Shown piece by piece: positions 1 through 64,000 of a DNA stretch of 64,000 nucleotides. The notes under the pieces are model-generated. The model saw nothing but the letters and a program-made list of their open reading frames with translations. It did no database searches and was not told the origin of the DNA. Made by a program: the position numbers and the translations under genes. The first letter of the stretch is position 1, and each line of letters opens with the position of its first letter. Source of the stretch: Acidiphilium multivorum AIU301. Its GTDB lineage: Bacteria; Pseudomonadota; Alphaproteobacteria; Acetobacterales; Acetobacteraceae. The stretch is from contig NC_015178.1 in NCBI RefSeq assembly GCF_000202835.1, positions 186,001-250,000 on the forward strand, in the 5' to 3' direction.

Positions 1-501
1 TCGCAGGCACTACGCCCGGGCGGGCTGGCGCTGTCGCGCTTCACCGGGTTTGCCCCGCTCGCTGCCCGCAGCGCCGTGGACGCGGCACGGTGGCTGCTGG
101 AGCTGCCGGAGGGTGCCGAATTCCTCGACTACGCCGACCCGACGCGCGGGGTCTTCCGCCTCGCCGTGCTGGACCGGGCCGGCGTCCAGCTCCTTCTCCA
201 CGTCGCGCCGGCGGAGCTTGCGCTGCCGGACCCCGAGGCGCTGGAGGCGTTGTTCGCGGCCCCACAAGCAGGAGCCGATCCGACGCTCCTGCTTGGCCAG
301 CCCGCCCGCGCCACCGCGACCCGCGGGCGGCAGGTCTGCGTCTGCAACGCGGTTGCCGAACCCGCGATCCGCGCCGCGATCCGCGCCGGCTGCCGGAGCG
401 TCGAGGCGATCGGCGCCGCCACCGGCGCCGGCACCGGTTGCGGTTCATGCCATTCCGAACTGAAGGGATTTCTCCGCCATGACCTCGTTGCCGCCGAATA
501 G
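1..501 (+). CDS. nasA: Assimilatory nitrate reductase, C-terminal part (window edge)
   Basis: The frame is open from base 1 and ends at the TAG at 499-501, so only the last ~166 residues are present. The tail carries a BFD-like [2Fe-2S] motif: VCVCNAV, then about 30 residues later GTGCGSCHSEL, giving the C-x-C...C-x2-C pattern found at the C terminus of NasA-type molybdenum nitrate reductases, where it passes electrons toward the catalytic centre. The stop overlaps the next gene, a uroporphyrinogen methyltransferase for siroheme (the nitrite reductase cofactor), which fits a nitrate assimilation operon. A NirB-like protein with the same iron-sulfur domain is the main alternative. Confidence 0.72.
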   Translation, partial: SQALRPGGLALSRFTGFAPLAARSAVDAARWLLELPEGAEFLDYADPTRGVFRLAVLDRAGVQLLLHVAPAELALPDPEALEALFAAPQAGADPTLLLGQPARATATRGRQVCVCNAVAEPAIRAAIRAGCRSVEAIGAATGAGTGCGSCHSELKGFLRHDLVAAE

Positions 502-1264
502 CAAGGCACATCCCGTCATCCTCGCCGGCACCGGGCCGGGCGATCCGGATCTTCTCACCCTGCGGGCCGTACGGGCGATCGGCGCCGCCGAAATCATCCT
601 GCATGATGCGCTGGTCGATGCTCGCATCCTGGTCCTTGCCGCCCCGGATGCCGTCCTCATCCATGTCGGCAAGCGGTGTGGCCGGCACGCGATGAGCCAG
701 ACAGAGATCAACCGCCGCCTTGTCGAATGCGCGCGCACCGGCGCTCGGGTGCTACGGCTGAAGGGCGGAGATCCGATGATCTTCGGCCGGGCCGGCGAGG
801 AGATCGCGGCCTTGCGGGCCGCAGGCATCGCGGTCGAGGTGATCCCGGGGATCACCGCGGCCTCGGCGGCGGCGGCGTCTGCCTGCGTCTCGTTGACCGC
901 GCGGGGCAGGGCGCGCGCCGTCACCCTGGTCACCGGCCACACCGCCGATGGCGGGGTACCGCCTCAGGACTGGGCGGCGCTGGCCCGGCTCGATTCGACC
1001 CTCGTCTTCTACATGGGCTCCCGCCACGCCCGAGCGATCGCCGACCGCCTGATCGAGGCCGGGCTCGATCCCGCCACGCCGGCGATGCTGCTGACCAATG
1101 TCAGCCGCCCGAACGAGACGCGCCGGCTTGACCGCCTCATCGACCTCGCAGACGGAATCGCCGCCGCCGATCTCGCGGCCCCGGCGCTGATCCTGATCGG
1201 CGCCGCGCTCGACGCGGCGGTTCCGGTGGCGACTATTCGGGCGGACGCCCGCGAGCTGTCGTGA
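479..1264 (+). CDS. cobA: Uroporphyrinogen-III C-methyltransferase
   Basis: This 261-residue protein has the usual SUMT length. It has the glycine-rich N-terminal signature (LAGTGPGDPDLLTLRA), the VLRLKGGDPMIFGRAGEE motif and the VIPGITAASA loop, which bind S-adenosylmethionine and uroporphyrinogen III. The enzyme methylates C2 and C7 to make precorrin-2, the branch point to siroheme and cobalamin. The ATG lies inside the end of the nitrate reductase gene (23-bp overlap), suggesting translational coupling and a role in siroheme supply for nitrite reductase. Its 3' end overlaps the convergent dehydrogenase gene by 32 bp. Confidence 0.93.
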   Translation: MTSLPPNSKAHPVILAGTGPGDPDLLTLRAVRAIGAAEIILHDALVDARILVLAAPDAVLIHVGKRCGRHAMSQTEINRRLVECARTGARVLRLKGGDPMIFGRAGEEIAALRAAGIAVEVIPGITAASAAAASACVSLTARGRARAVTLVTGHTADGGVPPQDWAALARLDSTLVFYMGSRHARAIADRLIEAGLDPATPAMLLTNVSRPNETRRLDRLIDLADGIAAADLAAPALILIGAALDAAVPVATIRADARELS

Positions 1265-1817
1265 GCCAGCCCCGCGCCTCGACATGGTCGGCGATCCGGC
1301 GAGCCGTTTCGGGCATCGACATCCCTTCGGCGCGCCATCGCTCGCGAAGTACCGCGATTTCAGACAGCCGTGCGGCCCAGTCCGCCCCGAATTCGACTTC
1401 GAGATGCCGACGCAGCACAGAGGACAGGCCGGCTGCCTGACCGCCGGTCGAGACCGTCAGCAGCAGATCGCCGCGCCTCACCTGCGCCACGGAATGAAAG
1501 TCGCAGTCGGGCAGGCGGTCCTCGACATTCACCAGCACGCGCGCCGCCCGCGCCGCCGCGACCAGGCCCGCGCGAACCACGTCCGGAACGTCGACGATCC
1601 AGAGCGCATGCAGTCGCGCGAGGTCATCGCCCGTCGGCATTCTGCGGCATAGCGCGGCGCCAGCTTCCGCGATCGTCGCCGCATCCGGATCGTCACTGAA
1701 CAGCAGGGCGGCATCGGCGCCGCCTTCACGCAGCGCACGCAGCCTGCGAAGCGACATAGGACCGTTGCCGCATACGCTGAGACGGCAATAGCTCGGATCG
1801 AGCACGATCGGAATCAT
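1233..1817 (-). CDS. Precorrin-2 dehydrogenase / siroheme synthase N-domain protein
   Basis: The 194-residue protein resembles the stand-alone N-terminal half of CysG (Met8p/SirC type). It has a Rossmann-like start (PIVLDPSYCRLSVCGNGP), the acidic strand WIVDVPDVV, and the VNVEDRLPDCDFHSVAQV and DLLLTVSTGGQAAGLSSVLR motifs that surround the active site of precorrin-2 dehydrogenase/ferrochelatase. It would oxidise precorrin-2 to sirohydrochlorin with NAD and possibly insert iron. It converges on cobA, whose product is its substrate, so the pathway step order is split across two opposed genes sharing 32 bp of 3' end. Confidence 0.85.
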   Translation of the reverse strand: MIPIVLDPSYCRLSVCGNGPMSLRRLRALREGGADAALLFSDDPDAATIAEAGAALCRRMPTGDDLARLHALWIVDVPDVVRAGLVAAARAARVLVNVEDRLPDCDFHSVAQVRRGDLLLTVSTGGQAAGLSSVLRRHLEVEFGADWAARLSEIAVLRERWRAEGMSMPETARRIADHVEARGWLTTARGRPPE

Positions 1818-2246
1818 GAGATCATCCCAACATGAAACGGAACCGCATCAAGGCTAGCAACCGCAAGATCGCTCACAATCGTGCGTCAGGAGGATAGCGG
1901 CGCCTTGTCTGCTTTCAGAAGTTCAAAAATCGCTGCGTTACGACCGAAACCCAGATAGAGGCCGCCCCTTGTGCCCGCGAACGACCGCCCTTGGGATCAT
2001 TCAATTTGACCTCGGTGTCCTTGTCGGGTTGCTCCACGCCAAGGCTGATCGTCCCCTGAATGGCGACTTTCCTCTGGTCGGGAGCCGTAAGCCGCCATTA
2101 CGGCTTCGGCCCGGCCTCGCCGCAAGGTGAACATCTGGTATCCGCTTTCGTAAGACATCAGCCGACTGGCCGCTATACGTCCCCATTGGTGCTACCCAGC
2201 GGATATAAAATCATAAATCTACTGGTCACTGCCTACACTTGGTCGC
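1818..2246. other. Intergenic region without a convincing gene
   Basis: This stretch of about 430 bp holds the likely promoter of the minus-strand dehydrogenase near 1820-1900. A minus-strand frame at about 1910-2080 ends at a TGA and looks mildly coding, but has no start and no recognisable family; it may be a gene remnant. Confidence 0.4.
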
Positions 2247-2534
2247 TCAGGCCACATTTGCCTGAAAACGGCGTACTGGTGGCTGCTTGTGTTGTCGTGC
2301 AAGCCAAAGGTCATAGTTTGCCTGCATCCCAAGCCATGCCTGGGCCGTGCTCACGCCAGCCTGTTCAAGCCGGATCGCCAAATCAGGGCTAATGGCAGCC
2401 CTGGCGTTCAACACACGCGACAACGCTGCGCGGGACATAGCCAGCCTCTGGGCGGCCTCGGTAACGGAAAGCCCCAGATCACTGATGACATCCTCTCTTA
2501 GCAGTTCGCCAGGATGTGGCGGATTATGCATCAT
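2247..2534 (-). CDS. higA: HigA-family XRE antitoxin
   Basis: This 95-residue protein has the HigA layout: an N-terminal NPPHPGELLREDVISDLGLS segment followed by an XRE helix-turn-helix (VTEAAQRLAMSRAALSRVLN) and a C-terminal tail. HigA neutralises HigB and represses the operon. It begins 11 bp downstream of the higB stop, the normal toxin-first order of higBA loci. Its own promoter region, upstream of higB, is now separated by a 1.2-kb insertion element, so expression may depend on readthrough from the element. Confidence 0.9.
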   Translation of the reverse strand: MMHNPPHPGELLREDVISDLGLSVTEAAQRLAMSRAALSRVLNARAAISPDLAIRLEQAGVSTAQAWLGMQANYDLWLARQHKQPPVRRFQANVA

Positions 2535-2801
2535 TTTGCCTTCTCCTAGTGGTAGTCTTGATAATTCACCAACTCAACGCCAGCCTCAACGAACCGAAAC
2601 GTCACTCTCCAATTCCCGTTGACCCACACGGACCAGTGCCCGGCAAGGTCACCTTTCAGTGGGTGCAGCTTAAACGCCGGGATGTTCATATCCTTCGGCG
2701 TCTGCGCCACATCCAAAAGGCCAAGAATGCGCTTCAACTTGCCAGCCTGTGCGGCTTGAATCCCGCGCATGGAGCCCGTGCGGTAAAACGCCTCCAGACC
2801 C

Positions 2802-4029
2802 CAGGGGCTACGCATGAAAATTTCGGGCATAGTTGACGGCATGGAATCGGGTGTGATTCGGGGAGTCTCCTTGAGATTGGGAGACGTGCATGTCGGTGAG
2901 GCGGCTTGTGGAGGAATTTTCGGCGTTGGAAGACCCCCGCTGCGGCGGCAAGGTTGAGCACCGGCTAATTGATATTCTGGTGATTGCGGTGTGCGCGGTG
3001 ATTGCCGGGGCGGAAAGCTGGGAGGATATGGCACTGTATGGCCGTAGCAAGCAGGAATGGCTGGGCACGTTTTTGGCGCTGCCGAACGGCATTCCATCGC
3101 ACGACACCTTCCGGCGTGTGTTCATGCTGATCGATACCGGGCGTTTCGAGGCATGTTTCGAAGCGTGGGCGCGCTCATTCGGGACGACTTTGGACCGGGA
3201 AGTGGTGGCGATTGACGGGAAAACGATCCGCGGCTCGTTTGATCGCAGCCGGGACCAGGCGGCGCTTCACGTTGTGAGTGCATGGGCGAGTGATCGGGGG
3301 CTGGTGCTCGGCCAGCGTCAGGTCGGCGACAAATCGAACGAGATCACCGCGATCCCGGAATTGCTGGATGTGCTGGACATCAAGGGCGCCATTGTCACGC
3401 TGGACGCGATGGGGTGCCAGCGAGCCATCGCGTCCAAAATTCTCGAGCGGGGTGCTGATTATCTCGTCACCCTCAAAGCAAACCAGGGGAAGAAACACAG
3501 CGCCGTGCAGGAGTATTGCGCAACCACCTGCTTCAGCCGCTCACCCGTTGATCGGCCGGTGCATGACGAATTCGATGATGGTCATGGTCGTCTTGTTCGG
3601 CGCCGGGTGTTCGTCTGTCCGGACGCCGTAGCGCTGGAACCGCTGCGCGACTGGCCGGGGTTGAAGAGCGTTCTGGCCGTGGAAACCATCCGCGGCGTCA
3701 ACGGATCCGGCAAGATCGAAGCCGAAATCCGCTACTTCCTGTCCAGCAGCGACGATCAACCCGAAATCCTGGCGAAAGCGATCCGTCAACATTGGCAGAT
3801 CGAGAACAGCCTACACTGGGTGCTCGACGTCACCTTCAACGAAGATCACTGCCGGATCCGGGATCGCAACGCCGTCCAGAACTTCTCCCTGCTTCGCAAG
3901 ATCGCAATCAACCTCGTTCGCCGCCATCAGGCATCAAAGGCCAGTCTCAAGGGGCGCCGCAAAATGGCCGCCTGGGATAACCGTTACATGGAGCAAGTGC
4001 TCACCGGCTTCTTTCATGCGTAACCCCTG
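2802..4029 (+). mobile_element. ISAs1-family insertion sequence, complete
   Basis: The terminal inverted repeats are CAGGGGCTACGCATGAAAA at 2802-2820 and, on the other strand, CAGGGGTTACGCATGAAAG at 4011-4029. The element is 1228 bp. It is flanked by a perfect 10-bp direct repeat CTCCAGACCC at 2792-2801 and 4030-4039, the size expected for ISAs1 elements. It carries one transposase and sits inside higB. A truncated relative lies at 16320-16785. Confidence 0.93.
2890..4023 (+). CDS. ISAs1-family DDE transposase
   Basis: This 377-residue protein is full length for the family. It has the N-terminal DDE-associated domain (VEEFSALEDPRCGGKVEHRL), the first catalytic Asp in VVAIDGKTIRGSFD, the second region TLDAMGCQRAIA, and a C-terminal HWQIENSLHWVLDVTFNEDH segment. 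The stop lies within the right inverted repeat. No frameshift is seen, so the protein may be active. Confidence 0.93.
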   Translation: MSVRRLVEEFSALEDPRCGGKVEHRLIDILVIAVCAVIAGAESWEDMALYGRSKQEWLGTFLALPNGIPSHDTFRRVFMLIDTGRFEACFEAWARSFGTTLDREVVAIDGKTIRGSFDRSRDQAALHVVSAWASDRGLVLGQRQVGDKSNEITAIPELLDVLDIKGAIVTLDAMGCQRAIASKILERGADYLVTLKANQGKKHSAVQEYCATTCFSRSPVDRPVHDEFDDGHGRLVRRRVFVCPDAVALEPLRDWPGLKSVLAVETIRGVNGSGKIEAEIRYFLSSSDDQPEILAKAIRQHWQIENSLHWVLDVTFNEDHCRIRDRNAVQNFSLLRKIAINLVRRHQASKASLKGRRKMAAWDNRYMEQVLTGFFHA

Positions 4030-4139
4030 CTCCAGACCCTTATCTCGGAAACTCAAAATCATAAGCAACCGTAGCGCGTAACGCGTCACTATACAACTTC
4101 AATCAACACGGTCACGCCCAAAATCGACCGGTTTCGGAC

Positions 4140-4228
4140 ACCTAGCCGAGAATATGCCCAAAACTATGCTTGACGGCATTGTGGGCATTGTCCGATCTTA
4201 AAGGCAGGTTTTTGGACGAAATTGCCCT
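4140..4228 (+). promoter_or_regulatory. Possible res-like recombination site / promoter of the serine recombinase
   Basis: Between the broken higB promoter and the recombinase start there is an inverted pair ATGCCCA (4154-4160) and TGGGCAT (4182-4188). Serine resolvases usually bind dyads directly upstream of their own gene, so this could be the crossover or regulatory site. No full three-subsite res could be defined by eye. Confidence 0.3.
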
Positions 4229-4798
4229 ATGTCGCGCGTGTTTTTGTATGCCCGTGTCTCGACGGTCGAGCAGACCGCCGAGAATCAGATCGCCGAGGCG
4301 AAGGCCGCAGGATTCGCCATCCGTCCGAACAGGATCATTACGGAAACGATCTCGGGCAGCATCGCGGCTCGTCAGCGGCCGGAGTTCCGCCGCCTCCTCG
4401 ATCGCCTCGAAGATGGGGACGTTCTCGTTGTCACCAAACTCGACCGTCTCGGCCGCAGCGCGCTCGACGTGCGGGCTACCGTCGATGCCCTAGCCGGCCT
4501 CGGGGTCCGGCTGCATTGTCTGGCCCTGGGCGGCGTCGATCTCACCAGCTCGGCCGGCCGCATGACCATGCAAGTGATCGCCGCTGTAGCGGAGTTCGAG
4601 CGGGACCTGCTGATTGAACGAACACAAGCCGGGGTCCAACGAGCCAGAGCGAGCGGCAAGGCGATCGGTCGGCCAGCATCTTTAACAGAAGAGCAAAAGG
4701 CGGCAGTCAGGGCGGAGCGAGATTCTGGTGCATCAATTTCATTCCTAGCGCGGAGCTATAAGGTCAGCCGTCAGACCATCGGCCGTGTCTGCGAATGA
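4229..4798 (+). CDS. Serine recombinase (resolvase/invertase family)
   Basis: The 189-residue size matches Tn3-type resolvases and DNA invertases. The catalytic serine lies in [16 protein letters not shown], and [17 protein letters not shown] and [18 protein letters not shown] complete the resolvase domain. The C terminus ([10 protein letters not shown]...[19 protein letters not shown]) is a Hin-type DNA-binding helix-turn-helix. It would bind a res or inversion site and recombine DNA through a phosphoserine link. No transposase partner is intact beside it; an IS701 fragment follows directly. Confidence 0.9.
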
Positions 4799-4804
4799 AG
4801 CCTT

Positions 4805-4936
4805 GCCGTGCGGGTGCGGGTCGCCGATGGACCGCCGCAGCGCATCCGCGACATGGGGGCTCAGCACATGCCAGGTGAAGAGATCTGGCTCATCGGAGAG
4901 CGCCGTGCGAATGGCGAATGCAAATACTACCTCGTC
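4805..4936 (+). pseudogene. IS701-family transposase fragment
   Basis: The translated stretch has VRVADGPPQRIRDMG followed by EIWLIGERRANGECKYYLV, typical of the C-terminal half of IS701 (DDE_5) transposases. It has no start and is cut at the left end of the IS5 element near 4935. Confidence 0.6.
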
Positions 4937-6502
4937 ACCCGTGAAAAATCGAACTTTGCTGATCTGGGGGCGATGTTTTGGTGGCTGGCAATATTGGGAT
5001 TTGCAGGGTCTGGGCGAGCTGAGGGGAAAAACCTTGCAAAACCGTTGGAGCGTTGCGCGGTGGTCGCGATCGTGATTCTCTCCCTTTGATGTCGAACATC
5101 ATGCGTTTGGCGTGGAGGAAAGAATGCCGCCGAAGCTGAATGCCTCGCAGGATGATCTCGAACTGTTCCGCTCGCGGCTGGAGAACATCATCGACCAGCG
5201 GCATCCCCTGGTGCGGCTGGCCCGGCTGATCGACTGGCGGGTTTTCGAGGAACGCTTCGGCTCACTCTACGCCGAGGCGGCGGGACGTCCGGCACTGCCG
5301 ACCCGCCTGATGGTGGCGCTGCATCTTCTCAAGCACATGGATGGGCTGTCCGACGAAGCGATCTGCGCGCGCTATCTCGACAGTCCGTATGTCCAGGCAT
5401 TCTGCGGCGAGACGCATTTCCAGCACACGCTGCCGCTTGACCGATCCTCGATGACGCGCTGGCGCAAACGGATCGGGCCCGAGCGGATGGAGGCCCTGCT
5501 CGCCGAGACGCTGGCGGCCGCCGAGCGGGGTGGGGCCGTGGCGGAGAAGCACTACAAGCGGGTCACCATCGATACCACGGTCCAGCCAAAGGCCGTGACG
5601 CATCCGACCGACAGCAAGCTCCTGCACAGCGGCATCGAGACACTGGCGCGGATGGCACGCAAGCACGGTATCACGCTACGCCAGTCGTATCGCCGGGTCG
5701 CGCGCTACGCCAGGCAGGAGGCGGCGCGCCTGCACCATGGTGGCAAACGCCGCGAGGCCGAGGCTCGCGTGCGCAAGCTGCGAACCTGGCTGGGCCGGCT
5801 GGCTCGTGACATCACCCGCAAGATCGCAGGCAACGCTGAAGCGAAGGCCACTTTCGCCGAAACGCTGGGCCTGATCAATCGCCTGCTTCGCCAGAAGCGC
5901 TCCGACCGCGGTGCCGACAAGCTCTATTCCCTGCACGCGCCTGAGGTGGAGTGCATCGGCAAGGGCAAGGCCAGGACGCGATTCGAATTCGGCGTGAAGG
6001 TCTCCATCGCCACCACCAACGCCGCCGCACCCGGCGGTCAGTTCGTTCTCGGCATGCAGAGCCAGCCGGGAAATCCCTATGACGGCCACACCCTGGCCGG
6101 CCAGATCGAGCAGGTCGAGCGGATCACCGGCGTTGCCGTCGCCCGCGCCTATGTCGACCGCGGCTATCGCGGCCACGGCGTCGAAGCCGAGGGCAGAAGG
6201 ATCTTCATCTCCCGCCAGAAACGCGGCATCACCCCCACCATCCGCCGCGAGTTGCGCCGACGCACAGCCATCGAACCCGTCATCGGCCACATGAAGACCG
6301 ATGGCCATCTGGGGCGAAACTTCCTGCTCGGCTTCGACGGTGATGCCATCAACGCCATCCTTGCCGGCGCCGGCCACAACCTCCGGCTGCTCCGCAGATG
6401 GCTGATCAGGCTTCTTTGCGCCATCTTCACATGGCTCTCGGCCGCAAGACCCTCTCCAGACCTTCGCCTACCGAACTACCACATCGCTTAATTCACAGAC
6501 GA
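4935..6502 (+). mobile_element. IS5-family insertion sequence, copy 1
   Basis: The ends are TCACCCGTGAA at the left and TTCACAGACGA at the right, degenerate relative to the second copy at 60056-61608 (TCGCCTGTGAA/TTCACAGGCGA). No matching target duplication is visible, so this is probably an older insertion or one altered by recombination. It separates an IS701 fragment from an orphan reading frame at 6501-6692. Confidence 0.8.
5124..6491 (+). CDS. IS5-family DDE transposase (copy 1, apparently intact)
   Basis: A strong ribosome site (GGAGGAAAG) precedes the ATG at 5124. The ~455-residue protein has an N-terminal IS5 domain (LPTRLMVALHLLKHMDGLSD), the first Asp in RVTIDTTVQPKAV, the second in ARAYVDRGYRGHG and the Glu in RRTAIEPVIGHMKTD. 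A basic insert rich in Arg/Lys (RRVARYARQEAARLHHGGK) lies between the first two catalytic residues. All three acidic positions remain, unlike copy 2, which has lost the second. Confidence 0.9.
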   Translation: MPPKLNASQDDLELFRSRLENIIDQRHPLVRLARLIDWRVFEERFGSLYAEAAGRPALPTRLMVALHLLKHMDGLSDEAICARYLDSPYVQAFCGETHFQHTLPLDRSSMTRWRKRIGPERMEALLAETLAAAERGGAVAEKHYKRVTIDTTVQPKAVTHPTDSKLLHSGIETLARMARKHGITLRQSYRRVARYARQEAARLHHGGKRREAEARVRKLRTWLGRLARDITRKIAGNAEAKATFAETLGLINRLLRQKRSDRGADKLYSLHAPEVECIGKGKARTRFEFGVKVSIATTNAAAPGGQFVLGMQSQPGNPYDGHTLAGQIEQVERITGVAVARAYVDRGYRGHGVEAEGRRIFISRQKRGITPTIRRELRRRTAIEPVIGHMKTDGHLGRNFLLGFDGDAINAILAGAGHNLRLLRRWLIRLLCAIFTWLSAARPSPDLRLPNYHIA

Positions 6503-6692
6503 CTACCTCTCCAACGAGAGCGAGGCCGGCGCACCACCACCATTGCTTCCCTTGCCACCGCTCGGCCCACTCGAGCGCCGCCAGTTCGACTACACAGACC
6601 TCACCGACAGCCTCGCAGAACTCGACGCCAACATCCGCAGCACGCGGCAATCACTGGATGGGATGGTGTGGAAATGGCAAGGCGAGCCGTAA
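6501..6692 (+). pseudogene. Orphan C-terminal coding fragment next to IS5
   Basis: Directly after the IS5 end a frame runs DDYLSNESEAGAPPPLLPLP, then FDYTDLTDSLAELDAN and DGMVWKWQGEP before TAA. It has a proline-rich linker and an amphipathic helix, and looks like the tail of a gene whose front was removed by the IS. The family is not recognised. Confidence 0.4.
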
Positions 6693-6760
6693 TGAACAAG
6701 CACATTTTTGTTTGACTTCGTTCTCCCGCCAAACCTCCATGAGAAAGAGTCAATAAACCG

Positions 6761-9517
6761 ATGATCCCGACGACATCACGAAAGGAAGGTCTACACCGTG
6801 GCGCCTTACCGGGATCTCCGGCTATCAAGCAGGCTGGCCTGCGGCTGACACCATCTGGCCATCTCGTATTCGAGCCCGAGAACCCGGCGATTGAACCCGC
6901 TGTAGCTGCGAGGCTTGCGCAGGCTTTTGCTCATGGCTCAGGGCCAGGACTGCTGCAACTGAGCGCCGCCGAAGTCGTACCTGATTTGCCGCTGGCCCTG
7001 GGCTGGTGGCGGAGCTTCGGCCAACGTTACATTACCGTCCTCCGCCTGCAAACGACCGAGCAGGCCTACATAGTGAAATCAAACTCTCAGCCTTCAGTTC
7101 CTTCCCCCGATGAAGCTGAGCTGACGACCCTGGTGCTCACCGCGCCGATAATGCCGGGTGCTGAGTTTCTGACCCAGGACATTTTGCGCACGCTCTGGTC
7201 CGAGATCGATCGAGCACTGATCGAGGAGCTTGAAACCAGACAGATCGATCTGCAATCGTACCTGCATGCGCTCAACCCGACCTGGAACCTGCTAGGGCGG
7301 GTGCATTTCAATCTAGCGGAGAACAAGGGCGATCCCGAGGCGCCATTCGCGTTCATGGCAACCTACACCACGCGGCTGTCGGCCCAGGCGAAGGTGCAGC
7401 ATCTACCGCTGGGGCAAGCCTTGCGCGAATATGCCGGCGCGGCAAATCGCCGGCAGTTGCTGTCTTTGCTGATGCCGGTCCAGAGAGCGGCGGAAAGCTG
7501 TGCGTGGCTGAAGCCGATGATTGAGGGCGGCGAAATCTATCACCCGCTGCGCTGGACGCCGGGCGAGGCGGCGCGGTTTCTCGCCAGCGCCGCCGAGCTT
7601 GAAGCGGCCGGGATCGTGCTCCGCATGCCGGCGAATTGGCAGACGAACCGGCCTACGCGTCCGCGCGTCTCGGCCGTGATCGGCAGCGTTGCGCCGTCGA
7701 AGCTGGGCCTTGACGGGCTGATGGATTTCCAGATGGAGGTCAGCCTCGATGGCGAGGCTTTGAGTCCGGGCGAGATTGAACGCCTGCTGGCCGGCACCGA
7801 GCAGTTGGTGCTGCTCCGGGGCAAATGGGTTGAGGTAGACCGGGCGCGGCTTGAACGGGTCATGGCGAGGTTTCGTGAAGCCGAAACCCTGGCGGCCAAA
7901 GGCAGTCTCGACTTTGCCGAAGCGATGAGGTTGCTCGCTGGCGTCGATGAAAGCGAGGCGGCGGAAGTCGCCGACCAGGAGTGGAGTCAGGTGAGGGCGG
8001 GGCTGTGGCTTGAGGAGACTTTGCAGACGCTACGCTCACCCGGCTCCCTTACCGAGGATACGCCGCCCGGACTGCGCGGGACGCTGCGACCTTATCAGAA
8101 GGCCGGCGTGCAGTGGCTGCGCCTGCTTTCTGCTCTGCGGCTTGGTGCCTGCCTTGCCGATGACATGGGCCTTGGCAAAACCATTCAGGTTCTGGCGCTG
8201 CTCCTGGCGGAAAAATCCCGGAGGGCCGTCCGGCAGCCCAGCATTCTGGTGGCGCCTGCCTCGCTGCTGGCCAACTGGTCAGGAGAGATCGATCGCTTCG
8301 CGCCTGATCTTCGCGCTCGTATCGTCCACTCCTCAACAAGCAGTGCCACCGAGATCAAGACCTTTACTGCGGAGGATGCCGCGGCCTTCGATTTGGTGAT
8401 CACCAGCTATGGAACACTGCTGCGTCTGCCGGCTCTCACCGAAATCCTCTGGCGCTTCGCCATTCTCGACGAAGCACAGGCGATCAAGAACCCGGCGGCG
8501 AAGCAGACCCGTGCCGCCAAGGCCTTGCGCGCCGAGGCCCGGATCGCGCTCACCGGCACGCCCGTCGAGAATGCGCTCGGCGATCTATGGTCGATCTTCG
8601 ATTTCATCAACCCGGGGCTCCTCGGCAATGCCAGGAAATTCGCCCGGTACACCAAGAGTCTCGCCAACCAGAGGCAGAATCCCTACGGACCGCTGCGCGA
8701 TCTGGTGCGGCCTTATATCCTGCGACGGATGAAGACCGACAAGGCGATCATTGCCGATCTGCCCGACAAGATCGAGATGAATGCGCACTGCCTGCTGAGC
8801 CGCAAGCAGGCGGCCCTTTACAGCGAAGCCGTCGGCGATCTCGCTCGCAGCCTGGAGGAGGCGGAGGGAATGGCGCGCCGGGGGCTGGTACTGGCTTCGC
8901 TGGTCCGGCTCAAGCAGATATGCAACCATCCAGCCCACTGGCTGAACGATGGAAATTGGGATGAGGCCGGAAGTGGCAAATTCAGGCGGCTGCGTGAGAT
9001 CGCCGAGGCTGTTGCGGCGCGGCAGGACAAGATGCTGGTTTTCACCCAGTTCCGCGAGATGGTAGCGCCGCTGGCCGCCCTTCTGGCTTCGGTCTTTGGC
9101 CGCGACGGTCTGGAGTTGCATGGCGGGACGCCAGTACGACAGCGCCGTACGCTGGTGCAGCGATTTCAGGAAGACGAGGAGGTGCCGTTCTTTGTCCTGT
9201 CGCTGAAGGCGGGCGGTACTGGTCTGACATTGACTGCCGCCTCGCATGTCGTGCATTTCGATCGCTGGTGGAACCCGGCGGTTGAGGCCCAGGCGACGGA
9301 TCGTGCCTTCCGGATCGGCCAGAAATCGAATGTGCTGGTCCACAAATTTATCTGCCGCGGCACGGTGGAGGAGAGGATCGACGCGATGATCGAGGCGAAA
9401 CAGTCTCTCTCGACCGAGTTGCTCTCCGGAGAGAACGAGCTTGACCTGACCGAGATGGACGATTCGGCACTGATCGATCTGGTATCGCTCGATATCAATG
9501 CTGTAGTGGAAGACTGA
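6761..9517 (+). CDS. SNF2-family helicase-like ATPase
   Basis: The protein is 918 residues long. The N-terminal ~400 residues match the SNF2-associated region of bacterial SWI/SNF homologues. The ATPase core follows: Walker A in DDMGLGKTIQVLALLL (about residue 467), the DEAH-box variant ILDEAQAIKNP (about 568), a TGTPVENALGDLWSIFDF motif, and the helicase C lobe with LKAGGTGLTLTAASHV, WWNPAVEAQATDRAFRIGQ. Such enzymes translocate on double-stranded DNA and remodel bound proteins. The stop overlaps the next start (TGATG), so it is coupled to the SWIM protein. The two form a common bacterial pair of poorly known function, sometimes in defence regions. Confidence 0.93.
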   Translation: MIPTTSRKEGLHRGALPGSPAIKQAGLRLTPSGHLVFEPENPAIEPAVAARLAQAFAHGSGPGLLQLSAAEVVPDLPLALGWWRSFGQRYITVLRLQTTEQAYIVKSNSQPSVPSPDEAELTTLVLTAPIMPGAEFLTQDILRTLWSEIDRALIEELETRQIDLQSYLHALNPTWNLLGRVHFNLAENKGDPEAPFAFMATYTTRLSAQAKVQHLPLGQALREYAGAANRRQLLSLLMPVQRAAESCAWLKPMIEGGEIYHPLRWTPGEAARFLASAAELEAAGIVLRMPANWQTNRPTRPRVSAVIGSVAPSKLGLDGLMDFQMEVSLDGEALSPGEIERLLAGTEQLVLLRGKWVEVDRARLERVMARFREAETLAAKGSLDFAEAMRLLAGVDESEAAEVADQEWSQVRAGLWLEETLQTLRSPGSLTEDTPPGLRGTLRPYQKAGVQWLRLLSALRLGACLADDMGLGKTIQVLALLLAEKSRRAVRQPSILVAPASLLANWSGEIDRFAPDLRARIVHSSTSSATEIKTFTAEDAAAFDLVITSYGTLLRLPALTEILWRFAILDEAQAIKNPAAKQTRAAKALRAEARIALTGTPVENALGDLWSIFDFINPGLLGNARKFARYTKSLANQRQNPYGPLRDLVRPYILRRMKTDKAIIADLPDKIEMNAHCLLSRKQAALYSEAVGDLARSLEEAEGMARRGLVLASLVRLKQICNHPAHWLNDGNWDEAGSGKFRRLREIAEAVAARQDKMLVFTQFREMVAPLAALLASVFGRDGLELHGGTPVRQRRTLVQRFQEDEEVPFFVLSLKAGGTGLTLTAASHVVHFDRWWNPAVEAQATDRAFRIGQKSNVLVHKFICRGTVEERIDAMIEAKQSLSTELLSGENELDLTEMDDSALIDLVSLDINAVVED

Positions 9518-10542
9518 TGTCCTGGCACTCTCGGAATTGGGCGCCTTATGTCCCGGTCGCGCAACGGCGACGCCAGGGTGCACGGGAAGTGGCAAGACTG
9601 CGCAAGGCCGGGCAGATGGTCAGCCCGGTGGAGGTCGCCGGCCGCGCCATAGCCACAACGCCCTGGGGCAAGGCGTGGTGCGATCACCTCGAATCCCTGC
9701 ACGACTATGAGAACCGGTTGCCGCGCGGGCGAACCTATGTCCGCAACGGCTCGGTGATCGATCTGCAGATCGCGCCGCGGGTGGTGACCGCGCTGGTCAG
9801 TGGCTCGGACATCTATCGGGTGACGGTGACGATTGGCCCGGTGCCGAAGATGGTATGGCAGACGATCTGCTCCGATTGTGCTGGTCAGATCGATTCGCTT
9901 GTCGAGTTGCTGCAGGGGCGGCTGTCAAAGGCGGTGATGGCCCGGCTGTGCCGGCGGGAGCAGGGATTATTCCCCAAGCGGTCGGAAATCCGCTTCTCCT
10001 GCTCCTGCCCTGATTATGCCGCTCTGTGCAAGCACGCAGCAGCAGTACTCTATGGCGTCGGGGCGCGGCTGGATACAAGACCCGAGTTGCTATTCAGGCT
10101 GCGCGACGTTGATGAGGCGGCCCTGATTACCAATGCCGGTACGACGCTGCCGGAATCGGCGGCAACGATCCCTGGCCGAATCCTGGAAGATGGCGACGTC
10201 GCCGCCTTGTTCGGGATCGATATTGCAGCATCGGCGGTCGAAAATGCGAAACCGCCGACGTCGCAGGTGCCTGTGAGCGGCAAGAGGAAAGCGTCGAGAC
10301 CAACATGCCGAACCACCGGAGACAAGGTTGCCTCCACTCAGGAGTCGGCTGCAAAACCTGTTGGCCGGGCGGCCAAGGCACCGAAAGAGGCCAAAGCCAA
10401 ACGTCCGGCAGCTCCGGCCAGTCAGACCGCGCCTGCAAAACCCAAGCTGCAAGCCGCCGACAAGCCGGTAAAATGGTGGCTGAAACCAAAGGTCGCCAAC
10501 CCGCCGAAGCGAGGCATCCGGAGCAAACCAAAAATTGGCTGA
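9517..10542 (+). CDS. SWIM zinc-finger protein
   Basis: This 341-residue protein has a SWIM zinc motif, CSCPDYAALCKH (about residues 162-173, C-x-C-x6-C-x-H), preceded by FPKRSEIRF. The N-terminal block (WGKAWCDHLESLHDYENRLPRGRTYVRNG) is typical of SWIM proteins encoded beside SNF2 ATPases. The last ~110 residues are rich in Lys, Ala and Pro, a probable disordered nucleic-acid-binding tail. It is translationally coupled to the SNF2 gene by a one-base overlap and likely works as its DNA-binding partner; that is inference from conserved pairing. Confidence 0.9.
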   Translation: MSWHSRNWAPYVPVAQRRRQGAREVARLRKAGQMVSPVEVAGRAIATTPWGKAWCDHLESLHDYENRLPRGRTYVRNGSVIDLQIAPRVVTALVSGSDIYRVTVTIGPVPKMVWQTICSDCAGQIDSLVELLQGRLSKAVMARLCRREQGLFPKRSEIRFSCSCPDYAALCKHAAAVLYGVGARLDTRPELLFRLRDVDEAALITNAGTTLPESAATIPGRILEDGDVAALFGIDIAASAVENAKPPTSQVPVSGKRKASRPTCRTTGDKVASTQESAAKPVGRAAKAPKEAKAKRPAAPASQTAPAKPKLQAADKPVKWWLKPKVANPPKRGIRSKPKIG

Positions 10543-10587
10543 TCCAGCCGTACTGAAGCCTCTTCCGCAGATCGCCCCGCCCCCTGC

Positions 10588-10872
10588 TCAGACCAACTCC
10601 AACCGCAGCTCACGGCCGACGAGCGCGGCGGCACGCTGGAGGGTCTCGATCGTGATGTTGCCCTTGGCCTTGAGGATACGATCGACCTGAGCACGGCTGG
10701 TGTGCATGCGCTCAGCGAGCGCAGCTTTCGTTATACCCTGGCGCTCCATTTCCTGCGAGAGCTGCCAGGCGACCACGCGCGTCAGAGCCTCGGCCTTCGC
10801 GGCTTCGCGGATACCTTCTTCGCCGAGGAATTCATCGAGCGTCGTGCCCCAATGAGGATTCTTCTTGATCAC
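10588..10872 (-). CDS. XRE-family antitoxin of a RelE-type module
   Basis: The 94-residue protein carries a helix-turn-helix (ITKAALAERMHTSRAQVDRI) and a C-terminal region (ETLQRAAALVGRELRLEL) seen in Xre antitoxins encoded downstream of phage-type RelE/Gp49 toxins. It overlaps the toxin gene by four bases. It should bind and inhibit the toxin and repress the pair. Confidence 0.85.
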   Translation of the reverse strand: MIKKNPHWGTTLDEFLGEEGIREAAKAEALTRVVAWQLSQEMERQGITKAALAERMHTSRAQVDRILKAKGNITIETLQRAAALVGRELRLELV

Positions 10873-11222
10873 ACCTGCATCTCCTTCATGCGCCGGCGGG
10901 CGAGGTCCAAATCGTCCGCCGGTGTCTTCTGCGTCTTTTTGATCAACCCATGCACCACGCCGATCCGGTCATCTTCGATAAAGAACAGCACGCGGGCGAT
11001 GCGCCGGCTCGGCAAGCTGCTGCGGACCTCCCACAGGCCCCTACCAAGCGACCGACATAGCGGCATGCCGATCGGCCAGCCAAACTGCACCGTCGCCAGG
11101 TCGGTGCCGATGATGCGGCGATCCTCCGCCGGCAGGCGTCGCAGCCAGTCGAGAACCGGCTCCGCGCCACCGGCCGTGCGATAGAAAACAACGGGTATCT
11201 CGGTCAGGCGCGCGGGGTTCAT
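10869..11222 (-). CDS. RelE/HigB-like toxin (phage Gp49-like family)
   Basis: The 117-residue protein shows the family pattern: EIPVVFYRTAGGAEPVLDWL, then LCRSLGRGLWEVRSSL, RIARVLFFIEDDRIGVVHG and the basic LIKKTQKTPADDLDLARRR. These toxins are ribosome-dependent endoribonucleases. It is first in a two-gene operon with the XRE antitoxin. Basic and aromatic positions of the active face look intact. Confidence 0.87.
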   Translation of the reverse strand: MNPARLTEIPVVFYRTAGGAEPVLDWLRRLPAEDRRIIGTDLATVQFGWPIGMPLCRSLGRGLWEVRSSLPSRRIARVLFFIEDDRIGVVHGLIKKTQKTPADDLDLARRRMKEMQV

Positions 11223-11242
11223 ACATCCTCCTAGCTTGCCTT

Positions 11243-11260
11243 TGTATCACAAAAGATACA
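11243..11260. promoter_or_regulatory. Inverted repeat upstream of the RelE/XRE operon
   Basis: The dyad TGTATC-N6-GATACA lies about 20-40 bp upstream of the toxin start and is placed to act as the operator bound by the XRE antitoxin. The assignment rests on symmetry and position only. Confidence 0.5.
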
Positions 11261-11289
11261 TTACTGCAAGGCCGAATATTGCCCCGTCA

Positions 11290-11475
11290 TGTCGGCCCGG
11301 AGCGCGTTTCCGATCTGCGTGCGCTGACGAACCAGAAAGTCCCGCGTGCGGTGAACCACCAGAATCGATGAACAGGCTTCGCTCTTGATGGCGATATTAA
11401 CCGCATGGAGGGACGTATCACGGCCTCGCGGATCGCGGCTGCAGCCGCGGCATTCGTCTTGCCGCACTCCACGTA
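11290..11475 (-). pseudogene. IS110-family transposase fragment, frameshifted
   Basis: One frame reads CGKTNAAAAAAIREAVIRPS and the next VVHRTRDFLVRQRTQIGNAL, which together match the central IS110 segment (KTDAADAEAI...LHRARDLLVRQRT). The frame changes between them and both ends are missing. The upstream edge abuts IS256 sequence at about 11480. Confidence 0.65.
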
Positions 11476-11534
11476 AGGGGCAGTGTCCTGAATTTCGTGT
11501 GTGAGTGGCATAGCGGGTAGAAAGGAAGACCCAT

Positions 11535-11843
11535 ATGGCACGACGGAGAGCGCCGGCGATCCCGGACGAATTGCTGGACCAGCTTCTGGCTGGGGGAGAC
11601 GCGGCGGCAGCGCTGAATTCCGGGGATCTGGTGAACGCGCTGAAGAAGGCTCTGGCGGAGCGGGCCCTGAGCGCGGAGATGGATTACCATCTGAGTGACG
11701 AAGCGGAGGCGGAGAACAGCCGCAACGGCTATGGCCGCAAGTCGGTGTCGACCGGCACGGGGAAGATCGAGATTGCGATCCCGCGAGACCGTGCGGGTAG
11801 CTTTGATCCGCAGTTGATCGCCAAATACCAGCGCCGGTTTCCA
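11535..11843 (+). pseudogene. IS256-family transposase, N-terminal fragment
   Basis: The start has a good ribosome site (GAAAGGAAG) and reads MARRRAPAIPDELLDQLLAG, then SRNGYGRKSVSTGTGKIEIA and FDPQLIAKYQRRFP, the N-terminal part of mutator-type transposases. Homology stops near 11843, where the sequence switches into the inverted tyrosine recombinase fragment. The catalytic domain is lost. Confidence 0.8.
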
Positions 11844-12065
11844 GCGCGCAGACCGTCTGGTTCAGCGCCGGCCACGACATGCCGCCGGCAACAAGGTGGA
11901 CCTGAAAAGCACGGACCTCCCAAGGCCGAGCTTCTCCGGCGAGCGGCTGAAAAAGCGGCCAAACTTGGCGACCGCATGCACGTATGATCGTTGGGTCGCA
12001 GGCGATAGATTGCGGACCGTCGTATCCTCAATCATGCGGCGGCGCAGAGGGCTCATCTCGGTCAT
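11843..12065 (-). pseudogene. Tyrosine recombinase N-terminal fragment (IS91-associated type)
   Basis: From ATG 12065 the frame reads MTEMSPLRRRMIEDTTVRNL and TQRSYVHAVAKFGRFF, the SAM-like core-binding domain of integrases that accompany IS91 elements. A one-base shift is needed to continue as VRAFQVHLVAGGMSWPALNQ. The gene is cut at the junction with the IS256 fragment and lacks the catalytic domain. Confidence 0.7.
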
Positions 12066-12609
12066 CGGGGCGGTCCCGTCCAGGGTTGGGGTGAAAGCAC
12101 CCAAATCCTGGCAGACTACCGCCAGACCATGTAGGAAAACCGCCGTCTCAGACGCAACTACCGCGCCAGCGGTTTAGTTCAATCCGCACCCCGTCGCCAT
12201 GCAGGCGCAGCATGTGTCGCAATTGTCTCATGGTCTGCTTCCTCTTCGCCGGCATCCCAGTCCCCCGCTGATGAAAGCGGTAACCGTGATGCCTCCGTTG
12301 CTGACCCAGAAGCCCCCGCCGGCGGCCGGATATTGATCGGAATGCCGGCCGGCTTCACGTCGGAATCCGCAGTCAGGACGGACGGTCGGAGGCCGGAGGC
12401 CGGAGAAACTTGATGACGGCCACCGCCGCGACATCCGCGAGAGCGGAGGCGAGCGCGCGATCAAGGCCGATCCAGCACGAACGCTAGCTGCCAGCGGTCT
12501 GGCGACCGCTGGTACGACATCATCGGCACGCCGTGCTTGAGGGTTCCGCGATCTGGTCCGCCGTCGCGTCAGACGAATTTGGGGCGCCGAAATCGCAGAA
12601 CGCTACGGC
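12066..12609. other. Scrambled region without an identifiable gene
   Basis: About 540 bp between transposon scraps and the peptidase gene. Short stretches hint at IS21-like sequence (for example RSGDRWYDIIG near 12495), but these are too short to assign. No RNA gene or intact reading frame was found. Confidence 0.4.
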
Positions 12610-13314
12610 CTAATCGAGCACAACCGCCACACGCGCTACGTCGTCGCCTTGGAGGAGCAATTGCTGCCTAGACAGCTCCTCGATGAAATTGGCGTAGAAG
12701 CTCTTGCTGCTGACGGCTGCCTTCTTCCCCAAGTTTCCAATGTTGGTGGTCTGATTGACCTTTAGGAGACTCAGATCGCCGGTGTCTTTCTTTGTGTTCA
12801 TTATAGAAGTGTTGGATTGCGCGAAGGCCTTATCCAGCTGTGGAGAATCGACCGCGGCTCCGGGGGTGGGGTCGTTTACCACCGAAGCAAAGAATCCCAG
12901 TTCGGCATTTTTGATACTTGGGCCGTTGTAGCCCACGATCTCCAGGCCACCCAGGCCCCGTCCCCGCAGCTTGCTGGCCAGGACTTCAACGGTCGAAGTT
13001 GGACGAGACGGGTCCGGGCGCACCCCGGCGTAACACGAGGTCACGATTAGTCTTCGCAAGTTGCGGCCCACACCTCTGACCGGGTCGGCCATGGCGTTGC
13101 CGATGCTTTCAGCCGACACGCCTTCAATACTCCCGGGGCTGCCGTGGCCGACGAGCGCAATTTTTTCTGCATCGTGCATGTTTAACCCAGGCGAAAATGC
13201 GACCACACTCTCGTCTAGAGGTTCGCTGAAGTTCAGCTTTGCCAGCGCAAAGGCAATGCTGGTCTGGACGATAAAGTCATAATTACCGTGCTTGTTCGCA
13301 AAGATGATGACCAT
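12610..13314 (-). CDS. Putative caspase-like (C80/CPD-type) cysteine peptidase
   Basis: The 234-residue protein has the layout of clan CD peptidases: strand IALVGHG with His57 followed by Gly, and strand LIVTSCYAG with Cys94 after a hydrophobic run. The pattern resembles the autoprocessing cysteine protease domain of RTX toxins, here as a stand-alone protein. The remainder (EVLASKLRGRGLGGLEIVGYNG) would complete the alpha/beta core. There is no signal peptide or membrane segment. It sits between transposon remnants, with an IS66 fragment just upstream, so its promoter may be lost. Family placement is by motif reasoning; an alternative is an uncharacterised hydrolase fold. Confidence 0.55.
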   Translation of the reverse strand: MVIIFANKHGNYDFIVQTSIAFALAKLNFSEPLDESVVAFSPGLNMHDAEKIALVGHGSPGSIEGVSAESIGNAMADPVRGVGRNLRRLIVTSCYAGVRPDPSRPTSTVEVLASKLRGRGLGGLEIVGYNGPSIKNAELGFFASVVNDPTPGAAVDSPQLDKAFAQSNTSIMNTKKDTGDLSLLKVNQTTNIGNLGKKAAVSSKSFYANFIEELSRQQLLLQGDDVARVAVVLD

Positions 13315-13407
13315 TTGGATGCCCCTCGTTCACGGCTTCAGCTCGCCGAGCGGCAACGTTGCCGTGTGTCAAGGGGAGAGTCCAGCCTATTTGCCGCGGT
13401 TGATCAC

Positions 13408-13572
13408 AATCACAGCGTCTCGACCCTGGCCGATCAGGTCGGGGCGGCATGTCATGCGCTGGTACCGCTCTACCGGCTGATCGAAACCGATGTTCATGCT
13501 GCCGCGCGCCTGCATAGCGGCGACACCACGGTGCCGGTCATGGCGCGCGACAAGACCGATACGGCGCGGTTC
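13408..13572 (+). pseudogene. IS66-family transposase fragment
   Basis: The translated segment has VSTLADQVGAACHALVPLYR and HSGDTTVPVMARDKTDTARF, a well conserved part of IS66 TnpC around its first catalytic Asp. Neither end of the gene is present. Confidence 0.75.
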
Positions 13573-13631
13573 ACCCTCGGAAACCTGCATACCGCGAGAC
13601 GGGTCACCCCAATCTCGGGCAAACATCTGGT

Positions 13632-14330
13632 CTAGCGGGCTCGACCGAGCGCGGCGGAGAGGAGCGCAGCTAAGCCCCGGGCGGCTCTAGCGTTGGTGGC
13701 GCCCAATACGACGTGTGAACCTCCGTTGCGCAGGTCGACCGCCACACGATAGCCCCGGTTGCGGGTATCCCAGCGTGGGATTTCAATGACAACGCCGGCA
13801 ATATTTCGGATCGGAATAGTCTTTCCGGGGGTGCGGGACGAACGGATTGTGCCTGCTTGTGGCGACAGCACGAGCGTTTCTGAGCACGGTCGGAACATTG
13901 AGCCGCCACCAGCCAGCAGTCCAACGAGACTAAGGGCGCCAAGAAACCTGCGGATTTGGGGCGAGTGACGGGCCCAGTCCATTGTCATGGCGAGTGCTAT
14001 CAGACCAACGGCGACGAACCCAAGAGCGGCCATTTGAGGGCGAAGAGCGTAGGGCTCCGGTTGGATTACCGTGAGCCCCCCGCCGGCTAGGCTATGGACC
14101 CACGCGACTCCGCCAAGGAGCGGAGTGAAGCCGGCATGAGCGAGGCGCAGTGATTCAGTGGCGATCTGGCTTCGTACTGTGAGGAAAGCAAGAGTCGCGA
14201 CCACCATCGCAGTACCGGCAATCATAAGCCGCCGGTCAAGGGTTGATGTGGAGAACCACCCAAGGGCAACCGGCCCGCGTGCCTTCGAAGCACCAAGGCG
14301 CGACGAAGGTCGGTTGCGGAACGGTCGCAT
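13632..14330 (-). CDS. Membrane protein of unknown function downstream of amt
   Basis: From the ATG at 14330, 14 bp after the amt stop, the protein has about 232 residues. Three hydrophobic helices are visible (LMIAGTAMVVATLAFLTV, ALGFVAVGLIALAMTM, FLGALSLVGLLAGG). The C-terminal ~80 residues (RTPGKTIPIRNIAGVVIEIP, YRVAVDLRNGG) look like a cytoplasmic beta-rich, PH-like domain. Tight spacing suggests cotranscription with amt. A longer frame reaching 14459 overlaps amt and is less likely to be the start. The family was not recognised. Confidence 0.6.
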   Translation of the reverse strand: MRPFRNRPSSRLGASKARGPVALGWFSTSTLDRRLMIAGTAMVVATLAFLTVRSQIATESLRLAHAGFTPLLGGVAWVHSLAGGGLTVIQPEPYALRPQMAALGFVAVGLIALAMTMDWARHSPQIRRFLGALSLVGLLAGGGSMFRPCSETLVLSPQAGTIRSSRTPGKTIPIRNIAGVVIEIPRWDTRNRGYRVAVDLRNGGSHVVLGATNARAARGLAALLSAALGRAR

Positions 14331-14343
14331 TCTCGAGGTTCGT

Positions 14344-15651
14344 CTAGTCGCCGAGGATCGGTCGGCGCTGTCCGTCGCCGTAGAAGGCATAAGCCTCTTC
14401 ACCGTGAACGGCATCGTCGCCGATCTCAAGCATTGTCTCAGGCATCCGGAGCGGCACAAACACGCCGATAACCTTCAACAATAGGTAAGTCATCACGACG
14501 TTCAACACGATGATGAATGCGGCGCCGTAGATCTGGAGCAAAACTTGGTGCCAGTTGCCGTCGATCGCGCCGCCCGGGGTGCTGAGACCGAAGGCTGCGC
14601 AGCCGGCTTTGGTCGCGAGCAGGCCGACCATGATGCCGCCAAGCAGCCCTGCGATGGCATGGGTGTGTACCACGCCCAGTGTATCATCAACCTTGCGGAA
14701 GATCGCGAGACGCTTACCGAGCACGTTCATCGTATACCAGGGCACAACACCAGAGACGATGCCGATGATCAGTGCGCCGTAGCCGTTCACCACGCCTGCG
14801 GCGGGGGTGATCGCGACGAGGCCGGTGATCATGCCCTGCACTGCGCCGATGACAGCGGGCTTACCAAAATACTTAATGTCGAGTGCGGTCCAGACCAGCA
14901 GGCTCATTGCGGTTGCGACGTTGGTATTCAGCACTGCCGCACCTGCGTCGCGACTTGCAGCATAGGGATCGCCGCCATTGAACCCGTTCCAGCCGAGCCA
15001 GAGAATGCCGGCGCCGACCAGCATGAGCAGGACGTTGTTCGGCTGGAAATTCTCTCGATCGCGCGGGCTGCGCTCGCCGATGACCGCCGCACCAACGAAA
15101 CCGGCTACACCGGCCGCAAGATGGATGACGTAGCCTCCCGAATAGTCGATCACGCCCATCTGCGCGAGGAATCCGCCACCCCACAGGCTAAACGCACCGA
15201 TCGTGTAGGAGAAAGTGAGCCAGAGCGGTACGAAGATCATCCAGGCAGTGAAATTCATACGGCCAATGAACGCGCCAGCCATAATGATTAGGGTGATCGC
15301 GGCAAAGACGAACTGGAAGTAGACCATGGTGGACATCGGAAAATTCGCCGAAGCCTTGGCTGCAGGGATGACCGCTTGATTCAACTCGTCGGCCATGCTG
15401 GCGATCGGGTGTGGAATGCCGACAAATGGAAACAACTGGGCGCCAAAACCCATGTTGTAGGCCCAAAGCAACCAAGCTATCAGGACGGCGGCGAAGGCGT
15501 AGAATGCCATAAAGGCGGAGTTGATCGCCCATTTCTTCTTGACGATGCCTGCATACATCACGACAAGGCCGGGCACACTCTGAAGGCCGACGACCGTTGC
15601 GGCGGTAAGCTGCCATGCATTGTCACCGGTGTTGAGCCAGGAGACGGACAT
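14344..15651 (-). CDS. amt: Ammonium transporter, Amt/MEP family
   Basis: The ~435-residue, 11-helix protein conducts ammonium across the inner membrane. Family segments are clear: [37 protein letters not shown], the signature [28 protein letters not shown], and the pore histidine region [18 protein letters not shown]. The start at MSVSW is preferred because GGAAGGG lies a few bases upstream. No glnK (PII) gene is adjacent, unlike the usual glnK-amt operon. A sigma-54-type promoter lies about 245 bp upstream, fitting nitrogen control. Confidence 0.94.
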
Positions 15652-15666
15652 GCAAAACCCTTCCAT

Positions 15667-16319
15667 TTTTGAATTGGAAGCGCGCGCTGAAAATCAGTAC
15701 CACGAGCGCTCCGGACGTAGAGGATAGATTTGTCTCACACGACCCACGTGGCGGAGCGGCGAAAGCCGTCGACCGCCGCTTCGGTCAGATCTGGAGCAAG
15801 ATCACGACGTGCAAATACTGACCTCCATATTTCGGTTCGACGAGAGCAGGCGAGTCAGTTGGGCCTGAGGCTTCCCCTCATGCGACAAGGGGTGCAGCAA
15901 GTAGCATGCCAGAGGCGGTGGCTGGGCCGATTCGGGTGGTTTGGGTGAAAAGCACAGCCTGATCGGCGCAAATTGCTGGCACATTGAGTGGCCACTGCAA
16001 AATATATATGCAAATAAAGATCATTTTATACGCAAAAGAATAAATAATGCTCGAAGATGAAGGGCGATAAACTTATCTGTCAGCACAAAATCGTGAAGTG
16101 TCAACCCTTCTTTGGCATGGAATACGAATTCTTGTCGCTAAACGCGGACTCGCTTTTCTCTGCGCTGGAGATCCCGCCCGAGGTTCGCGAGGACCAACTA
16201 ACTATATCGCCTGATGGCTCAACGTTCTGAAGGTCCCAGTACATCAGGCAAGAGTGTGTCGGCCAGCCCTCCTGTTCGCGGCGGATGCACCGGCGGGCTC
16301 GCTGTTCAAGGGATATGAG
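15667..16319. other. Long intergenic region upstream of amt
   Basis: About 650 bp holding the sigma-54-type promoter of amt near 15900 and an AT-rich tract at about 16000-16060. No coding frame is convincing. Confidence 0.5.
15896..15911 (-). promoter_or_regulatory. Sigma-54 (-24/-12) promoter, probably of amt
   Basis: Read on the minus strand the site is TGGCATGCTACTTGCT. It has the invariant GG and GC dinucleotides at correct spacing and is close to the consensus TGGCACG-N4-TTGCW. It faces amt, whose start is about 245 bp away, and nitrogen-regulated amt genes commonly use sigma-54 with NtrC. Confidence 0.6.
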
Positions 16320-16785
16320 CTGGGGTTACGCATAAAAGATGCCGGTGAGCACTTGCTCAATGTAACGGTTATCCCAAGCTGCCATTTTGCGTCGCCCCTT
16401 GAGACTGGCCTTTGAAGCGTGATGGCGCCGAACGAGGTTGATCGCGATCTTGCGAAGCAGGGAGAAGTTCAGGACGGCGTTGCGATCCCGGATCCGGCAG
16501 TGATCTTCGTTGAAGGTGACGTCGAGCACCCAGTGTAGGCTGTTCTCGATCTGCCAATGTTGACGGATCGCTTTCGCCAGGATTTCGGGTTGATCGTCGC
16601 TGCTGGACAGGAAGTAGCGGATTTCGGCTTCGATCTTGCCGGATCCGTTGACGCCGCGGATGGTTTCCACGGCCAGAACGCTCTTCAACCCCGGCCAGTC
16701 GCGCAGCGGTTCCAGCGCTACGGCGTCCGGACAGACGAATACCCGGCGCCGAACAAGACGGCCGTGACCATCATCGAATTCGTCA
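16320..16785 (-). pseudogene. ISAs1 element fragment (transposase C-terminal part)
   Basis: The sequence matches the last third of the complete ISAs1 at 2802-4029, including the terminal repeat (CTGGGGTTACGCATAAAAG at 16320-16338). The encoded tail carries HWQIENSLHWVLDVTFNEDH. Homology ends abruptly near 16785, so the 5' part and the other end are missing. Confidence 0.88.
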
Positions 16786-16977
16786 CCGCCTGTTGTGCAT
16801 TATGCGCCCCCGCCAGTCGTATATGTGCCATCACCTGTATACTTCGGGCCGCCTTCACTATCCTTTGGTGTAACCTATCTTCTCCATTAGGAAAGTATGG
16901 ACATAGACAAGATCAGAACATAAAACGAACAAAGGAGTTGCTCCCGAAGTTTCAGGATAGGCGATCACACTATCGTT

Positions 16978-17151
16978 ATGATCCGGACCGTTCCCCAGAT
17001 CGATCTTGAACTCGAGGCCGAGCGGCGGCTCCTCGAAGCTGCCGTCGCCGAAGCCCGGGCCGATCTCCGCCCGGCTGTGCCGCATGAGCAGGTTCGAGCC
17101 GATCTCCTGCGCGAGATCAAGCGGCTGAACCTGGCGATCGCCGGTCTCTGA
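16978..17151 (+). CDS. Small antitoxin candidate of a ParE-type module
   Basis: This 57-residue frame begins MIRTVPQIDLELEAERRLLE and ends LREIKRLNLAIAGL. It is highly charged and predicted helical, like short antitoxins that wrap around ParE/RelE toxins. The stop is two bases before the toxin start, so the two are cotranscribed. No DNA-binding domain is visible. The family was not recognised; the role is inferred from size and position. Confidence 0.6.
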   Translation: MIRTVPQIDLELEAERRLLEAAVAEARADLRPAVPHEQVRADLLREIKRLNLAIAGL

Positions 17152-17153
17152 GC

Positions 17154-17432
17154 ATGCAGGTCGAATGGCATCCGCTTGCCCTGGAAGATCGTGATGTCAT
17201 TGTTGCTTATCTCGAACTGCTCAACCCGAATGCAGCCTCAAGCGTTCTGCGTGGATTGGTTCTCGCCGGCGACAGCCTGGCGCTGTTTCCCACCAGGGGC
17301 CGCGTGGGCTTAGCCACCGGCACCCGGGAACTGGTGGCGGTGTGGCCGTATCTGATCGTGTATGAGGTCGATATGTCATCCGATACGGCACGGATTCTGC
17401 GTATCTGGCACGTCGCCCAGGATCGACCGTGA
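17154..17432 (+). CDS. ParE/RelE-family toxin
   Basis: The 92-residue protein has the family pattern VEWHPLALEDRDVIVAYLEL, LALFPTRGRVGLATGTREL and YLIVYEVDMSSDTARILRIW HVAQ, ending with the usual WHVAQD-type strand. ParE relatives poison DNA gyrase, while RelE relatives cut mRNA; sequence alone does not separate these. It follows a tiny antitoxin-like gene by two bases and precedes an IS5 element. Confidence 0.85.
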   Translation: MQVEWHPLALEDRDVIVAYLELLNPNAASSVLRGLVLAGDSLALFPTRGRVGLATGTRELVAVWPYLIVYEVDMSSDTARILRIWHVAQDRP

Positions 17433-17460
17433 TGAATGCCAAAATGAAAATGGCGGCCTA

Positions 17461-18580
17461 GGAGACCTTTGCGCGGATAGGCGTAGCCAGCGGTTCGGGT
17501 TGCTGATTCTCTGTTGCCGTTTGGAGATGGAGGGGTTCAGTGGCGCAACGTCGGATTGGCCAAGAGCGGCTTGCCATGGCGGAACAACCGCGCGTTGCCT
17601 CTTCGCTCGACGCGCTGTCTGAACTTATTGATTGGCAGCCAATCTCTGATCTGCTTGCCCCGCTCTATCCGGCGAGGAAAGGGGAACCCGGTTGGCCGCC
17701 ACTGGCGATGGTCAAGGCACTGCTGCTGGCGATGTGGCACGACCTGTCCGACGTCAAACTCGCCGAAGCTCTCGATGACCGCGCTTCGTTCCGCCGGTTC
17801 TGCGGCTTTGCGCAGCTTGAGGCGACGCCCGAGCGGACGGCTTTCGTGCGCTTTCGCCGACTGCTGGTGGCACACCGGCTCGATGGTGGATTGTTCGAGG
17901 CTATTACTGCGCAGCTGAAAGCGAAGGCGATCACGGTGAAGACCGGCACCCTGGTCGATGCGACGATCATCGCCTCGGCCAGCAAGGACGATGGTGAAGG
18001 ACGCTGGGTCAAGCATAAGGGGCGACCCGCCATCCACGGCTTCAAGGCCCATGTCGGCGCTGATACCAGCACGGCGCTGGTGGAGAGGGTCTCGGTGACG
18101 CCGGCGAACGTCAATGACGGCCGCGCCGGCGACGCCGCGCTACCCGATGATCCTGGCGAAGTCTTTGCCGATAGCGCCTATCGCGGCGCCTGCTTTCGCG
18201 CGGCGGTCCGGACCAATGGGGGCACGCCACGGGTGATCCTGACCGCGATGTGGGGCCGCGACGAACAGGAGACGCTTGCGCGCCTCGACGCCTGGAACCG
18301 GGCGATCCATCGGATCCGCGGCCGCATCGAGAAGATCTTCGGCATGTGGAAGCGCAGCTACGGGCTTCACCGAATGCGATGGCGAGGTCTCGCCAAAGCT
18401 GCCGTCCAGGTTCACTTCACCGCCATCGCCTACAATCTCAAGCGTACCCTCAACATCCTCGGAACAGCAGCGTGAATGTTCGCACTAGCCAACGGCGTAC
18501 CGCACGCAGCTCAGAAAGATCTCAGCGCCGCGTGAATCTCTCCGTTGCCAGCATATGCCCCTATCCGCGCACAGGTCTCC
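17461..18580 (+). mobile_element. IS5-family insertion sequence (smaller type)
   Basis: The 21-bp terminal repeats (17461-17481 and 18560-18580) differ at two positions; the shared part is GGAGACCT-N2-GCGCGGATAGG. TA follows or precedes both ends. The 1120-bp element has one transposase and is unrelated at the ends to the larger IS5 elements at 4935 and 60056. Confidence 0.88.
17540..18475 (+). CDS. IS5-family transposase (IS5/IS1031-like)
   Basis: This 311-residue protein starts at a GTG with GGAGGGG just upstream. It has the N-terminal PLAMVKALLLAMWHDLSDVK block, the first Asp in GTLVDATIIASASK, the second in VFADSAYRGACFR and the terminal Glu within RGRIEKIFGMWKRSYGL. All three catalytic positions are present and the frame is intact. 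Confidence 0.92.
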   Translation: MAQRRIGQERLAMAEQPRVASSLDALSELIDWQPISDLLAPLYPARKGEPGWPPLAMVKALLLAMWHDLSDVKLAEALDDRASFRRFCGFAQLEATPERTAFVRFRRLLVAHRLDGGLFEAITAQLKAKAITVKTGTLVDATIIASASKDDGEGRWVKHKGRPAIHGFKAHVGADTSTALVERVSVTPANVNDGRAGDAALPDDPGEVFADSAYRGACFRAAVRTNGGTPRVILTAMWGRDEQETLARLDAWNRAIHRIRGRIEKIFGMWKRSYGLHRMRWRGLAKAAVQVHFTAIAYNLKRTLNILGTAA

Positions 18581-19127
18581 TAATTCGGCCGTGCACGCAG
18601 TGCGGAAGAGCGTCCGGAATCTCCTTCCGGGGGCTGAGGATCGCCGAGCCGAGGATCCTGGCTGATAAAGATTGCGCAGACGGAAGATCGTAAAAATCAG
18701 CCATGCGGAATTTCAACTATTCCGCGAGCCTTGACATCGATAAGATCGAAAATGAAGAAACGGTAATATGTTCGACAAGAAAGGGTCTTTGGGATGGTGT
18801 CGCTGCGGCAACGCTTCATTCGCGTCGTGGATTGCATCAGCGCGAAAAGCGTCATTCTCTATGATCGTCCGATCGCGTCTTTTGCTGTTTTGATGATCAG
18901 TGTCATCGCTGTCATGGACATAGCCTTCTATCTTCACGGCCATCACCGTGCCCAGTAGCGCGGAATAGGTAGGATCCCAGCGCCGATGATGCGGGCCACA
19001 CTCGAATTCATCAGGCTGGTTGTGATACCCACTGTAGGGCAGGGGCGTCGGGCCGAGAGGCGGTTTGATGCGGCACGAATGACGGTTGACTAGCTCCAGC
19101 TTCCTCGTGCCATGCGCGCCGGCGATT
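18581..19127. other. Region without a recognised gene
   Basis: About 550 bp after the IS5 element. A minus-strand frame at 18713-19180 is open but has unusual, low-complexity composition and overlaps the better-supported small membrane protein. I see no RNA gene or repeat. Confidence 0.4.
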
Positions 19128-19312
19128 TCAAAGCCAGATGAACAACGCCAGAATAACGGACCAGGCCGCGATCGAGACAAGAAAAATCAACAGCGCCGCC
19201 TTCGGCCAGGCGAGCCGTTCAGCATCCTCGTGGCGTATGTATCTTGCCGCGGCACTCAGATGTATCTTGCCGCGGCACTCAGACGCGAAATAACTCCGAC
19301 ATCAATTTGCAT
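19128..19312 (-). pseudogene. Small single-pass membrane protein broken by a 23-bp tandem duplication
   Basis: From ATG 19312 the frame reads MQIDVGVISRLSAAARYI and then stops. Removing one copy of a 23-bp repeat (19237-19282) lets it continue as RHEDAERLAWPKAALLIFLV and SIAAWSVILALFIWL, a 50-odd residue protein with one transmembrane helix at its C terminus. Similar tiny proteins of unknown function occur in proteobacteria. The duplication is not a multiple of three, so it inactivates the gene but could revert by slippage. Confidence 0.6.
19237..19282. repeat. Perfect 23-bp tandem duplication
   Basis: Two adjacent identical copies (19237-19259 and 19260-19282) of a unit starting ATGTATCTTGCC and ending GGCACTCAG. 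It lies inside the small membrane protein gene and causes the frameshift there. Confidence 0.97.
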
Positions 19313-19740
19313 CGATTGTATCCATATGGCGAAGACCTCGGCGTGATTGGGGGGCGGTGTTTCAGCATCCCCTGGGTCCGTTGATCAGGCTGCCTGGGCG
19401 GCTGTACTTGGATCTTGCTGAGCGATCCAGTTCCATGCGCATCAATTCCAAGAGACTTTCGACGAAATTCCATGATACGGATTCTGGCATTGCGGCTATT
19501 CGCCCAATTTATACAACCAAAGATATTTTTCATGATGACTCGACCAAAAGTAGTGTCAGTATATTTTACATCTCGCTTGTCTAAAATATTTTATGCATTG
19601 ATTTTACGAGCTTATTTGGCTCGGCATGGGAATTGCTTATTCTATTTTGCGGCCCAAATCGGCGCCTCCCCTGCGTAAAGCAGCCGAACCGAAATGAACC
19701 GACCGTGTCAGTCAACGCCAGCCTTTCGAAAGGGACGTTC

Positions 19741-20343
19741 ATGTTGAAGTTTCGCCATGTTGCCAGCGCTGTCGTCATCCTGGGGCTTACAACGGCAGGC
19801 GCTCGCGCCAGCCTGATCGCCGATGGTCTCACCTATACGCTGACCGAATCAGCGACAGCCAATCCCTTAACGGATCAGTTCACCCTTAATATCGCAGGCA
19901 TAAATGGGCCTTCCGATACAGAAGGTGGGCGCTATGGCGTACAGTCGTTTGCTTTCAACCAACCATCAAATTTTGCGAGTGCTCTGGCCCCGTCAGGATT
20001 CACAGAATCAATAGGAGGGCTGAACTCGAGCGGCTGTAATGGAAGTGGAAATTTCTACTGCTTCATGGCCGAAACAACTCCAACCGGCCCCGTGTTGCCG
20101 GCCAATACAAGCATTAATTATGTATTCAATGTTACGTTGTCGTCTGGGACATTTTCTGGATATAGTCCGGATTTTAAGATTAACTGGGATGGGACAAAGA
20201 ATAATTATGATCTTATATCAGAAACCCTGACGCCGACACCCGGTACTCCAGTACCCGAACCCGGCTCCCTTCTTCTGCTCGGCACTGGCCTTGTCGGTCT
20301 TGGTTTGGTCGGACGGCGCAAACGCTCCAAACGCTACCTCTGA
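19741..20343 (+). CDS. PEP-CTERM sorting-domain protein 1
   Basis: The ATG at 19741 follows a ribosome site (AAAGGGA). The 200-residue protein has a signal peptide (FRHVASAVVILGLTTAGARA), a Ser/Thr/Gly/Asn-rich body with two Cys (SSGCNGSGNFYC), and the C-terminal sorting tag: VPEPGSLLLLGTGLVGLGLV followed by RRKRSKR. Exosortase cuts this tag during export to the envelope or exopolysaccharide matrix. No exosortase gene is in the window. AT-rich codon use in the body differs from neighbours, suggesting transfer. Confidence 0.88.
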   Translation: MLKFRHVASAVVILGLTTAGARASLIADGLTYTLTESATANPLTDQFTLNIAGINGPSDTEGGRYGVQSFAFNQPSNFASALAPSGFTESIGGLNSSGCNGSGNFYCFMAETTPTGPVLPANTSINYVFNVTLSSGTFSGYSPDFKINWDGTKNNYDLISETLTPTPGTPVPEPGSLLLLGTGLVGLGLVGRRKRSKRYL

Positions 20344-20465
20344 TAGAGGTAGGGCTTACTGCGGCTTGGGGTGGGGTTCGCAAATCAAGAGAATATCACA
20401 CCAACTCTGCCCCATTGGCCACAAGCGGGACTTTCTGTTGCAGAAGTCTGGTGCATAGTACCGGC

Positions 20466-20537
20466 ATGATTTACGGGTCTCCACCGACGGCCAGAGCGTG
20501 GCCGCCCAGATCACCCAGCTGAAGGCCGCAGGCTGCG
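20466..20537 (+). pseudogene. Serine resolvase N-terminal fragment
   Basis: After ATGATTTACGG a short deletion precedes VSTDGQSVAAQITQLKAAGC, the N-terminal motif of Tn3-type resolvases with its catalytic Ser. It then fuses to IS1634 sequence. The 18 bases before the start are nearly the same as those before the resolvase fragment at the window end (63986, minus strand). Confidence 0.65.
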
Positions 20538-21112
20538 TCAATGAGGCCGAGGCGAAAAAGGACAGGGAGGACCGCCAGGCCATCATCGACGGGCTGCAGG
20601 CCCAGTTGAAGAAGGGCGACAAGGCGCTGGTCGGCAACTCGGCCTACCGACGTTATCTCCGCAGCCGCGGCAACGCCTTCGAGATCGATCCGGGCAAGCT
20701 GGCCGAGGAGGCCCGCTTCGATGGCCTCAGCGTGCTCAGGACCAACGCAAGGGTCACGCCCCTGCAGGCCGTGATCCGGTATCGCGACCTGCTCGAGGTC
20801 GAGGCCCTGTTCCGCGCCGCCAAGGCCAGCTTCGATACAAGGCCGATCTTTCACCAGGCTGACGCCGCGATCCGCGGCCACGTTTTCTGTTCCTTCCTGG
20901 CCCTGACACTCGCCAAGGAGCTGAACCGCCTGTGCGGCGCCAGCGGCTTCCAGCCCGAATGGCAGAAGTTGCTGAACGATCTCGACAGGCTCCAGCAGGC
21001 AACCATCGAAAAGGGCGGCAAGGTCATCACCACGAGGACCCACGTCACCGGCCAGGTCGGCAATGTCTTCAAGGCCGTCAGCATCGCGCTGCCCCACAAC
21101 ATCAGCGAATGA
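20538..21112 (+). pseudogene. IS1634-family transposase, C-terminal fragment
   Basis: The frame encodes KKGDKALVGNSAYRRYLRSR, KLAEEARFDGLSVLRTNARV and DAAIRGHVFCSFLALTLAKE, matching the last third of the complete IS1634 transposase at 43289-44968. The N-terminal two thirds, with the first catalytic residues, are missing. Confidence 0.88.
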
Positions 21113-21248
21113 ACGAATAGATAGCAACGAAATACATACAACCTATAGCATATTTTAAAATATATTTCGACCTAAAGTGTATATTGAAATAATATTTTGT
21201 CGGAATCTCTTACATCTCATAGAATGAGACTAGATAGCTGTTTGATTC

Positions 21249-22328
21249 CTTGCCTATCCGGTTGTTACCCACACCCACTAAATGTAGGGTGTGTCCATTC
21301 CCCGGAATAAAGCTCGTCAAAGGTTGGTGCGGCTGCCCTACCCGCGATTCCGAGCAGCGAGCGGAACGCGTTGAAGGGATAGAGGCGCCGGTTGAACCGA
21401 AACGTGAATTCATTGAGGTAGGCTTGTAGATGTTTGGCGCTGACCCCGTGATGGATGCCGTTGATCCAGGTCTTCAGGTTGGTAAAGACCAAGTGGACGA
21501 TCGGCAGGAATTCTTCTGCCACCTCCGGGTCGCCGCATTCGGCGATTGCATGGTGGTCGAACCCGCGCCTTCCGAGACCGGCATAGCCGCTCCAGTCGTC
21601 GGTAACGATCAGCGATCCGGGAGCAACGGCGTTTTCGACGAATCCGCAGAGCGAATTGGCGCTACGGTCGGGGACAACAGCGAGACGAACGCGTCCCGCG
21701 TAGCGACCGTCTTTCCGATTGTCGAGCTTGGTTCCCGGTTTCCGGTGGCGCACCTCCACGGCACAGGCGACGAGAACCTTGTGATGGACACCCCGTCCAT
21801 CGCCTCGGGTTCGTCCTCCAACCCACGTTTCATCCACTTCGACGTGTTCTTGCGGCGTGTCGCCAATCTTGTCGCGCTCGGGGCGCACCATCCCGGCGCG
21901 CAGCTTATGAAGGATGCCGAAGGCGGTCTCGTAGCGCGACAGGCCGAGTTGCCGCTGAAATTGGACGGCCGACATTCCGGGCGTCTGGCTGGCGATCAAG
22001 TAAGCCGCCCAGAACCAAGTCGACAGCGGCGTGTGACTGCGTTCCATAACGGTCCCAGCCATCAGGCTTACGTCTTTGCGACAGGCCCGGCAGCGCAGAA
22101 CGCCCGGGCGCGCCTCGAAACGGAACGGCTCGCCAACGACGCCGCACCTTGGGCAGGCGAACCCTCCATTCCAGCGGGCGCTTTCGAGATAGGCGGCACA
22201 GGCCGCGTCGTTCGGGAAAATACGCTGGAATTCCGGCAGAGACTGCGGGAACGGCAGGTCTTCACGGGCCAGGACATCCATGCCCAACACTAGATCTAGT
22301 AGGTATGGGAGTCAACCGGATAGGCAAG
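21249..22328 (-). mobile_element. IS1595-family insertion sequence, copy 1
   Basis: The 1080-bp element has terminal repeats CTTGCCTATCCGGTTG and is flanked by an exact 8-bp target duplication TTTGATTC (21241-21248 and 22329-22336). The copy at 50431-51510 is in the opposite orientation and its encoded protein is identical over 341 residues. Confidence 0.95.
21265..22290 (-). CDS. IS1595-family (ISXO2-like) transposase, copy 1
   Basis: The 341-residue protein has an N-terminal zinc ribbon (FACPRCGVVGEPFRF and LRCRACRKDVS), then the DDE core with HVEVDETWVGGRTRGDG, SLIVTDDWSGYAGLGRRG and a terminal KTWINGIHHGV..LNEFTFRFNRR block. The start is a GTG at 22290, with an in-frame ATG at 22281. It looks functional. 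Confidence 0.94.
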   Translation of the reverse strand: MLGMDVLAREDLPFPQSLPEFQRIFPNDAACAAYLESARWNGGFACPRCGVVGEPFRFEARPGVLRCRACRKDVSLMAGTVMERSHTPLSTWFWAAYLIASQTPGMSAVQFQRQLGLSRYETAFGILHKLRAGMVRPERDKIGDTPQEHVEVDETWVGGRTRGDGRGVHHKVLVACAVEVRHRKPGTKLDNRKDGRYAGRVRLAVVPDRSANSLCGFVENAVAPGSLIVTDDWSGYAGLGRRGFDHHAIAECGDPEVAEEFLPIVHLVFTNLKTWINGIHHGVSAKHLQAYLNEFTFRFNRRLYPFNAFRSLLGIAGRAAAPTFDELYSGEWTHPTFSGCG

Positions 22329-22447
22329 TTTGATTCTATTAAGATTGTAAATATGGCGTGATTTTTGCGTGAGCACTGAACGCACTTCATGTATGAAGTG
22401 TCCGTGGTCATTCATGGCATGATTTCTCAAACGTTTGGAGATTGAAC

Positions 22448-23131
22448 ATGTCTAGCGTCCGCAAATATCTATTACATGGAGCCGTGGTGCTCCTCGGCCT
22501 CACGGGAATAGCGCGGGCGGATATTTATAATCCGACCTGGCTAGTAACGGCCTGGACCACAACGACAGGTAAGATTGGCGGCACCAACTTCATAAACGCT
22601 GCAAGCCAGCCTGCGCCATCGGCCGTAGATGCACTGGCTTCCTTCACATACTCAGGGCAGTTGAGTTTCGACAACACCAATAAGCAGGGACAGTCGAATA
22701 CGTACGCCGACTTCTTTACGAATACCGCCAACATCTCAAATTTCAGCGGTACGGGTGGCGAGGCTGCGTTCCTTGGAACCACGATGAGTTCTCCAGGAAG
22801 CTCGAATTATTCATATCTGGAGTTCTCGCTCCAAGGCCCCGCTGCGAATATAGCTGCAGGCACCTACGTCACGATCACCCACGACGATGGCGCCAGCAGC
22901 TATGCAAACGGCAACAACGTGACTTACTCGCCTGGCGAAACTCAAGCCGTCAGCGATACCGGCACGTTACCTGTGGGATCGATGACAAGTTTCGCTGTCG
23001 ACTACGTTGAGGCGAACGGAGCACCGGCCGTTCTCAAAGTGGACGTACCGGAACCGGGCAGTGTTCTGCTCCTCGGAACAGGCTTGCTCGTTCTCGGTCT
23101 CGTCGTTCGCCGGCGGCAGAAAGCCCTCTGA
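22448..23131 (+). CDS. PEP-CTERM sorting-domain protein 2
   Basis: The ATG at 22448 begins a signal peptide (YLLHGAVVLLGLTGIARA). The 227-residue secreted protein is rich in Ser, Thr, Asn and Gly and has ITHDDGASSYANGNNVTYSP, a beta-sandwich-like pattern. The tail VPEPGSVLLLGTGLLVLGLV plus RRRQK is the exosortase tag. It lies 2.1 kb from another PEP-CTERM gene, with an IS1595 between. A clear terminator follows. Confidence 0.88.
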   Translation: MSSVRKYLLHGAVVLLGLTGIARADIYNPTWLVTAWTTTTGKIGGTNFINAASQPAPSAVDALASFTYSGQLSFDNTNKQGQSNTYADFFTNTANISNFSGTGGEAAFLGTTMSSPGSSNYSYLEFSLQGPAANIAAGTYVTITHDDGASSYANGNNVTYSPGETQAVSDTGTLPVGSMTSFAVDYVEANGAPAVLKVDVPEPGSVLLLGTGLLVLGLVVRRRQKAL

Positions 23132-23156
23132 GACCCGCTGGTCGATCTAAACTTGT

Positions 23157-23180
23157 GCGGTCCCGCTCACTCGGGACCGC
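23157..23180 (+). terminator. Intrinsic terminator after PEP-CTERM gene 2
   Basis: Perfect 9-bp arms GCGGTCCCG and CGGGACCGC enclose a 6-base loop and are followed by CTTTC, 25 bp after the stop codon. Confidence 0.8.
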
Positions 23181-23589
23181 CTTTCAAATGAAAATAGCGA
23201 CGATGGCGCCAATCAAGCAAATTAACTTGCTTGCCAAACTCCCACTACGAGGAAGCATCTCGTTCGGATGATGGAGTCCCGATATTTTGCATGAAATTTA
23301 TTTCATCAGCCACATAAGGGCGTCATTCCGACTATGCTTCAACGGCACCCTAAAAAATAGCCGAATAAAACATATGGTTGTTCGAGCCGATCGCCCGGCG
23401 CTACAGCCGTGCCAGGAAAGATGAACGGCTACGCACTGAGCATTTTCACTTCTGGTGGTGCCATGGCCGGTCATAGGTGGAGCGAAGCGGAGCCTGAGGG
23501 AACCACCTCTCCAACCCCGCCGTTCAAGGTCCAAACTGGCTTCTGCCGCCCCCACCAGCAGCCCCAATTTTGCTACGGCAGGAGAATTA
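23181..23589. other. Intergenic region with an IS3-type end remnant
   Basis: No gene is supported. Around 23461-23508 the sequence (ATGGCCGG..GGTGGAGCGAAGCGGA) resembles, in opposite orientation, the 3' end of the IS3 fragment near 62466-62516, so a trace of the same element family is likely here. Confidence 0.45.
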
Positions 23590-23970
23590 TCAGGCGTCAG
23601 GCGGCACCACCACCCGCCGCAGCCAGGCGACCAGCGGCTCAAAGCTGAAACCGTCCGCTTCATACAGACTGACGATAAAATCGTAAGTCTCATCTGGATC
23701 GGCCTGCACCCCAGCGCCATTGATAACCAGGAAGGCATAGGTGGCAGCAAAAGCCGTGCGTTTATTGCCGTCGAAAAACGGATGATTCTGCGCCAGACTC
23801 TCCCACAAGGCGGCAGCCTCGTCGATCAGATCGGCATAATATCCCGTCTGTGGGCGATACAAGGCCGCCTCCAGCTGGCCAGGGTCACGCACGCCATGAG
23901 CGCCACCGTAGCGATCGATTTGGTCTGCATGGATAGCCAGAACCTCGATGACGGTTAGATAATCCGTCAT
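23590..23970 (-). CDS. doc: Doc-family (Fic-fold) toxin
   Basis: The 126-residue protein has the death-on-curing signature NHPFFDGNKRTA, which binds ATP and catalyses phosphorylation of EF-Tu, and the N-terminal YLTVIEVLAIHADQIDRYGG helix. Doc length is normal (about 125 residues). Its start overlaps the antitoxin stop by four bases. The catalytic His, Asp and Lys/Arg are all present. Confidence 0.94.
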   Translation of the reverse strand: MTDYLTVIEVLAIHADQIDRYGGAHGVRDPGQLEAALYRPQTGYYADLIDEAAALWESLAQNHPFFDGNKRTAFAATYAFLVINGAGVQADPDETYDFIVSLYEADGFSFEPLVAWLRRVVVPPDA

Positions 23971-24197
23971 TCAGCCAGCTTTTTATACAGTGTCCCGAAT
24001 TTTTCATGGCTCGCCTGATAGGCGGCCATCACGTTGGCGCGGGGCCGACCCTGCTTGCGCTTTTCAATGAGGTCGGCGAGCGCCTCATCTACCAGCGCTT
24101 GCAACTGCCGCCCCTCGCTTTGCGCGAGGCGGCGCACCGCGGAGAGAATCTCAGAATTCACCTGAGTCGCGAATTTTTCACGGGTTTGGGCTGCCAT
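23967..24197 (-). CDS. Antitoxin of the Doc module
   Basis: A good ribosome site (TTGGAGA) precedes the ATG at 24197. The 76-residue protein starts MAAQTREKFATQVNSEILSA with a ribbon-helix-helix-like N terminus and has a C-terminal tail (MAAYQASHEKFGTLYKKLAE) suited to fill the Doc active-site groove. It is not a classical Phd/YefM fold, but its position and overlap with doc mark it as the antitoxin. Confidence 0.82.
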   Translation of the reverse strand: MAAQTREKFATQVNSEILSAVRRLAQSEGRQLQALVDEALADLIEKRKQGRPRANVMAAYQASHEKFGTLYKKLAE

Positions 24198-24216
24198 GAT
24201 ACATCTCCAATCTTTC

Positions 24217-24250
24217 CTTGATTTATCATGATGTGTCATGAAATATCAAG
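24217..24250. promoter_or_regulatory. Operator-like dyad of the Doc module
   Basis: Two 15-bp arms, CTTGATTTATCATGA and TCATGAAATATCAAG, match as inverted repeats at 13 of 15 positions and are separated by TGTG. The dyad starts 20 bp upstream of the antitoxin ATG, where antitoxin autoregulation is expected. Confidence 0.7.
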
Positions 24251-24423
24251 AATCTGTACGGCTTTCGTTTCCTCAATATCCCTTAAACACCCGATATTTG
24301 TCGCTTTTCCCGTATGCCCCTGAACTTTGGTTGATGACGACGCAGGGACGATTGCCTGGTTCGCAGCCTGTCAGCTTGTCTGAGCCTCTGGCGTGTCGCG
24401 CGCCGATCGGTCAGGCTCCGAGG

Positions 24424-25812
24424 ATGCGTTCGCTTCGCGCCCGACTCGCGCTGCTCTGGTCGATCTCGCTGATCGCCGCGATCATCGCGGGCGGGCTGAT
24501 CATCGGGCTGTTCCATCAATCGGCGACGGCGAGCCTCGCGCGTGACCGGCAGGTCGCCGCCCGAGCCTGCGATTCGATTGCGCGAGCCTATGGATTCTAC
24601 AGCGCCGGGCTTGGATCGGCGCCGCAGGACGAGGCGTTTCGCAAGGGGCTGAGAGGTGTTGCGGCCTTCGGGCTCTGGCCGTTTCCCGATGTCGCCGGCG
24701 GCATCGTCTCGGGCAGCACGGCACTCGCGTCGATCGGCGTCGATACGCCGCATGACGCGGGCATCTCCACGGCGACCGCGGCAGCGCTGGACGCGGACCA
24801 TCTGGTGCTGCGCCAGCGCGGAGGGTTCGGTGACCGTGCGGTGATCGCCGCCTGCCCACTTGGCAGCCCGGCCGAAGACCTTGCGGGGTTCACCATCGTC
24901 CGGCTCGACCTGCTGCGCACGCCCTTCTCGAAACTTGCCGCCGGCGGCCTGGCCGTGCTGCTGCTCTTCCTTATGGTCTCGGCCTGGTTCCTCACGCGTC
25001 TGGTGCTCGGCTTCTCCCGCCGCCTCGCCGCCGTCGAGGCCGGCCTCGCCACCGACCCCGAAGCAAAACTACCACTGACCGGCGAACCCGATTTTGACCG
25101 GCTGATCGCCGCGTTGAACGGCGCTACCGCCCGCCTCGGCCGCGCCCGCGCGCGCATCGCCGAGCAGGAGAAACTCGCCTCGCTGGGACGGATGGCGGCG
25201 GGGCTGGCGCATGAAATCCGCAATCCCCTGGGCGCGATTCGCCTCCGCGCGGAATCCGGCCTGGCCGGCGACGCCGCACGACGCGGCGCTGCCCTCGACC
25301 GCATCCTCGCGGAATCGGCGCGGCTGGAAAAGCTCACCGGCAAATTGCTGGGCTTCGCCGCCGCGCCCGCGCCGCAGACTGAAGAGGCATCGCTCGCGCA
25401 TCTTTTCGGCGAGGCGCGCGCACCCCTCGAAGAATATGCCGCGGCGAAGGGCGTCACGATCGAAACGAACGATCGGGGCCTCTCCTGGACGCTGGACCCC
25501 GCGCTGACCCTCCGCGCGCTCGACAACCTGCTGCGCAATGCGATCGACGCCTGCGGCGAGGACGATACGGTGCGGCTGACCGCGGCACGCGATGCGGACG
25601 GTCTCACGATTCTCATCGAAGATACCGGGCCAGGAATCGCACCCGGAATCGCGGCCCATCTTTTCGAGCCTTTCGTCACCGGACGGCCGGAAGGAAACGG
25701 GCTCGGCCTTGCCATCGCCCGCGAGATGATCCGCGCCCAGGGCGGCACGCTGGTCCATGACCCATCCGAGCACGGCGCGCGGTTCCGCATAAGGTTCAGG
25801 GGGGTGTCGTGA
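24424..25812 (+). CDS. Sensor histidine kinase (NtrB/ZraS-like)
   Basis: From ATG 24424 the protein has 462 residues. Transmembrane helices lie at about 8-31 (LLWSISLIAAIIAGGLIIGL) and 170-195 (LAVLLLFLMVSAWFLTRLVL), enclosing a periplasmic sensor of about 140 residues. A HAMP-like linker leads to the phospho-acceptor motif AAGLAHEIRNPLGAIRLRA (His about residue 263) and the ATPase domain with NLLRNAIDACGE, IEDTGPGIAPGI and GNGLGLAIAREMI. It phosphorylates the adjacent regulator, with which it overlaps (TGATG). The signal is unknown. The frame is open upstream to 24238, but that extension lacks a ribosome site. Confidence 0.9.
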   Translation: MRSLRARLALLWSISLIAAIIAGGLIIGLFHQSATASLARDRQVAARACDSIARAYGFYSAGLGSAPQDEAFRKGLRGVAAFGLWPFPDVAGGIVSGSTALASIGVDTPHDAGISTATAAALDADHLVLRQRGGFGDRAVIAACPLGSPAEDLAGFTIVRLDLLRTPFSKLAAGGLAVLLLFLMVSAWFLTRLVLGFSRRLAAVEAGLATDPEAKLPLTGEPDFDRLIAALNGATARLGRARARIAEQEKLASLGRMAAGLAHEIRNPLGAIRLRAESGLAGDAARRGAALDRILAESARLEKLTGKLLGFAAAPAPQTEEASLAHLFGEARAPLEEYAAAKGVTIETNDRGLSWTLDPALTLRALDNLLRNAIDACGEDDTVRLTAARDADGLTILIEDTGPGIAPGIAAHLFEPFVTGRPEGNGLGLAIAREMIRAQGGTLVHDPSEHGARFRIRFRGVS

Positions 25813-27182
25813 TGGCGCGGATCGCAGTGATCGACGACGATGCCGGGTTCCGCGCCAGCCTTGCCGAGGCGCTGGATGATTTCGGCCATGACGTCGCCGA
25901 ATTCGCCAGCGCCGATTTGGCCCTGACGGCACTGGCGACGGACCCGGCCGCCCTCGTCTTTCTCGACCTCCGCATGCCAGGCATGGACGGGATCGCCGCG
26001 CTGGAAGCGTTGAAATCGCGCGACAGGGCGCTGCCGGTCGTCGTGCTCACCGCCTACGCGACCGGTGAGAACACGATCGCCGCGATGCGCCTTGGCGCGT
26101 TCGATCATCTGACCAAGCCGGTCGGCCGCGCAGATCTCGAAGCCCTGCGCGACCGGGTGCTTACCGGCACGGCGACAACGTCGGCCCCGGCAGACTCCGT
26201 CGCGCCTGGCGAAATCATCGGCACGAGTCCGGCGATCCGCGAAGTCCAGAAACGGATCGGCCTCGCCGCCTCGGGCCAGGCGACCGTGCTGATCCTTGGC
26301 GAGACCGGCGTCGGCAAGGAACTCGTCGCCCGCGCGATCCACCGGTTCAGCGACCGCGCGTCGCGCCCCTTCGCCGCAGTGAATTGCGCGGCAATCCCCG
26401 CCGATCTGCTGGAGAGCGAATTGTTCGGCCATGAGCGCGGCGCTTTCACCGGCGCAATCGGCGCGAGGCGCGGCCGGTTCCGCGAGGCGGAGGGTGGCAC
26501 GATCTTGCTCGACGAGATCGGCGACATGGCGCCGGCGACCCAGGCGAAGATTTTGCGGGTGCTGGAAGAACGCGAGGTCGTGCCGCTCGGCGGCGCGCCG
26601 GTCGCGATCGATGTGCGGATGATTGCCGCGACCCATCGCGACCTTGCCGAACGCGTGGAGGAAGGCCGGTTCCGGGCCGATCTCTATTACCGCCTCGCCG
26701 TGCTGCCGATCGTCGTGCCGCCGCTACGCGAGCGCGTAGCCGATATCGAGGCGATCGCCCGCCATCTCCTCGCCCGCATCCGCCCGGCCTCGCCGCCGAC
26801 GCTGAGCAAGGCCGCATTGGACTCGCTCTCCGCCTGGCCCTGGCACGGCAATGTCCGCGAATTGCGCAATGTACTCGAACGCGCGGCAAGCCTTGCGCCG
26901 GGACGGGTGATCGATGCGGCCGATCTCGCCCTCGCGCCATCGCCGCGCCAGACCACGTCCCTGCCGCCGCCGCGTCGCCTGGCGGAGACTGTCGCGGATG
27001 CGGAAATCGTCGCGATCCGCGCCGCGCTGATCCGCGCCCGCGGGAATCGCACGGAAGCGGCGCGCGAACTCGGCATCAGCCGCGCCGCGCTCTACGACCG
27101 GCTCAATCGATACGGGCTGACAACGCTGTCGGAAAATCCGACGGAGACTGTCGGCGGATCCGACGAGTCCTCCGTCGTGTAA
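25812..27182 (+). CDS. NtrC-family sigma-54-dependent response regulator
   Basis: This 456-residue protein has a receiver domain (IAVIDDDAGF; phospho-acceptor Asp in FLDLRMPGMDG), an AAA+ domain with Walker A GETGVGKE, the sigma-54 contact loop GAFTGA, and Walker B GTILLDEIGD, and a Fis-type helix-turn-helix (NRTEAARELGISRAALYDRL). It should be phosphorylated by the overlapping kinase and activate sigma-54 promoters from enhancer sites. Two such dyads lie within its own 3' coding end, and a -24/-12 promoter follows 35 bp after its stop, facing the exported protein gene. Confidence 0.94.
   Translation: MARIAVIDDDAGFRASLAEALDDFGHDVAEFASADLALTALATDPAALVFLDLRMPGMDGIAALEALKSRDRALPVVVLTAYATGENTIAAMRLGAFDHLTKPVGRADLEALRDRVLTGTATTSAPADSVAPGEIIGTSPAIREVQKRIGLAASGQATVLILGETGVGKELVARAIHRFSDRASRPFAAVNCAAIPADLLESELFGHERGAFTGAIGARRGRFREAEGGTILLDEIGDMAPATQAKILRVLEEREVVPLGGAPVAIDVRMIAATHRDLAERVEEGRFRADLYYRLAVLPIVVPPLRERVADIEAIARHLLARIRPASPPTLSKAALDSLSAWPWHGNVRELRNVLERAASLAPGRVIDAADLALAPSPRQTTSLPPPRRLAETVADAEIVAIRAALIRARGNRTEAARELGISRAALYDRLNRYGLTTLSENPTETVGGSDESSVV
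27128..27164. promoter_or_regulatory. Paired enhancer dyads inside the regulator gene
   Basis: Two 15-bp palindromes, GTCGGAAAATCCGAC (27128-27142) and GTCGGCGGATCCGAC (27150-27164), share the arms GTCGG/CCGAC with a 5-base centre. Their centres are 22 bp apart, two helical turns, so dimers would bind on the same DNA face. They lie about 60-85 bp upstream of the -24 element, the normal position of sigma-54 enhancers. Confidence 0.72.
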
Positions 27183-27217
27183 CTCCCGAAACCCTTGCCG
27201 TTCAACGCGTTATGGTT

Positions 27218-27233
27218 TGGCACGCCGTGTGCA
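27218..27233 (+). promoter_or_regulatory. Sigma-54 promoter of the exported protein gene
   Basis: TGGCACGCCGTGTGCA has a perfect -24 half (TGGCAC) and a near-consensus -12 half (GTGC for TTGC) at correct spacing. It lies between the sigma-54 activator gene and the exported protein gene, 47 bp before the start codon. Confidence 0.72.
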
Positions 27234-27279
27234 GAGCATCAGGGCGACGGATCATACCGTCGACATCATGGAGATACGC

Positions 27280-28029
27280 ATGACACAACTGAAGCTTATG
27301 CTCGCCGCCGCCACCGCCACGACGATGCTCGCCACCGGCGCGGCAAGCGCCGCAACCCATGGCAACCGGGCGGCGCTCAAGGACCTGCCGACCTATTCCG
27401 GAACGGTGGCGCATTTCACCATCACGCCGCGCGGCGCGATCGACGGGATGATTCTCTCGAACGGCACCGAGATCCTGTTCCCGCCCTATCTCTCCACGGA
27501 GATCGCCTATGCGGTGAAGCAGGGCGACCAGGTCACGGTGCGCGGCCTGAAAGCGGCCGGCGAACCCGTAATACGCGGTGTCACGATCAACGATGCGACG
27601 ACGCATCAGCGCGTGGTCGATAACGGCCCGCCAGCCGGTTTCGGTCCGCATCACCATGACCGCGCGACGCGGATGATGGCGGATGGCAAGGTCGCGCAGG
27701 TTCTCTACGATCCGGGCGGGCGCCGCAACGGCCTGCTGCTCGAGAACGGCACGGTGCTGCATCTGCCGCCGCCGGAATTCGGCAACCAGAAGATCGCGGC
27801 ACTCCTGAAACCGGGCGCAACCGTCGCCGCAGTCGGCGCGGGCACGGCGAATGCGCTGGGCAAGGCGGTGATGGTGCGCGCGATCGGCCCATCCTTCGAC
27901 GCGCTGACCCGGATCGCGCCGCCGCACCGCCCGCACCGTTTCAAGCCTCGCGGACCGATGGCGGGACCGGGCGCCTGGCACCATGCGGAATGGCAGCCCA
28001 GACCTTCGCAGCCGGCGCCCGCAAAATAA
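27280..28029 (+). CDS. Exported two-repeat protein, probable target of the adjacent sigma-54 regulator
   Basis: The ATG at 27280 follows GGAG. The 249-residue protein has a signal peptide (LMLAAATATTMLATGAASAA) and two similar units of about 80 residues: GMILSNGTEILFPPYLSTEI with GDQVTVRGL, and GLLLENGTVLHLPPPEFGNQ with GATVAAVGAG. The strand pattern resembles OB-fold modules of periplasmic proteins. The tail is rich in His, Pro and Arg (HHAEWQPRPSQPAPAK), possibly metal-binding. It is preceded by a sigma-54 promoter and followed by a hairpin terminator, so it forms its own transcript. Function unknown. Confidence 0.75.
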   Translation: MTQLKLMLAAATATTMLATGAASAATHGNRAALKDLPTYSGTVAHFTITPRGAIDGMILSNGTEILFPPYLSTEIAYAVKQGDQVTVRGLKAAGEPVIRGVTINDATTHQRVVDNGPPAGFGPHHHDRATRMMADGKVAQVLYDPGGRRNGLLLENGTVLHLPPPEFGNQKIAALLKPGATVAAVGAGTANALGKAVMVRAIGPSFDALTRIAPPHRPHRFKPRGPMAGPGAWHHAEWQPRPSQPAPAK

Positions 28030-28056
28030 CGGGACGACAGCTTCTCCACATCGAAA

Positions 28057-28085
28057 CGCGGCCGGGACATCACCTTCCGGCCGCG
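28057..28085 (+). terminator. Hairpin terminator after the exported protein gene
   Basis: Perfect 9-bp GC-rich arms CGCGGCCGG and CCGGCCGCG enclose an 11-base loop, with complementary CGAAA/TTTCG sequences further out. It lies 28 bp after the stop; there is no long T run. Confidence 0.65.
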
Positions 28086-28184
28086 TGAATCGTTTCGTTA
28101 GATTACGGAGCCCGCCTTGCGACGTCAGACGACGACGCTGCATCCAGAAGATGCATCTACTTGAGGTCGACGGCGATCGGCACT

Positions 28185-28388
28185 GTCTCGCCGACCCCGA
28201 CCTTGGTATACAGGGCGATCCGCACGCGCGGCCATTTCCCCAGCGATGAGGCCGCGGCCAAACTGCTCTATCTGATCCTGAACCGATCCGAAAAAGAGCG
28301 GGTGATGCCACCTCGAGAATGGGCTATGGCAAAGGCTCAGTTCGCCGTCATCTTCGGCGATCGTTTCGTAAGGGCCTTGGCGGCTTGA
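28185..28388 (+). pseudogene. IS256-family transposase, C-terminal fragment
   Basis: The frame reads RAIRTRGHFPSDEAAAKLLY and MPPREWAMAKAQFAVIFGDR before a stop, the C-terminal end of mutator-type transposases. The rest of the element is missing. Confidence 0.8.
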
Positions 28389-28559
28389 TGTTCAACCGCC
28401 ACCCATACACGGAATTCCTGGCATTGCCCTTCCCGCAGTCGGCGGCCTTCAGCTGGGCATCGGCATTAGAGCGGTAGCCGAACCATCTGAATCGCTGGGG
28501 TACCGGAAGCGGTTGAAATCTGATTCAAGCTATCTGCGGGAGTTTGGAGGCCGGCAGGA

Positions 28560-30122
28560 ATGGCAAAGACTCTTTCGGAGGATCTGCGGGGCCGTGTGGT
28601 GGCGGATCGCCGAGTTCAGGAGGCCATTACTCTCGTCTTCGACAAGGTGGCTGAGCTCGGCAGCGCCCGACAGGCTCTGCTCTGGTTCCTGGAGCACAGT
28701 CTGGATCTGCCGGCCCGACGCGCCAATGGCGATGTGGTCTGGCGCAGGCCGACCTACGCCACCATCCACCGCATGATCGAGAACCCGGTCTACGGCGGCG
28801 CCTACGCCTATGGTAAGACTCGCGTGGCGCCGCGGCACGACGCGATCGTTCCGCGATCCGGCAGTCGTCGCAAGCGGCGCGGCGACTGGCTGGCGCTGAA
28901 GCCAGGGGCGCATGAAGGCTATGTCAGTTGGGAACGGGCAGAGGCGATCCGCACGATGGTCAGCGACAACATCCCTGCGAGCCGGCATCACGGAGCGCCC
29001 AAGCATGGCGATGCTTTGCTGGCCGGCCTGCTGCGTTGCCGGCGCTGTGGCCGCAAGCTGACGGTCCGTTATACTGGGACCAATCACAACATCCCCCGCT
29101 ATTCCTGCTGGCGGGGCCTGCTCGACAATGGCGAGCCGCGCTGCATCGCTTTCGGCGGCCTGCGGGTCGACGACGCCATCGAGGAGGCATTGCTGCGGGT
29201 CGTCGAACCCGGCGCCATCGCCGCCGCCGCCGCAGAGGCGCAAGCCGCCGGCCGGCGAGACCAGGTGCGCGAGGCTCTGGTGCGCGATCTCGAAGCGGCC
29301 CGCTACCAGGCCGCTCGGGCATTCCGGCAATATGACGCCGCTGATCCTGCGAACCGGCTTGTTGCCGCGGAGCTGGAGACGCGATGGAACCGCGCCCTCG
29401 CGCAGGCCGCCGAGGTCGAGGCAAGGATTGCCGAGCACGATGCCGCCGCCCCAAAATCGTCTTCCTTGGCGGTGCTCGACGCCGCCAGGCTTGGTACGAA
29501 CCTTCGGGCGGTCTGGGCGGCGCCGACAACGGATTCCCGGCTCAAGAAGCGTATCGTCCGCACCGTCATCCATGAAATGGTTGCCGATATCGATGACACA
29601 GCCTCCGAGATCGTTCTGCTGGTCCACTGGATTGGCGGTGCCCACACAGAGCTTCGCCTGCCGACGCGGCGCCGCGGACAGCGCAACAGCACGGCCTCCG
29701 AGATCATCGCCGCGGTGCGCCATCTCGCGCTCATCGCCTCCGACGACCTGATTGCTGGCATCCTCAATCGGAACCGCCTGCTGACCGGCCATGGCAACCG
29801 CTGGACCCGCGAGCGGGTCACAGCCCTCCGTTCGCATCACAAGATCCCGGTCTTCCGCCCCGCGCCCGACGGCATCGAACCTCAGCTCAACCTTACCGAT
29901 GCCGCACGCCTCCTTGGCGTGGCGCCCAAGGCCCTCAGGCTCGCCGCCGAGGCCGGAGTGATCGAGGGCGACCACCCTTTGCCCGACGGCCCGTGGATCT
30001 TCCGCCGGTCCGAACTCGCCAAGCCAGCCGCCGCGCAGATCACTCATCGCGCACGGCAGAACCCCAAACACCCCGCGGGATCACACACCGATCAGAAAAA
30101 CCTATCCCTCTCAATAACATAA
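28560..30122 (+). CDS. Chimeric large serine recombinase lacking its catalytic domain
   Basis: The first ~13 codons ([13 protein letters not shown]) are the start of an IS630 transposase, with ribosome site, joined in frame to a large serine recombinase from about residue 16 ([20 protein letters not shown]). What follows is the recombinase domain, a zinc ribbon ([21 protein letters not shown]), a coiled-coil region and a C-terminal helix-turn-helix ([20 protein letters not shown]). The N-terminal resolvase domain with the nucleophilic Ser is absent, so the 520-residue product may bind attachment sites but cannot recombine. It was probably made by IS630 insertion and deletion. Confidence 0.8.
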
Positions 30123-30312
30123 ACAAATGGGTCTTATGAAACAGGATTGTACTGCCGCCGCCAAGCCTCGGTCAGGATCTTCGCGTCCATCAGGGTGTAG
30201 AAGATCTCCCCCGTCGGCTGTGCTGTGGCCATGAGCTGCTTTGGGTGTGACTTGGGTTACGGGCTGGAGTAGATATTTGGGGTATGAATGGGAATGGTGG
30301 GGAGGGGTTGGA

Positions 30313-30999
30313 ATGTCGATCGATAGGTTCGTGGCTGATCCGGCTGGGTATTCCAAGGGGCATATCGTGCAGTTTCAACACCAAGCATTTCCGCCGTCGC
30401 AGGCGGGTATGCAAGTCGTTTCCACGATGAACAACTGGGGCGGCCAGTGGACGGCGGAGCGTTACGACCGGGTGGCGGGGCAGTTCACCAAGTTCCGGTT
30501 CCGGGAGTCGGGGTTACAGTATTTCAAGAAGGGTAAGGCGGTGACGATGCCAACGCGGGTGGGCAAGGGCAGCGGCGCCCTGCACACGGTGGAGGTTAGT
30601 CAAGGGGCGGTGGATCTCGGGATACGGTTTCTGCCGTGGAAGGCCGACACCGTGACTTATATGCGGCTGGACCCGGCGGCGCGCACGTTTTTCACCGGGC
30701 CGATTAATGGGTGTTCGGTCTATCTGGGGCAGGTGGGGGCGGATTGGTGGGCGTTCCATGCCAACCGCAACAATGCCGGGGTGCATAACCCCGCCGTGAA
30801 AGCGGCGATGACCGACAACGTGAACATGCGGCTGCCAGTGCCGGTGCGGATCGTTCATGCGGCGATTTATCAGCGCGACTATAATGACCTCGGCTTCGTG
30901 TGCGGGCAGGTAAAGCACGGGCAGTGGCAGTTTTACGTAGTGGATATGAGCCTAGTGCAGGTAGGAAAATATGCCCAAACGGTGCGCCGGCTGCCATGA
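30313..30999 (+). CDS. Putative CNF-like Cys/His deamidase or toxin
   Basis: The ATG at 30313 follows GGAGGGG. The 228-residue protein has the motif TGPINGCSVYLGQVGADWW with Cys134 and, 15 residues on, His149 in WAFHANRN. A Gly-Cys-Ser/Thr followed by a His at this spacing is the catalytic arrangement of the CNF1 glutamine deamidase fold. The N-terminal ~110 residues are aromatic-rich and no signal peptide is visible. An immunity gene is not evident. The 3' end runs into a degenerate IS5 end. Similarity is motif level only, so an unrelated fold is possible. Confidence 0.5.
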   Translation: MSIDRFVADPAGYSKGHIVQFQHQAFPPSQAGMQVVSTMNNWGGQWTAERYDRVAGQFTKFRFRESGLQYFKKGKAVTMPTRVGKGSGALHTVEVSQGAVDLGIRFLPWKADTVTYMRLDPAARTFFTGPINGCSVYLGQVGADWWAFHANRNNAGVHNPAVKAAMTDNVNMRLPVPVRIVHAAIYQRDYNDLGFVCGQVKHGQWQFYVVDMSLVQVGKYAQTVRRLP

Positions 31000-31018
31000 G
31001 ACTTGTGCGCGGATAGGC
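30996..31018 (+). repeat. Solo IS5-type terminal repeat remnant
   Basis: TGAGACTTGTGCGCGGATAG is close to the terminal repeats of the IS5 element at 17461-18580 (GGAGACCTGTGCGCGGATAG). No transposase follows, so this is a remnant or a decayed one-ended insertion at the 3' end of the preceding gene. Confidence 0.55.
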
Positions 31019-31552
31019 GACGATACTGGAAAAAGTGAGAAGTGCGCCGGGCTCCGTCAGGTTGCCGAGTCTTGGTGTGGCACCTACCCCGGGTCTTGAT
31101 GATCGACATCGAAGCCCCGCCGCTCAAAGGGTACCGCTTCCCGGGGTCAATTATCGCTTGTGCAGAATGGGCGTATCACAGGTTTGCGCTCTGCTTCGAC
31201 GAATGGATCGATATCCGATTAAATTCCATCGGAATGACTGGCCGATCCCGGAGCGGAATCCTCAGGAAATGCTTGGCAGTTCCGCCGCTCTACGGATCCC
31301 GTTGTTCTCCAGCCTACTAGATCTTTCACATGTCGTGCTGGAGCTTCCCGATGACTGACAATCGTACGCCCTGGCACGACATCAACAATTTCCGGAAGAC
31401 TGGCCAACTCCTTTTGGCCTCAAGTCGCCTAGCTTGGCCAGAAGGCCGTCGCCCTCCCCAGATAATCCCGTTGCGCGCCTTACGGCGTATGGGATCACTT
31501 AAACCCGCACCGAACAAATCGACCCCGATGGTCAATTTTTGCGTTGCACAAT
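31019..31552. other. Region without a recognised gene
   Basis: About 530 bp between the IS5-type end and the porin fragment. Short frames on both strands have no family features. Confidence 0.4.
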
Positions 31553-32206
31553 CTAAAAAGCCACCCCAGCGCCGAGTGTCGCAACCAGAGCATTCCTCGG
31601 CCCTCCATTGGCATGAATGATCCATTGCAAGTCGGGCTCGATGATCATTCGATCTGGCAAATGGGCCACAAAGGCAACCTCTTCCGTTGTTTCGGCCATG
31701 GTACGAGCAGTGCTGAACCAGGCTCTTGCAATTCCAAAGGTTAGCGCATCACGGCGGTGCTGAGCCCAGAAGCCGGAAAGTTTTCCTCCAAAACCGAGGT
31801 AACTGGAGATAGGACCTTGCGATTCTGGATTTCCAGCGACTTGTGCGAAAAATCCGAGACGGTAACGTTTGATCGGAATATTTCTCCACTCAGCAATACC
31901 GTAGACGCCACCAACGGACGGGCCGAGTGTCGAACGAAGCCTCCGATGCTGCCAGTAGTGCCATACACCTGCTTTGACCGTAATTTCCCGGGCCGCATTA
32001 CGCCACGTCCGATCTACCTCGAGGAACCCGATGGCACCCCGATCGAATGGCTGATCAAATGTCTGGACCGGGTCACCCTGATACAGGCCAACACGCCACA
32101 CGAGTGACCGTGCCTTAAGCCATATCATAAATCCGGCGCTGGTATGGGAGAAGCCTGCAACGTTGTCGCCGATTGTCGGCGTCAAGTTAAAAGACAGGTT
32201 CTGCAA
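31553..32206 (-). pseudogene. oprB: OprB-family carbohydrate porin, C-terminal part
   Basis: The ~217 residues show alternating beta strands and OprB features: GFFAQVAGNPESQGPISSYL, LTFGIARAWFSTA, and the terminal IIEPDLQWIIHANGGPRNAL ending in GAGVAF with the C-terminal Phe used for outer-membrane assembly. OprB porins take up sugars across the outer membrane. The N-terminal half and signal peptide are missing; the break lies next to the IS256 element whose end is at 32259. Confidence 0.75.
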
Positions 32207-32258
32207 GCTTGCAGCGAGGCCAGTAACAGATAGCGTCCGTCAATGTGGTGGAAATTCT

Positions 32259-33567
32259 GGTGTAGCTGAAGCGGCCAATGGTCACGCGGCGACGGTGGAA
32301 ATTCGTGGTGTATCGGCATCGATGGCGGGTGCCATGAGTTCGACCATTCCCTCGATCTGCATATAGCGGTTCTGTGTTTGCCATTCGTCGTTGGCCTCGA
32401 GCAGCACGGCCCCGATCAGGCGGATGATCGAACCTTCATTGGGAAAGATGCCGACGACATCGGCGCGGCGCTTGACCTCCTTGTTCAGGCGTTCGAGCGG
32501 ATTCGTCGAGTGAATTTTGGTTCGGTGCTGGGCGGGAAAGTCCATGTGCGCCAGCACGTCGGTTTCACTGTCGTCGATGAACGCGCCAAGTTTTGGCCAT
32601 TTGCCCCGGAGCTGGTCGGCCACATGGCGCAGGGTCTGGCTGGCACTGACGCGATCCGGCTGGATAAACGCCTGACGCAACGCTGCAGACACCATGCTCT
32701 GCTGCCCCTTCGGCACATAGGACAAGGCGTTGCGCATCCAGTGAACGCGGCATCTTTGCCAGGATGCCCCCATCACCCGGCGGATCGCCGCCTTCAACCC
32801 TTCATGAGCATCGGAGATCACCAGTTTCACCTCACGCAACCCACGGCGGACCAAGCTCTTGAGAAAGGTCGACCAGAAGGTCTCCGCCTCGGACGGGCCG
32901 ATGTGCAGGCCGACGATCTCGCGCCGACCGTCGGTGTTCACCGCCACTGCGATTATCGCTGCAACTGAGACGATCCGCCCACCTTCGCGCTGCTTGAGAT
33001 AGGTCGCATCCAACCACAGATACGGCCACTCGCCGGCGAGTGGCCGGTCGAGGAAGGCGTTCACCCTCTCATCGATGTCCTTGCACAGTTTCGAGACCGT
33101 GCTCTTGCTGATCCCCGTCAGCCCCATGGCCTGCACCAGCTCGTCTACCCGCCGGGTCGAGACGCCGCCAATCCAGGCTTCCTGGATGACCGCGGCCAGC
33201 GCCTTCTCCAGGTCCGGCGAGCTTCCAGGAACGGCGGGAAGTAGCTCCCCTGCCGCAGCTTCGGGATCCGAAGCTGCAAGCTGCCAAGCCGCGTGTCCAA
33301 TGCGCGTTCCCGGTAGCCGTTGCGATAGGTCGCGCGCTCGCCGCTGCGCTCGTAGCGGCTGGCGCCGATCAGCCCATCCACATCCGTCTCCATCAGCAGT
33401 TGAACCACCGCCTCCGCGACGCTGCGCAGAAAATCGCCGTCCCCGGCTTTGGCCAGTAGCTCAGCCAGTGGTAATCTATCTTCGGTCATCGGGTTCTCCA
33501 GGCTTCAGGTTGAAGTCTCGCAACTCCACCATAGCCGACTGATCCGATGGCCACCTCAAACTACACC
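32259..33567 (-). mobile_element. IS256-family insertion sequence with frameshifted transposase
   Basis: The ends read GGTGTAGCTGAAGCGGCCAA (32259 onward) and, on the other strand from 33567, GGTGTAGTTTGAGGTGGCCA. No target duplication was found, consistent with later deletion or recombination. It adjoins the truncated oprB on one side and IS21 on the other. Confidence 0.75.
32282..33489 (-). pseudogene. IS256-family transposase, frameshifted
   Basis: The N-terminal part from ATG 33489 reads LAELLAKAGDGDFLRSVAEA and YERSGERATYRNGYRERALD. Near 33215 a one-base shift is needed to continue as EKALAAVIQEAWIGGVSTRR and MGLTGISKSTVSKLCKDIDE. The second part holds catalytic residues (WPYLWLDATYLKQREGG, LVISDAHEGLKAAIRRV) and ends normally. 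A sequencing error cannot be excluded. Confidence 0.88.
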
Positions 33568-33766
33568 GTTACAGGGCCCAAAAGTCCACCACGACCCCGG
33601 ACACTACCGCCGGCCACCCCAGCATGTAGCGCGACAATCTGGGTGAGAAGGAGCGACAATCAGCATGAGAAAAGCTGACGGCGACGGGGGCGAGGATATG
33701 TGTTTTGAGTTGGATGGCAAGTGGGTTTTTGTTGATTGTCGCTGAGCGGCGATCAGGCGGCGTCGA

Positions 33767-36186
<2,420 letters not shown>

Positions 36187-36267
36187 CTACGCCCTCACAG
36201 CCCCCAGCCCCGGATTCTCACCCTGATTGTCGCGGATTCTCACGCTGATTGTCGCGCGGCACCAGCA

Positions 36268-36688
36268 AATTCCGCGTATGTTGAGCCTTTTAGGCTGTCA
36301 GGCTCACAGATAGGCCGCAACGCTTCCTCAAGCCCCATACCGATCCGTGAACCGTGCAGGAAGCTCGTTCCGCCCTTCTGCAGCCCGCCGACTGGCTCCA
36401 CTGGTAAGCCATCCACGATTGGCCGTTCATCGCGCGTATGTCCGGCCCACTCGTAAACCGCCGAAAACAGAAAGCGATGGATGTCTTTCAGGTGGTCAGC
36501 GTCAAAGCGGCCCGCTGGGCCATGCCAAGTTCGATTTCAACCAGACGCTCGCTGGTGATGCGGTATTCATCAATGCGAAGCTGTGAGTGTGTTCGATAGC
36601 CGAACCGATTGCGGAGAACGTCTTGTTGGTCAGGGTCGTCAGACGTGTTCGGGTAGGTATATCCGTGAGGGGGCGTATCATCCGCCAT
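36268..36688 (-). pseudogene. Fic-family toxin gene, frameshifted and truncated
   Basis: From ATG 36688 the frame reads MADDTPPHGYTYPNTSD and NRFGYRTHSQLRIDEYRITS, then shifts by one base near 36515 to continue DHLKDIHRFLFSAVYEWAGH and GGTSFLHGSRIGMGLEEALR. These are the N-terminal Fic domain. The IS21 insertion removes everything after, including the HPFxxGNGR catalytic motif. Two independent lesions make it certainly dead. Confidence 0.85.
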
Positions 36689-36711
36689 CCCGGCACCTCA
36701 CACCGGACGCC

Positions 36712-36921
36712 TTAGCGCCCGGTGCCGACGATCTCCCCGATCGCCTGGCGAAAACCAGCAAGGTCAAGTTCCCCACGAACAAAGCGGTCATTGATCGCTT
36801 CCAGCACGGGGTCATGAACATACCCCTGCCGAATGTTCGCCGCCCGCGCCCGCTCAACCGCCCTGCGGCGCCGCTCAACCTCAGCATCGGAGATCAAAGG
36901 CTTTGCAACAACCTGATCCAT
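36712..36921 (-). CDS. VbhA-like antitoxin of a Fic module
   Basis: A ribosome site (AAAGGAG) precedes the ATG at 36921. The 69-residue protein reads ISDAEVERRRRAVERARAAN and ERFVRGELDL-type helices (here DRFVRGELDLAGFRQAI), the VbhA antitoxin pattern that blocks the Fic active site. It ends 23 bp before the broken fic gene, so it is now an orphan antitoxin. A frame extending upstream to 36993 is less likely. Confidence 0.75.
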   Translation of the reverse strand: MDQVVAKPLISDAEVERRRRAVERARAANIRQGYVHDPVLEAINDRFVRGELDLAGFRQAIGEIVGTGR

Positions 36922-37073
36922 CAGCGCCTCGCTCCTTTCCAACGTTTCACAACATAGCGAGAAATCTGCATTGTTACAAGAAAATGCAGGCATAATCTGG
37001 GAATTCTCTTTGCAATCCGTCCCGCAAATCGCCCCCTGACTGTGCTGGTTTGCGACGCTGCGGGCCTATCCAA

Positions 37074-37662
37074 TCATCCGAAGATCGATTGTTCGGCCGC
37101 CAGCACAAGGAACACGAGGGCCGCTCCTAGGGCCAGGCTCCAAAGCTGGCGCGTGCGGGTTGGCTTCTGCCGCCTCATGCGCCGTCTGTGCGCATCCGAG
37201 AGCGCAGCCTGCCGGGCTTGCCCCCGGAACCGCGCCAGGGTCTCCAAGGCCGCCAGAGCGCGGCCAGAGGCGGCCCCTGCCCTCGTCATCTCCATGACGG
37301 CACTGGTGAGCGGCACCATCCCCGGCACTGGCCCGCCAGCAAGCCGCACATGGCCGGCAAGGATCACAAGCGGCCTGACGGGCACTTGTGCCACCCGGCG
37401 GATCACGTCGCGATGGGTCTCGTTCTGCATAAGCGGGTTATAGACGCTCTGCGCGGCACCATCCGGCTTTTTCAGGGTCCATTGCTGGGCATAGCAGCTC
37501 CCGACATAGGCCGCATGCTGGCCCGGATCATGGCCGATCCCCAGCTTGTCCGCGATCATCAGCGAGGCGATCTCCGCCCTTAGCTCCTCCCGCGCGTAGG
37601 CTTCCGATCCGAACGGCGTGCCAAGATCCGGCCGGTTCAGCCGCGAGGGGTGCCCTGTGGCG
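37074..37662 (-). pseudogene. ardC: ArdC-like antirestriction/zincin fragment fused to an unknown membrane segment
   Basis: Read inward from the RIT element, the frame continues GHATGHPSRLNRPDLGTPFG and EAYAREELRAEIASLM, then GIGHDPGQHAAYVGS, the C-terminal ArdC/DUF1738 peptidase region. ArdC homology stops near 37497. The frame remains open to 37074 with MTRAGAASGRALAALETLAR and a final transmembrane helix (LWSLALGAALVFLVLAAEQS), a sequence not recognised. The HExxH half lies on the far side of the RIT element at 41040-41119. Confidence 0.7.
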
Positions 37663-37663
37663 T

Positions 37664-37693
37664 GCCCCTTATGCCGACATCGGCATAAGGGGC
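37664..37693. repeat. Perfect hairpin at the left edge of the RIT element
   Basis: The arms GCCCCTTATGCCGA and TCGGCATAAGGGGC are exact 14-bp inverted repeats around a 2-base centre. It overlaps the start of the element's terminal repeat and may form part of the recombinase binding region. Confidence 0.9.
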
Positions 37694-37722
37694 ATAATGC
37701 CGAGATCCGGATTATGCCGCAT
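37689..37722 (+). repeat. RIT left terminal repeat
   Basis: This 34-bp repeat (begins GGGGCATAATGCCGAGATCC) is inverted at 41006-41039 with a single A/C difference. Confidence 0.93.
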
Positions 37723-37811
37723 CTGCTCGGCAGGGCGCGGTTGGCGGTATGATCGCACCAATCCCATTCGGCATAATCTTCATCGCTCCAACAACATGGA
37801 GCACGACGATC

Positions 37812-39023
37812 ATGCCTCAATATTTGCAGACCTGCATCGAGCCGTATCTGGACTCGTTCGCCGAGAGCTTTGCGGCGGAGAATTACACCGCCGGCACGGT
37901 CAAGACCTACCAATCGATCCTGCGGAAGGTGGGGCACGCGATGGATGTCGAGGGCATCAGTCCTTCGGCGTTGACGCTCGACATGGCCGAGCATCTGGGA
38001 CGCAAGGTGCCGCGCAAGAAGACGGGCTCGGTATGGCCGTATAGGTTGGCCCGCCGGTTCGCGCAGCATCTGCTCGATATCGGCGTCACGCAGCCGGTGC
38101 CGTTGACCGAGGCGCAGCAGGCGCGCGCGACCCTGCTGGCGAACTTCGAGACCTATCTGGTCAAGCATCGCGGCCTGAGTCCGCGGACGATCTATCACAC
38201 GCTGCGGTTCGCCAACCGGTTCCTCGATCATCGCTTTGGTGATGCGATAGTTGATCCGGGGCGGTTGCGGCCTGCCGACGTGATCAGCTTCATCGAGCAT
38301 GTGTTGGCAGGCGCGCGTCGCGACAAAACGGTGGCAACGCATGTTCGTATCTTCCTGCAATATCTGTTCGGCAGCGGCGCGACAGCGACCAATCTGGCGC
38401 TGAGCGTGCCTAGGGCGGCGAAGCGCTGGGGCGCACGACTGCCGCGCCATCTGTCGCCCGAGGGCGTCGAGGCGGTGCTCGCCTGCGTGCGCGACAGCCC
38501 CCGGCACGGCGCTCGGGACTATGCGATGCTGCTCATCATGGCCCGGCTCGGCTTGCGCGCTGCCGAGGTCATCGCGATCCAGCTGGACGACATCGACTGG
38601 CGCGCGGGCGAACTCTTGGTGCGTGGCAAGGGGAAGCTCCACGATCGCGTGCCGATCAGCGCGGAGGTTGGCGAGGCCCTCTGCCGCTATCTGCGCGAGG
38701 AACGCGGACCCGCGTCCTGTCGCACGATGTTCGTCACCCATCGCGCGCCGTACCGTCCGTTCAAGGACAGCCAGATCGTCAACGCCGTTCTCAAGGATGC
38801 GCTGAAGGCGACTGGCCAGAAGCCGGTAACGCCCTATGTGGGATCGCACCTGCTGCGTCATAGCCTTGCCACCCAGTTAGTGAACTCGGGTGCATCGCTC
38901 GACGAGGTGGGCGATGTGCTGCGGCACCGCTCACGCACATCAACGATGATATATGCCCGTCTCGACATCGATGGGCTGCGGTCAGTGGCAATGCCTTGGC
39001 CCGTGGCGGGAGGCGCGCAATGA
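37812..39023 (+). CDS. RIT tyrosine recombinase A
   Basis: The ATG at 37812 is the first codon after the left repeat region with a plausible ribosome site (GGAGC). The 403-residue protein has an N-terminal SAM-like core-binding domain (FAAENYTAGTVKTYQSILRK) and a catalytic domain with the first Arg in ARLGLRAAEVIAIQLDDID, HLLRHSLATQLVN, DVLRHRSRTS and the Tyr in MIYARLD. Its stop overlaps the next start (ATGA). Confidence 0.93.
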   Translation: MPQYLQTCIEPYLDSFAESFAAENYTAGTVKTYQSILRKVGHAMDVEGISPSALTLDMAEHLGRKVPRKKTGSVWPYRLARRFAQHLLDIGVTQPVPLTEAQQARATLLANFETYLVKHRGLSPRTIYHTLRFANRFLDHRFGDAIVDPGRLRPADVISFIEHVLAGARRDKTVATHVRIFLQYLFGSGATATNLALSVPRAAKRWGARLPRHLSPEGVEAVLACVRDSPRHGARDYAMLLIMARLGLRAAEVIAIQLDDIDWRAGELLVRGKGKLHDRVPISAEVGEALCRYLREERGPASCRTMFVTHRAPYRPFKDSQIVNAVLKDALKATGQKPVTPYVGSHLLRHSLATQLVNSGASLDEVGDVLRHRSRTSTMIYARLDIDGLRSVAMPWPVAGGAQ

Positions 39024-39961
39024 GCCTCACCTTCCAACTCGACCGCTATCTGGCTGTGCGGCGCCGCCTCGGCTACGACCTGAGCACCAGCGAGCGCATC
39101 CTTCGCCGCTTCACGCGGTTCGCCGACAGCGAGCGTGTGACGCATATCGACACGGCGCTGTTCCTGCGTTGGCACGCTACGCTCGGCGAGGCCAACGGCA
39201 TGACGCGAGCGGCGCGGCTTACCGCCGTGCGCCTCTTCGCGCAGTGGCTGAGCAGCTTCGATCCGGCGCATGAACCCCCACCACGGGGCCTGTTGCCGGA
39301 CACTGTCATGCGCTCGCGTCCGCATATCTACAGCAATGCCGAGGTCGCTTCGATTATCGCGGCCGCAAAGGCGCTGCCGTCGATCTGCGGGTTGCGCGGG
39401 CTGACTTGCTCGACACTGTTCGCGCTCATCGCGGTCACGGGCTTGCGCATCAGCGAGGCGCTCGCGCTCGATGGGAACGACCTCGACGCCGATAATGGTG
39501 TGCTGCGCGTCCGACAGGGCAAGAACGGCAAGGAGCGGTTGCTGCCGCTCGACCCCAGCACCGTCGAGCGACTGCTCAACTATCGCATCGAACGCGATCG
39601 GCTGATCGGTCATCCGGCGGTGCCGCTGTTCGTAACCGACAAGGCGACCCGGCTCACCGACTGCACGGCCCGCTACAACTTCGCGCAGGCGTGCCAGCAG
39701 ATCGGCTTGCGATCCGAGCAGCAGTACCATCGGCATGGCCGAGGGCCACGCATCCACGATCTGCGCCACACCTTCGCCGTGCGCACGATGATCGACTGGT
39801 ACCGGACCGGCAAGGATCCGGCGCGCGAGATGATCCGGCTGACGACCTATCTGGGTCATAGCAGCCCTTCCCGAACATACTGGTATCTGGAGGCGGTCCC
39901 GGAACTGCTCGATCTGGCGATAGCCCGTGCCACCGCGAGCGGCGGGGAGATGGCACAATGA
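39020..39961 (+). CDS. RIT tyrosine recombinase B
   Basis: The 313-residue protein begins MSLTFQLDRYLAVRRRLGYD. Catalytic residues are in TGLRISEALALDGNDLD, IHDLRHTFAVRTMIDW and YLGHSSPSRTYWYLEAVPE, the last holding the Tyr nucleophile. It overlaps recombinase A and C by four bases at each end, so the three are translationally coupled. Confidence 0.93.
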   Translation: MSLTFQLDRYLAVRRRLGYDLSTSERILRRFTRFADSERVTHIDTALFLRWHATLGEANGMTRAARLTAVRLFAQWLSSFDPAHEPPPRGLLPDTVMRSRPHIYSNAEVASIIAAAKALPSICGLRGLTCSTLFALIAVTGLRISEALALDGNDLDADNGVLRVRQGKNGKERLLPLDPSTVERLLNYRIERDRLIGHPAVPLFVTDKATRLTDCTARYNFAQACQQIGLRSEQQYHRHGRGPRIHDLRHTFAVRTMIDWYRTGKDPAREMIRLTTYLGHSSPSRTYWYLEAVPELLDLAIARATASGGEMAQ

Positions 39962-40950
39962 ACGCCGTCACCTTGCCCGCGCTGATCCAGCGCTTCTTCA
40001 CCGACCGGCTTTGCACGCAACTGGAGGCGAGCCGACATACGGTCGCCGGCTATCGCGATACGTTCCGGCTGCTGCTCAGATATGCGAGCGCCCGCCGCAA
40101 AAAGCCGCCGGTCAACCTGACGGTCGAAGACATCGACGCCGATCTGGTCGCGGACTTCCTCGCCCACACCGAGACCGCGCGGGGTAATAGCGCTCGCAGC
40201 CGTAATACCCGGCTCGCCGCGATCCGATCGTTCTTCCGCTTCGTCGCGATGACCGATCCGACTTGGCTGCTGCACTGCCAGCGCATCCTCGCCATGCCCA
40301 ATAAGCGCTATGTGAAGCGTGCGGTCACGTTCCTCGATGCCGAGGAAATGGCGGCGCTGTTGGCGGCTCCGGATCGTACAACATGGGCGGGGCGGCGCGA
40401 TCACGCTCTGCTCCTGCTTGCGGTCCAGACAGGCCTGCGGGCTTCCGAACTGGTCGGCCTCACGCGGGGCGATGTCGTGCTGGGGACCGGCGCGCACATC
40501 CGTTGCATGGGCAAGGGCCGGAAGGAGCGCGCCACCCCGCTTCGCCGCGAGACAGCCAAGCTGCTGGCGACGTGGATCGGCAACGACAAAGATGAGGGCA
40601 AGCCGCTGTTCCCGTCGATCCGGGGCGAACGGCTGAGCCGTGACGCTCTTGAGCATCTGGTCCGCAAGCACTGCCTCACGGCGTCGCGCGCGTGCCCGAG
40701 CATCGGCACGAAACAGGTCACGCCACATACGCTGCGCCACAGCACGGCGATGGACCTGCTCCACCACGGCGTTGATCCTGCGGTGATCGCGCTCTGGCTT
40801 GGTCACGAGAACGTCGAGACCACCCAAATCTACATCCATGCCGACATGCGGATGAAGGAAAAGGCGCTCGCTCGCGTCGCCGCTCCAGCCACGCCGTCGG
40901 GCCGGTTCCGGCCCGACGATCAACTCCTCGCGTTCCTGGAAGGGCTCTGA
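39958..40950 (+). CDS. RIT tyrosine recombinase C
   Basis: This 330-residue protein has RFFTDRLCTQLEASRHTVAG at the N terminus and catalytic motifs TGLRASELVGLTRGDV, THTLRHSTA-like HTLRHSTAMDLLHHG, LGHENVETTQIYIHADM with the Tyr. It belongs to a different subfamily from A and B, as usual for RIT elements. It ends 56 bp before the right terminal repeat. Confidence 0.93.
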   Translation: MNAVTLPALIQRFFTDRLCTQLEASRHTVAGYRDTFRLLLRYASARRKKPPVNLTVEDIDADLVADFLAHTETARGNSARSRNTRLAAIRSFFRFVAMTDPTWLLHCQRILAMPNKRYVKRAVTFLDAEEMAALLAAPDRTTWAGRRDHALLLLAVQTGLRASELVGLTRGDVVLGTGAHIRCMGKGRKERATPLRRETAKLLATWIGNDKDEGKPLFPSIRGERLSRDALEHLVRKHCLTASRACPSIGTKQVTPHTLRHSTAMDLLHHGVDPAVIALWLGHENVETTQIYIHADMRMKEKALARVAAPATPSGRFRPDDQLLAFLEGL

Positions 40951-41005
40951 TTATGCCGAACAGCCGCATGGCCAATGCCGGGCTATCCGGCCTCCAGCGG
41001 AGGCC

Positions 41006-41039
41006 ATGCGGCATAATCCGGATCGCGGCATTATGCCCC
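41006..41039 (-). repeat. RIT right terminal repeat
   Basis: Read on the minus strand it begins GGGGCATAATGCCGCGATCC, matching the left repeat at 33 of 34 positions. Confidence 0.93.
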
Positions 41040-41119
41040 AGCTCATGCAGCGCCGTGATAAACCCCCCATATCCAAGCGCCGGCTTCCTCGGCCGGAGGC
41101 GGATCAAATCGCCTGGTGG
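41040..41119 (-). pseudogene. ardC: ArdC-like fragment with the HExxH motif
   Basis: The short frame reads DLIRLRPRKPALGYGGFITA then LHELGH up to the RIT end. It is the zinc-binding part of the interrupted ardC-like gene whose continuation is at 37074-37662. A TGA lies just upstream, so the gene had also lost its N terminus. Confidence 0.7.
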
Positions 41120-41201
41120 CGTTCATCTGCTTTGCGATTTCGAAGGCGGCGGCCATCGGACGGCAGCGGCGATCATCAAGCGTGCTCATCAGCTGTTCCA
41201 A

Positions 41202-41483
41202 TCACAGGTCGAGTTCAGAATGGGAGCCAAGGCGCACAAGGCGAAGCGTGCCAGCGTCGGGAAGCTGGTAGATCAGCACCAGGTCGGGCCTCACGTGGCA
41301 ATCCCGATGGTCTTTCCAATCGCCGCTCAGCGCGTGATCGCGATGGCGTGGTTCCAGCGGCAGATCGGCCAGCAACGCGGACAGGACGGCGTGCAGGTCC
41401 GCGTCGAGCGTGGCGCGATGCCGACCCTTCTTCTCGCGTTTGTAGTCGCGCTTGAACTGGCCGGTATAGTCAGGCGTCCGCAT
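41202..41483 (-). CDS. yafQ: YafQ-family mRNA interferase toxin
   Basis: The 93-residue protein starts MRTPDYTGQFKRDYKREKKG and has HALSGDWKDHRDCHVRPDLV and LVRLGSHSELDL, with the His residues and C-terminal SHSEL pattern of YafQ. It cuts mRNA in the ribosome. The gene overlaps the end of dinJ; an ATG at 41492 is an alternative start. Confidence 0.92.
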   Translation of the reverse strand: MRTPDYTGQFKRDYKREKKGRHRATLDADLHAVLSALLADLPLEPRHRDHALSGDWKDHRDCHVRPDLVLIYQLPDAGTLRLVRLGSHSELDL

Positions 41484-41733
41484 TGAGATCATGGAACAGC
41501 GTATCGAGATCGGCCGCCTTCGTGACGCGGCCGGCTCGTGCGTCCTTCATCGCCTGAATCGTCGTCGCGTTCGGGATCAGCGGCTCGAAAGGCAGTGCCT
41601 TGTCCTGCGCCACCTTCGTGAGCAGCAGCCTGACCGCATCGGAGACGGTCAAACCCATGGCGGCCAACACCGTAGCCGCCTCCTCTTTGATCGCGCCATC
41701 GATGCGAGTTTGCACTAGCTGGTTGGCAGCCAT
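41470..41733 (-). CDS. dinJ: DinJ/RelB-family antitoxin
   Basis: The ATG at 41733 follows GGGAGAGA. The 87-residue protein has an N-terminal ribbon-helix-helix (QTRIDGAIKEEAATVLAAMG, LTVSDAVRLLLTKVAQDKAL) and a C-terminal toxin-binding tail. It represses the operon with YafQ. Confidence 0.92.
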   Translation of the reverse strand: MAANQLVQTRIDGAIKEEAATVLAAMGLTVSDAVRLLLTKVAQDKALPFEPLIPNATTIQAMKDARAGRVTKAADLDTLFHDLNADA

Positions 41734-41758
41734 GATGGTCTCTCCCTTTGGGAATGTT

Positions 41759-41779
41759 GTGAATGACAATGTAATTCAC
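41759..41779. promoter_or_regulatory. Operator-like dyad of dinJ-yafQ
   Basis: GTGAAT-N9-ATTCAC forms an inverted repeat 26 bp upstream of the dinJ start, a position expected for DinJ autoregulation. Confidence 0.5.
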
Positions 41780-41982
41780 GGCATTCAGAAATGCAAGACT
41801 TTTGGAAACCGGATAACCCTCCCCTGTCGCGCTATTGGTCTACTTCCACCGTATCGGTGTCGGCACGGGGAATGGAAGAAAGGTCAGCGGAGCTGATGTG
41901 ACGATTGTATCTCTAGCCGGGAAGTTGGCCGAGTTTGCGGTACTCCGTCCTCGATAGCGCGGTGCCCGAACGGATGTACAAG

Positions 41983-42198
41983 TCAGTTTAGATGGATATC
42001 GTCAGCAGAAAATTTTCGGATGATTGATTTCGCTTCTGTAGGATGATCACTCCCCCTAAGAAGAGATTTCCAAAAATCTTCATCGAAAGCACTATCCAAA
42101 AACATATATCGGCAGGCTATGAGTAGAGATACACGGTCCCATGTCGTACGGCCAGACCGGACTCTGTAATGATCTTCTAGCTGATAAAAGCTAGGCAC
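41983..42198 (-). CDS. Small hypothetical protein
   Basis: The 71-residue frame begins MPSFYQLEDHYRVRSGRTTW and contains LIACRYMFLDSAFDEDFWKS. Composition is protein-like and codon use differs from the GC-rich surroundings. I do not recognise a family. It is alone between dinJ and the LysR gene. Confidence 0.4.
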   Translation of the reverse strand: MPSFYQLEDHYRVRSGRTTWDRVSLLIACRYMFLDSAFDEDFWKSLLRGSDHPTEAKSIIRKFSADDIHLN

Positions 42199-42271
42199 TT
42201 CTTTCCCGAGCCCTCTATCTGATCGACTTTGTCGGGCTGGCGATGTCTCTTGCCGCGCTCAGGGTCATTCC

Positions 42272-43159
42272 CTAATTCCTGCTTCCGACAATTGCGGCCG
42301 CCTTCGCCAAGGCGCGGATGCGCTGGTTTTCGTCGGCCTGACGCCAGACAAGGCCGAGCGGCAGCAGTGGCATGTCGCGAAGCGGGATTGATACGATGTC
42401 GGGCCGTTGGAAGAGTGCGAGGCTGTCGAGGGTGATGTGGACGACTGTGCCCGAAGCGACCGCCTGGGCGATTTCGATCATCGATTTGACGGGGAGGATC
42501 CGCTGAATCGATTTCCCGGAGGGCGTGACCTGCGGATTGAGGACGTCCATCAGCGCAGCGGGAAAAGGCGCTTCGGCCCAAGGCACCCCATAGTCCGCAA
42601 TGTCCTCGATCGACACAGATGATCTTTTCGCCAACGGATGGCGCGCTGCAACGATGACCACTCTCGGAAGAAGGTCGAGCACAGGTCCCGCGACCAGATC
42701 CGGTTCGTCGATGGCAAGCCAAGTGACCAGCACGTCGACCTCGCCGGCCCGCAAAGCGCGGTATGGGTCGAACGACTCGACTTCCGACAACATCAGCCTG
42801 CAGTTCGGAACGCGGCGCGCGAACGCCTCCATCAGCCGGGTCAGCACAGGCCCCGTGGTCGTGGCGAGCGCGCCAACGCGCAGAACGCCGTCGACGCCTC
42901 GTGCCTTGTCTCGAGCCTCATTGAAGGCGGTTTTGAGGTCCGCATAAGGCTGGCTGAGGGAATCGCGCAGGAGGGTGCCCAACGGTGTGAGCCTGACGCG
43001 CCGGCTGGTCCGCTCGAAAAGCGCGCCACCGACCTCATTCTCCAGCCCTCGGACGATCCGGCTGACTCTCGGCTGAGGCAAGCCCAGGCGCTCGGCGGTC
43101 CGCCCGAAATGCAACTCCGTGGCCAGCTTAAGGAAGACTTCGATGGCGGTGAGATCCAT
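42272..43159 (-). CDS. LysR-family transcriptional regulator
   Basis: The 295-residue protein has the N-terminal winged helix-turn-helix (IEVFLKLATELHFGRTAERL, LPQPRVSRIVRGLENEVGG) and a periplasmic-binding-like effector domain (VGALATTTGPVLTRLMEAFA). It regulates transcription in response to a small molecule. It may control the catabolic operon at 45353-47649, from which an IS1634 now separates it; divergent LysR/catabolic arrangements are common. The inducer is unknown. Confidence 0.92.
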   Translation of the reverse strand: MDLTAIEVFLKLATELHFGRTAERLGLPQPRVSRIVRGLENEVGGALFERTSRRVRLTPLGTLLRDSLSQPYADLKTAFNEARDKARGVDGVLRVGALATTTGPVLTRLMEAFARRVPNCRLMLSEVESFDPYRALRAGEVDVLVTWLAIDEPDLVAGPVLDLLPRVVIVAARHPLAKRSSVSIEDIADYGVPWAEAPFPAALMDVLNPQVTPSGKSIQRILPVKSMIEIAQAVASGTVVHITLDSLALFQRPDIVSIPLRDMPLLPLGLVWRQADENQRIRALAKAAAIVGSRN

Positions 43160-43288
43160 GGCATGACGTCCAGATCAATTCAATTTTGACCCCAGTTAAA
43201 CAGCGGGTTTTCCTAAGCAATTGAAAAGGCGTGTGAAATCTGGCGTGCGCCGGAGCTGTGGCACTACAGGGCGGAATGCGCAGCCGGA

Positions 43289-44968
43289 TCAGGTTACGGC
43301 TTGCTGGGGGGTCTGCAGACGGGGCGGCAGGGCGATGCGGGCGGCTTTGAAGGCTGTGGCCGCCGCAACGCCGGCTTCGGTGCGCAGCTGCCAGCGCTTG
43401 CCGTTCTGACTGATTTCGCCGTGCTGCAGTCTGTCGAGATCACGAAGGAGATCGGCCCATTCGACGCGCTTGCCGGCCCGGCGGAGTTTTTCGTCGAGCG
43501 CCTGGTGCAGGATCAGCGCGAGAAAAGAACAGAACACATGGCCGCGGATGGCGGCGTCGGAGGAATGGTAGATTGGCCGGGTGCGCATCGTCGCCTTCGC
43601 CACACGGAACAGCCGTTCGACATTCTGCAGGTCCCGGTAGCGGAGCACCGCCTGCAGCGGCGAGATCCTGGCATTGGAGCGCAGCACGAAGACGCCGTCG
43701 AAGCGGGCTTCCTCGGCGAGCTTGCCGGCGTCGATCTCGAACAGCTTGCTCTTGCGGCCGGGCTTTGCGTCACTGACCGGGCGCAGGAAGCGGCGATAGG
43801 CGGAGTTGCCGATCAGCGCCTTGTCGCCTCGCTTCAGCTGACGATCGAGGGCGGCGACCACCTGGCGCCTGGTCTCGGCCTCTTCGATGGCCACCGCCTC
43901 GTTGCGGCAGACGATATAGCGCTTGCCCGCGACCTTGACCTCCTTGATGAAGAGCTGTGTCTCGTCGCCACTTGCGCGCTCGAGGCAGAGCGGGATGTAG
44001 GGGCGCTCATCGGCCAGCACCACCTCGCGGACGATGCGGTCGGTGCGTTCCCTTGCGCCGAGGACGTATTCCAGCCCGCGCTCCTCCAGCGCGGCGATCG
44101 TCGCGGCGCTGATCATGCCGCGATCGGCGACAACGCAGACCCGGGTGATGCCGAAGCGCGACCGCAGGCGGTCGATCACCGGCACCAGCACCGAGACATC
44201 GGCGGTGTTGCCCGGCCACATCTCGGTGCAGATAGGCCTTCCGTCCTGATCGATCACCACGCCCAGGATCATCTGCGCGAGCTGTGGGCGGTAATCCTTG
44301 GAGTGGCCCCACGCGCCCAGCGTCTCGCCGCCGGCACCTTCGAAATACAGCGAGGTGGTGTCCATGAATACGACCGAGAGATCGGTGAACAGATCATGCC
44401 GCCGAGCGAAGAGCCGCTCTTCCACCAGATCCTTCACCGTCCGTGGCGCAAAGGGCGTGGCATCCGCCTGCTCTGCCTCCGGCAACTCCTCGCCAAGCCA
44501 GGCCATGGCGCGGTAGAGGTGATGCAGGCCGAGCTCCTCGGTGCTGGGAATGTCGTAATCGTCGAGCCATTTGTCGCAGGCGCGATCCGAGCCCGAGACC
44601 ATAATCCGGTGGAGCACGGTGGCGAACACCGCGCGCTCGACCGGGAACTCGAACTGCCGCCCGGCCAGCAGCTCCTCGAACACAGCAGCGATCCCGCTCT
44701 CCTGCCACAGTCGGCCGAACAGCAATGGCGCGCCGAACCGGCGCATGCTCAGCGTGGTCGCCTCATTCTCCATGGCGGAGAGCAGCATCATCTGCTCGCA
44801 ATGGCGGGCGCCGGAGGCCAGGAGCCTCGCGAGCTGGCCGCTTGCTTCGAGTTCGTCCATCCGGCCGATGGTCAGCCGCACAACCTGGCGGACCTTGCCA
44901 TCGACCCGCTTGTTCTCGACGATCTGCAGGTAGCGACGGCCACCTGATGGTTTGATGCGGAAGAACAT
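43289..44968 (-). CDS. IS1634-family transposase, complete
   Basis: The ATG at 44968 begins MFFRIKPSGGRRYLQIVENK, the family start. The ~559-residue protein has the first Asp in VVFMDTTSLYFEGAG, the second in VCVVADRGMISAATI and the Glu-containing C-terminal region RYRDLQNVERLFRVAKATMR. Sequences GTGGCACTAC occur just outside the gene at both sides (near 43258 and 45038), but clear inverted ends could not be fixed. The element lies between a LysR gene and its likely target operon. Confidence 0.92.
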   Translation of the reverse strand: MFFRIKPSGGRRYLQIVENKRVDGKVRQVVRLTIGRMDELEASGQLARLLASGARHCEQMMLLSAMENEATTLSMRRFGAPLLFGRLWQESGIAAVFEELLAGRQFEFPVERAVFATVLHRIMVSGSDRACDKWLDDYDIPSTEELGLHHLYRAMAWLGEELPEAEQADATPFAPRTVKDLVEERLFARRHDLFTDLSVVFMDTTSLYFEGAGGETLGAWGHSKDYRPQLAQMILGVVIDQDGRPICTEMWPGNTADVSVLVPVIDRLRSRFGITRVCVVADRGMISAATIAALEERGLEYVLGARERTDRIVREVVLADERPYIPLCLERASGDETQLFIKEVKVAGKRYIVCRNEAVAIEEAETRRQVVAALDRQLKRGDKALIGNSAYRRFLRPVSDAKPGRKSKLFEIDAGKLAEEARFDGVFVLRSNARISPLQAVLRYRDLQNVERLFRVAKATMRTRPIYHSSDAAIRGHVFCSFLALILHQALDEKLRRAGKRVEWADLLRDLDRLQHGEISQNGKRWQLRTEAGVAAATAFKAARIALPPRLQTPQQAVT

Positions 44969-45352
44969 GACCCCGACTCCGGACACCACGCTACGGAGCC
45001 GATGCAAGCAAGATCAACACACAATCGCGCGATACGTGGCACTACGTTTTTAAAAGATCTTCAAACGGCTCCGAAAAAACCGTTATCTCCCAATCCTCTA
45101 TCGTGCCGTTATCGTATCGTTCCGGGTTCCACTGTTGAAGTCGGGTTTGACATCGATCATTGCGCTCGGGCTCATTGATCCGCAAGCGGGATTCCGCGAG
45201 CGTTGCGGCACGGTAGGGGCCGCCTCCTCACGGTCCTCTCGCCCCCCGCGCATCTCCGACGTCAGAGCATGCTCTGAACGTGGTGTTCGCCAGCGACTTA
45301 CCGGCCGAGGAGATCATTCATATTGGCGCCACAGGCGCTGGAGATTTTTGTC
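44969..45352. other. Intergenic region upstream of the catabolic operon
   Basis: About 380 bp containing the right end of IS1634 and the promoter region of the operon at 45353. No gene is seen. Confidence 0.4.
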
Positions 45353-46114
45353 GTGAGTGCTGCACACTTCCCCATCGCGATCGAAGACAATGTGGCGATC
45401 CTGAAGCTCAATCGCGCAACGTGCCTGGACGTCGCGGGCAAGCATGCTTTGACGGAAGCCTTGGACATTCTGAAGGGGCGAGAAGACTTGCGCGCGCTCG
45501 TCATCGCCGGTGAACATCCGCAGGCCTTCCTGGTGAACGTGGCCGAACTCGCCGACATGTCGGCGCAGTCCGCGCGCAACTTCAGCGCCTCCGGGCATGC
45601 GCTTGCGGCGGCGCTGGAGGCCCTGCCGTTCCCAGCCGTGGCGGTGGTGGAAGGACCAGCGCTGGGTGGCGGCTGCGAAGTTGTGCTGGCCTGCGACATT
45701 GCCTTTGCAGGACGCGGAGCGAGCTTTGGGCAGATCGAGGCCTTGGGCGGGGTCATGCCTGCCTTTGGCGGGAGTTGGCGGCTCGCACGGCGCGTCGGCT
45801 ACGCTCGTGCGCTGGAGATGATGTTCACCGCGGCTGTCATCGACGCTGAAACTGCCAAGGCCTACGGCCTTGTGCTGGAAACAGCGGAGCGTGGCGGCGC
45901 GCTCGACGCAGCCAAGGCCTTTGCAAGGCGGCTGTCGCCGACCCGGGCGGCCTCCGTGGCGGCGATCAAGGCCGCGGCGATCTTCGGTTGGAATCGTAGT
46001 CCGGCCGACATCAACAGGTTCGAGGAAGACCGCTTCGCAACCCTCTTCGGGCCCGAGCAATCGCAGCGCATGCACGCCTTCCTTGCCCGGCAACAGGAGC
46101 CGGCCAAGCCATGA
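45353..46114 (+). CDS. Enoyl-CoA hydratase/isomerase family protein
   Basis: The GTG at 45353 lies 9 bases after GGAG. The ~253-residue protein shows the crotonase fold: LVIAGEHPQAFLVNVAELAD, then the oxyanion loop VVEGPALGGGCEVVLACDIA and ASFGQIEALGGVMPAFGGSW. Crotonases act on acyl-CoA or related carbonyl substrates. The stop overlaps the next start by four bases. With the hydrolase and ABM-domain genes it forms a small catabolic operon of unknown substrate. Confidence 0.85.
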   Translation: MSAAHFPIAIEDNVAILKLNRATCLDVAGKHALTEALDILKGREDLRALVIAGEHPQAFLVNVAELADMSAQSARNFSASGHALAAALEALPFPAVAVVEGPALGGGCEVVLACDIAFAGRGASFGQIEALGGVMPAFGGSWRLARRVGYARALEMMFTAAVIDAETAKAYGLVLETAERGGALDAAKAFARRLSPTRAASVAAIKAAAIFGWNRSPADINRFEEDRFATLFGPEQSQRMHAFLARQQEPAKP

Positions 46115-47316
46115 CCGACATGCTGTTCTACAACGTCTGGCGCACCGAGACTCCCGAGAACCAGGCACGACTGATCGAAGCGATGCGTGAGGAGGCGCCC
46201 AAACTGGCTGCCAAGCCGGGCTTCCTGTCCATGACGGTGCTCGAAAGCCAGGACGGACGTGTCCTCGTCGAAGGCCGTTGGGCAAGCCGCGAGGCATTCG
46301 ATGCTGCGGTGAGTCACAGCGACGATGCGCAAGCGAGCCGCCGGAGTTTGGAGGCGTTCGGGACGGCGGAGCCCGGCGTCTTCACCGAGGCATTCCGAAT
46401 CGGCCCAGTGGAGGCGCCGCCGGCTGACTATCCCAGCCCAACCTTCTGGGATCGATTTGCGCGACGCGAAGTCGTGGCGAACGGGCTGAAGCTCAGCGTC
46501 GTGGAGGGCGGCCAGGGCGAGCCAGTTCTCCTTGTGCCTGGCATGCTGGAAACGTGGGCGATATGGAGCCGCGTCATGCCCCGCCTGGCCGATCGCTACC
46601 GGGTGATCGCGCCGGACCTGCGTGGGTTCGGGGAAAGCGAGGGGACTGGCGCAGGCTATAACAAGGTAACCCTCGCTGCCGATCTGCTCGCGCTACTTGA
46701 CGCGCTCAGTGTCGGCCGCGTGCATGTCGTGGGTCATGATTTCGGCGGTCAGGTCGCTTATGCGCTGGCCGCCGAACATCGCGATCGCGTCGCCACCCTC
46801 AGCGCGATCGAGGCCCTGCTGCCGGGTATCGCCGTCGCGCCCCGCGGCGACGAGGGCAAGTTCTGGCTGTTCCCCTTCCACATGGCGCCTGACGTGCCGG
46901 AGATGCTGACCGCCGGGCGCGAGCGCGAGTACGTGCGCGCACTCTGGGATCTCTTCGTCGAACCGGACAGCGAGGTCAGCGTTGAAGACCGCGCTGAGGT
47001 CGAGCGTGTCTTCGCCCAGCGGGGCGCCCTGACCTCCGGCTTCGGCCTTTATCGGGCGACACCTAAAGACATCGCCGACCTGACGCCGCACTACGCGAAC
47101 AAACTCACCATTCCGGTCCTGGCCTTGGGGGGCGAGCACTGCTTCGAGCGCCGGACGCTGGAGACATTTCAGCAGGTCGCGACCGATGTTACCGGCGGCG
47201 TGATCGAGGGCGCTGCCCACTTTGCTCCGCTTGAGCGTAACGAGGCGACGGCCCGCCCGCTCTTGGAGTTCCTCGCAGCTCACCCGATCGAGACTGACGG
47301 CCGCAGCCAGGTCTGA
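46111..47316 (+). CDS. Fusion of an ABM-type domain and an alpha/beta hydrolase
   Basis: Residues 1-95 (MLFYNVWRTETPENQARLIE, KPGFLSMTVLESQDGRVLVE) resemble a dimeric alpha/beta-barrel antibiotic biosynthesis monooxygenase domain. Residues ~115-395 are an alpha/beta hydrolase with VLLVPGMLETWAIWSRVMPR, DLRGFGESEG and the nucleophile elbow GHDFGG. An Asp nucleophile there is typical of epoxide hydrolases and dehalogenases. The catalytic His is in GAAHFAPLER. The fusion suggests coupled oxygenation and hydrolysis of one substrate; this is inference. Confidence 0.8.
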   Translation: MTDMLFYNVWRTETPENQARLIEAMREEAPKLAAKPGFLSMTVLESQDGRVLVEGRWASREAFDAAVSHSDDAQASRRSLEAFGTAEPGVFTEAFRIGPVEAPPADYPSPTFWDRFARREVVANGLKLSVVEGGQGEPVLLVPGMLETWAIWSRVMPRLADRYRVIAPDLRGFGESEGTGAGYNKVTLAADLLALLDALSVGRVHVVGHDFGGQVAYALAAEHRDRVATLSAIEALLPGIAVAPRGDEGKFWLFPFHMAPDVPEMLTAGREREYVRALWDLFVEPDSEVSVEDRAEVERVFAQRGALTSGFGLYRATPKDIADLTPHYANKLTIPVLALGGEHCFERRTLETFQQVATDVTGGVIEGAAHFAPLERNEATARPLLEFLAAHPIETDGRSQV

Positions 47317-47340
47317 AGACAACACCGGGAGGATCTCGAA

Positions 47341-47649
47341 ATGTCGGTTGTCCGTATCTCGCTCGCCCGGTTTGACGCCAGCCAATACGACACGATCCGG
47401 CAAATGTTGGACGAGGCGCAGGCCACTCTGGCGCCGGCGATCCGGGCGCTGAAGGGGAACCTCGCTTTCTATGCCGGCATCGATCGCGAGAATTGCGCCA
47501 TGCACAATGTCAGCGTCTGGGAAACATTGGACGACGCGAAGCAGATGGACACGCTACAGGTGATGCTGGACCTGGGGCCGCCCTTCGTGGCGGCCGGCGT
47601 GCGCTTCGAACGGCCGATCACCAATCACGAGACCTTATGGGCTCTGTGA
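47341..47649 (+). CDS. ABM-like dimeric alpha/beta-barrel protein
   Basis: This 102-residue protein follows the hydrolase by 24 bp with ribosome site GGGAGGA. The pattern VVRISLARFDASQYDTIRQM and NLAFYAGIDRENCAMHNVSV suggests a one-domain ABM-superfamily protein, often a cofactor-free monooxygenase or isomerase. It probably completes the operon. Confidence 0.7.
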   Translation: MSVVRISLARFDASQYDTIRQMLDEAQATLAPAIRALKGNLAFYAGIDRENCAMHNVSVWETLDDAKQMDTLQVMLDLGPPFVAAGVRFERPITNHETLWAL

Positions 47650-47892
47650 CGTCGAGCAACGATACCGACGTCGATCTTAGGTGTGGCGCGCCGAGCGCGA
47701 TGCCAACCACCCGGCGGCCTCGTGTCGTCGCGACTTATATCGTGATCTCCGCCAGCGCGCTTTCCATCCGAATGCGACGTTCGATCAGTAGCGGCATCGC
47801 CAGGCGTCTAAAACATCGGCGGGGTCCGAGGCCCTGGAGGTGACGAGGGCTGCGTACTTGACGCCGCGCCACCGCCGAAGTGCCATACGCTA
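47650..47892. other. Intergenic region after the catabolic operon
   Basis: About 240 bp with no clear gene. A GC-rich region at 47820-47860 could form structure, but no terminator is clear. Confidence 0.35.
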
Positions 47893-48005
47893 ATGGCGAG
47901 CCGCCCCGCAGACACTACCCCTGCCCAAGTACCGGATCGCGAGGTCCTCGCTGGCCTGGTTGAGCGGGTGACGTTCCACAATGTCGAGAACGGCTTTTGC
48001 GTGTT
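47893..48005 (+). pseudogene. RecD2-like helicase, N-terminal fragment
   Basis: From ATG 47893 the frame reads MASRPADTTPAQVPDREVLA then GLVERVTFHNVENGFCVL, the N-terminal motif of RecD-like ATP-dependent helicases. It is cut at the left end of the Tn3 derivative. Confidence 0.65.
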
Positions 48006-48060
48006 GGCCCGAAGTAACGGATCGCCCCGCGCTGTAGCATAAGCGGACAAAGTGGGAACA

Positions 48061-48657
48061 TCAGGCTGCGTGGGTGGTCGTGTCGGGGATTGGCCGGAGC
48101 GGCCGCAATCCGGCATGGTTTTCCGTCGATTTCTGATTGGCGCTCCAGATGTAGTCGCCGGTCAGGTTCACATGCTCCCAGCCGATCGGCGAGAGATGTC
48201 TGAGGAGGGTTCCGGGCACATCCTCGACCTGGCGTAGGGCCTGTATGGCTTGCGCGAGATAGCGTGTGTTCCAGAGGATGATGGCGGTGACCAGGAGGTT
48301 CAGGCCAGAGGCTCGATGTGTCTGGTTCTCGAAGGTCCGGTCGCGGATTTCGCCGAGCCGGTGAATGAAGACGGCGCGGGCCAGGCTGTTGCGGGCCTCG
48401 CCCTTGTTGAGTTCATGACTGCTTTCACGGCGCAGGCCCGGATCTTCCAGCCAGTCGAGGGTGAACAGCGTCCGCTCGAGACGGCCGAGTTCGCGCAGTG
48501 CCGCGGCAACGGCGTTCTGTCGTGGGTAGGCGGCGAGTTGTCGCAGGATCACCGACGCGGACACCGTGCCGGTGCGGATCGAGGTGGCGATCCTCAGGAG
48601 ATCGGACCAATGGGCGCGGATGAGACACATGCCATTCCGACTATGTTTTCCGTACAT
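48061..48657 (-). pseudogene. Tn3-family transposase, C-terminal fragment
   Basis: The frame has [40 protein letters not shown] and the ending [20 protein letters not shown], the conserved C-terminal region of Tn3 TnpA. About 800 N-terminal residues are missing. Internal deletion joined it to sequence near 48660. Confidence 0.9.
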
Positions 48658-48702
48658 GATTCGGCACGAAATCCGGGATTTTTCGGCGGGTCTCGGACCA
48701 CC

Positions 48703-48726
48703 GACGGAAAACAGGTGTTTTCCGTC
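48703..48726. repeat. Perfect palindrome inside the Tn3 derivative
   Basis: Arms GACGGAAAACA and TGTTTTCCGTC surround GG. It may be a remnant of the res region or a terminator-like structure. Confidence 0.75.
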
Positions 48727-48853
48727 AGCGCGCGATTCCGGCCTCAGAACCGCGCTCTCCGCTCAAACCCGCAGAAAACCTCGATCCCAACCAATCAACG
48801 TTCCCACTTTGTCCGCTTATGCTACAGCGCAGGGCGTTTCGTTACTTCGGGCC

Positions 48854-49321
48854 ACCTCGATCTCCGGCCGCCGGGTCGCGCGGGAACTGACCGGATTGAT
48901 CAGGCGCCGCGGCAAGCCCGACATCATCGTTTCCGACCACGGCACCGAGTTCACCTCGAACGCCATCCTGGCCTGGTCAAAGGATTACCGGGTGGACTGG
49001 CATTACATCGCGCCCGCCAAGCCGATGCAGAATGGCTATGTCGAATCCTTCAACGGCCGCATGCGGGACGAGTTTCTGAACGAAAGCCTGTTCTTCGACC
49101 TCGATCATGCCCGCGGAGCCATCGCTGACTGGGTGAAGGATTTCAATACCGCGAGGCCGCACTCCTCGCTCGGCTACCAGACCCCGGCGGCCTACGCCGA
49201 GGTCCTCACCGCAACCGGCTCCAGCGCTGCGCTCCGCAATGGCTCCGCGCCTCCGCCGGTTGCTCACCCCGCGCCAAACGGCGTAACAAAATCGGTCGAG
49301 GCTCCAATCACAGCCGGATGA
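48854..49321 (+). pseudogene. IS3-family transposase OrfB, C-terminal fragment
   Basis: The frame shows the integrase core end: [40 protein letters not shown] and [18 protein letters not shown]. The front is lost at the Tn3 derivative's right end. One catalytic Asp and the Glu are present, the first Asp is gone. Confidence 0.9.
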
Positions 49322-49435
49322 AAGTTCAGGGGCTGGTCAATCCGAATCCTCCCGAAAGTCGCCCGGGCGCAGTGCTAAGAAACCACGCGCACCTCGTATC
49401 TTGCTATTTTCATTGAATTATTTTCATACCGCTGT

Positions 49436-49640
49436 TCAAGTCGGGTCGGATGCCGGAGCGCCTCTGCTCGGTGCGACCGATTGGGCGCTCCGGCTGACCG
49501 AGCGCTTCGCAACCTGCTTCACCGATCGGCGCTCTGCCCGATCACATCGAGCACGACGTGCGGACGCTCCTGCTCCAGCAGGGTGGTCGGCATCGCGCTC
49601 GGCTACGAGGACCTGATCGATCATGACAAACTGCGCCATG
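49436..49640 (+). pseudogene. IS1380-family transposase, N-terminal fragment with frameshift
   Basis: One frame gives VGSDAGAPLLGATDWALRLT and ERFATCFTDRR; a shifted frame continues DHIEHDVRTLLLQQ and IALGYEDLIDHDKLRHDP. This is the IS1380 N-terminal region (SDAG..LL..D..LGLTERLA..RRDP...GYEDLNDHDELR). The rest is absent. Confidence 0.65.
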
Positions 49641-50430
49641 ATCCTCGGAGGCATCCACAATTTCAGTTCATAGTAAGAAGCTCGGAGCGGCTTGCGCGCC
49701 GTTCGGCGGAACTCCCAGGCACAGTTGACTGTTTGAACGAAAATCCGCCCTAACAGACAACTTCATCGTTTGCGCGCACTTTCGGGTGATCACGAACGTT
49801 TAATCAATTCAATCGTGATCATCTTTAACTGATGAGCAAAAGGCTGCCGTAAGGTCGGGCCGAATATCCGGCATATCAATTTCACCCCTCGTGGTCCTAC
49901 TCTCGCTCTTTGAAACGTATGTTCCTGCAAGCACGTAGTAGCAAAGTCCTGCGACCACAATACCGGCTTCGAAGCTGCAGTCGCCGAGATGAAGTATCCC
50001 TGTCATTAGTGGACTTGCAAGTGTTGAAGAATTCGAAAAGAGAATGCAGGCACAAATTCCCGCGATAAATGACACTATGCCAGGCCAAAAAATCCCATTC
50101 CGGTACCAGTAGGCGCTTTCTTTCCATTGCATCATCCCGTCGCTGTCGTAATGTCCACGCCGCAGAAAATAATCTACGACCACGATAGCCGCCCAGGGCG
50201 CTATCCAATACGACATGTAAGCGAGAAAATTCTCGTAAGCCCCGACGAAATCACCAAGCAGCATTACAGCTACGCGAATTGCCAGCGTGAACAGAGCAAT
50301 CACCAGGAGCGACGGCACCCGCTTGATCGGCATTCGTAACGCTAGAAGTCCGAGACCTGCCGTATAGCCATTCGGCACGTTGGCTGCGATGCCGCCAACA
50401 ATGATCCCGAGCAGAAGCGGAACAACAAAC

Positions 50431-51510
50431 CTTGCCTATCCGGTTGACTCCCATACCTACTAGATCTAGTGTTGGGCATGGATGTCCTGGCCCGTGAAGA
50501 CCTGCCGTTCCCGCAGTCTCTGCCGGAATTCCAGCGTATTTTCCCGAACGACGCGGCCTGTGCCGCCTATCTCGAAAGCGCCCGCTGGAATGGAGGGTTC
50601 GCCTGCCCAAGGTGCGGCGTCGTTGGCGAGCCGTTCCGTTTCGAGGCGCGCCCGGGCGTTCTGCGCTGCCGGGCCTGTCGCAAAGACGTAAGCCTGATGG
50701 CTGGGACCGTTATGGAACGCAGTCACACGCCGCTGTCGACTTGGTTCTGGGCGGCTTACTTGATCGCCAGCCAGACGCCCGGAATGTCGGCCGTCCAATT
50801 TCAGCGGCAACTCGGCCTGTCGCGCTACGAGACCGCCTTCGGCATCCTTCATAAGCTGCGCGCCGGGATGGTGCGCCCCGAGCGCGACAAGATTGGCGAC
50901 ACGCCGCAAGAACACGTCGAAGTGGATGAAACGTGGGTTGGAGGACGAACCCGAGGCGATGGACGGGGTGTCCATCACAAGGTTCTCGTCGCCTGTGCCG
51001 TGGAGGTGCGCCACCGGAAACCGGGAACCAAGCTCGACAATCGGAAAGACGGTCGCTACGCGGGACGCGTTCGTCTCGCTGTTGTCCCCGACCGTAGCGC
51101 CAATTCGCTCTGCGGATTCGTCGAAAACGCCGTTGCTCCCGGATCGCTGATCGTTACCGACGACTGGAGCGGCTATGCCGGTCTCGGAAGGCGCGGGTTC
51201 GACCACCATGCAATCGCCGAATGCGGCGACCCGGAGGTGGCAGAAGAATTCCTGCCGATCGTCCACTTGGTCTTTACCAACCTGAAGACCTGGATCAACG
51301 GCATCCATCACGGGGTCAGCGCCAAACATCTACAAGCCTACCTCAATGAATTCACGTTTCGGTTCAACCGGCGCCTCTATCCCTTCAACGCGTTCCGCTC
51401 GCTGCTCGGAATCGCGGGTAGGGCAGCCGCACCAACCTTTGACGAGCTTTATTCCGGGGAATGGACACACCCTACATTTAGTGGGTGTGGGTAACAACCG
51501 GATAGGCAAG
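50431..51510 (+). mobile_element. IS1595-family insertion sequence, copy 2
   Basis: The element is 1080 bp with ends CTTGCCTATCCGGTTG and an exact 8-bp target duplication CAACAAAC (50423-50430 and 51511-51518). It is the same as copy 1 at 21249-22328 but inverted relative to it. Confidence 0.95.
50469..51494 (+). CDS. IS1595-family transposase, copy 2
   Basis: The 341-residue product is identical to copy 1, with the zinc ribbon and the DETWVGG, DDWSGY and C-terminal motifs. Identity points to very recent transposition within this genome. Confidence 0.94.
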   Translation: MLGMDVLAREDLPFPQSLPEFQRIFPNDAACAAYLESARWNGGFACPRCGVVGEPFRFEARPGVLRCRACRKDVSLMAGTVMERSHTPLSTWFWAAYLIASQTPGMSAVQFQRQLGLSRYETAFGILHKLRAGMVRPERDKIGDTPQEHVEVDETWVGGRTRGDGRGVHHKVLVACAVEVRHRKPGTKLDNRKDGRYAGRVRLAVVPDRSANSLCGFVENAVAPGSLIVTDDWSGYAGLGRRGFDHHAIAECGDPEVAEEFLPIVHLVFTNLKTWINGIHHGVSAKHLQAYLNEFTFRFNRRLYPFNAFRSLLGIAGRAAAPTFDELYSGEWTHPTFSGCG

Positions 51511-52446
51511 CAACAAACCATACCGGCAGAATATTCGCCAACTGAGCGACGGGATTTGCCGACAATCCGCCACCAACTAGGATTGCAACGAGGACGCCCA
51601 GGATCTCACACAGAACGACGGCTACGAACTGGCCGAGCCCAGCCGCCAGCGCGACCTTCTTCCAGCTCAACGTTTCAGGAAAATACCGACTATAATCCGA
51701 TGCGTAGTTCGACCAACCGACCGGAAATGAAAACGCGAGGCTCATCGCGCTAAGCCAGTGAACCATTGAAAACACAGTTTGCTGTTGTGCCACAATATGT
51801 CCCACGGGCATCCCAAGAATTACGAAATAGGCCAAGACCGCAAAGATTACGGCAAGGAGGATCGCGATATATGATTCCATGAATATGATGGTCGCATGCC
51901 CATATATCGCAATCACGACTTCCAGAACCAGTATGATCGCCAAACCGATCCATGGGACGATCACGCCTGTAACGCCTGCCATCGCAAATAATTTATTGAT
52001 AGCTTCAGTTGCCAGAATAGCGTTGATCGAGAACCAGCTCAGCGCAGTGATAACGCTCAGAATCTTCGGAAAAAATGAGCCTAGTTGTCCAAAGGACGTT
52101 CTGGATGTCACAATCCCCGCCGTACCAGTTCGCGGTCCCATGATGGATGCCATACCGACAATGATACAACCTAGAGCGTTCCCTACGAGGATCGCGGTTA
52201 TGGCAGACGTAAGCGACAACCCGAACGACAAGATAAATCCGCCCGTCACCACTACGACGTAATTCGTATTTGCACCCACCCAGAGCTTGAACAACTCAAA
52301 GGCATTACCGTGACGGATATTTTGAGGTATCGGATCAATCCCGTGTACCTCAACATGCCATGTAGCGTCTGCTTTGATAGAACTTGGTGAGCTCGACATT
52401 TCAGATCTCCCTATCATCTTGTTTTTAATTGGATGGTTGTGCCGGA

Positions 52447-52764
52447 CTACGGAGCCAGAGGTGAGAAAGGAGCCGCCCTGGCAATCCTGCTCTCCATAGT
52501 GTCGATCAATTCCTGGATTTTCGGCATAAACGCCTGCCAGCCTGGATCGGCGGCCAACGCAGCCCGCCGCCTTTCCCGCTCATCCAGACTCTCGTAGGCC
52601 CAAATGTGGATAATCTCGTTCAATGAGCCGATTTCGGTGTAGAAATAACCAACCAATGCTCCGAGATATGATTTCTGAATTGCAATACCTTCGTCCTCGA
52701 CGAGATGAAGATATGCTTGAACTGTGCCGGGCCTGAGTCTGTAGGTACGTATCTCGTAGAACAT
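52447..52764 (-). CDS. NIPSNAP family protein
   Basis: The 105-residue protein reads MFYEIRTYRLRPGTVQAYLH, GYFYTEIGSLNEIIHIWAYE and RRAALAADPGWQAFMPKIQE, the NIPSNAP dimeric barrel. These proteins often accompany catabolic operons; their exact role is not settled. It lies between the aldehyde dehydrogenase and the permease. Confidence 0.9.
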   Translation of the reverse strand: MFYEIRTYRLRPGTVQAYLHLVEDEGIAIQKSYLGALVGYFYTEIGSLNEIIHIWAYESLDERERRRAALAADPGWQAFMPKIQELIDTMESRIARAAPFSPLAP

Positions 52765-52773
52765 ATCAGTCCT

Positions 52774-54246
52774 TCAGCGCATGATAAACGGATCGGGAAA
52801 CGGACAGGTCGAACTGTTGATCCAGACAGCCTTCGGCCGCGTATATTCCATAACCGATTCCCGACCGCCCTCGCGGCCCAACCCACTCCACCCAAACCCA
52901 CCAAACGGAACAACCGGTGAGATCGCCCGATAAGTGTTCACCCAGACAACACCAGCTTTCACACTTCTGATAAGCCTATGGGCACGACGTAGATCGTTCG
53001 TGAAAATACCAGCTGCCAACGCGAAGCAGGTATCGTTTGCAAAGGCGATGCCATCGGCTTCGGTATCGAAACGCATCACGCTCAGGACGGGCGCAAAGAG
53101 CTCTTCGCGGCTACAGGGAATATCGTTGTTCGGGCACTGCAGAATCGTCGGTTCAAGATAAAATCCCCGCTCGTGTCCCGGTGGAACCTTCCCTCCAGCG
53201 GTGAGCACGGCGCCCGCCTTCACGCTGGATTGGATCACTTCCACAGCTTTCCGATGCTGTCGCGCGGTCGCGAGCGGGCCCATCTCGGTTGCCGGATCGC
53301 TGGGATCGCCAATCTTGATTTTCCCGACTCTTTCGGAGAGCATGCTAACTAGAGTGTCATGGATGCTGTTCTGGACCAGCAGCCGCGACCCGGCAACGCA
53401 GCTCTGCCCGCTTGCTGCAAAGATCCCGGCGATGATGGCGTTGCATGCATTGTCGAGATCGGCGTCATCGAAAACCAGCACGGGAGATTTGCCGCCAAGC
53501 TCCAGCGTTACGTGAGATAGATTTTCGGCACTGTTGCGCACGACGTGCCGCGCGGTTTCGGGGCCGCCCGTGAAGGCGATCCTGGAAACCAGGGGATGGC
53601 TTGTCAGACGTTGACCGCAAGGATCGCCGAATCCGGTAATGATGTTCACCACACCAGGAGGGAAGCCGGCCTGATCGACAAGTTGTGCGAACTCAAGAAG
53701 AGGTGCCGGCCCATCCTCGGATGCCTTGACCACAACAGTGCAACCGGCGGCCAGTGCGGGACCAATTTTGACCGCGGCCAGAAAGAGTTGGGAGTTCCAC
53801 GGCACCACCGCCGCAACGACGCCGATCGGCTCCCGCCGTAGATATACCTCCATATCGGGTTTATCGACAGCAAGGTGCGCGCCTTCAATCTTATCGGCCA
53901 ACCCGCCGAAGTAACGGTAGTATTCCGCGATGTAGGCGACTTGTGCGCTCGTCTCGCGAATGACCTTGCCGGTATCCCGCGTTTCAAGCTCGGCCAAGGC
54001 CTGAGCCTGTTCCTCCAGCAGGTCTCCCAGCCGGTAGAGGAGTCGCCCACGCGCGGTGGGGGTCAGCCCGCTCCACGAGAGGTCATGCAGAGCCCGATGG
54101 GCTGCAGTGACGGCACGGTCGACATCTGCCGCGTCGGCTTCGGGCATCAAGCTCCAAGCATCACCGGTGGCCGGGTCGATGCTCTCGAAACTCCGTGCCG
54201 CATCGACGAATTCACCATCAATATACTGCCGGAAACGTCGCATCAT
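52774..54246 (-). CDS. Aldehyde dehydrogenase
   Basis: The 490-residue NAD(P)-dependent enzyme has the Glu motif TLELGGKSPVLVFDDADLDN, the catalytic Cys in IFAASGQSCVAGSRLLVQNS and the C-terminal GVVWVNTYRAISPVVPFGGF. It would oxidise a semialdehyde formed after ring opening by the monooxygenase. Its ATG overlaps the monooxygenase stop. Confidence 0.94.
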   Translation of the reverse strand: MMRRFRQYIDGEFVDAARSFESIDPATGDAWSLMPEADAADVDRAVTAAHRALHDLSWSGLTPTARGRLLYRLGDLLEEQAQALAELETRDTGKVIRETSAQVAYIAEYYRYFGGLADKIEGAHLAVDKPDMEVYLRREPIGVVAAVVPWNSQLFLAAVKIGPALAAGCTVVVKASEDGPAPLLEFAQLVDQAGFPPGVVNIITGFGDPCGQRLTSHPLVSRIAFTGGPETARHVVRNSAENLSHVTLELGGKSPVLVFDDADLDNACNAIIAGIFAASGQSCVAGSRLLVQNSIHDTLVSMLSERVGKIKIGDPSDPATEMGPLATARQHRKAVEVIQSSVKAGAVLTAGGKVPPGHERGFYLEPTILQCPNNDIPCSREELFAPVLSVMRFDTEADGIAFANDTCFALAAGIFTNDLRRAHRLIRSVKAGVVWVNTYRAISPVVPFGGFGWSGLGREGGRESVMEYTRPKAVWINSSTCPFPDPFIMR

Positions 54247-55083
54247 AGCGCCGGCTCTTCCGCTCGGGTCGGGGTTGACGTCGCGAAACGCGGCATAACC
54301 TCGTGAATGAAGCGCAGCAATGACGCCTTCTTGCGATCGAATGGCATGCCGCTGTCAATCCAGAAGCTGTACTGATCGTAACCCAGAGCCTCATAGTGCC
54401 GGAGGCGTTCCGTCACCTCATCCGCGGTCCCGATGACCAAGTTGCGTCTCATCGTCTCCGGTGCGTAGTTCGTCATAGCCTTGATCTCATCATCGTCGAG
54501 TTCGGCGATGAATCCTTCTCGCACCGGCCTCTTGTTGAGAAACCAGCTCCCGAAATAACAGTAGAAACGACTGAGATCCTCGGCAGCTCGCGTTACATCT
54601 GCTTCATTCTGACCGACATAGGTATGCATCAGAAGCATTATCTTTGGCCGGGGCAGATTCTGATGTGCCGTACAGGCCGCGCCGAAACGGGCGATCAGCG
54701 TGTCCACTTCAGTATCTCCCGACGCGAGGGGCGTCACTTGCACATTCCAGCCATTCGAAACGGCAAATTCATGGGAATTGGGATCTCGCGCAGCGACCCA
54801 GATCGGAGGCGCCGGCTGCTGCAAGGGCTTCGGAACCGATGTGCTCTTCGGGAAGCGCCAGAACTCGCCGTCATGCGCATAGTCGCCTGACCAGAGCTTC
54901 TCGACCGCTGGAATGAGTTCCCGCATGCGCTGCCCGGCATTCCAAGCATCCAGTCCCGGCATGAGATGGGGTAACGGGCCGGTCATCTGGAGATGACGGA
55001 TTGGGTGGCTGTCCCTCAGAATGATGGTGTGAGTTTGAACGGAGTCAGGATGGTCCTGCTCCAAGCATCATCGAGGGACAACC

Positions 55084-56118
55084 ATGGAGCATTATGCAGG
55101 AATTGACGTGTCGTTGGAAAGCTCGGCGGTATGCGTGATCGACGCGACGGGTCGGGTGGTTTGCGAGGGCAAGGTGGCGACGGAACCAGAGACGCTGATC
55201 GACTGGCTGCGACAATCAGATGTTGCTTTCGCCCGGATTGGCCTTGAAGCGGGCCCGCTGTCGCAATGGCTATATGCGGGCCTGCGGGAGGCGGGTTTTC
55301 CTATTGAGCTGCTGGAGACGCGGCATGTGCGGGCGGCGTTCAGGACGATGCCGGTGAAGACGGATCGCAAGGACGCCCGGGGCATTGCGCAGCTGATGCG
55401 CCTTGGCTGGTTCCGGCCGGTGCACTGCAAGTCGATGGCGGCCCAGGAGTTGCGGGCGATCTTGACGGCACGCAAGCTGGTCCAGGGCAAGCTGCATGAC
55501 GTGGAGATGAGCCTGCGCGGCATTCTCCGCGGCTTCGGGCTGAAGGTCGGTCCGACGACACGGCGGACATTTGCCGACCGTGTCCGTGAGCTGGTGGCCG
55601 GACATCCGACCTTGCAAATGATCGCCGAAGCACTGCTGTCGGCCAGCGATGAACTGGGTCGTCAGCTTGGCCAGTTTGAGGCGCAGGTTCGGAGCCTGGC
55701 ACGGCGGAACCCGAAAGCTCGGCTGCTGATGTCCACACCCGGCGTCGGCGCGGTCGTGGCGTTGACCTACGTGGCGGCAATCGACGATCCGGCTCGGTTC
55801 CGATCGTCACGAACGGTCGGGGCGCATTTCGGCCTGACGCCGCGGAAGTACCAGTCGGGCGAGACGGATGTGACGGGACGGATCTCGAAGATCGGTGACG
55901 TCGGTGTCCGCACCGCGCTCTACGAAGCGGCGAACGTCATTCTCACTCGGCCAGTGAAAGGATCGACGCTGAAGAGTTGGGCGATGCGCGTGGCCGCTCG
56001 CGCGGGGATGCGCAAGGCCAAGGTGGCCCTGGCCCGCAAGCTCGCCGTTGTGCTGCATCGGATGCTAGCCGGCGGCACTGCGTTCGACGCCACGATGGCG
56101 GCAGCGCCGCGGGCATAA
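55084..56118 (+). CDS. IS110-family transposase (DEDD recombinase)
   Basis: This 344-residue protein has the RuvC-like N-terminal domain (MEHYAGIDVSLESSAVCVID, GLEAGPLSQWLYAGLREAGF, KTDRKDARGIAQLMRLG) and the C-terminal Transposase_20 domain (LMSTPGVGAVVALTYVAAID, ARFRSSRTVGAHFGLTP) with the Ser-containing motif. It is intact. IS110 recombinases work with an element-encoded bridge (seek) RNA. Confidence 0.93.
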   Translation: MEHYAGIDVSLESSAVCVIDATGRVVCEGKVATEPETLIDWLRQSDVAFARIGLEAGPLSQWLYAGLREAGFPIELLETRHVRAAFRTMPVKTDRKDARGIAQLMRLGWFRPVHCKSMAAQELRAILTARKLVQGKLHDVEMSLRGILRGFGLKVGPTTRRTFADRVRELVAGHPTLQMIAEALLSASDELGRQLGQFEAQVRSLARRNPKARLLMSTPGVGAVVALTYVAAIDDPARFRSSRTVGAHFGLTPRKYQSGETDVTGRISKIGDVGVRTALYEAANVILTRPVKGSTLKSWAMRVAARAGMRKAKVALARKLAVVLHRMLAGGTAFDATMAAAPRA

Positions 56119-56379
56119 GCATGAGCACAAAATAGAAGCAGGAGGAGATATCAAGTTCGGGCGAGGCTGACACCTCTCGTCCGGAGCAGGTCCCGTCGCC
56201 GGGACGATGGATCAGGCCAGGCCGCTATGAGCGCGGCAGCATCATTCGGTGACTGCGCATCTTGAGATTGGCCGACCGGTCCTCATCAGACCCCATGAAG
56301 CAGCGGACCAGCGCCGACTGCGGACAGAAGCAAGACACCGGCGATGGTACAGCTCTCAACGAGGGACTTGACACCCATA
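56119..56379 (+). ncRNA. Predicted bridge/seek RNA region of IS110
   Basis: The non-coding segment between the transposase stop and the right end is about 260 bases, longer than the left non-coding end (about 110). In IS1111-type elements the guide RNA is encoded on this side. Assignment rests on family knowledge and position; the loops were not resolved by eye. Confidence 0.35.
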
Positions 56380-56741
56380 GGCCCGTTACAGAAGGCGCTC
56401 ATACTCGAAGCTGTACGCGCCTCTGGCGATGCCCAGATCGAGCCGGCCGCCGCTGGCAATATCGAGCATAGCGGCTTCACCGGCCAGTTTGATTGGGTGC
56501 CAGAACGGCGCGATAACCGTGCCTGTCCCCAGCCTGATGCGTTCGGTGCGGGCGGCAAGATAGGCAAGATTCACGAACGGATTCGGAGCGATCGTGAATT
56601 CCATAGCATGGTGCTCACCGATCCACGCCGTCTCCATGCCTCCCTGCTCAGCAATGCGTACGAGTTCTTCCAGTTCCCGGAACAGACCAGCATGGGTCTG
56701 ATTCCGATCAAAGCGCTCCATGTGAACGAAGAGAGAGAACT

Positions 56742-57680
56742 TCATGCGATTGCTTCCTCATCTATTGTGTGGACAACACCTTCGCTCGCTGTGCCTACGT
56801 AAACACCGAAACCATCGGTTCTCTCGCGCACGTAGCGTGCGAGCATGCTACGAGACGCGGGGTCGGCCACGCGTTCGAACGGGATCGCCGTCAGCGGGTG
56901 GGGTTCAACGTTGGCGCCAGCGATCCCGCCGCTCGCGGTGCCTCGGTAGACGATTCTCATCGCTGCCATGTCCGGATTTTCGAAGACGGCAAAAAGGAAA
57001 TCCAACTGCGCCCTGAGACCGAACGTCTCGAGGAAGCCGTAAAGCGAAGTGGGGCTCGAGCGTGGGCCGAGGGTGGCGCCGCCGGGTAGAGCGAGGCAAC
57101 CGTCCAGGCTTCGCAGCAGGAGCACGCGATCGTCGCGCTCCAAGATGGCCTCGACCCGGATTTCGCGGCCCAGCGCGGAAACTGCGCTTTGCGAGAGGGC
57201 GAAATCGACATAGGTTCCCCGGCAATAGCCGAGCGGCTCCTCGGGGGCATGACCATAATCGAGCACCCGGCCAAGTAGGATCACATGGTCCCCCGCATCG
57301 ATCGCGCGTTCCCGCGCGCACGAGAACCAGGCAGCGCCTCCCTCGATCACCGGCAGGCCGGCGGCACCGGAGCGCCACGCGACCCGTGCGAATTTGTCAG
57401 CGTCCTTTGATGCGAACAGAGCGGAGATCGGCTTCTGGGTGTTTTTCAGGATAGTGACCGCAAAACCCTCCGCCGCCTCGAATACGCCGCGGCTCGCGGC
57501 GGCCTTGGCTATGCAGACCAGCACCATCGGCGGCTCGAGCGACACCGACGTGAACGAGTTGGCCGTGAAGCCCCTGGGTGTGCCATCCGGTTCGCGAGTA
57601 GTAACCACGGTGACGCCGGTGGGAAACGCGCCGAGGGCTCTGCGGAAATCGCGGGAATCGAACATCGTCGCCCCCATCAT
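56742..57680 (-). CDS. Flavin reductase fused to a Nudix-like domain
   Basis: The first ~165 residues are an FMN-binding flavin reductase (FRRALGAFPTGVTVVTTREP, TANSFTSVSLEPPMVLVCIA, GDHVILLGRVLDYGH) that would supply FMNH2 to the monooxygenase encoded next. The C-terminal ~130 residues (VLLLRSLDGCLALPGGATLG, LDFLFAVFENPDMAAMRIVY) resemble a Nudix fold, but the canonical catalytic box is not complete. It overlaps neighbours by four bases on both sides. The fusion may bind the nucleotide or flavin product. Confidence 0.85.
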   Translation of the reverse strand: MMGATMFDSRDFRRALGAFPTGVTVVTTREPDGTPRGFTANSFTSVSLEPPMVLVCIAKAAASRGVFEAAEGFAVTILKNTQKPISALFASKDADKFARVAWRSGAAGLPVIEGGAAWFSCARERAIDAGDHVILLGRVLDYGHAPEEPLGYCRGTYVDFALSQSAVSALGREIRVEAILERDDRVLLLRSLDGCLALPGGATLGPRSSPTSLYGFLETFGLRAQLDFLFAVFENPDMAAMRIVYRGTASGGIAGANVEPHPLTAIPFERVADPASRSMLARYVRERTDGFGVYVGTASEGVVHTIDEEAIA

Positions 57681-58501
57681 CCTGCCACAAGGGGAAGCGT
57701 GGCATCTTCCTCCAGAAAATCACGCAGCGCGGCGTTGACTGTCACGGGCGAAGCGAGACTCATCATGTGACGTTCTCCACTCAGGATAAGAGCGCGGGCA
57801 TCGGGTGCCTCAGCTGCCATTTGCCTTGCCATTGCGGGGGAGGAGTTCCCGTCGAGTTCACCGGTTAGGAACAACGCTGGCAGGCGCAAGCGGCCGAGCC
57901 GGCCGGTATGCGCCGCATCAGCGGTCGCAAACAGGCGATAGGCACGGCGGTAGCCTTCCGGACGAAGACAGCCCAGCGCGGCGCGGACCCAGACCGCCGC
58001 AGGCATACATTGCGGCGAGATGCGGGCGCCAAACCAGCGATCCATCGCAGATTGCTGCCAGTCTGCCGGGTGATCGTCGTCCAACAACCGCACACGGCGC
58101 TCGACCGCCGCGCGCTGCTCGGGTGAGCGGCGGTAGACCGCGTTCATCGCAACCACGGCGCCAATTCGGTCTGGATGACGCAACGCCAAGTCAAGGGCGA
58201 TAAGAGCACCCATGGAATGACCCACGACCTTCACGCGGCCGACGCCGAGCCCGTCGAGCAGGTCAATCGCCTGTGCCGCATACTCAGCGAGGGTTGCAGG
58301 GTCCGACGGCAGCGGGCTGCCGCCATGCCCTAGAGTGTCGTAGGCAATGACGTCCCATTCCGGCGAGAAGGCATTGATTTGCGGCGCCCAGAATCCGCAA
58401 TTCATCCCGACACCGTGGATCAGCAACAGCACTTCTCCGGCACCGGCGCGGATGTAGTGAGTGCCCTTGTGCCAACCGGCGGACAGGCCCTGTTCAGCCA
58501 T
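57677..58501 (-). CDS. Alpha/beta hydrolase
   Basis: From ATG 58501 the ~274-residue protein has EVLLLIHGVGMNCGFWAPQI (oxyanion region), the nucleophile elbow VVGHSMGALIALDLALRHPD (Ser), the acid in FLTGELDGNSSP and a His in SGERHMMSLASP. It probably hydrolyses an amide, ester or enol-lactone intermediate after ring cleavage. Its start overlaps the preceding gene by 8 bases. Confidence 0.88.
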   Translation of the reverse strand: MAEQGLSAGWHKGTHYIRAGAGEVLLLIHGVGMNCGFWAPQINAFSPEWDVIAYDTLGHGGSPLPSDPATLAEYAAQAIDLLDGLGVGRVKVVGHSMGALIALDLALRHPDRIGAVVAMNAVYRRSPEQRAAVERRVRLLDDDHPADWQQSAMDRWFGARISPQCMPAAVWVRAALGCLRPEGYRRAYRLFATADAAHTGRLGRLRLPALFLTGELDGNSSPAMARQMAAEAPDARALILSGERHMMSLASPVTVNAALRDFLEEDATLPLVAG

Positions 58502-59081
58502 GAAGATCGCCCATTTCTTGTAGATCCTTATACCGATCACCGATGCGATGATGCGGTCGACCACCGATGGAGGCGCCAAGGGCGACGACGATCTCGTCCG
58601 GCCCCGGGGCATCGTCGATCGAGAACTGGACGGTTTCGTAATGCGAACGCATCCCTTCGTCGTGCTTGTGCATCAAGGGGATCTGGATTGAGGCACCCGG
58701 CGCTCCGCGTGTATTCGTAAATGCCAGATAGGATTTGGCCCCAACGGCGCGGCGATAATGGTTTCCGAAGCGTAGGGTATGGATTAGGGCAGAGCCGTGC
58801 TCGATCTCTCCATTCGATCCCGTGACCGCCGACTTTCCGTATCCTTCTACAGCTCCCCCACCTCCCGCCAACTTCAGAATTTCTTCGGTCAGCAGATGTC
58901 CGAGTTCCGGGGCTACTTCCCTTATCTCCGAAGCCAGATCTTCCACAAATCCGGAACCTGCCCAGGGGTTACGCAGGACCGCCGCGACAGCCATCAGTCG
59001 CGACATCTTAGGCACCGCTCTGCCGCCTTCAGTCCAAAGCACTTCCGTGTGGGTAACGAGTTTTCTCAACTCCAATGGCAT
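58494..59081 (-). CDS. Amino acid synthesis family protein
   Basis: The ~195-residue protein (from ATG 59081) matches the amino acid synthesis (DUF1185) family: LRKLVTHTEVLWTEGGRAVP, AVLRNPWAGSGFVEDLASEI, YGKSAVTGSNGEIEHGSALI and DEIVVALGASIGGRPHHRIG. Family members often sit in N-heterocycle catabolic operons with LLM monooxygenases and may act as amidohydrolases or isomerases; the reaction is not settled. It is the first gene of the operon. Confidence 0.85.
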   Translation of the reverse strand: MPLELRKLVTHTEVLWTEGGRAVPKMSRLMAVAAVLRNPWAGSGFVEDLASEIREVAPELGHLLTEEILKLAGGGGAVEGYGKSAVTGSNGEIEHGSALIHTLRFGNHYRRAVGAKSYLAFTNTRGAPGASIQIPLMHKHDEGMRSHYETVQFSIDDAPGPDEIVVALGASIGGRPHHRIGDRYKDLQEMGDLHG

Positions 59082-59107
59082 CGATCGTCTCTCCCGCCGC
59101 AACAATA

Positions 59108-59123
59108 TTATGGTATACCATAA
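59108..59123. promoter_or_regulatory. Palindromic operator between the operon and its GntR regulator
   Basis: TTATGGTATACCATAA is a perfect 16-bp palindrome containing TGGT..ACCA, the pattern of FadR-type GntR operators. It lies 27 bp upstream of the operon's first gene, and a further half site TGGTAT follows at 59126-59131. Confidence 0.72.
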
Positions 59124-59206
59124 GATGGTATGAAAATTGAGTCAAGCAGTCTATCAGCGACAGTCAAGCACCGTTGCGGTTGGCTAAGGTGGATCGTGAG
59201 GATGAG

Positions 59207-59938
59207 ATGGGAACGGACGAAGGCAGCATGCCGGAATTAGGCGATGATACAATGCTCGTGAATCGCGCCACAAAGACTCTGCGGCAGCTTACGCTTGAAA
59301 AGGTCAGAAGCGCGATTCTCACTCTTCAGTTCCGACCTGGCGAACGCCTGGTAGAGCGAAAGCTCTGTGAACGTCTGGGCGTCAGTCGCAGCGTGGTTCG
59401 CGAAGTCCTACGAAACCTCGAATCCGAAGGATTGGTGGAGGTCATTCCCGGGCACGGTCCCGCGGTAGCGAGTCCAGATACGGCGAAAGTGCGGCAGATA
59501 TATGAGCTACGTTCGATGCTCGAATCACTTGCAGCCCGCCATTGTGCCGAACATGCGACAGCAGAAGACGTCGAAGCCTTAGCTCGCGGGCTAGATCGCA
59601 TTCGTGACGGCTATGCCGCTCATAATCCGGCCGCTGTTCTTCAAGCTACAACAGAATTCTACGAGATCATGTTCCATGCAGCTGGTCGATCGGTTGCATG
59701 GGATGTCGTTTCGGCTCTGAACGGACGCATCACCCACCTCCGAGCCACTACAATCGCCACGAAAGGCCGAAGCAAGTCTGGCGTTGCTGAAGTTGAGCGC
59801 ATTTATTCGGCAATTGTCAGGCACGATGCCGACGAAGCGGAAGCCGCATCAATAGAGCATATCAACTCCGCCCTGCGGATTGCGTTGGAGCAATTGCAAA
59901 TTTCGAAGCTTGTCGGTCATCAAGGCTCACAGTCATGA
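59207..59938 (+). CDS. GntR/FadR-family transcriptional regulator
   Basis: From ATG 59207 (GAGG upstream) the ~243-residue protein has the GntR winged helix (LTLEKVRSAILTLQFRPGER, LCERLGVSRSVVREVLRNLE) and a C-terminal all-helical FCD effector domain (VRQIYELRSMLESLAARHCA and HINSALRIALEQ). FCD regulators bind acidic metabolites through metal. It is divergent from the operon and probably represses it via the palindrome at 59108-59123. Confidence 0.92.
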   Translation: MGTDEGSMPELGDDTMLVNRATKTLRQLTLEKVRSAILTLQFRPGERLVERKLCERLGVSRSVVREVLRNLESEGLVEVIPGHGPAVASPDTAKVRQIYELRSMLESLAARHCAEHATAEDVEALARGLDRIRDGYAAHNPAAVLQATTEFYEIMFHAAGRSVAWDVVSALNGRITHLRATTIATKGRSKSGVAEVERIYSAIVRHDADEAEAASIEHINSALRIALEQLQISKLVGHQGSQS

Positions 59939-60055
59939 TGTAGGCATGGCTGCTAAATGCTGATTTTTGATCTCGTGTAAGTCCGATGGTTCTGGCGCAA
60001 ACTTTCGACGTTCTGAGCGCGCGTGATATTTTGGCGTTGTCAGAGAGTTAGCTAG

Positions 60056-61608
60056 TCGCCTGTGAAAAATCGAATTTTGCTGATCTTGCCGCGATGATTT
60101 AGCGGCGGGCGATATTGGGATTTGCAAGGTCTTGGAGACCTGAGTGGAAAAGCCTTGCAAAGCCGTTGGAGCGTTGCGCGGTGGTCGCGATCGTGATTCT
60201 CTCCCTTTGATGCCGAACATCATGTGTTTGGCGTGGAGGAAAGAATGCCGCCGAAGCTGAATGCCTCGCAGGATGATCTCGAACTGTTCCGCTCGCGGCT
60301 GGAGAACATCATCGACCAGCGGCATCCCCTGACGCGGCTGGCCCGGCTGATCGACTGGCGGGTCTTCGAGGAACGCTTTGGCGCACTCTACGCCGAGGCG
60401 GCGGGACGTCCGGCGCTGCCGACCCGCCTGATGGTGGCGCTGCATCTTCTCAAGCACATGGATAGGCTGTCCGACGAAGCGATTTGCGCGCGCTATCTCG
60501 ACAGTCCGTATGTCCAGGCATTCTGCGGCGAGACGCATTTCCAGCACACGCTGCCCCTTGACCGATCCTCGATGACGCGCTGGCGCAAGCGGATCGGGGC
60601 GGAGCGGATGGAGGCCCTGCTCGCCGAGACGCTGGCGGCGGCCGAGCGGGGTGGGGCCGTTGCGGAGAAGCACTACGAGCGGGTCACCATCGATACCACG
60701 GTCCAGCCAAAGGCCGTGACGCATCCGACCGACAGCAAGCTCCTGCACAGAGGCATCGAGACACTGGCGCGGATGGCACGCCGGCACGGCATCACGCTAC
60801 GCCAGTCGTATCGCCGGGTCGCGCGCTACGCCAGGCAGGAGGCGGCGCGCCTGCACCATGGTGGCAAACGCCACGAGGCCGAGGCTCGCGTGCGCAAGCT
60901 GCGAACCTGGCTGGGCCGGCTGGCTCGTGACATCACCCGCAAGATCGCAGGCAACGCTGAAGCGAAGGCCGCGTTCGCCGAAACGCTGGGCGTGATCAAT
61001 CGCCTGCTTCGCCAGAAGCGCTCCGACCGCGGTGCCGACAAGCTCTATTCCCTGCACGCACCTGAGGTGGAGTGCATCGGCAAGGGCAAGGCCAGGACGC
61101 GCTTCGAATTCGGCGTGAAGGTCTCCATCGCCACCACCAACGCCGCTGCACCCGGCGGTCAGTTCGTTCTCGGCATGCAGAGCCAGCCGGGAAATCCCTA
61201 TGACGGCCACACCCTGGCCGGCCAGATCGAGCAGGTCGAGCGGATCACCGGCGTTGCCGTCGCCCGCGCCTATCGCGGCCACGGCGTCGAAGCCGAGGGC
61301 AGAAGGATCTTCATCTCCCGCCAGAAACGCGGCATCACCCCCACCATCCGCCGCGAGTTGCGCCGACGCACAGCCATCGAACCCGTCATCGGCCACATGA
61401 AGACCAATGGCCATCTGGGGCGAAACTTCCTGCTCGGCGTCGACGGTGATGCCATCAACGCCGTCCTCGCCGGCGCCGGCCACAACCTCCGCCTCCTGCG
61501 CAGATGGCTGATCAGGCTTCTTTGCGCCCTCGTCGCATGGCTCTCTGCACCAAACCGCTCACCAAGCCCCGGCTTCACGCACCGCCAGATCACATAGTTC
61601 ACAGGCGA
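60056..61608 (+). mobile_element. IS5-family insertion sequence, copy 2
   Basis: The ends are TCGCCTGTGAA and TTCACAGGCGA, flanked by CTAG at 60052-60055 and 61609-61612, a 4-bp target duplication typical of IS5. It is in the same orientation as copy 1 at 4935-6502. It is inserted about 20 bp in front of the IS6 gene. Confidence 0.9.
60245..61597 (+). CDS. IS5-family transposase (copy 2, missing a catalytic residue)
   Basis: Nearly the same as copy 1, with GGAGGAAAG before the ATG at 60245. A 15-bp in-frame deletion removes five residues: copy 1 has ARAYVDRGYRGHG, copy 2 has ARAYRGHG. The lost Asp corresponds to the second DDE residue, so the enzyme should be inactive although the frame is open. 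The first Asp (TIDTTVQPKAV) and Glu (AIEPVIGHMKTN) remain. Confidence 0.88.
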   Translation: MPPKLNASQDDLELFRSRLENIIDQRHPLTRLARLIDWRVFEERFGALYAEAAGRPALPTRLMVALHLLKHMDRLSDEAICARYLDSPYVQAFCGETHFQHTLPLDRSSMTRWRKRIGAERMEALLAETLAAAERGGAVAEKHYERVTIDTTVQPKAVTHPTDSKLLHRGIETLARMARRHGITLRQSYRRVARYARQEAARLHHGGKRHEAEARVRKLRTWLGRLARDITRKIAGNAEAKAAFAETLGVINRLLRQKRSDRGADKLYSLHAPEVECIGKGKARTRFEFGVKVSIATTNAAAPGGQFVLGMQSQPGNPYDGHTLAGQIEQVERITGVAVARAYRGHGVEAEGRRIFISRQKRGITPTIRRELRRRTAIEPVIGHMKTNGHLGRNFLLGVDGDAINAVLAGAGHNLRLLRRWLIRLLCALVAWLSAPNRSPSPGFTHRQIT

Positions 61609-61627
61609 CTAGCTAGAGGCCGGCGAC

Positions 61628-62311
61628 GTGATCGAGTTCAAGGGCGTGCACTATCCGAAGTCGGTGATCCTGTACGCGGGATTCTTCTACCTGCGCTACG
61701 CCGTCTCCTACCGCGACTTGGAGGAGATCCTTGGGGAGCGGGGGGTTACCGTCGACCACGCGACGCTGAACCGCTGGGTAGTGAAGTTCGCGCCGCTAAT
61801 CGCGGCCCAGGCGCAAGCGAGGAAGCGGCCGACCGCCACCTCCTGGCGGATGGATGAGACCTACATCAAGGTGAAGGGCAAGTGGACCTACCTCTACCGT
61901 GCCGTGGACCGGGATGGCCAAACTCTTGATTTCATGCTCTCGGAGCGCCGCAATCTGGCCGCTGCCCGGCGGTTCTTCAAACGGGCAATTGCCGCCAACG
62001 GCGTGCCCGACCGGGTTGTCATCGACAAAAGCGGTGCAAATCTTGCGGGCCTGCAGGCGGTGAATGTGATCCTGAAATTCACCGGCGATGGACGCACCAT
62101 CGAGGTCCGGCAGGTCAAATTCCTCAATAACATACTTGAACAGGACCATCGCTTCATCAAGCAGATCACCGGCCCGATGATGGGCTTCAAGGCGTTCCAC
62201 TCGGCCGCAGCGACCATCGCCGGGATTGAGGCCGCCCACGTGATCAGAAAAGGCCAGATCCCGGCCAACGGCACCAGCGCGTTTCAGACCTTCGCGGAGC
62301 TCGCGGCATAA
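61628..62311 (+). CDS. IS6-family transposase
   Basis: The 227-residue protein has FKGVHYPKSVILYAGFFYLR, ERGVTVDHATLNRWV, the first Asp in WRMDETYIKVKGKWTYLYRA, the second in PDRVVIDKSGANLAGLQAVN, and the Glu in NILEQDHRFIKQIT. It starts at a GTG; a few N-terminal residues and the left end may have been displaced by the IS5 insertion just upstream. Confidence 0.88.
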   Translation: MIEFKGVHYPKSVILYAGFFYLRYAVSYRDLEEILGERGVTVDHATLNRWVVKFAPLIAAQAQARKRPTATSWRMDETYIKVKGKWTYLYRAVDRDGQTLDFMLSERRNLAAARRFFKRAIAANGVPDRVVIDKSGANLAGLQAVNVILKFTGDGRTIEVRQVKFLNNILEQDHRFIKQITGPMMGFKAFHSAAATIAGIEAAHVIRKGQIPANGTSAFQTFAELAA

Positions 62312-62391
62312 TAGTGTCCCTAGCTCGGGCTACTCCGCCATCCGGAAAAGTTTGCGACGTAACCCTCTTCCGTCCTGTGGGCGTGCTGCGA

Positions 62392-62537
62392 TCGAGTTGT
62401 ACAACACCGGCAGGCCGCACAGTTCGCTCGGATATCGCCCGCCGCCCCCAGAAACCGCGACGCCGCCACGGCCGCCCTCCGGTTCCGCTTCGCTCCACCG
62501 AAGGCCGGCCATGGCGGCGGAGACAAGAATGCACTAA
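62392..62537 (+). pseudogene. IS3-family transposase OrfB, C-terminal fragment
   Basis: The frame reads [20 protein letters not shown] and ends SASLHRRPAMAAETRMH, the extreme C terminus of an IS3 OrfB. The nearby end sequence recurs at about 23461-23508 in inverted form. Confidence 0.8.
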
Positions 62538-62675
62538 CTTCCAACACGCACCACTCACTGGGGGCCGGTCAAGCCGTTTCGGAAGCGTTCCACCGGCAGG
62601 CAGTAAACCGGTCGTTTGATTGCCGGCACCCCAGCATTCAACCAACGCTCCGGTGCAATCAGCGTGGGCACGACA

Positions 62676-62809
62676 CCGATGATTGCGATCCCAGTTGCAG
62701 CCGTTATGCGCCCATGTGCAATGATTTCGGGCCAGACCCCAAAAACCTGTTGCAATCATTCCGGGCACAGCCGCCCGATGATTGCGATCCCAAGCACCGA
62801 TGATTGCAG
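62676..62809. repeat. Cluster of short direct repeats, IS21-like end remnant
   Basis: CCGATGATTGCGATCCCA occurs at 62676-62693 and 62775-62792, and a shorter copy CCGATGATTGCAG at 62797-62809. Repeats of this sort, with related GCAATCA sequences between them, occur at IS21-family termini. No istA or istB is attached. Confidence 0.5.
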
Positions 62810-62813
62810 TTCA

Positions 62814-63023
62814 CTACACAAACCGATCCGGCAGGCCGAACCCCTCCAGCCCCACCGCACGATACGGCACCGCGTGCAGAGCGGCGATCGCTTCGATCAT
62901 CCCGGTCTGGATCGCACCGCGACCAGTGCCGCCAGCCCCGGAATCCACCCCTCCAGATACGCGCCCAGTCGCACCGGATCGAGCCGATGCTGCTGCAGAC
63001 CCTCGCCTAACCCCTCATCCATC
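62814..63023 (-). pseudogene. APH-family phosphotransferase with internal deletion
   Basis: From ATG 63023 the frame reads MDEGLGEGLQQHRLDPVRLG and AYLEGWIPGLAALVAV, the N terminus of aminoglycoside-phosphotransferase-like kinases linked to acyl-CoA dehydrogenases. After a frame change it continues MIEAIAALHAVPYRAVGLEG and FGLPDRFV, a segment normally ~85 residues further on. The lost part includes the nucleotide-binding loop. Confidence 0.55.
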
Positions 63024-63088
63024 CAGGTCCCTCCCGACCCGCACTGTCCGCGATCGCCGTGGACTGTCAAGCGCGGCCGAGGGCAGGA

Positions 63089-63643
63089 TCAACTCACGGT
63101 GTCGCCCCTGACCGTGACCGGGCTGGTCGCCTCCGAAATCCGCTTGCCGACCTTCTCCACCTGGTTGCGCTGGCCCCCGGTCATGTCGCCGTCCATGTGA
63201 AAATCGACCACGCCGAGCAGCTTGCCGGTCTCTGCCACGAACAGCAGGTTCTTATGCGCGTTGCCGCCGACATGGATGTGGTTGATCCCACTCGTCCCCG
63301 GCGCGCTGCGCCCCACGTTGGCGCCGATCGCCATCCGTACCGCCTGCGCCATCAGCCGGTCGGTCCCCCTGATCTCGGTCGCACCGCTCACCGCGACCGT
63401 GCCGGTCGCCACCGTCTCTGGCTTCCAGAACTGCCCCCAATCGACCCCGGCCGACTTCGCGAGTTGCGCAATCGCCTCCTGGGTCGCCCGTCCATCCTTC
63501 GGAAACGTCTCGTCGATCGCGATCCGCAACTTGGTCTCGACCGTCGCCGCCGGCAATAACTCGCCCCGATCAGCCCGCTCGCGCAGCCAACAGAAGTTCG
63601 GATGCTTCTGCACCTTCGACAGTTGCTTAACAGTAAGCCCCAT
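63089..63643 (-). CDS. Hypothetical protein
   Basis: The 184-residue protein starts MGLTVKQLSKVQKHPNFCWL, has a helical N-terminal half (TQEAIAQLAKSAGVDWGQFW) and a C-terminal stretch SGINHIHVGGNAHKNLLFVA followed by GKLLGVVDFHMDGDM. The conserved-looking His/Asp positions (NHIHVGG, DFHMDGD) suggest a small enzymatic domain. I do not recognise a family. There is no signal peptide. Neighbouring DNA is transposon scrap. Confidence 0.5.
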   Translation of the reverse strand: MGLTVKQLSKVQKHPNFCWLRERADRGELLPAATVETKLRIAIDETFPKDGRATQEAIAQLAKSAGVDWGQFWKPETVATGTVAVSGATEIRGTDRLMAQAVRMAIGANVGRSAPGTSGINHIHVGGNAHKNLLFVAETGKLLGVVDFHMDGDMTGGQRNQVEKVGKRISEATSPVTVRGDTVS

Positions 63644-63678
63644 CGCACGATCCCCCGGTACCCACCGCCATCATAATG

Positions 63679-63939
63679 TTAGTCCGGTTCCCCCTCCCGA
63701 TCAATCCGCTCCCGACATAGTGATCCAAACCAGTTATACGCCGCCAAGTCCGCAGTCAAAGCTCCGGTCTGCTCGGCCAGATATGCGATTGCAGCGTCCG
63801 GGAACTCGCTGGCAGCCCGGCCAAACCTTCCTGTCGCACGATACATCATGAGCTGCGCGGCAAAACCGAGCCAGGTGCCGGCCGGCTTGGCATTCAGGAA
63901 CGCCAGGTCCTCAAAGCCCAGGCTCCAGCGAATGGCCAA
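63679..63939 (-). pseudogene. Tn3-family transposase N-terminal (DUF4158) fragment
   Basis: The frame reads IRWSLGFEDLAFLNAKPAGT, WLGFAAQLMMYRATGRF and IAYLAEQTGALTADLAAYNW, the DUF4158 start of Tn3 transposases. It ends early at a stop. The remaining domains are absent. Confidence 0.75.
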
Positions 63940-63986
63940 CGCCCCATCCGGCCGTCGGTGGAGTCCCGTGCATAGCCGTAAATCAT
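63940..63986 (-). pseudogene. Serine resolvase N-terminal fragment
   Basis: From ATG 63986 the frame reads MIYGYARDSTDGR, the start of Tn3-type resolvases with its catalytic Ser, then merges into Tn3 transposase sequence. Its upstream bases (TGCATAGTGCCGGC) match those before the fragment at 20466. Confidence 0.6.
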
Positions 63987-64000
63987 GCCGGCACTATGCA

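Follow-up and report, generated by a model that had tools for sequence, protein, structure and literature searches.

A probable sigma-54-dependent two-component module with enhancer-like dyads in the activator gene of Acidiphilium multivorum AIU301

A dedicated sigma-54 two-component module very probably operates at this locus: on sequence evidence, a signal would be relayed by a sensor kinase to an NtrC-type activator, which would act from a pair of dyads on a -24/-12 promoter driving the gene for an exported protein. Comparison across relatives showed a recurring three-gene order, a conserved dyad spacing, a promoter distance of 89–91 bp and a lack of sites in activator-free genomes, and regulation of the exported gene by the activator is well supported by these comparisons.

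Organization of the locus

The window, by which we mean the entire 64-kb stretch of DNA analysed, encodes on its + strand a 462 aa sensor histidine kinase (24424..25812), assigned using Pfam and alignments of relatives, and a 456 aa NtrC-type sigma-54 response regulator (25812..27182), hereafter the activator, assigned using Pfam, NCBIfam and motifs. As originally predicted, the two ORFs overlap as TGATG, with the kinase stop at 25810–25812 and the activator ATG at 25812–25814. The kinase matched HisKA and HATPase_c (Pfam: 1.3e-10 and 7.5e-20, respectively), with a phospho-acceptor region at His263, and its N-terminus, as read from the sequence, carries two transmembrane segments flanking a periplasmic domain. 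Two cysteines of that domain (Cys49 and Cys144) are both retained in 35 of the 37 kinases aligned and both absent from the other two. The activator combines a receiver (Asp52), an AAA+ sigma-54 interaction domain with GAFTGA (residue 210) and a Fis-type helix-turn-helix (HTH) (Pfam, NCBIfam and motif check), i.e. the full NtrC-type complement, and paired dyads lie 5′ of a candidate -24/-12 promoter as in NtrC-type systems. Its C-terminus is a short tail, the codons of which are the putative enhancer DNA.

The window contains exactly two copies of GTCGG-N5-CCGAC, an upstream dyad, GTCGGAAAATCCGAC (27128..27142, +), and a downstream dyad, GTCGGCGGATCCGAC (27150..27164, +); both are putative activator sites. 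Their centres are 22 bp apart and lie in the final 55 bp of the activator ORF, in agreement with the original prediction. Two matches anywhere were reached by 1 of 100 shuffles, and a first-order estimate puts a fixed-spacing pair within 64 kb at ~4e-7 (~2e-5 over 40 spacings); the pair is not due to chance. A search of the complete 4.2-Mb genome that tolerated up to two mismatches returned the paired dyads once, and the exported gene was the only target found.

The candidate sigma-54 promoter TGGCACGCCGTGTGCA (27218..27233, +) lies 90 bp past the start of the dyad pair. The predicted sequence is present, albeit with an imperfect -12 half in which G replaces the first T of the consensus, and it is not significant by itself (one-mismatch sites: 7 observed, 5.5 expected); rather, it is credible as a promoter because its fixed distance from the dyads is conserved in relatives. 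The whole genome returned one sigma-54 gene match. Downstream lies the exported-protein gene (27280..28029, +; 249 aa), the product of which has a signal-like N-terminus as read from the sequence, in keeping with the predicted secretion, and then a perfect 10-bp inverted repeat (28056..28086, +; arms 28056–28065 and 28077–28086, 11-nt loop). The repeat had been proposed as a terminator, which is only plausible given its weak T run and lack of a clean one.

Distribution of the genes and geometry of the sites

The order kinase, NtrC-type activator and exported protein recurs in other Acetobacteraceae, Bradyrhizobium, Methylobacterium, Burkholderiales and Xanthomonas, as well as in one verrucomicrobial and one Obscuribacterales metagenome-assembled genome. 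Four further genomes of the genus hold genes, sites and promoter in the same order, and a search of 13 genus genomes returned the paired dyads once per genome in five, the same five that hold orthologues of the activator and kinase; the reversed pattern, used as a control, also matched one place (in G005). The activator was present at 20 of 24 family loci (three being short matches of 62–101 aa) and at 47 of 54 loci from a named-genome collection, 45 of these 47 also having the kinase. These 54 loci came from a search seeded with 11 family members, their neighbours being identified by direct tblastn; an unseeded protein scan of that collection returned no relatives.

The expectation that the exported protein co-occurs with the regulator held: it was found in 58 of the 62 activator-bearing Acetobacteraceae genomes (best five candidates per genome) vs 86 of 237 other genomes (Fisher P=2.7e-17, uncorrected for relatedness), and it lay directly downstream of the activator in 51 of the 62. 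The number of activator genomes is at least 62, an undercount since only the best five candidates per genome were scored, and three genomes in which a partial activator match adjoins the exported gene (G175, G051 and G252) were left out. The exported protein is present in about half of the sampled Acetobacteraceae genomes and also occurs in Rhizobiales and Burkholderiales. Homologues lacking the regulator, which the original prediction regarded as evidence against the link, therefore exist in those 86 genomes; nevertheless, the link is not refuted, because the exported genes in all seven activator-free genomes examined lacked the pair, the best candidates having 4–6 of 12 letters wrong.

Among 71 distinct activator loci, which include close relatives, an exact GTC-N9-GAC pair was spaced 22 bp apart in 44, 21 bp apart in five others and at none of 19 other spacings; allowing one mismatch gave 46 loci at 22 bp vs 0–5 at any other spacing. 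The distance from the start of the pair to the promoter TGG was 89, 90 or 91 bp in all 43 loci with a promoter match (search range 61–129 bp), and three loci (L031, L086 and L105) had an exact pair and no promoter match. The fixed spacing could be due in part to shared descent. The searched stretch of 22 of the 71 loci, the Variovorax-type and Obscuribacterales loci among them, contained no exact pair at either spacing (21 or 22 bp); several of the 22 had only looser sites as judged by eye. At family level, the full geometry (up to three mismatches) was found at 31 sites in 29 of 299 genomes vs two reversed-pattern matches, and comparison by hand placed 26 of the 31 within 300 bp upstream of an exported-protein homologue on the same strand.

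The original prediction placed the enhancer sites within the regulator gene, an arrangement that is usual rather than universal: the pair lay inside the activator ORF in 37 of 43 loci, straddled the stop in three and followed it in three (L036, with an earlier in-frame stop, was left out of the inside-ORF count). The enhancer falls within the gene because an in-frame C-terminal extension runs over it. The dyads might then be conserved merely through a conserved C-terminal peptide and not as a binding site, as could be argued from the single constant frame seen in every one of the 40 loci whose pair overlaps the ORF. We consider this extremely improbable and rejected it, since the pair is also kept beyond the ORF and away from the activator. 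The three pairs past the stop lie in other frames. Exported genes on a different contig from the activator in G053, G162 and G269 keep a 21-bp pair with the promoter 88–89 bp on, and the one located away from the activator in G204 keeps the pair with a promoter at 100 bp, approximately one helical turn more. Conversely, the pair is missing from the seven exported genes described above, and many activators of the same family end directly after the HTH, without a tail. Selection appears to act on the DNA of the enhancer-coding tail.

Targets and role of the exported protein

The exported protein had been proposed as the sole local output, which fits the window genome; this ‘one effector’ state is not general, because 20 of the 54 named-genome-collection loci contain an MFS and/or ArsB/CitMHS-like transporter, as do three annotated plasmid records. 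An activator that is not dedicated, i.e. a broader envelope-stress regulator with the exported gene as one of several targets having weaker or unpaired sites, would account for these transporters and for two further genomes. In G053, the sites following the activator precede an MFS gene, the exported gene having a separate set, while G061 has one set for the exported gene and one for a gene encoding a small secreted protein, with another two-mismatch site ~55 bp ahead of the kinase match; single or degenerate sites would, moreover, escape our searches. However, two full-geometry sites were found in just two of the 29 family genomes, all five genus genomes with paired dyads have them once, and no MFS homologue was found in the window genome (best matches 23–27 % identity over partial length). 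We therefore regard a broader regulator as unlikely and retain the dedicated module.

Prediction suggests that the exported protein is a tandem OB-fold protein, often with a His/Met-rich tail. Two OB-fold repeats are predicted at about residues 36–113 and 129–208, together with a His-containing linker and tail, and the predicted model is rich in beta structure, with two repeats that resemble OB-folds, although the VIA-align comparison of this model bears mostly on the first. His and Met make up 196 of 952 tail residues vs 217 of 4665 core residues across 29 members; six of the 29 tails are devoid or almost devoid of His/Met, in some cases owing to their very short length, and the tail of the window protein has 5 of 35. 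Metal binding is weakly suggested by this composition. OB-folds bind ligands of many kinds. Profile searches placed the protein in no Pfam or NCBIfam family, a below-cut-off Pfam match to RXLR (residues 3–27, E value 0.18) being attributed to chance similarity in the signal region, and comparison with PDB sequences gave nothing convincing (best E value 0.034). Matches to Cuticle_1, an arthropod family, were observed in 18 of 29 members (best E value 6e-6).

In the mechanism we propose, the kinase would sense a periplasmic signal through the domain holding the conserved Cys pair, autophosphorylate at His263 and transfer the phosphate to the activator at Asp52. The latter would bind both dyads, which would form an in-phase pair with centres near -109 and -87 relative to a predicted start at ~27244, and its AAA+ GAFTGA domain would open the promoter at 27218–27233, permitting transcription of the exported gene. 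The product may act in the periplasm by binding a small molecule, a toxic metal ion or damaged parts of the envelope and, by analogy with what is published for ZraP, may also damp the kinase. The MFS and ArsB/CitMHS-like transporters in the locus of many relatives suggest that a toxic solute is being removed; of these arms, the window genome has only that of the exported protein.

Kinase inhibition might instead be the main role of the exported protein, making it a periplasmic feedback component and not a stress effector. Its gene ends the kinase–activator run, and ZraP offers a precedent, reportedly being, to go by the title of one study, both a chaperone and a repressor of ZraSR. Against this, many genomes with the exported protein have no orthologue of this activator, and hence the protein has some use of its own; we judge a mainly inhibitory role unlikely and favour that of a stress effector.

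More broadly, and only tentatively, the locus may represent a widespread, previously undescribed envelope-defence module, often with transporters, in which a dual-coding activator tail supplies the activator's own enhancer in its codons, with dyads 22 bp apart and 90±1 bp to the promoter, and in which regulator and target site mostly travel as one piece of DNA. An observation in a single window thus becomes a testable regulon, described by a model of the sites, their exact geometry and a list of targets across several bacterial classes. Activator and site appear usually to be inherited jointly, activator-free genomes serve as natural controls, and the rigid enhancer–promoter distance offers a clean case for how strict the geometry of sigma-54 activation must be. 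Identifying the ligand of the exported protein would put a name to a stress response that many soil-dwelling and acid-loving bacteria share.

Comparison with known systems

We recognized no published description or function of this three-gene module in the open PMC literature. PEP-CTERM proteins are encoded nearby in the window, and the PrsK/PrsR pair of PEP-CTERM systems likewise consists of a kinase and an NtrC-type regulator. However, PEP-CTERM regulation was ruled out by the model scores (kinase, 62 vs 300 bits; regulator, 339 vs 503 bits), and Pfam returned no PEP-CTERM match for the exported protein. The two-OB-fold prediction recalls DUF5666/OB-fold periplasmic proteins, a further likeness being one distant Caballeronia homologue with a sub-threshold score (PF18914, 20.8 bits vs a cut-off of 27); neither the window protein nor 28 relatives matched DUF5666 at the Pfam gathering cut-off.

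Other NtrC-family regulators, including GlrR/GlrK (QseF/QseE), share the protein architecture. GlrR sites, given in PMC4987338 as TGTC-N10-GACA, resemble the GTC-N9-GAC dyads; however, GlrR is described there as controlling the sRNA glmY, and the present activator scored 333 bits to the GlrR model vs a cut-off of 763.

A close parallel is ZraPSR of E. coli and Salmonella, a sigma-54-dependent two-component system whose main target, according to PMC8249747 and PMC4987338, is one adjacent gene for a periplasmic protein. ZraR is classed there as a conditional single-target regulator, with zraP the sole target in the screen and 25 further ChIP-seq targets cited. The original view that few such dedicated units have been described was thus overstated, ZraR/zraP and other single-target regulators having been published (PMC8249747). 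The proteins themselves differ from their Zra counterparts: the activator and kinase scored 360 and 108 bits to the ZraR and ZraS equivalog models, below the cut-offs of 760 and 479, respectively, and the exported protein, with a sub-threshold chance Pfam match, no NCBIfam match and a beta-rich model, does not resemble a ZraP-type chaperone. Whereas zraP is divergently oriented and its product is a zinc-binding chaperone, the target here lies downstream in the same direction and encodes a predicted tandem OB-fold protein, and the sites usually fall within the gene for the activator. The locus is best read as a ZraPSR-like envelope-stress or detoxification module that probably arose by separate descent.

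The unit in the window and its surroundings

The unit consists of three forward-strand genes encoding a histidine kinase (24424–25812), an NtrC-type response regulator (25812–27182) and an exported protein of 249 aa (27280–28029), the first two overlapping as TGATG. Two GTCGG-N5-CCGAC dyads, at 27128 and 27150, fall within the final 55 bp of the regulator ORF and represent putative activator sites; downstream of them is a candidate sigma-54 promoter, TGGCACGCCGTGTGCA, at 27218. A motif search of the 64-kb window returned only these two occurrences of the dyad, a pair far beyond chance expectation, while the promoter match at 27218, taken alone, is no better than chance. The sigma-54 gene has one match in the genome.

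Mobile DNA flanks the unit on both sides. Upstream, 21249–22328 is identical (100 % identity) to the IS1595-type ISAcr1 of an Acidiphilium cryptum plasmid and lies between genes for two PEP-CTERM proteins (PF07589; 19633–20343 and 22442–23131). Parts of the PEP-CTERM-encoding stretch match Acidiphilium and Acidithiobacillus plasmids at ~94–95 %. A Fic/DOC-family gene (PF02661, 1.2e-16; 23590–24239, reverse strand) is divergent from the kinase gene and is preceded by a small gene with a sub-threshold match to an antitoxin ribbon-helix-helix, and the two are likely to form a toxin–antitoxin pair. Downstream are parts of a recombinase (28560–30122) and of a Mutator-type transposase (32282–33136), together with a reverse-strand ORF (31553–32206) that is probably a gene remnant, matching only the C-terminal third of an OprB porin (profile 251–368 of 372).

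Co-occurrence and geometry of the sites

DNA similarity (a 100 % match to a stretch of ISAcr1 and others of 94–95 % to Acidiphilium plasmids) makes Acidiphilium the probable genus. In our genus sample (n=13 genomes), the exported protein is present in eight, and activator (67–68 %) and kinase (52–56 %) orthologues occur together in the same five. Each of these five contains exactly one set of paired dyads (≤2 mismatches) and the other eight contain none; the reversed pattern, used as a control, gave a single match, in G005. In the four genus relatives, the sites are likewise found at the 3′ end of the regulator gene with 22-bp spacing, followed by TTGGCACG-N4-NTGCA. Three genomes that encode the exported protein without the activator (G003, G005 and G007) have no dyad pair, and the G003 gene retains only the −24 half of the promoter. 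The genome contains a single paired site, which makes it likely that in this lineage the unit serves the exported gene alone.

Across 299 genomes of the family (Acetobacteraceae, judging from the named loci of the wider scan below), the exported protein was matched in 144 and the activator, always in single copy, in 62. The exported protein was matched in 58 of these 62 and unmatched in four; its gene is directly downstream of the activator gene on the same strand in 51 and elsewhere in seven, six of which were detailed (all but G077). In G053, G162 and G269, activator and exported gene sit on different contigs, and the exported gene has a 21-bp pair followed by the promoter at 88–89 bp. In G204 (locus L025), where the two genes are also apart, the dyads are again 21 bp apart but the promoter is 100 bp away, exceeding the usual 90 by about one helical turn; for G221 and G268, the separation is apparently due to a contig break. 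A second exported-protein match is present on a further contig in both G204 and G269. In the seven inspected of the eight genomes named as having no strong activator match (all but G037), the exported gene lacks the dyad pair.

The full-geometry pattern returned 31 sites in 29 family genomes versus two reversed-pattern matches, 29 being a lower bound because the fixed pattern misses pairs spaced 21 bp and promoters located 89 or 91 bp away (e.g. G010). Hand comparison of hit positions placed 26 of the 31 sites within 300 bp upstream of an exported gene; the remainder comprise two in G061 (~700 bp upstream of the exported gene and ~55 bp before the kinase match) and one each in G268 (at a contig end, beside the activator), G053 (upstream of an MFS gene) and G155 (three mismatches, probably chance).

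Spacing was assessed in 86 loci in which the 3′ end of the regulator gene could be read, reduced to 71 by removing exact duplicates but keeping close relatives. Exact GTC-N9-GAC pairs are spaced 22 bp apart in 44 and 21 bp in five others, none occurring at the 19 other spacings between 15 and 35 bp; neither spacing was found in 22 loci. With one mismatch allowed, there are 46 pairs at 22 bp versus 0–5 at any other spacing. A promoter match accompanies 43 of the 46 (no match in L031, L086 and L105), with 89, 90 or 91 bp from pair start to TGG in 5, 27 and 11 loci, respectively (search range 61 to 129). When the regulator ORF is ended at its earliest in-frame stop, 37 of these 43 pairs fall within it, three span the stop codon and three lie beyond. 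The reading frame across the pair is identical in all 40 overlapping cases and differs in the three non-overlapping ones, which we interpret as an ancestral in-frame extension of the regulator gene over the enhancer. Per-position information from 41 distinct sequences shows the −24/−12 and inner dyad letters to be partly fixed and the loop free; as the search imposed the half-sites, information on the dyads comes solely from their inner positions and loops.

Putative other targets, wider distribution and the sensor

Some sites precede other genes. In G053 (L151:7334–8655), the dyads and promoter that follow the activator are upstream of an MFS gene whose product is 47 % identical to the MFS protein of a Bradyrhizobium operon, and the exported gene has its own sites on a contig separate from the activator. 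In G061 (L149:62–3700), the set after the activator, at 3018, precedes a gene for a small secreted protein, which by eye resembles UrcA; the exported gene has a second set of its own upstream, at 3619, with dyads 21 bp apart. A third set, at 62 with two mismatches, lies ~55 bp before the kinase match and may indicate autoregulation in that genome. Roseomonas nepalensis (L088) has two divergent exported-protein genes; each strand carries one dyad pair with a promoter, the spacing being 22 bp on one and 21 bp on the other.

A wider scan of a genome contig collection, seeded with 11 family proteins, yielded 54 loci with the exported protein, from Acetobacteraceae and other Rhodospirillales MAGs, Bradyrhizobium, Methylobacterium, Roseomonas, Xanthomonas, Rhodanobacter, Paraburkholderia, Caballeronia, Variovorax and kin, and one MAG each of Steroidobacter, verrucomicrobial and Obscuribacterales origin. 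The activator is present in 47 and kinase plus activator in 45; L061 and L063 have an activator fragment at a contig edge, and no activator was seen within L076, L080, L082, L085 or L093. MFS and/or ArsB/CitMHS-like transporters occur in 20 loci, 19 of which also have the activator. Five of 19 plasmid records were inspected. The module is present on annotated plasmids from Bradyrhizobium, Caballeronia and Methylocystis (L109, L110 and L111), with both transporter types and variable extras (metallophosphoesterase, YdcZ-type DMT, NhaA or CHASE3 protein); a Methylocapsa plasmid lists the exported protein, with kinase and activator absent among its listed genes, and the Burkholderia cenocepacia record has no gene table. 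Judging from gene content, transporters join the unit in other lineages. The most distant copy (L107, Obscuribacterales MAG) has an activator only 39 % identical, two exported proteins, and anion and DMT transporters.

The kinase periplasmic domain, between two transmembrane segments, contains two cysteines (49 and 144) that are jointly present in 35 of 37 kinases and jointly absent in two; the L107 kinase lacks both. In the alignment, an AYAFPTY-like motif is common to kinases of the transporter-bearing loci L081, L087, L089, L092, L096, L100, L106, L107 and L111, and also occurs in L071 and L086, for which we saw no transporter. Since the window kinase lacks the motif, the signal it senses may differ.

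Proposed mechanism and relation to known systems

We propose that a periplasmic signal would lead to phosphotransfer to the activator, which would bind the dyad pair and open the sigma-54 promoter, so that the predicted OB-fold protein would be made and exported. Analogy with ZraPSR and the transporters in relatives make protection of the envelope or detoxification the most likely function.

We found no publication on this module in the open-access PMC literature. Intragenic sigma-54 sites are known in E. coli (PMC4591121) and comprise binding sites for sigma-54 or promoters; here, by contrast, the enhancer is the intragenic element. ZraPSR (PMC8249747 and PMC4987338) is already a dedicated sigma-54 two-component unit with a periplasmic target; however, the kinase and regulator of the present module are not ZraS/ZraR by model scores and its target is not ZraP-like.
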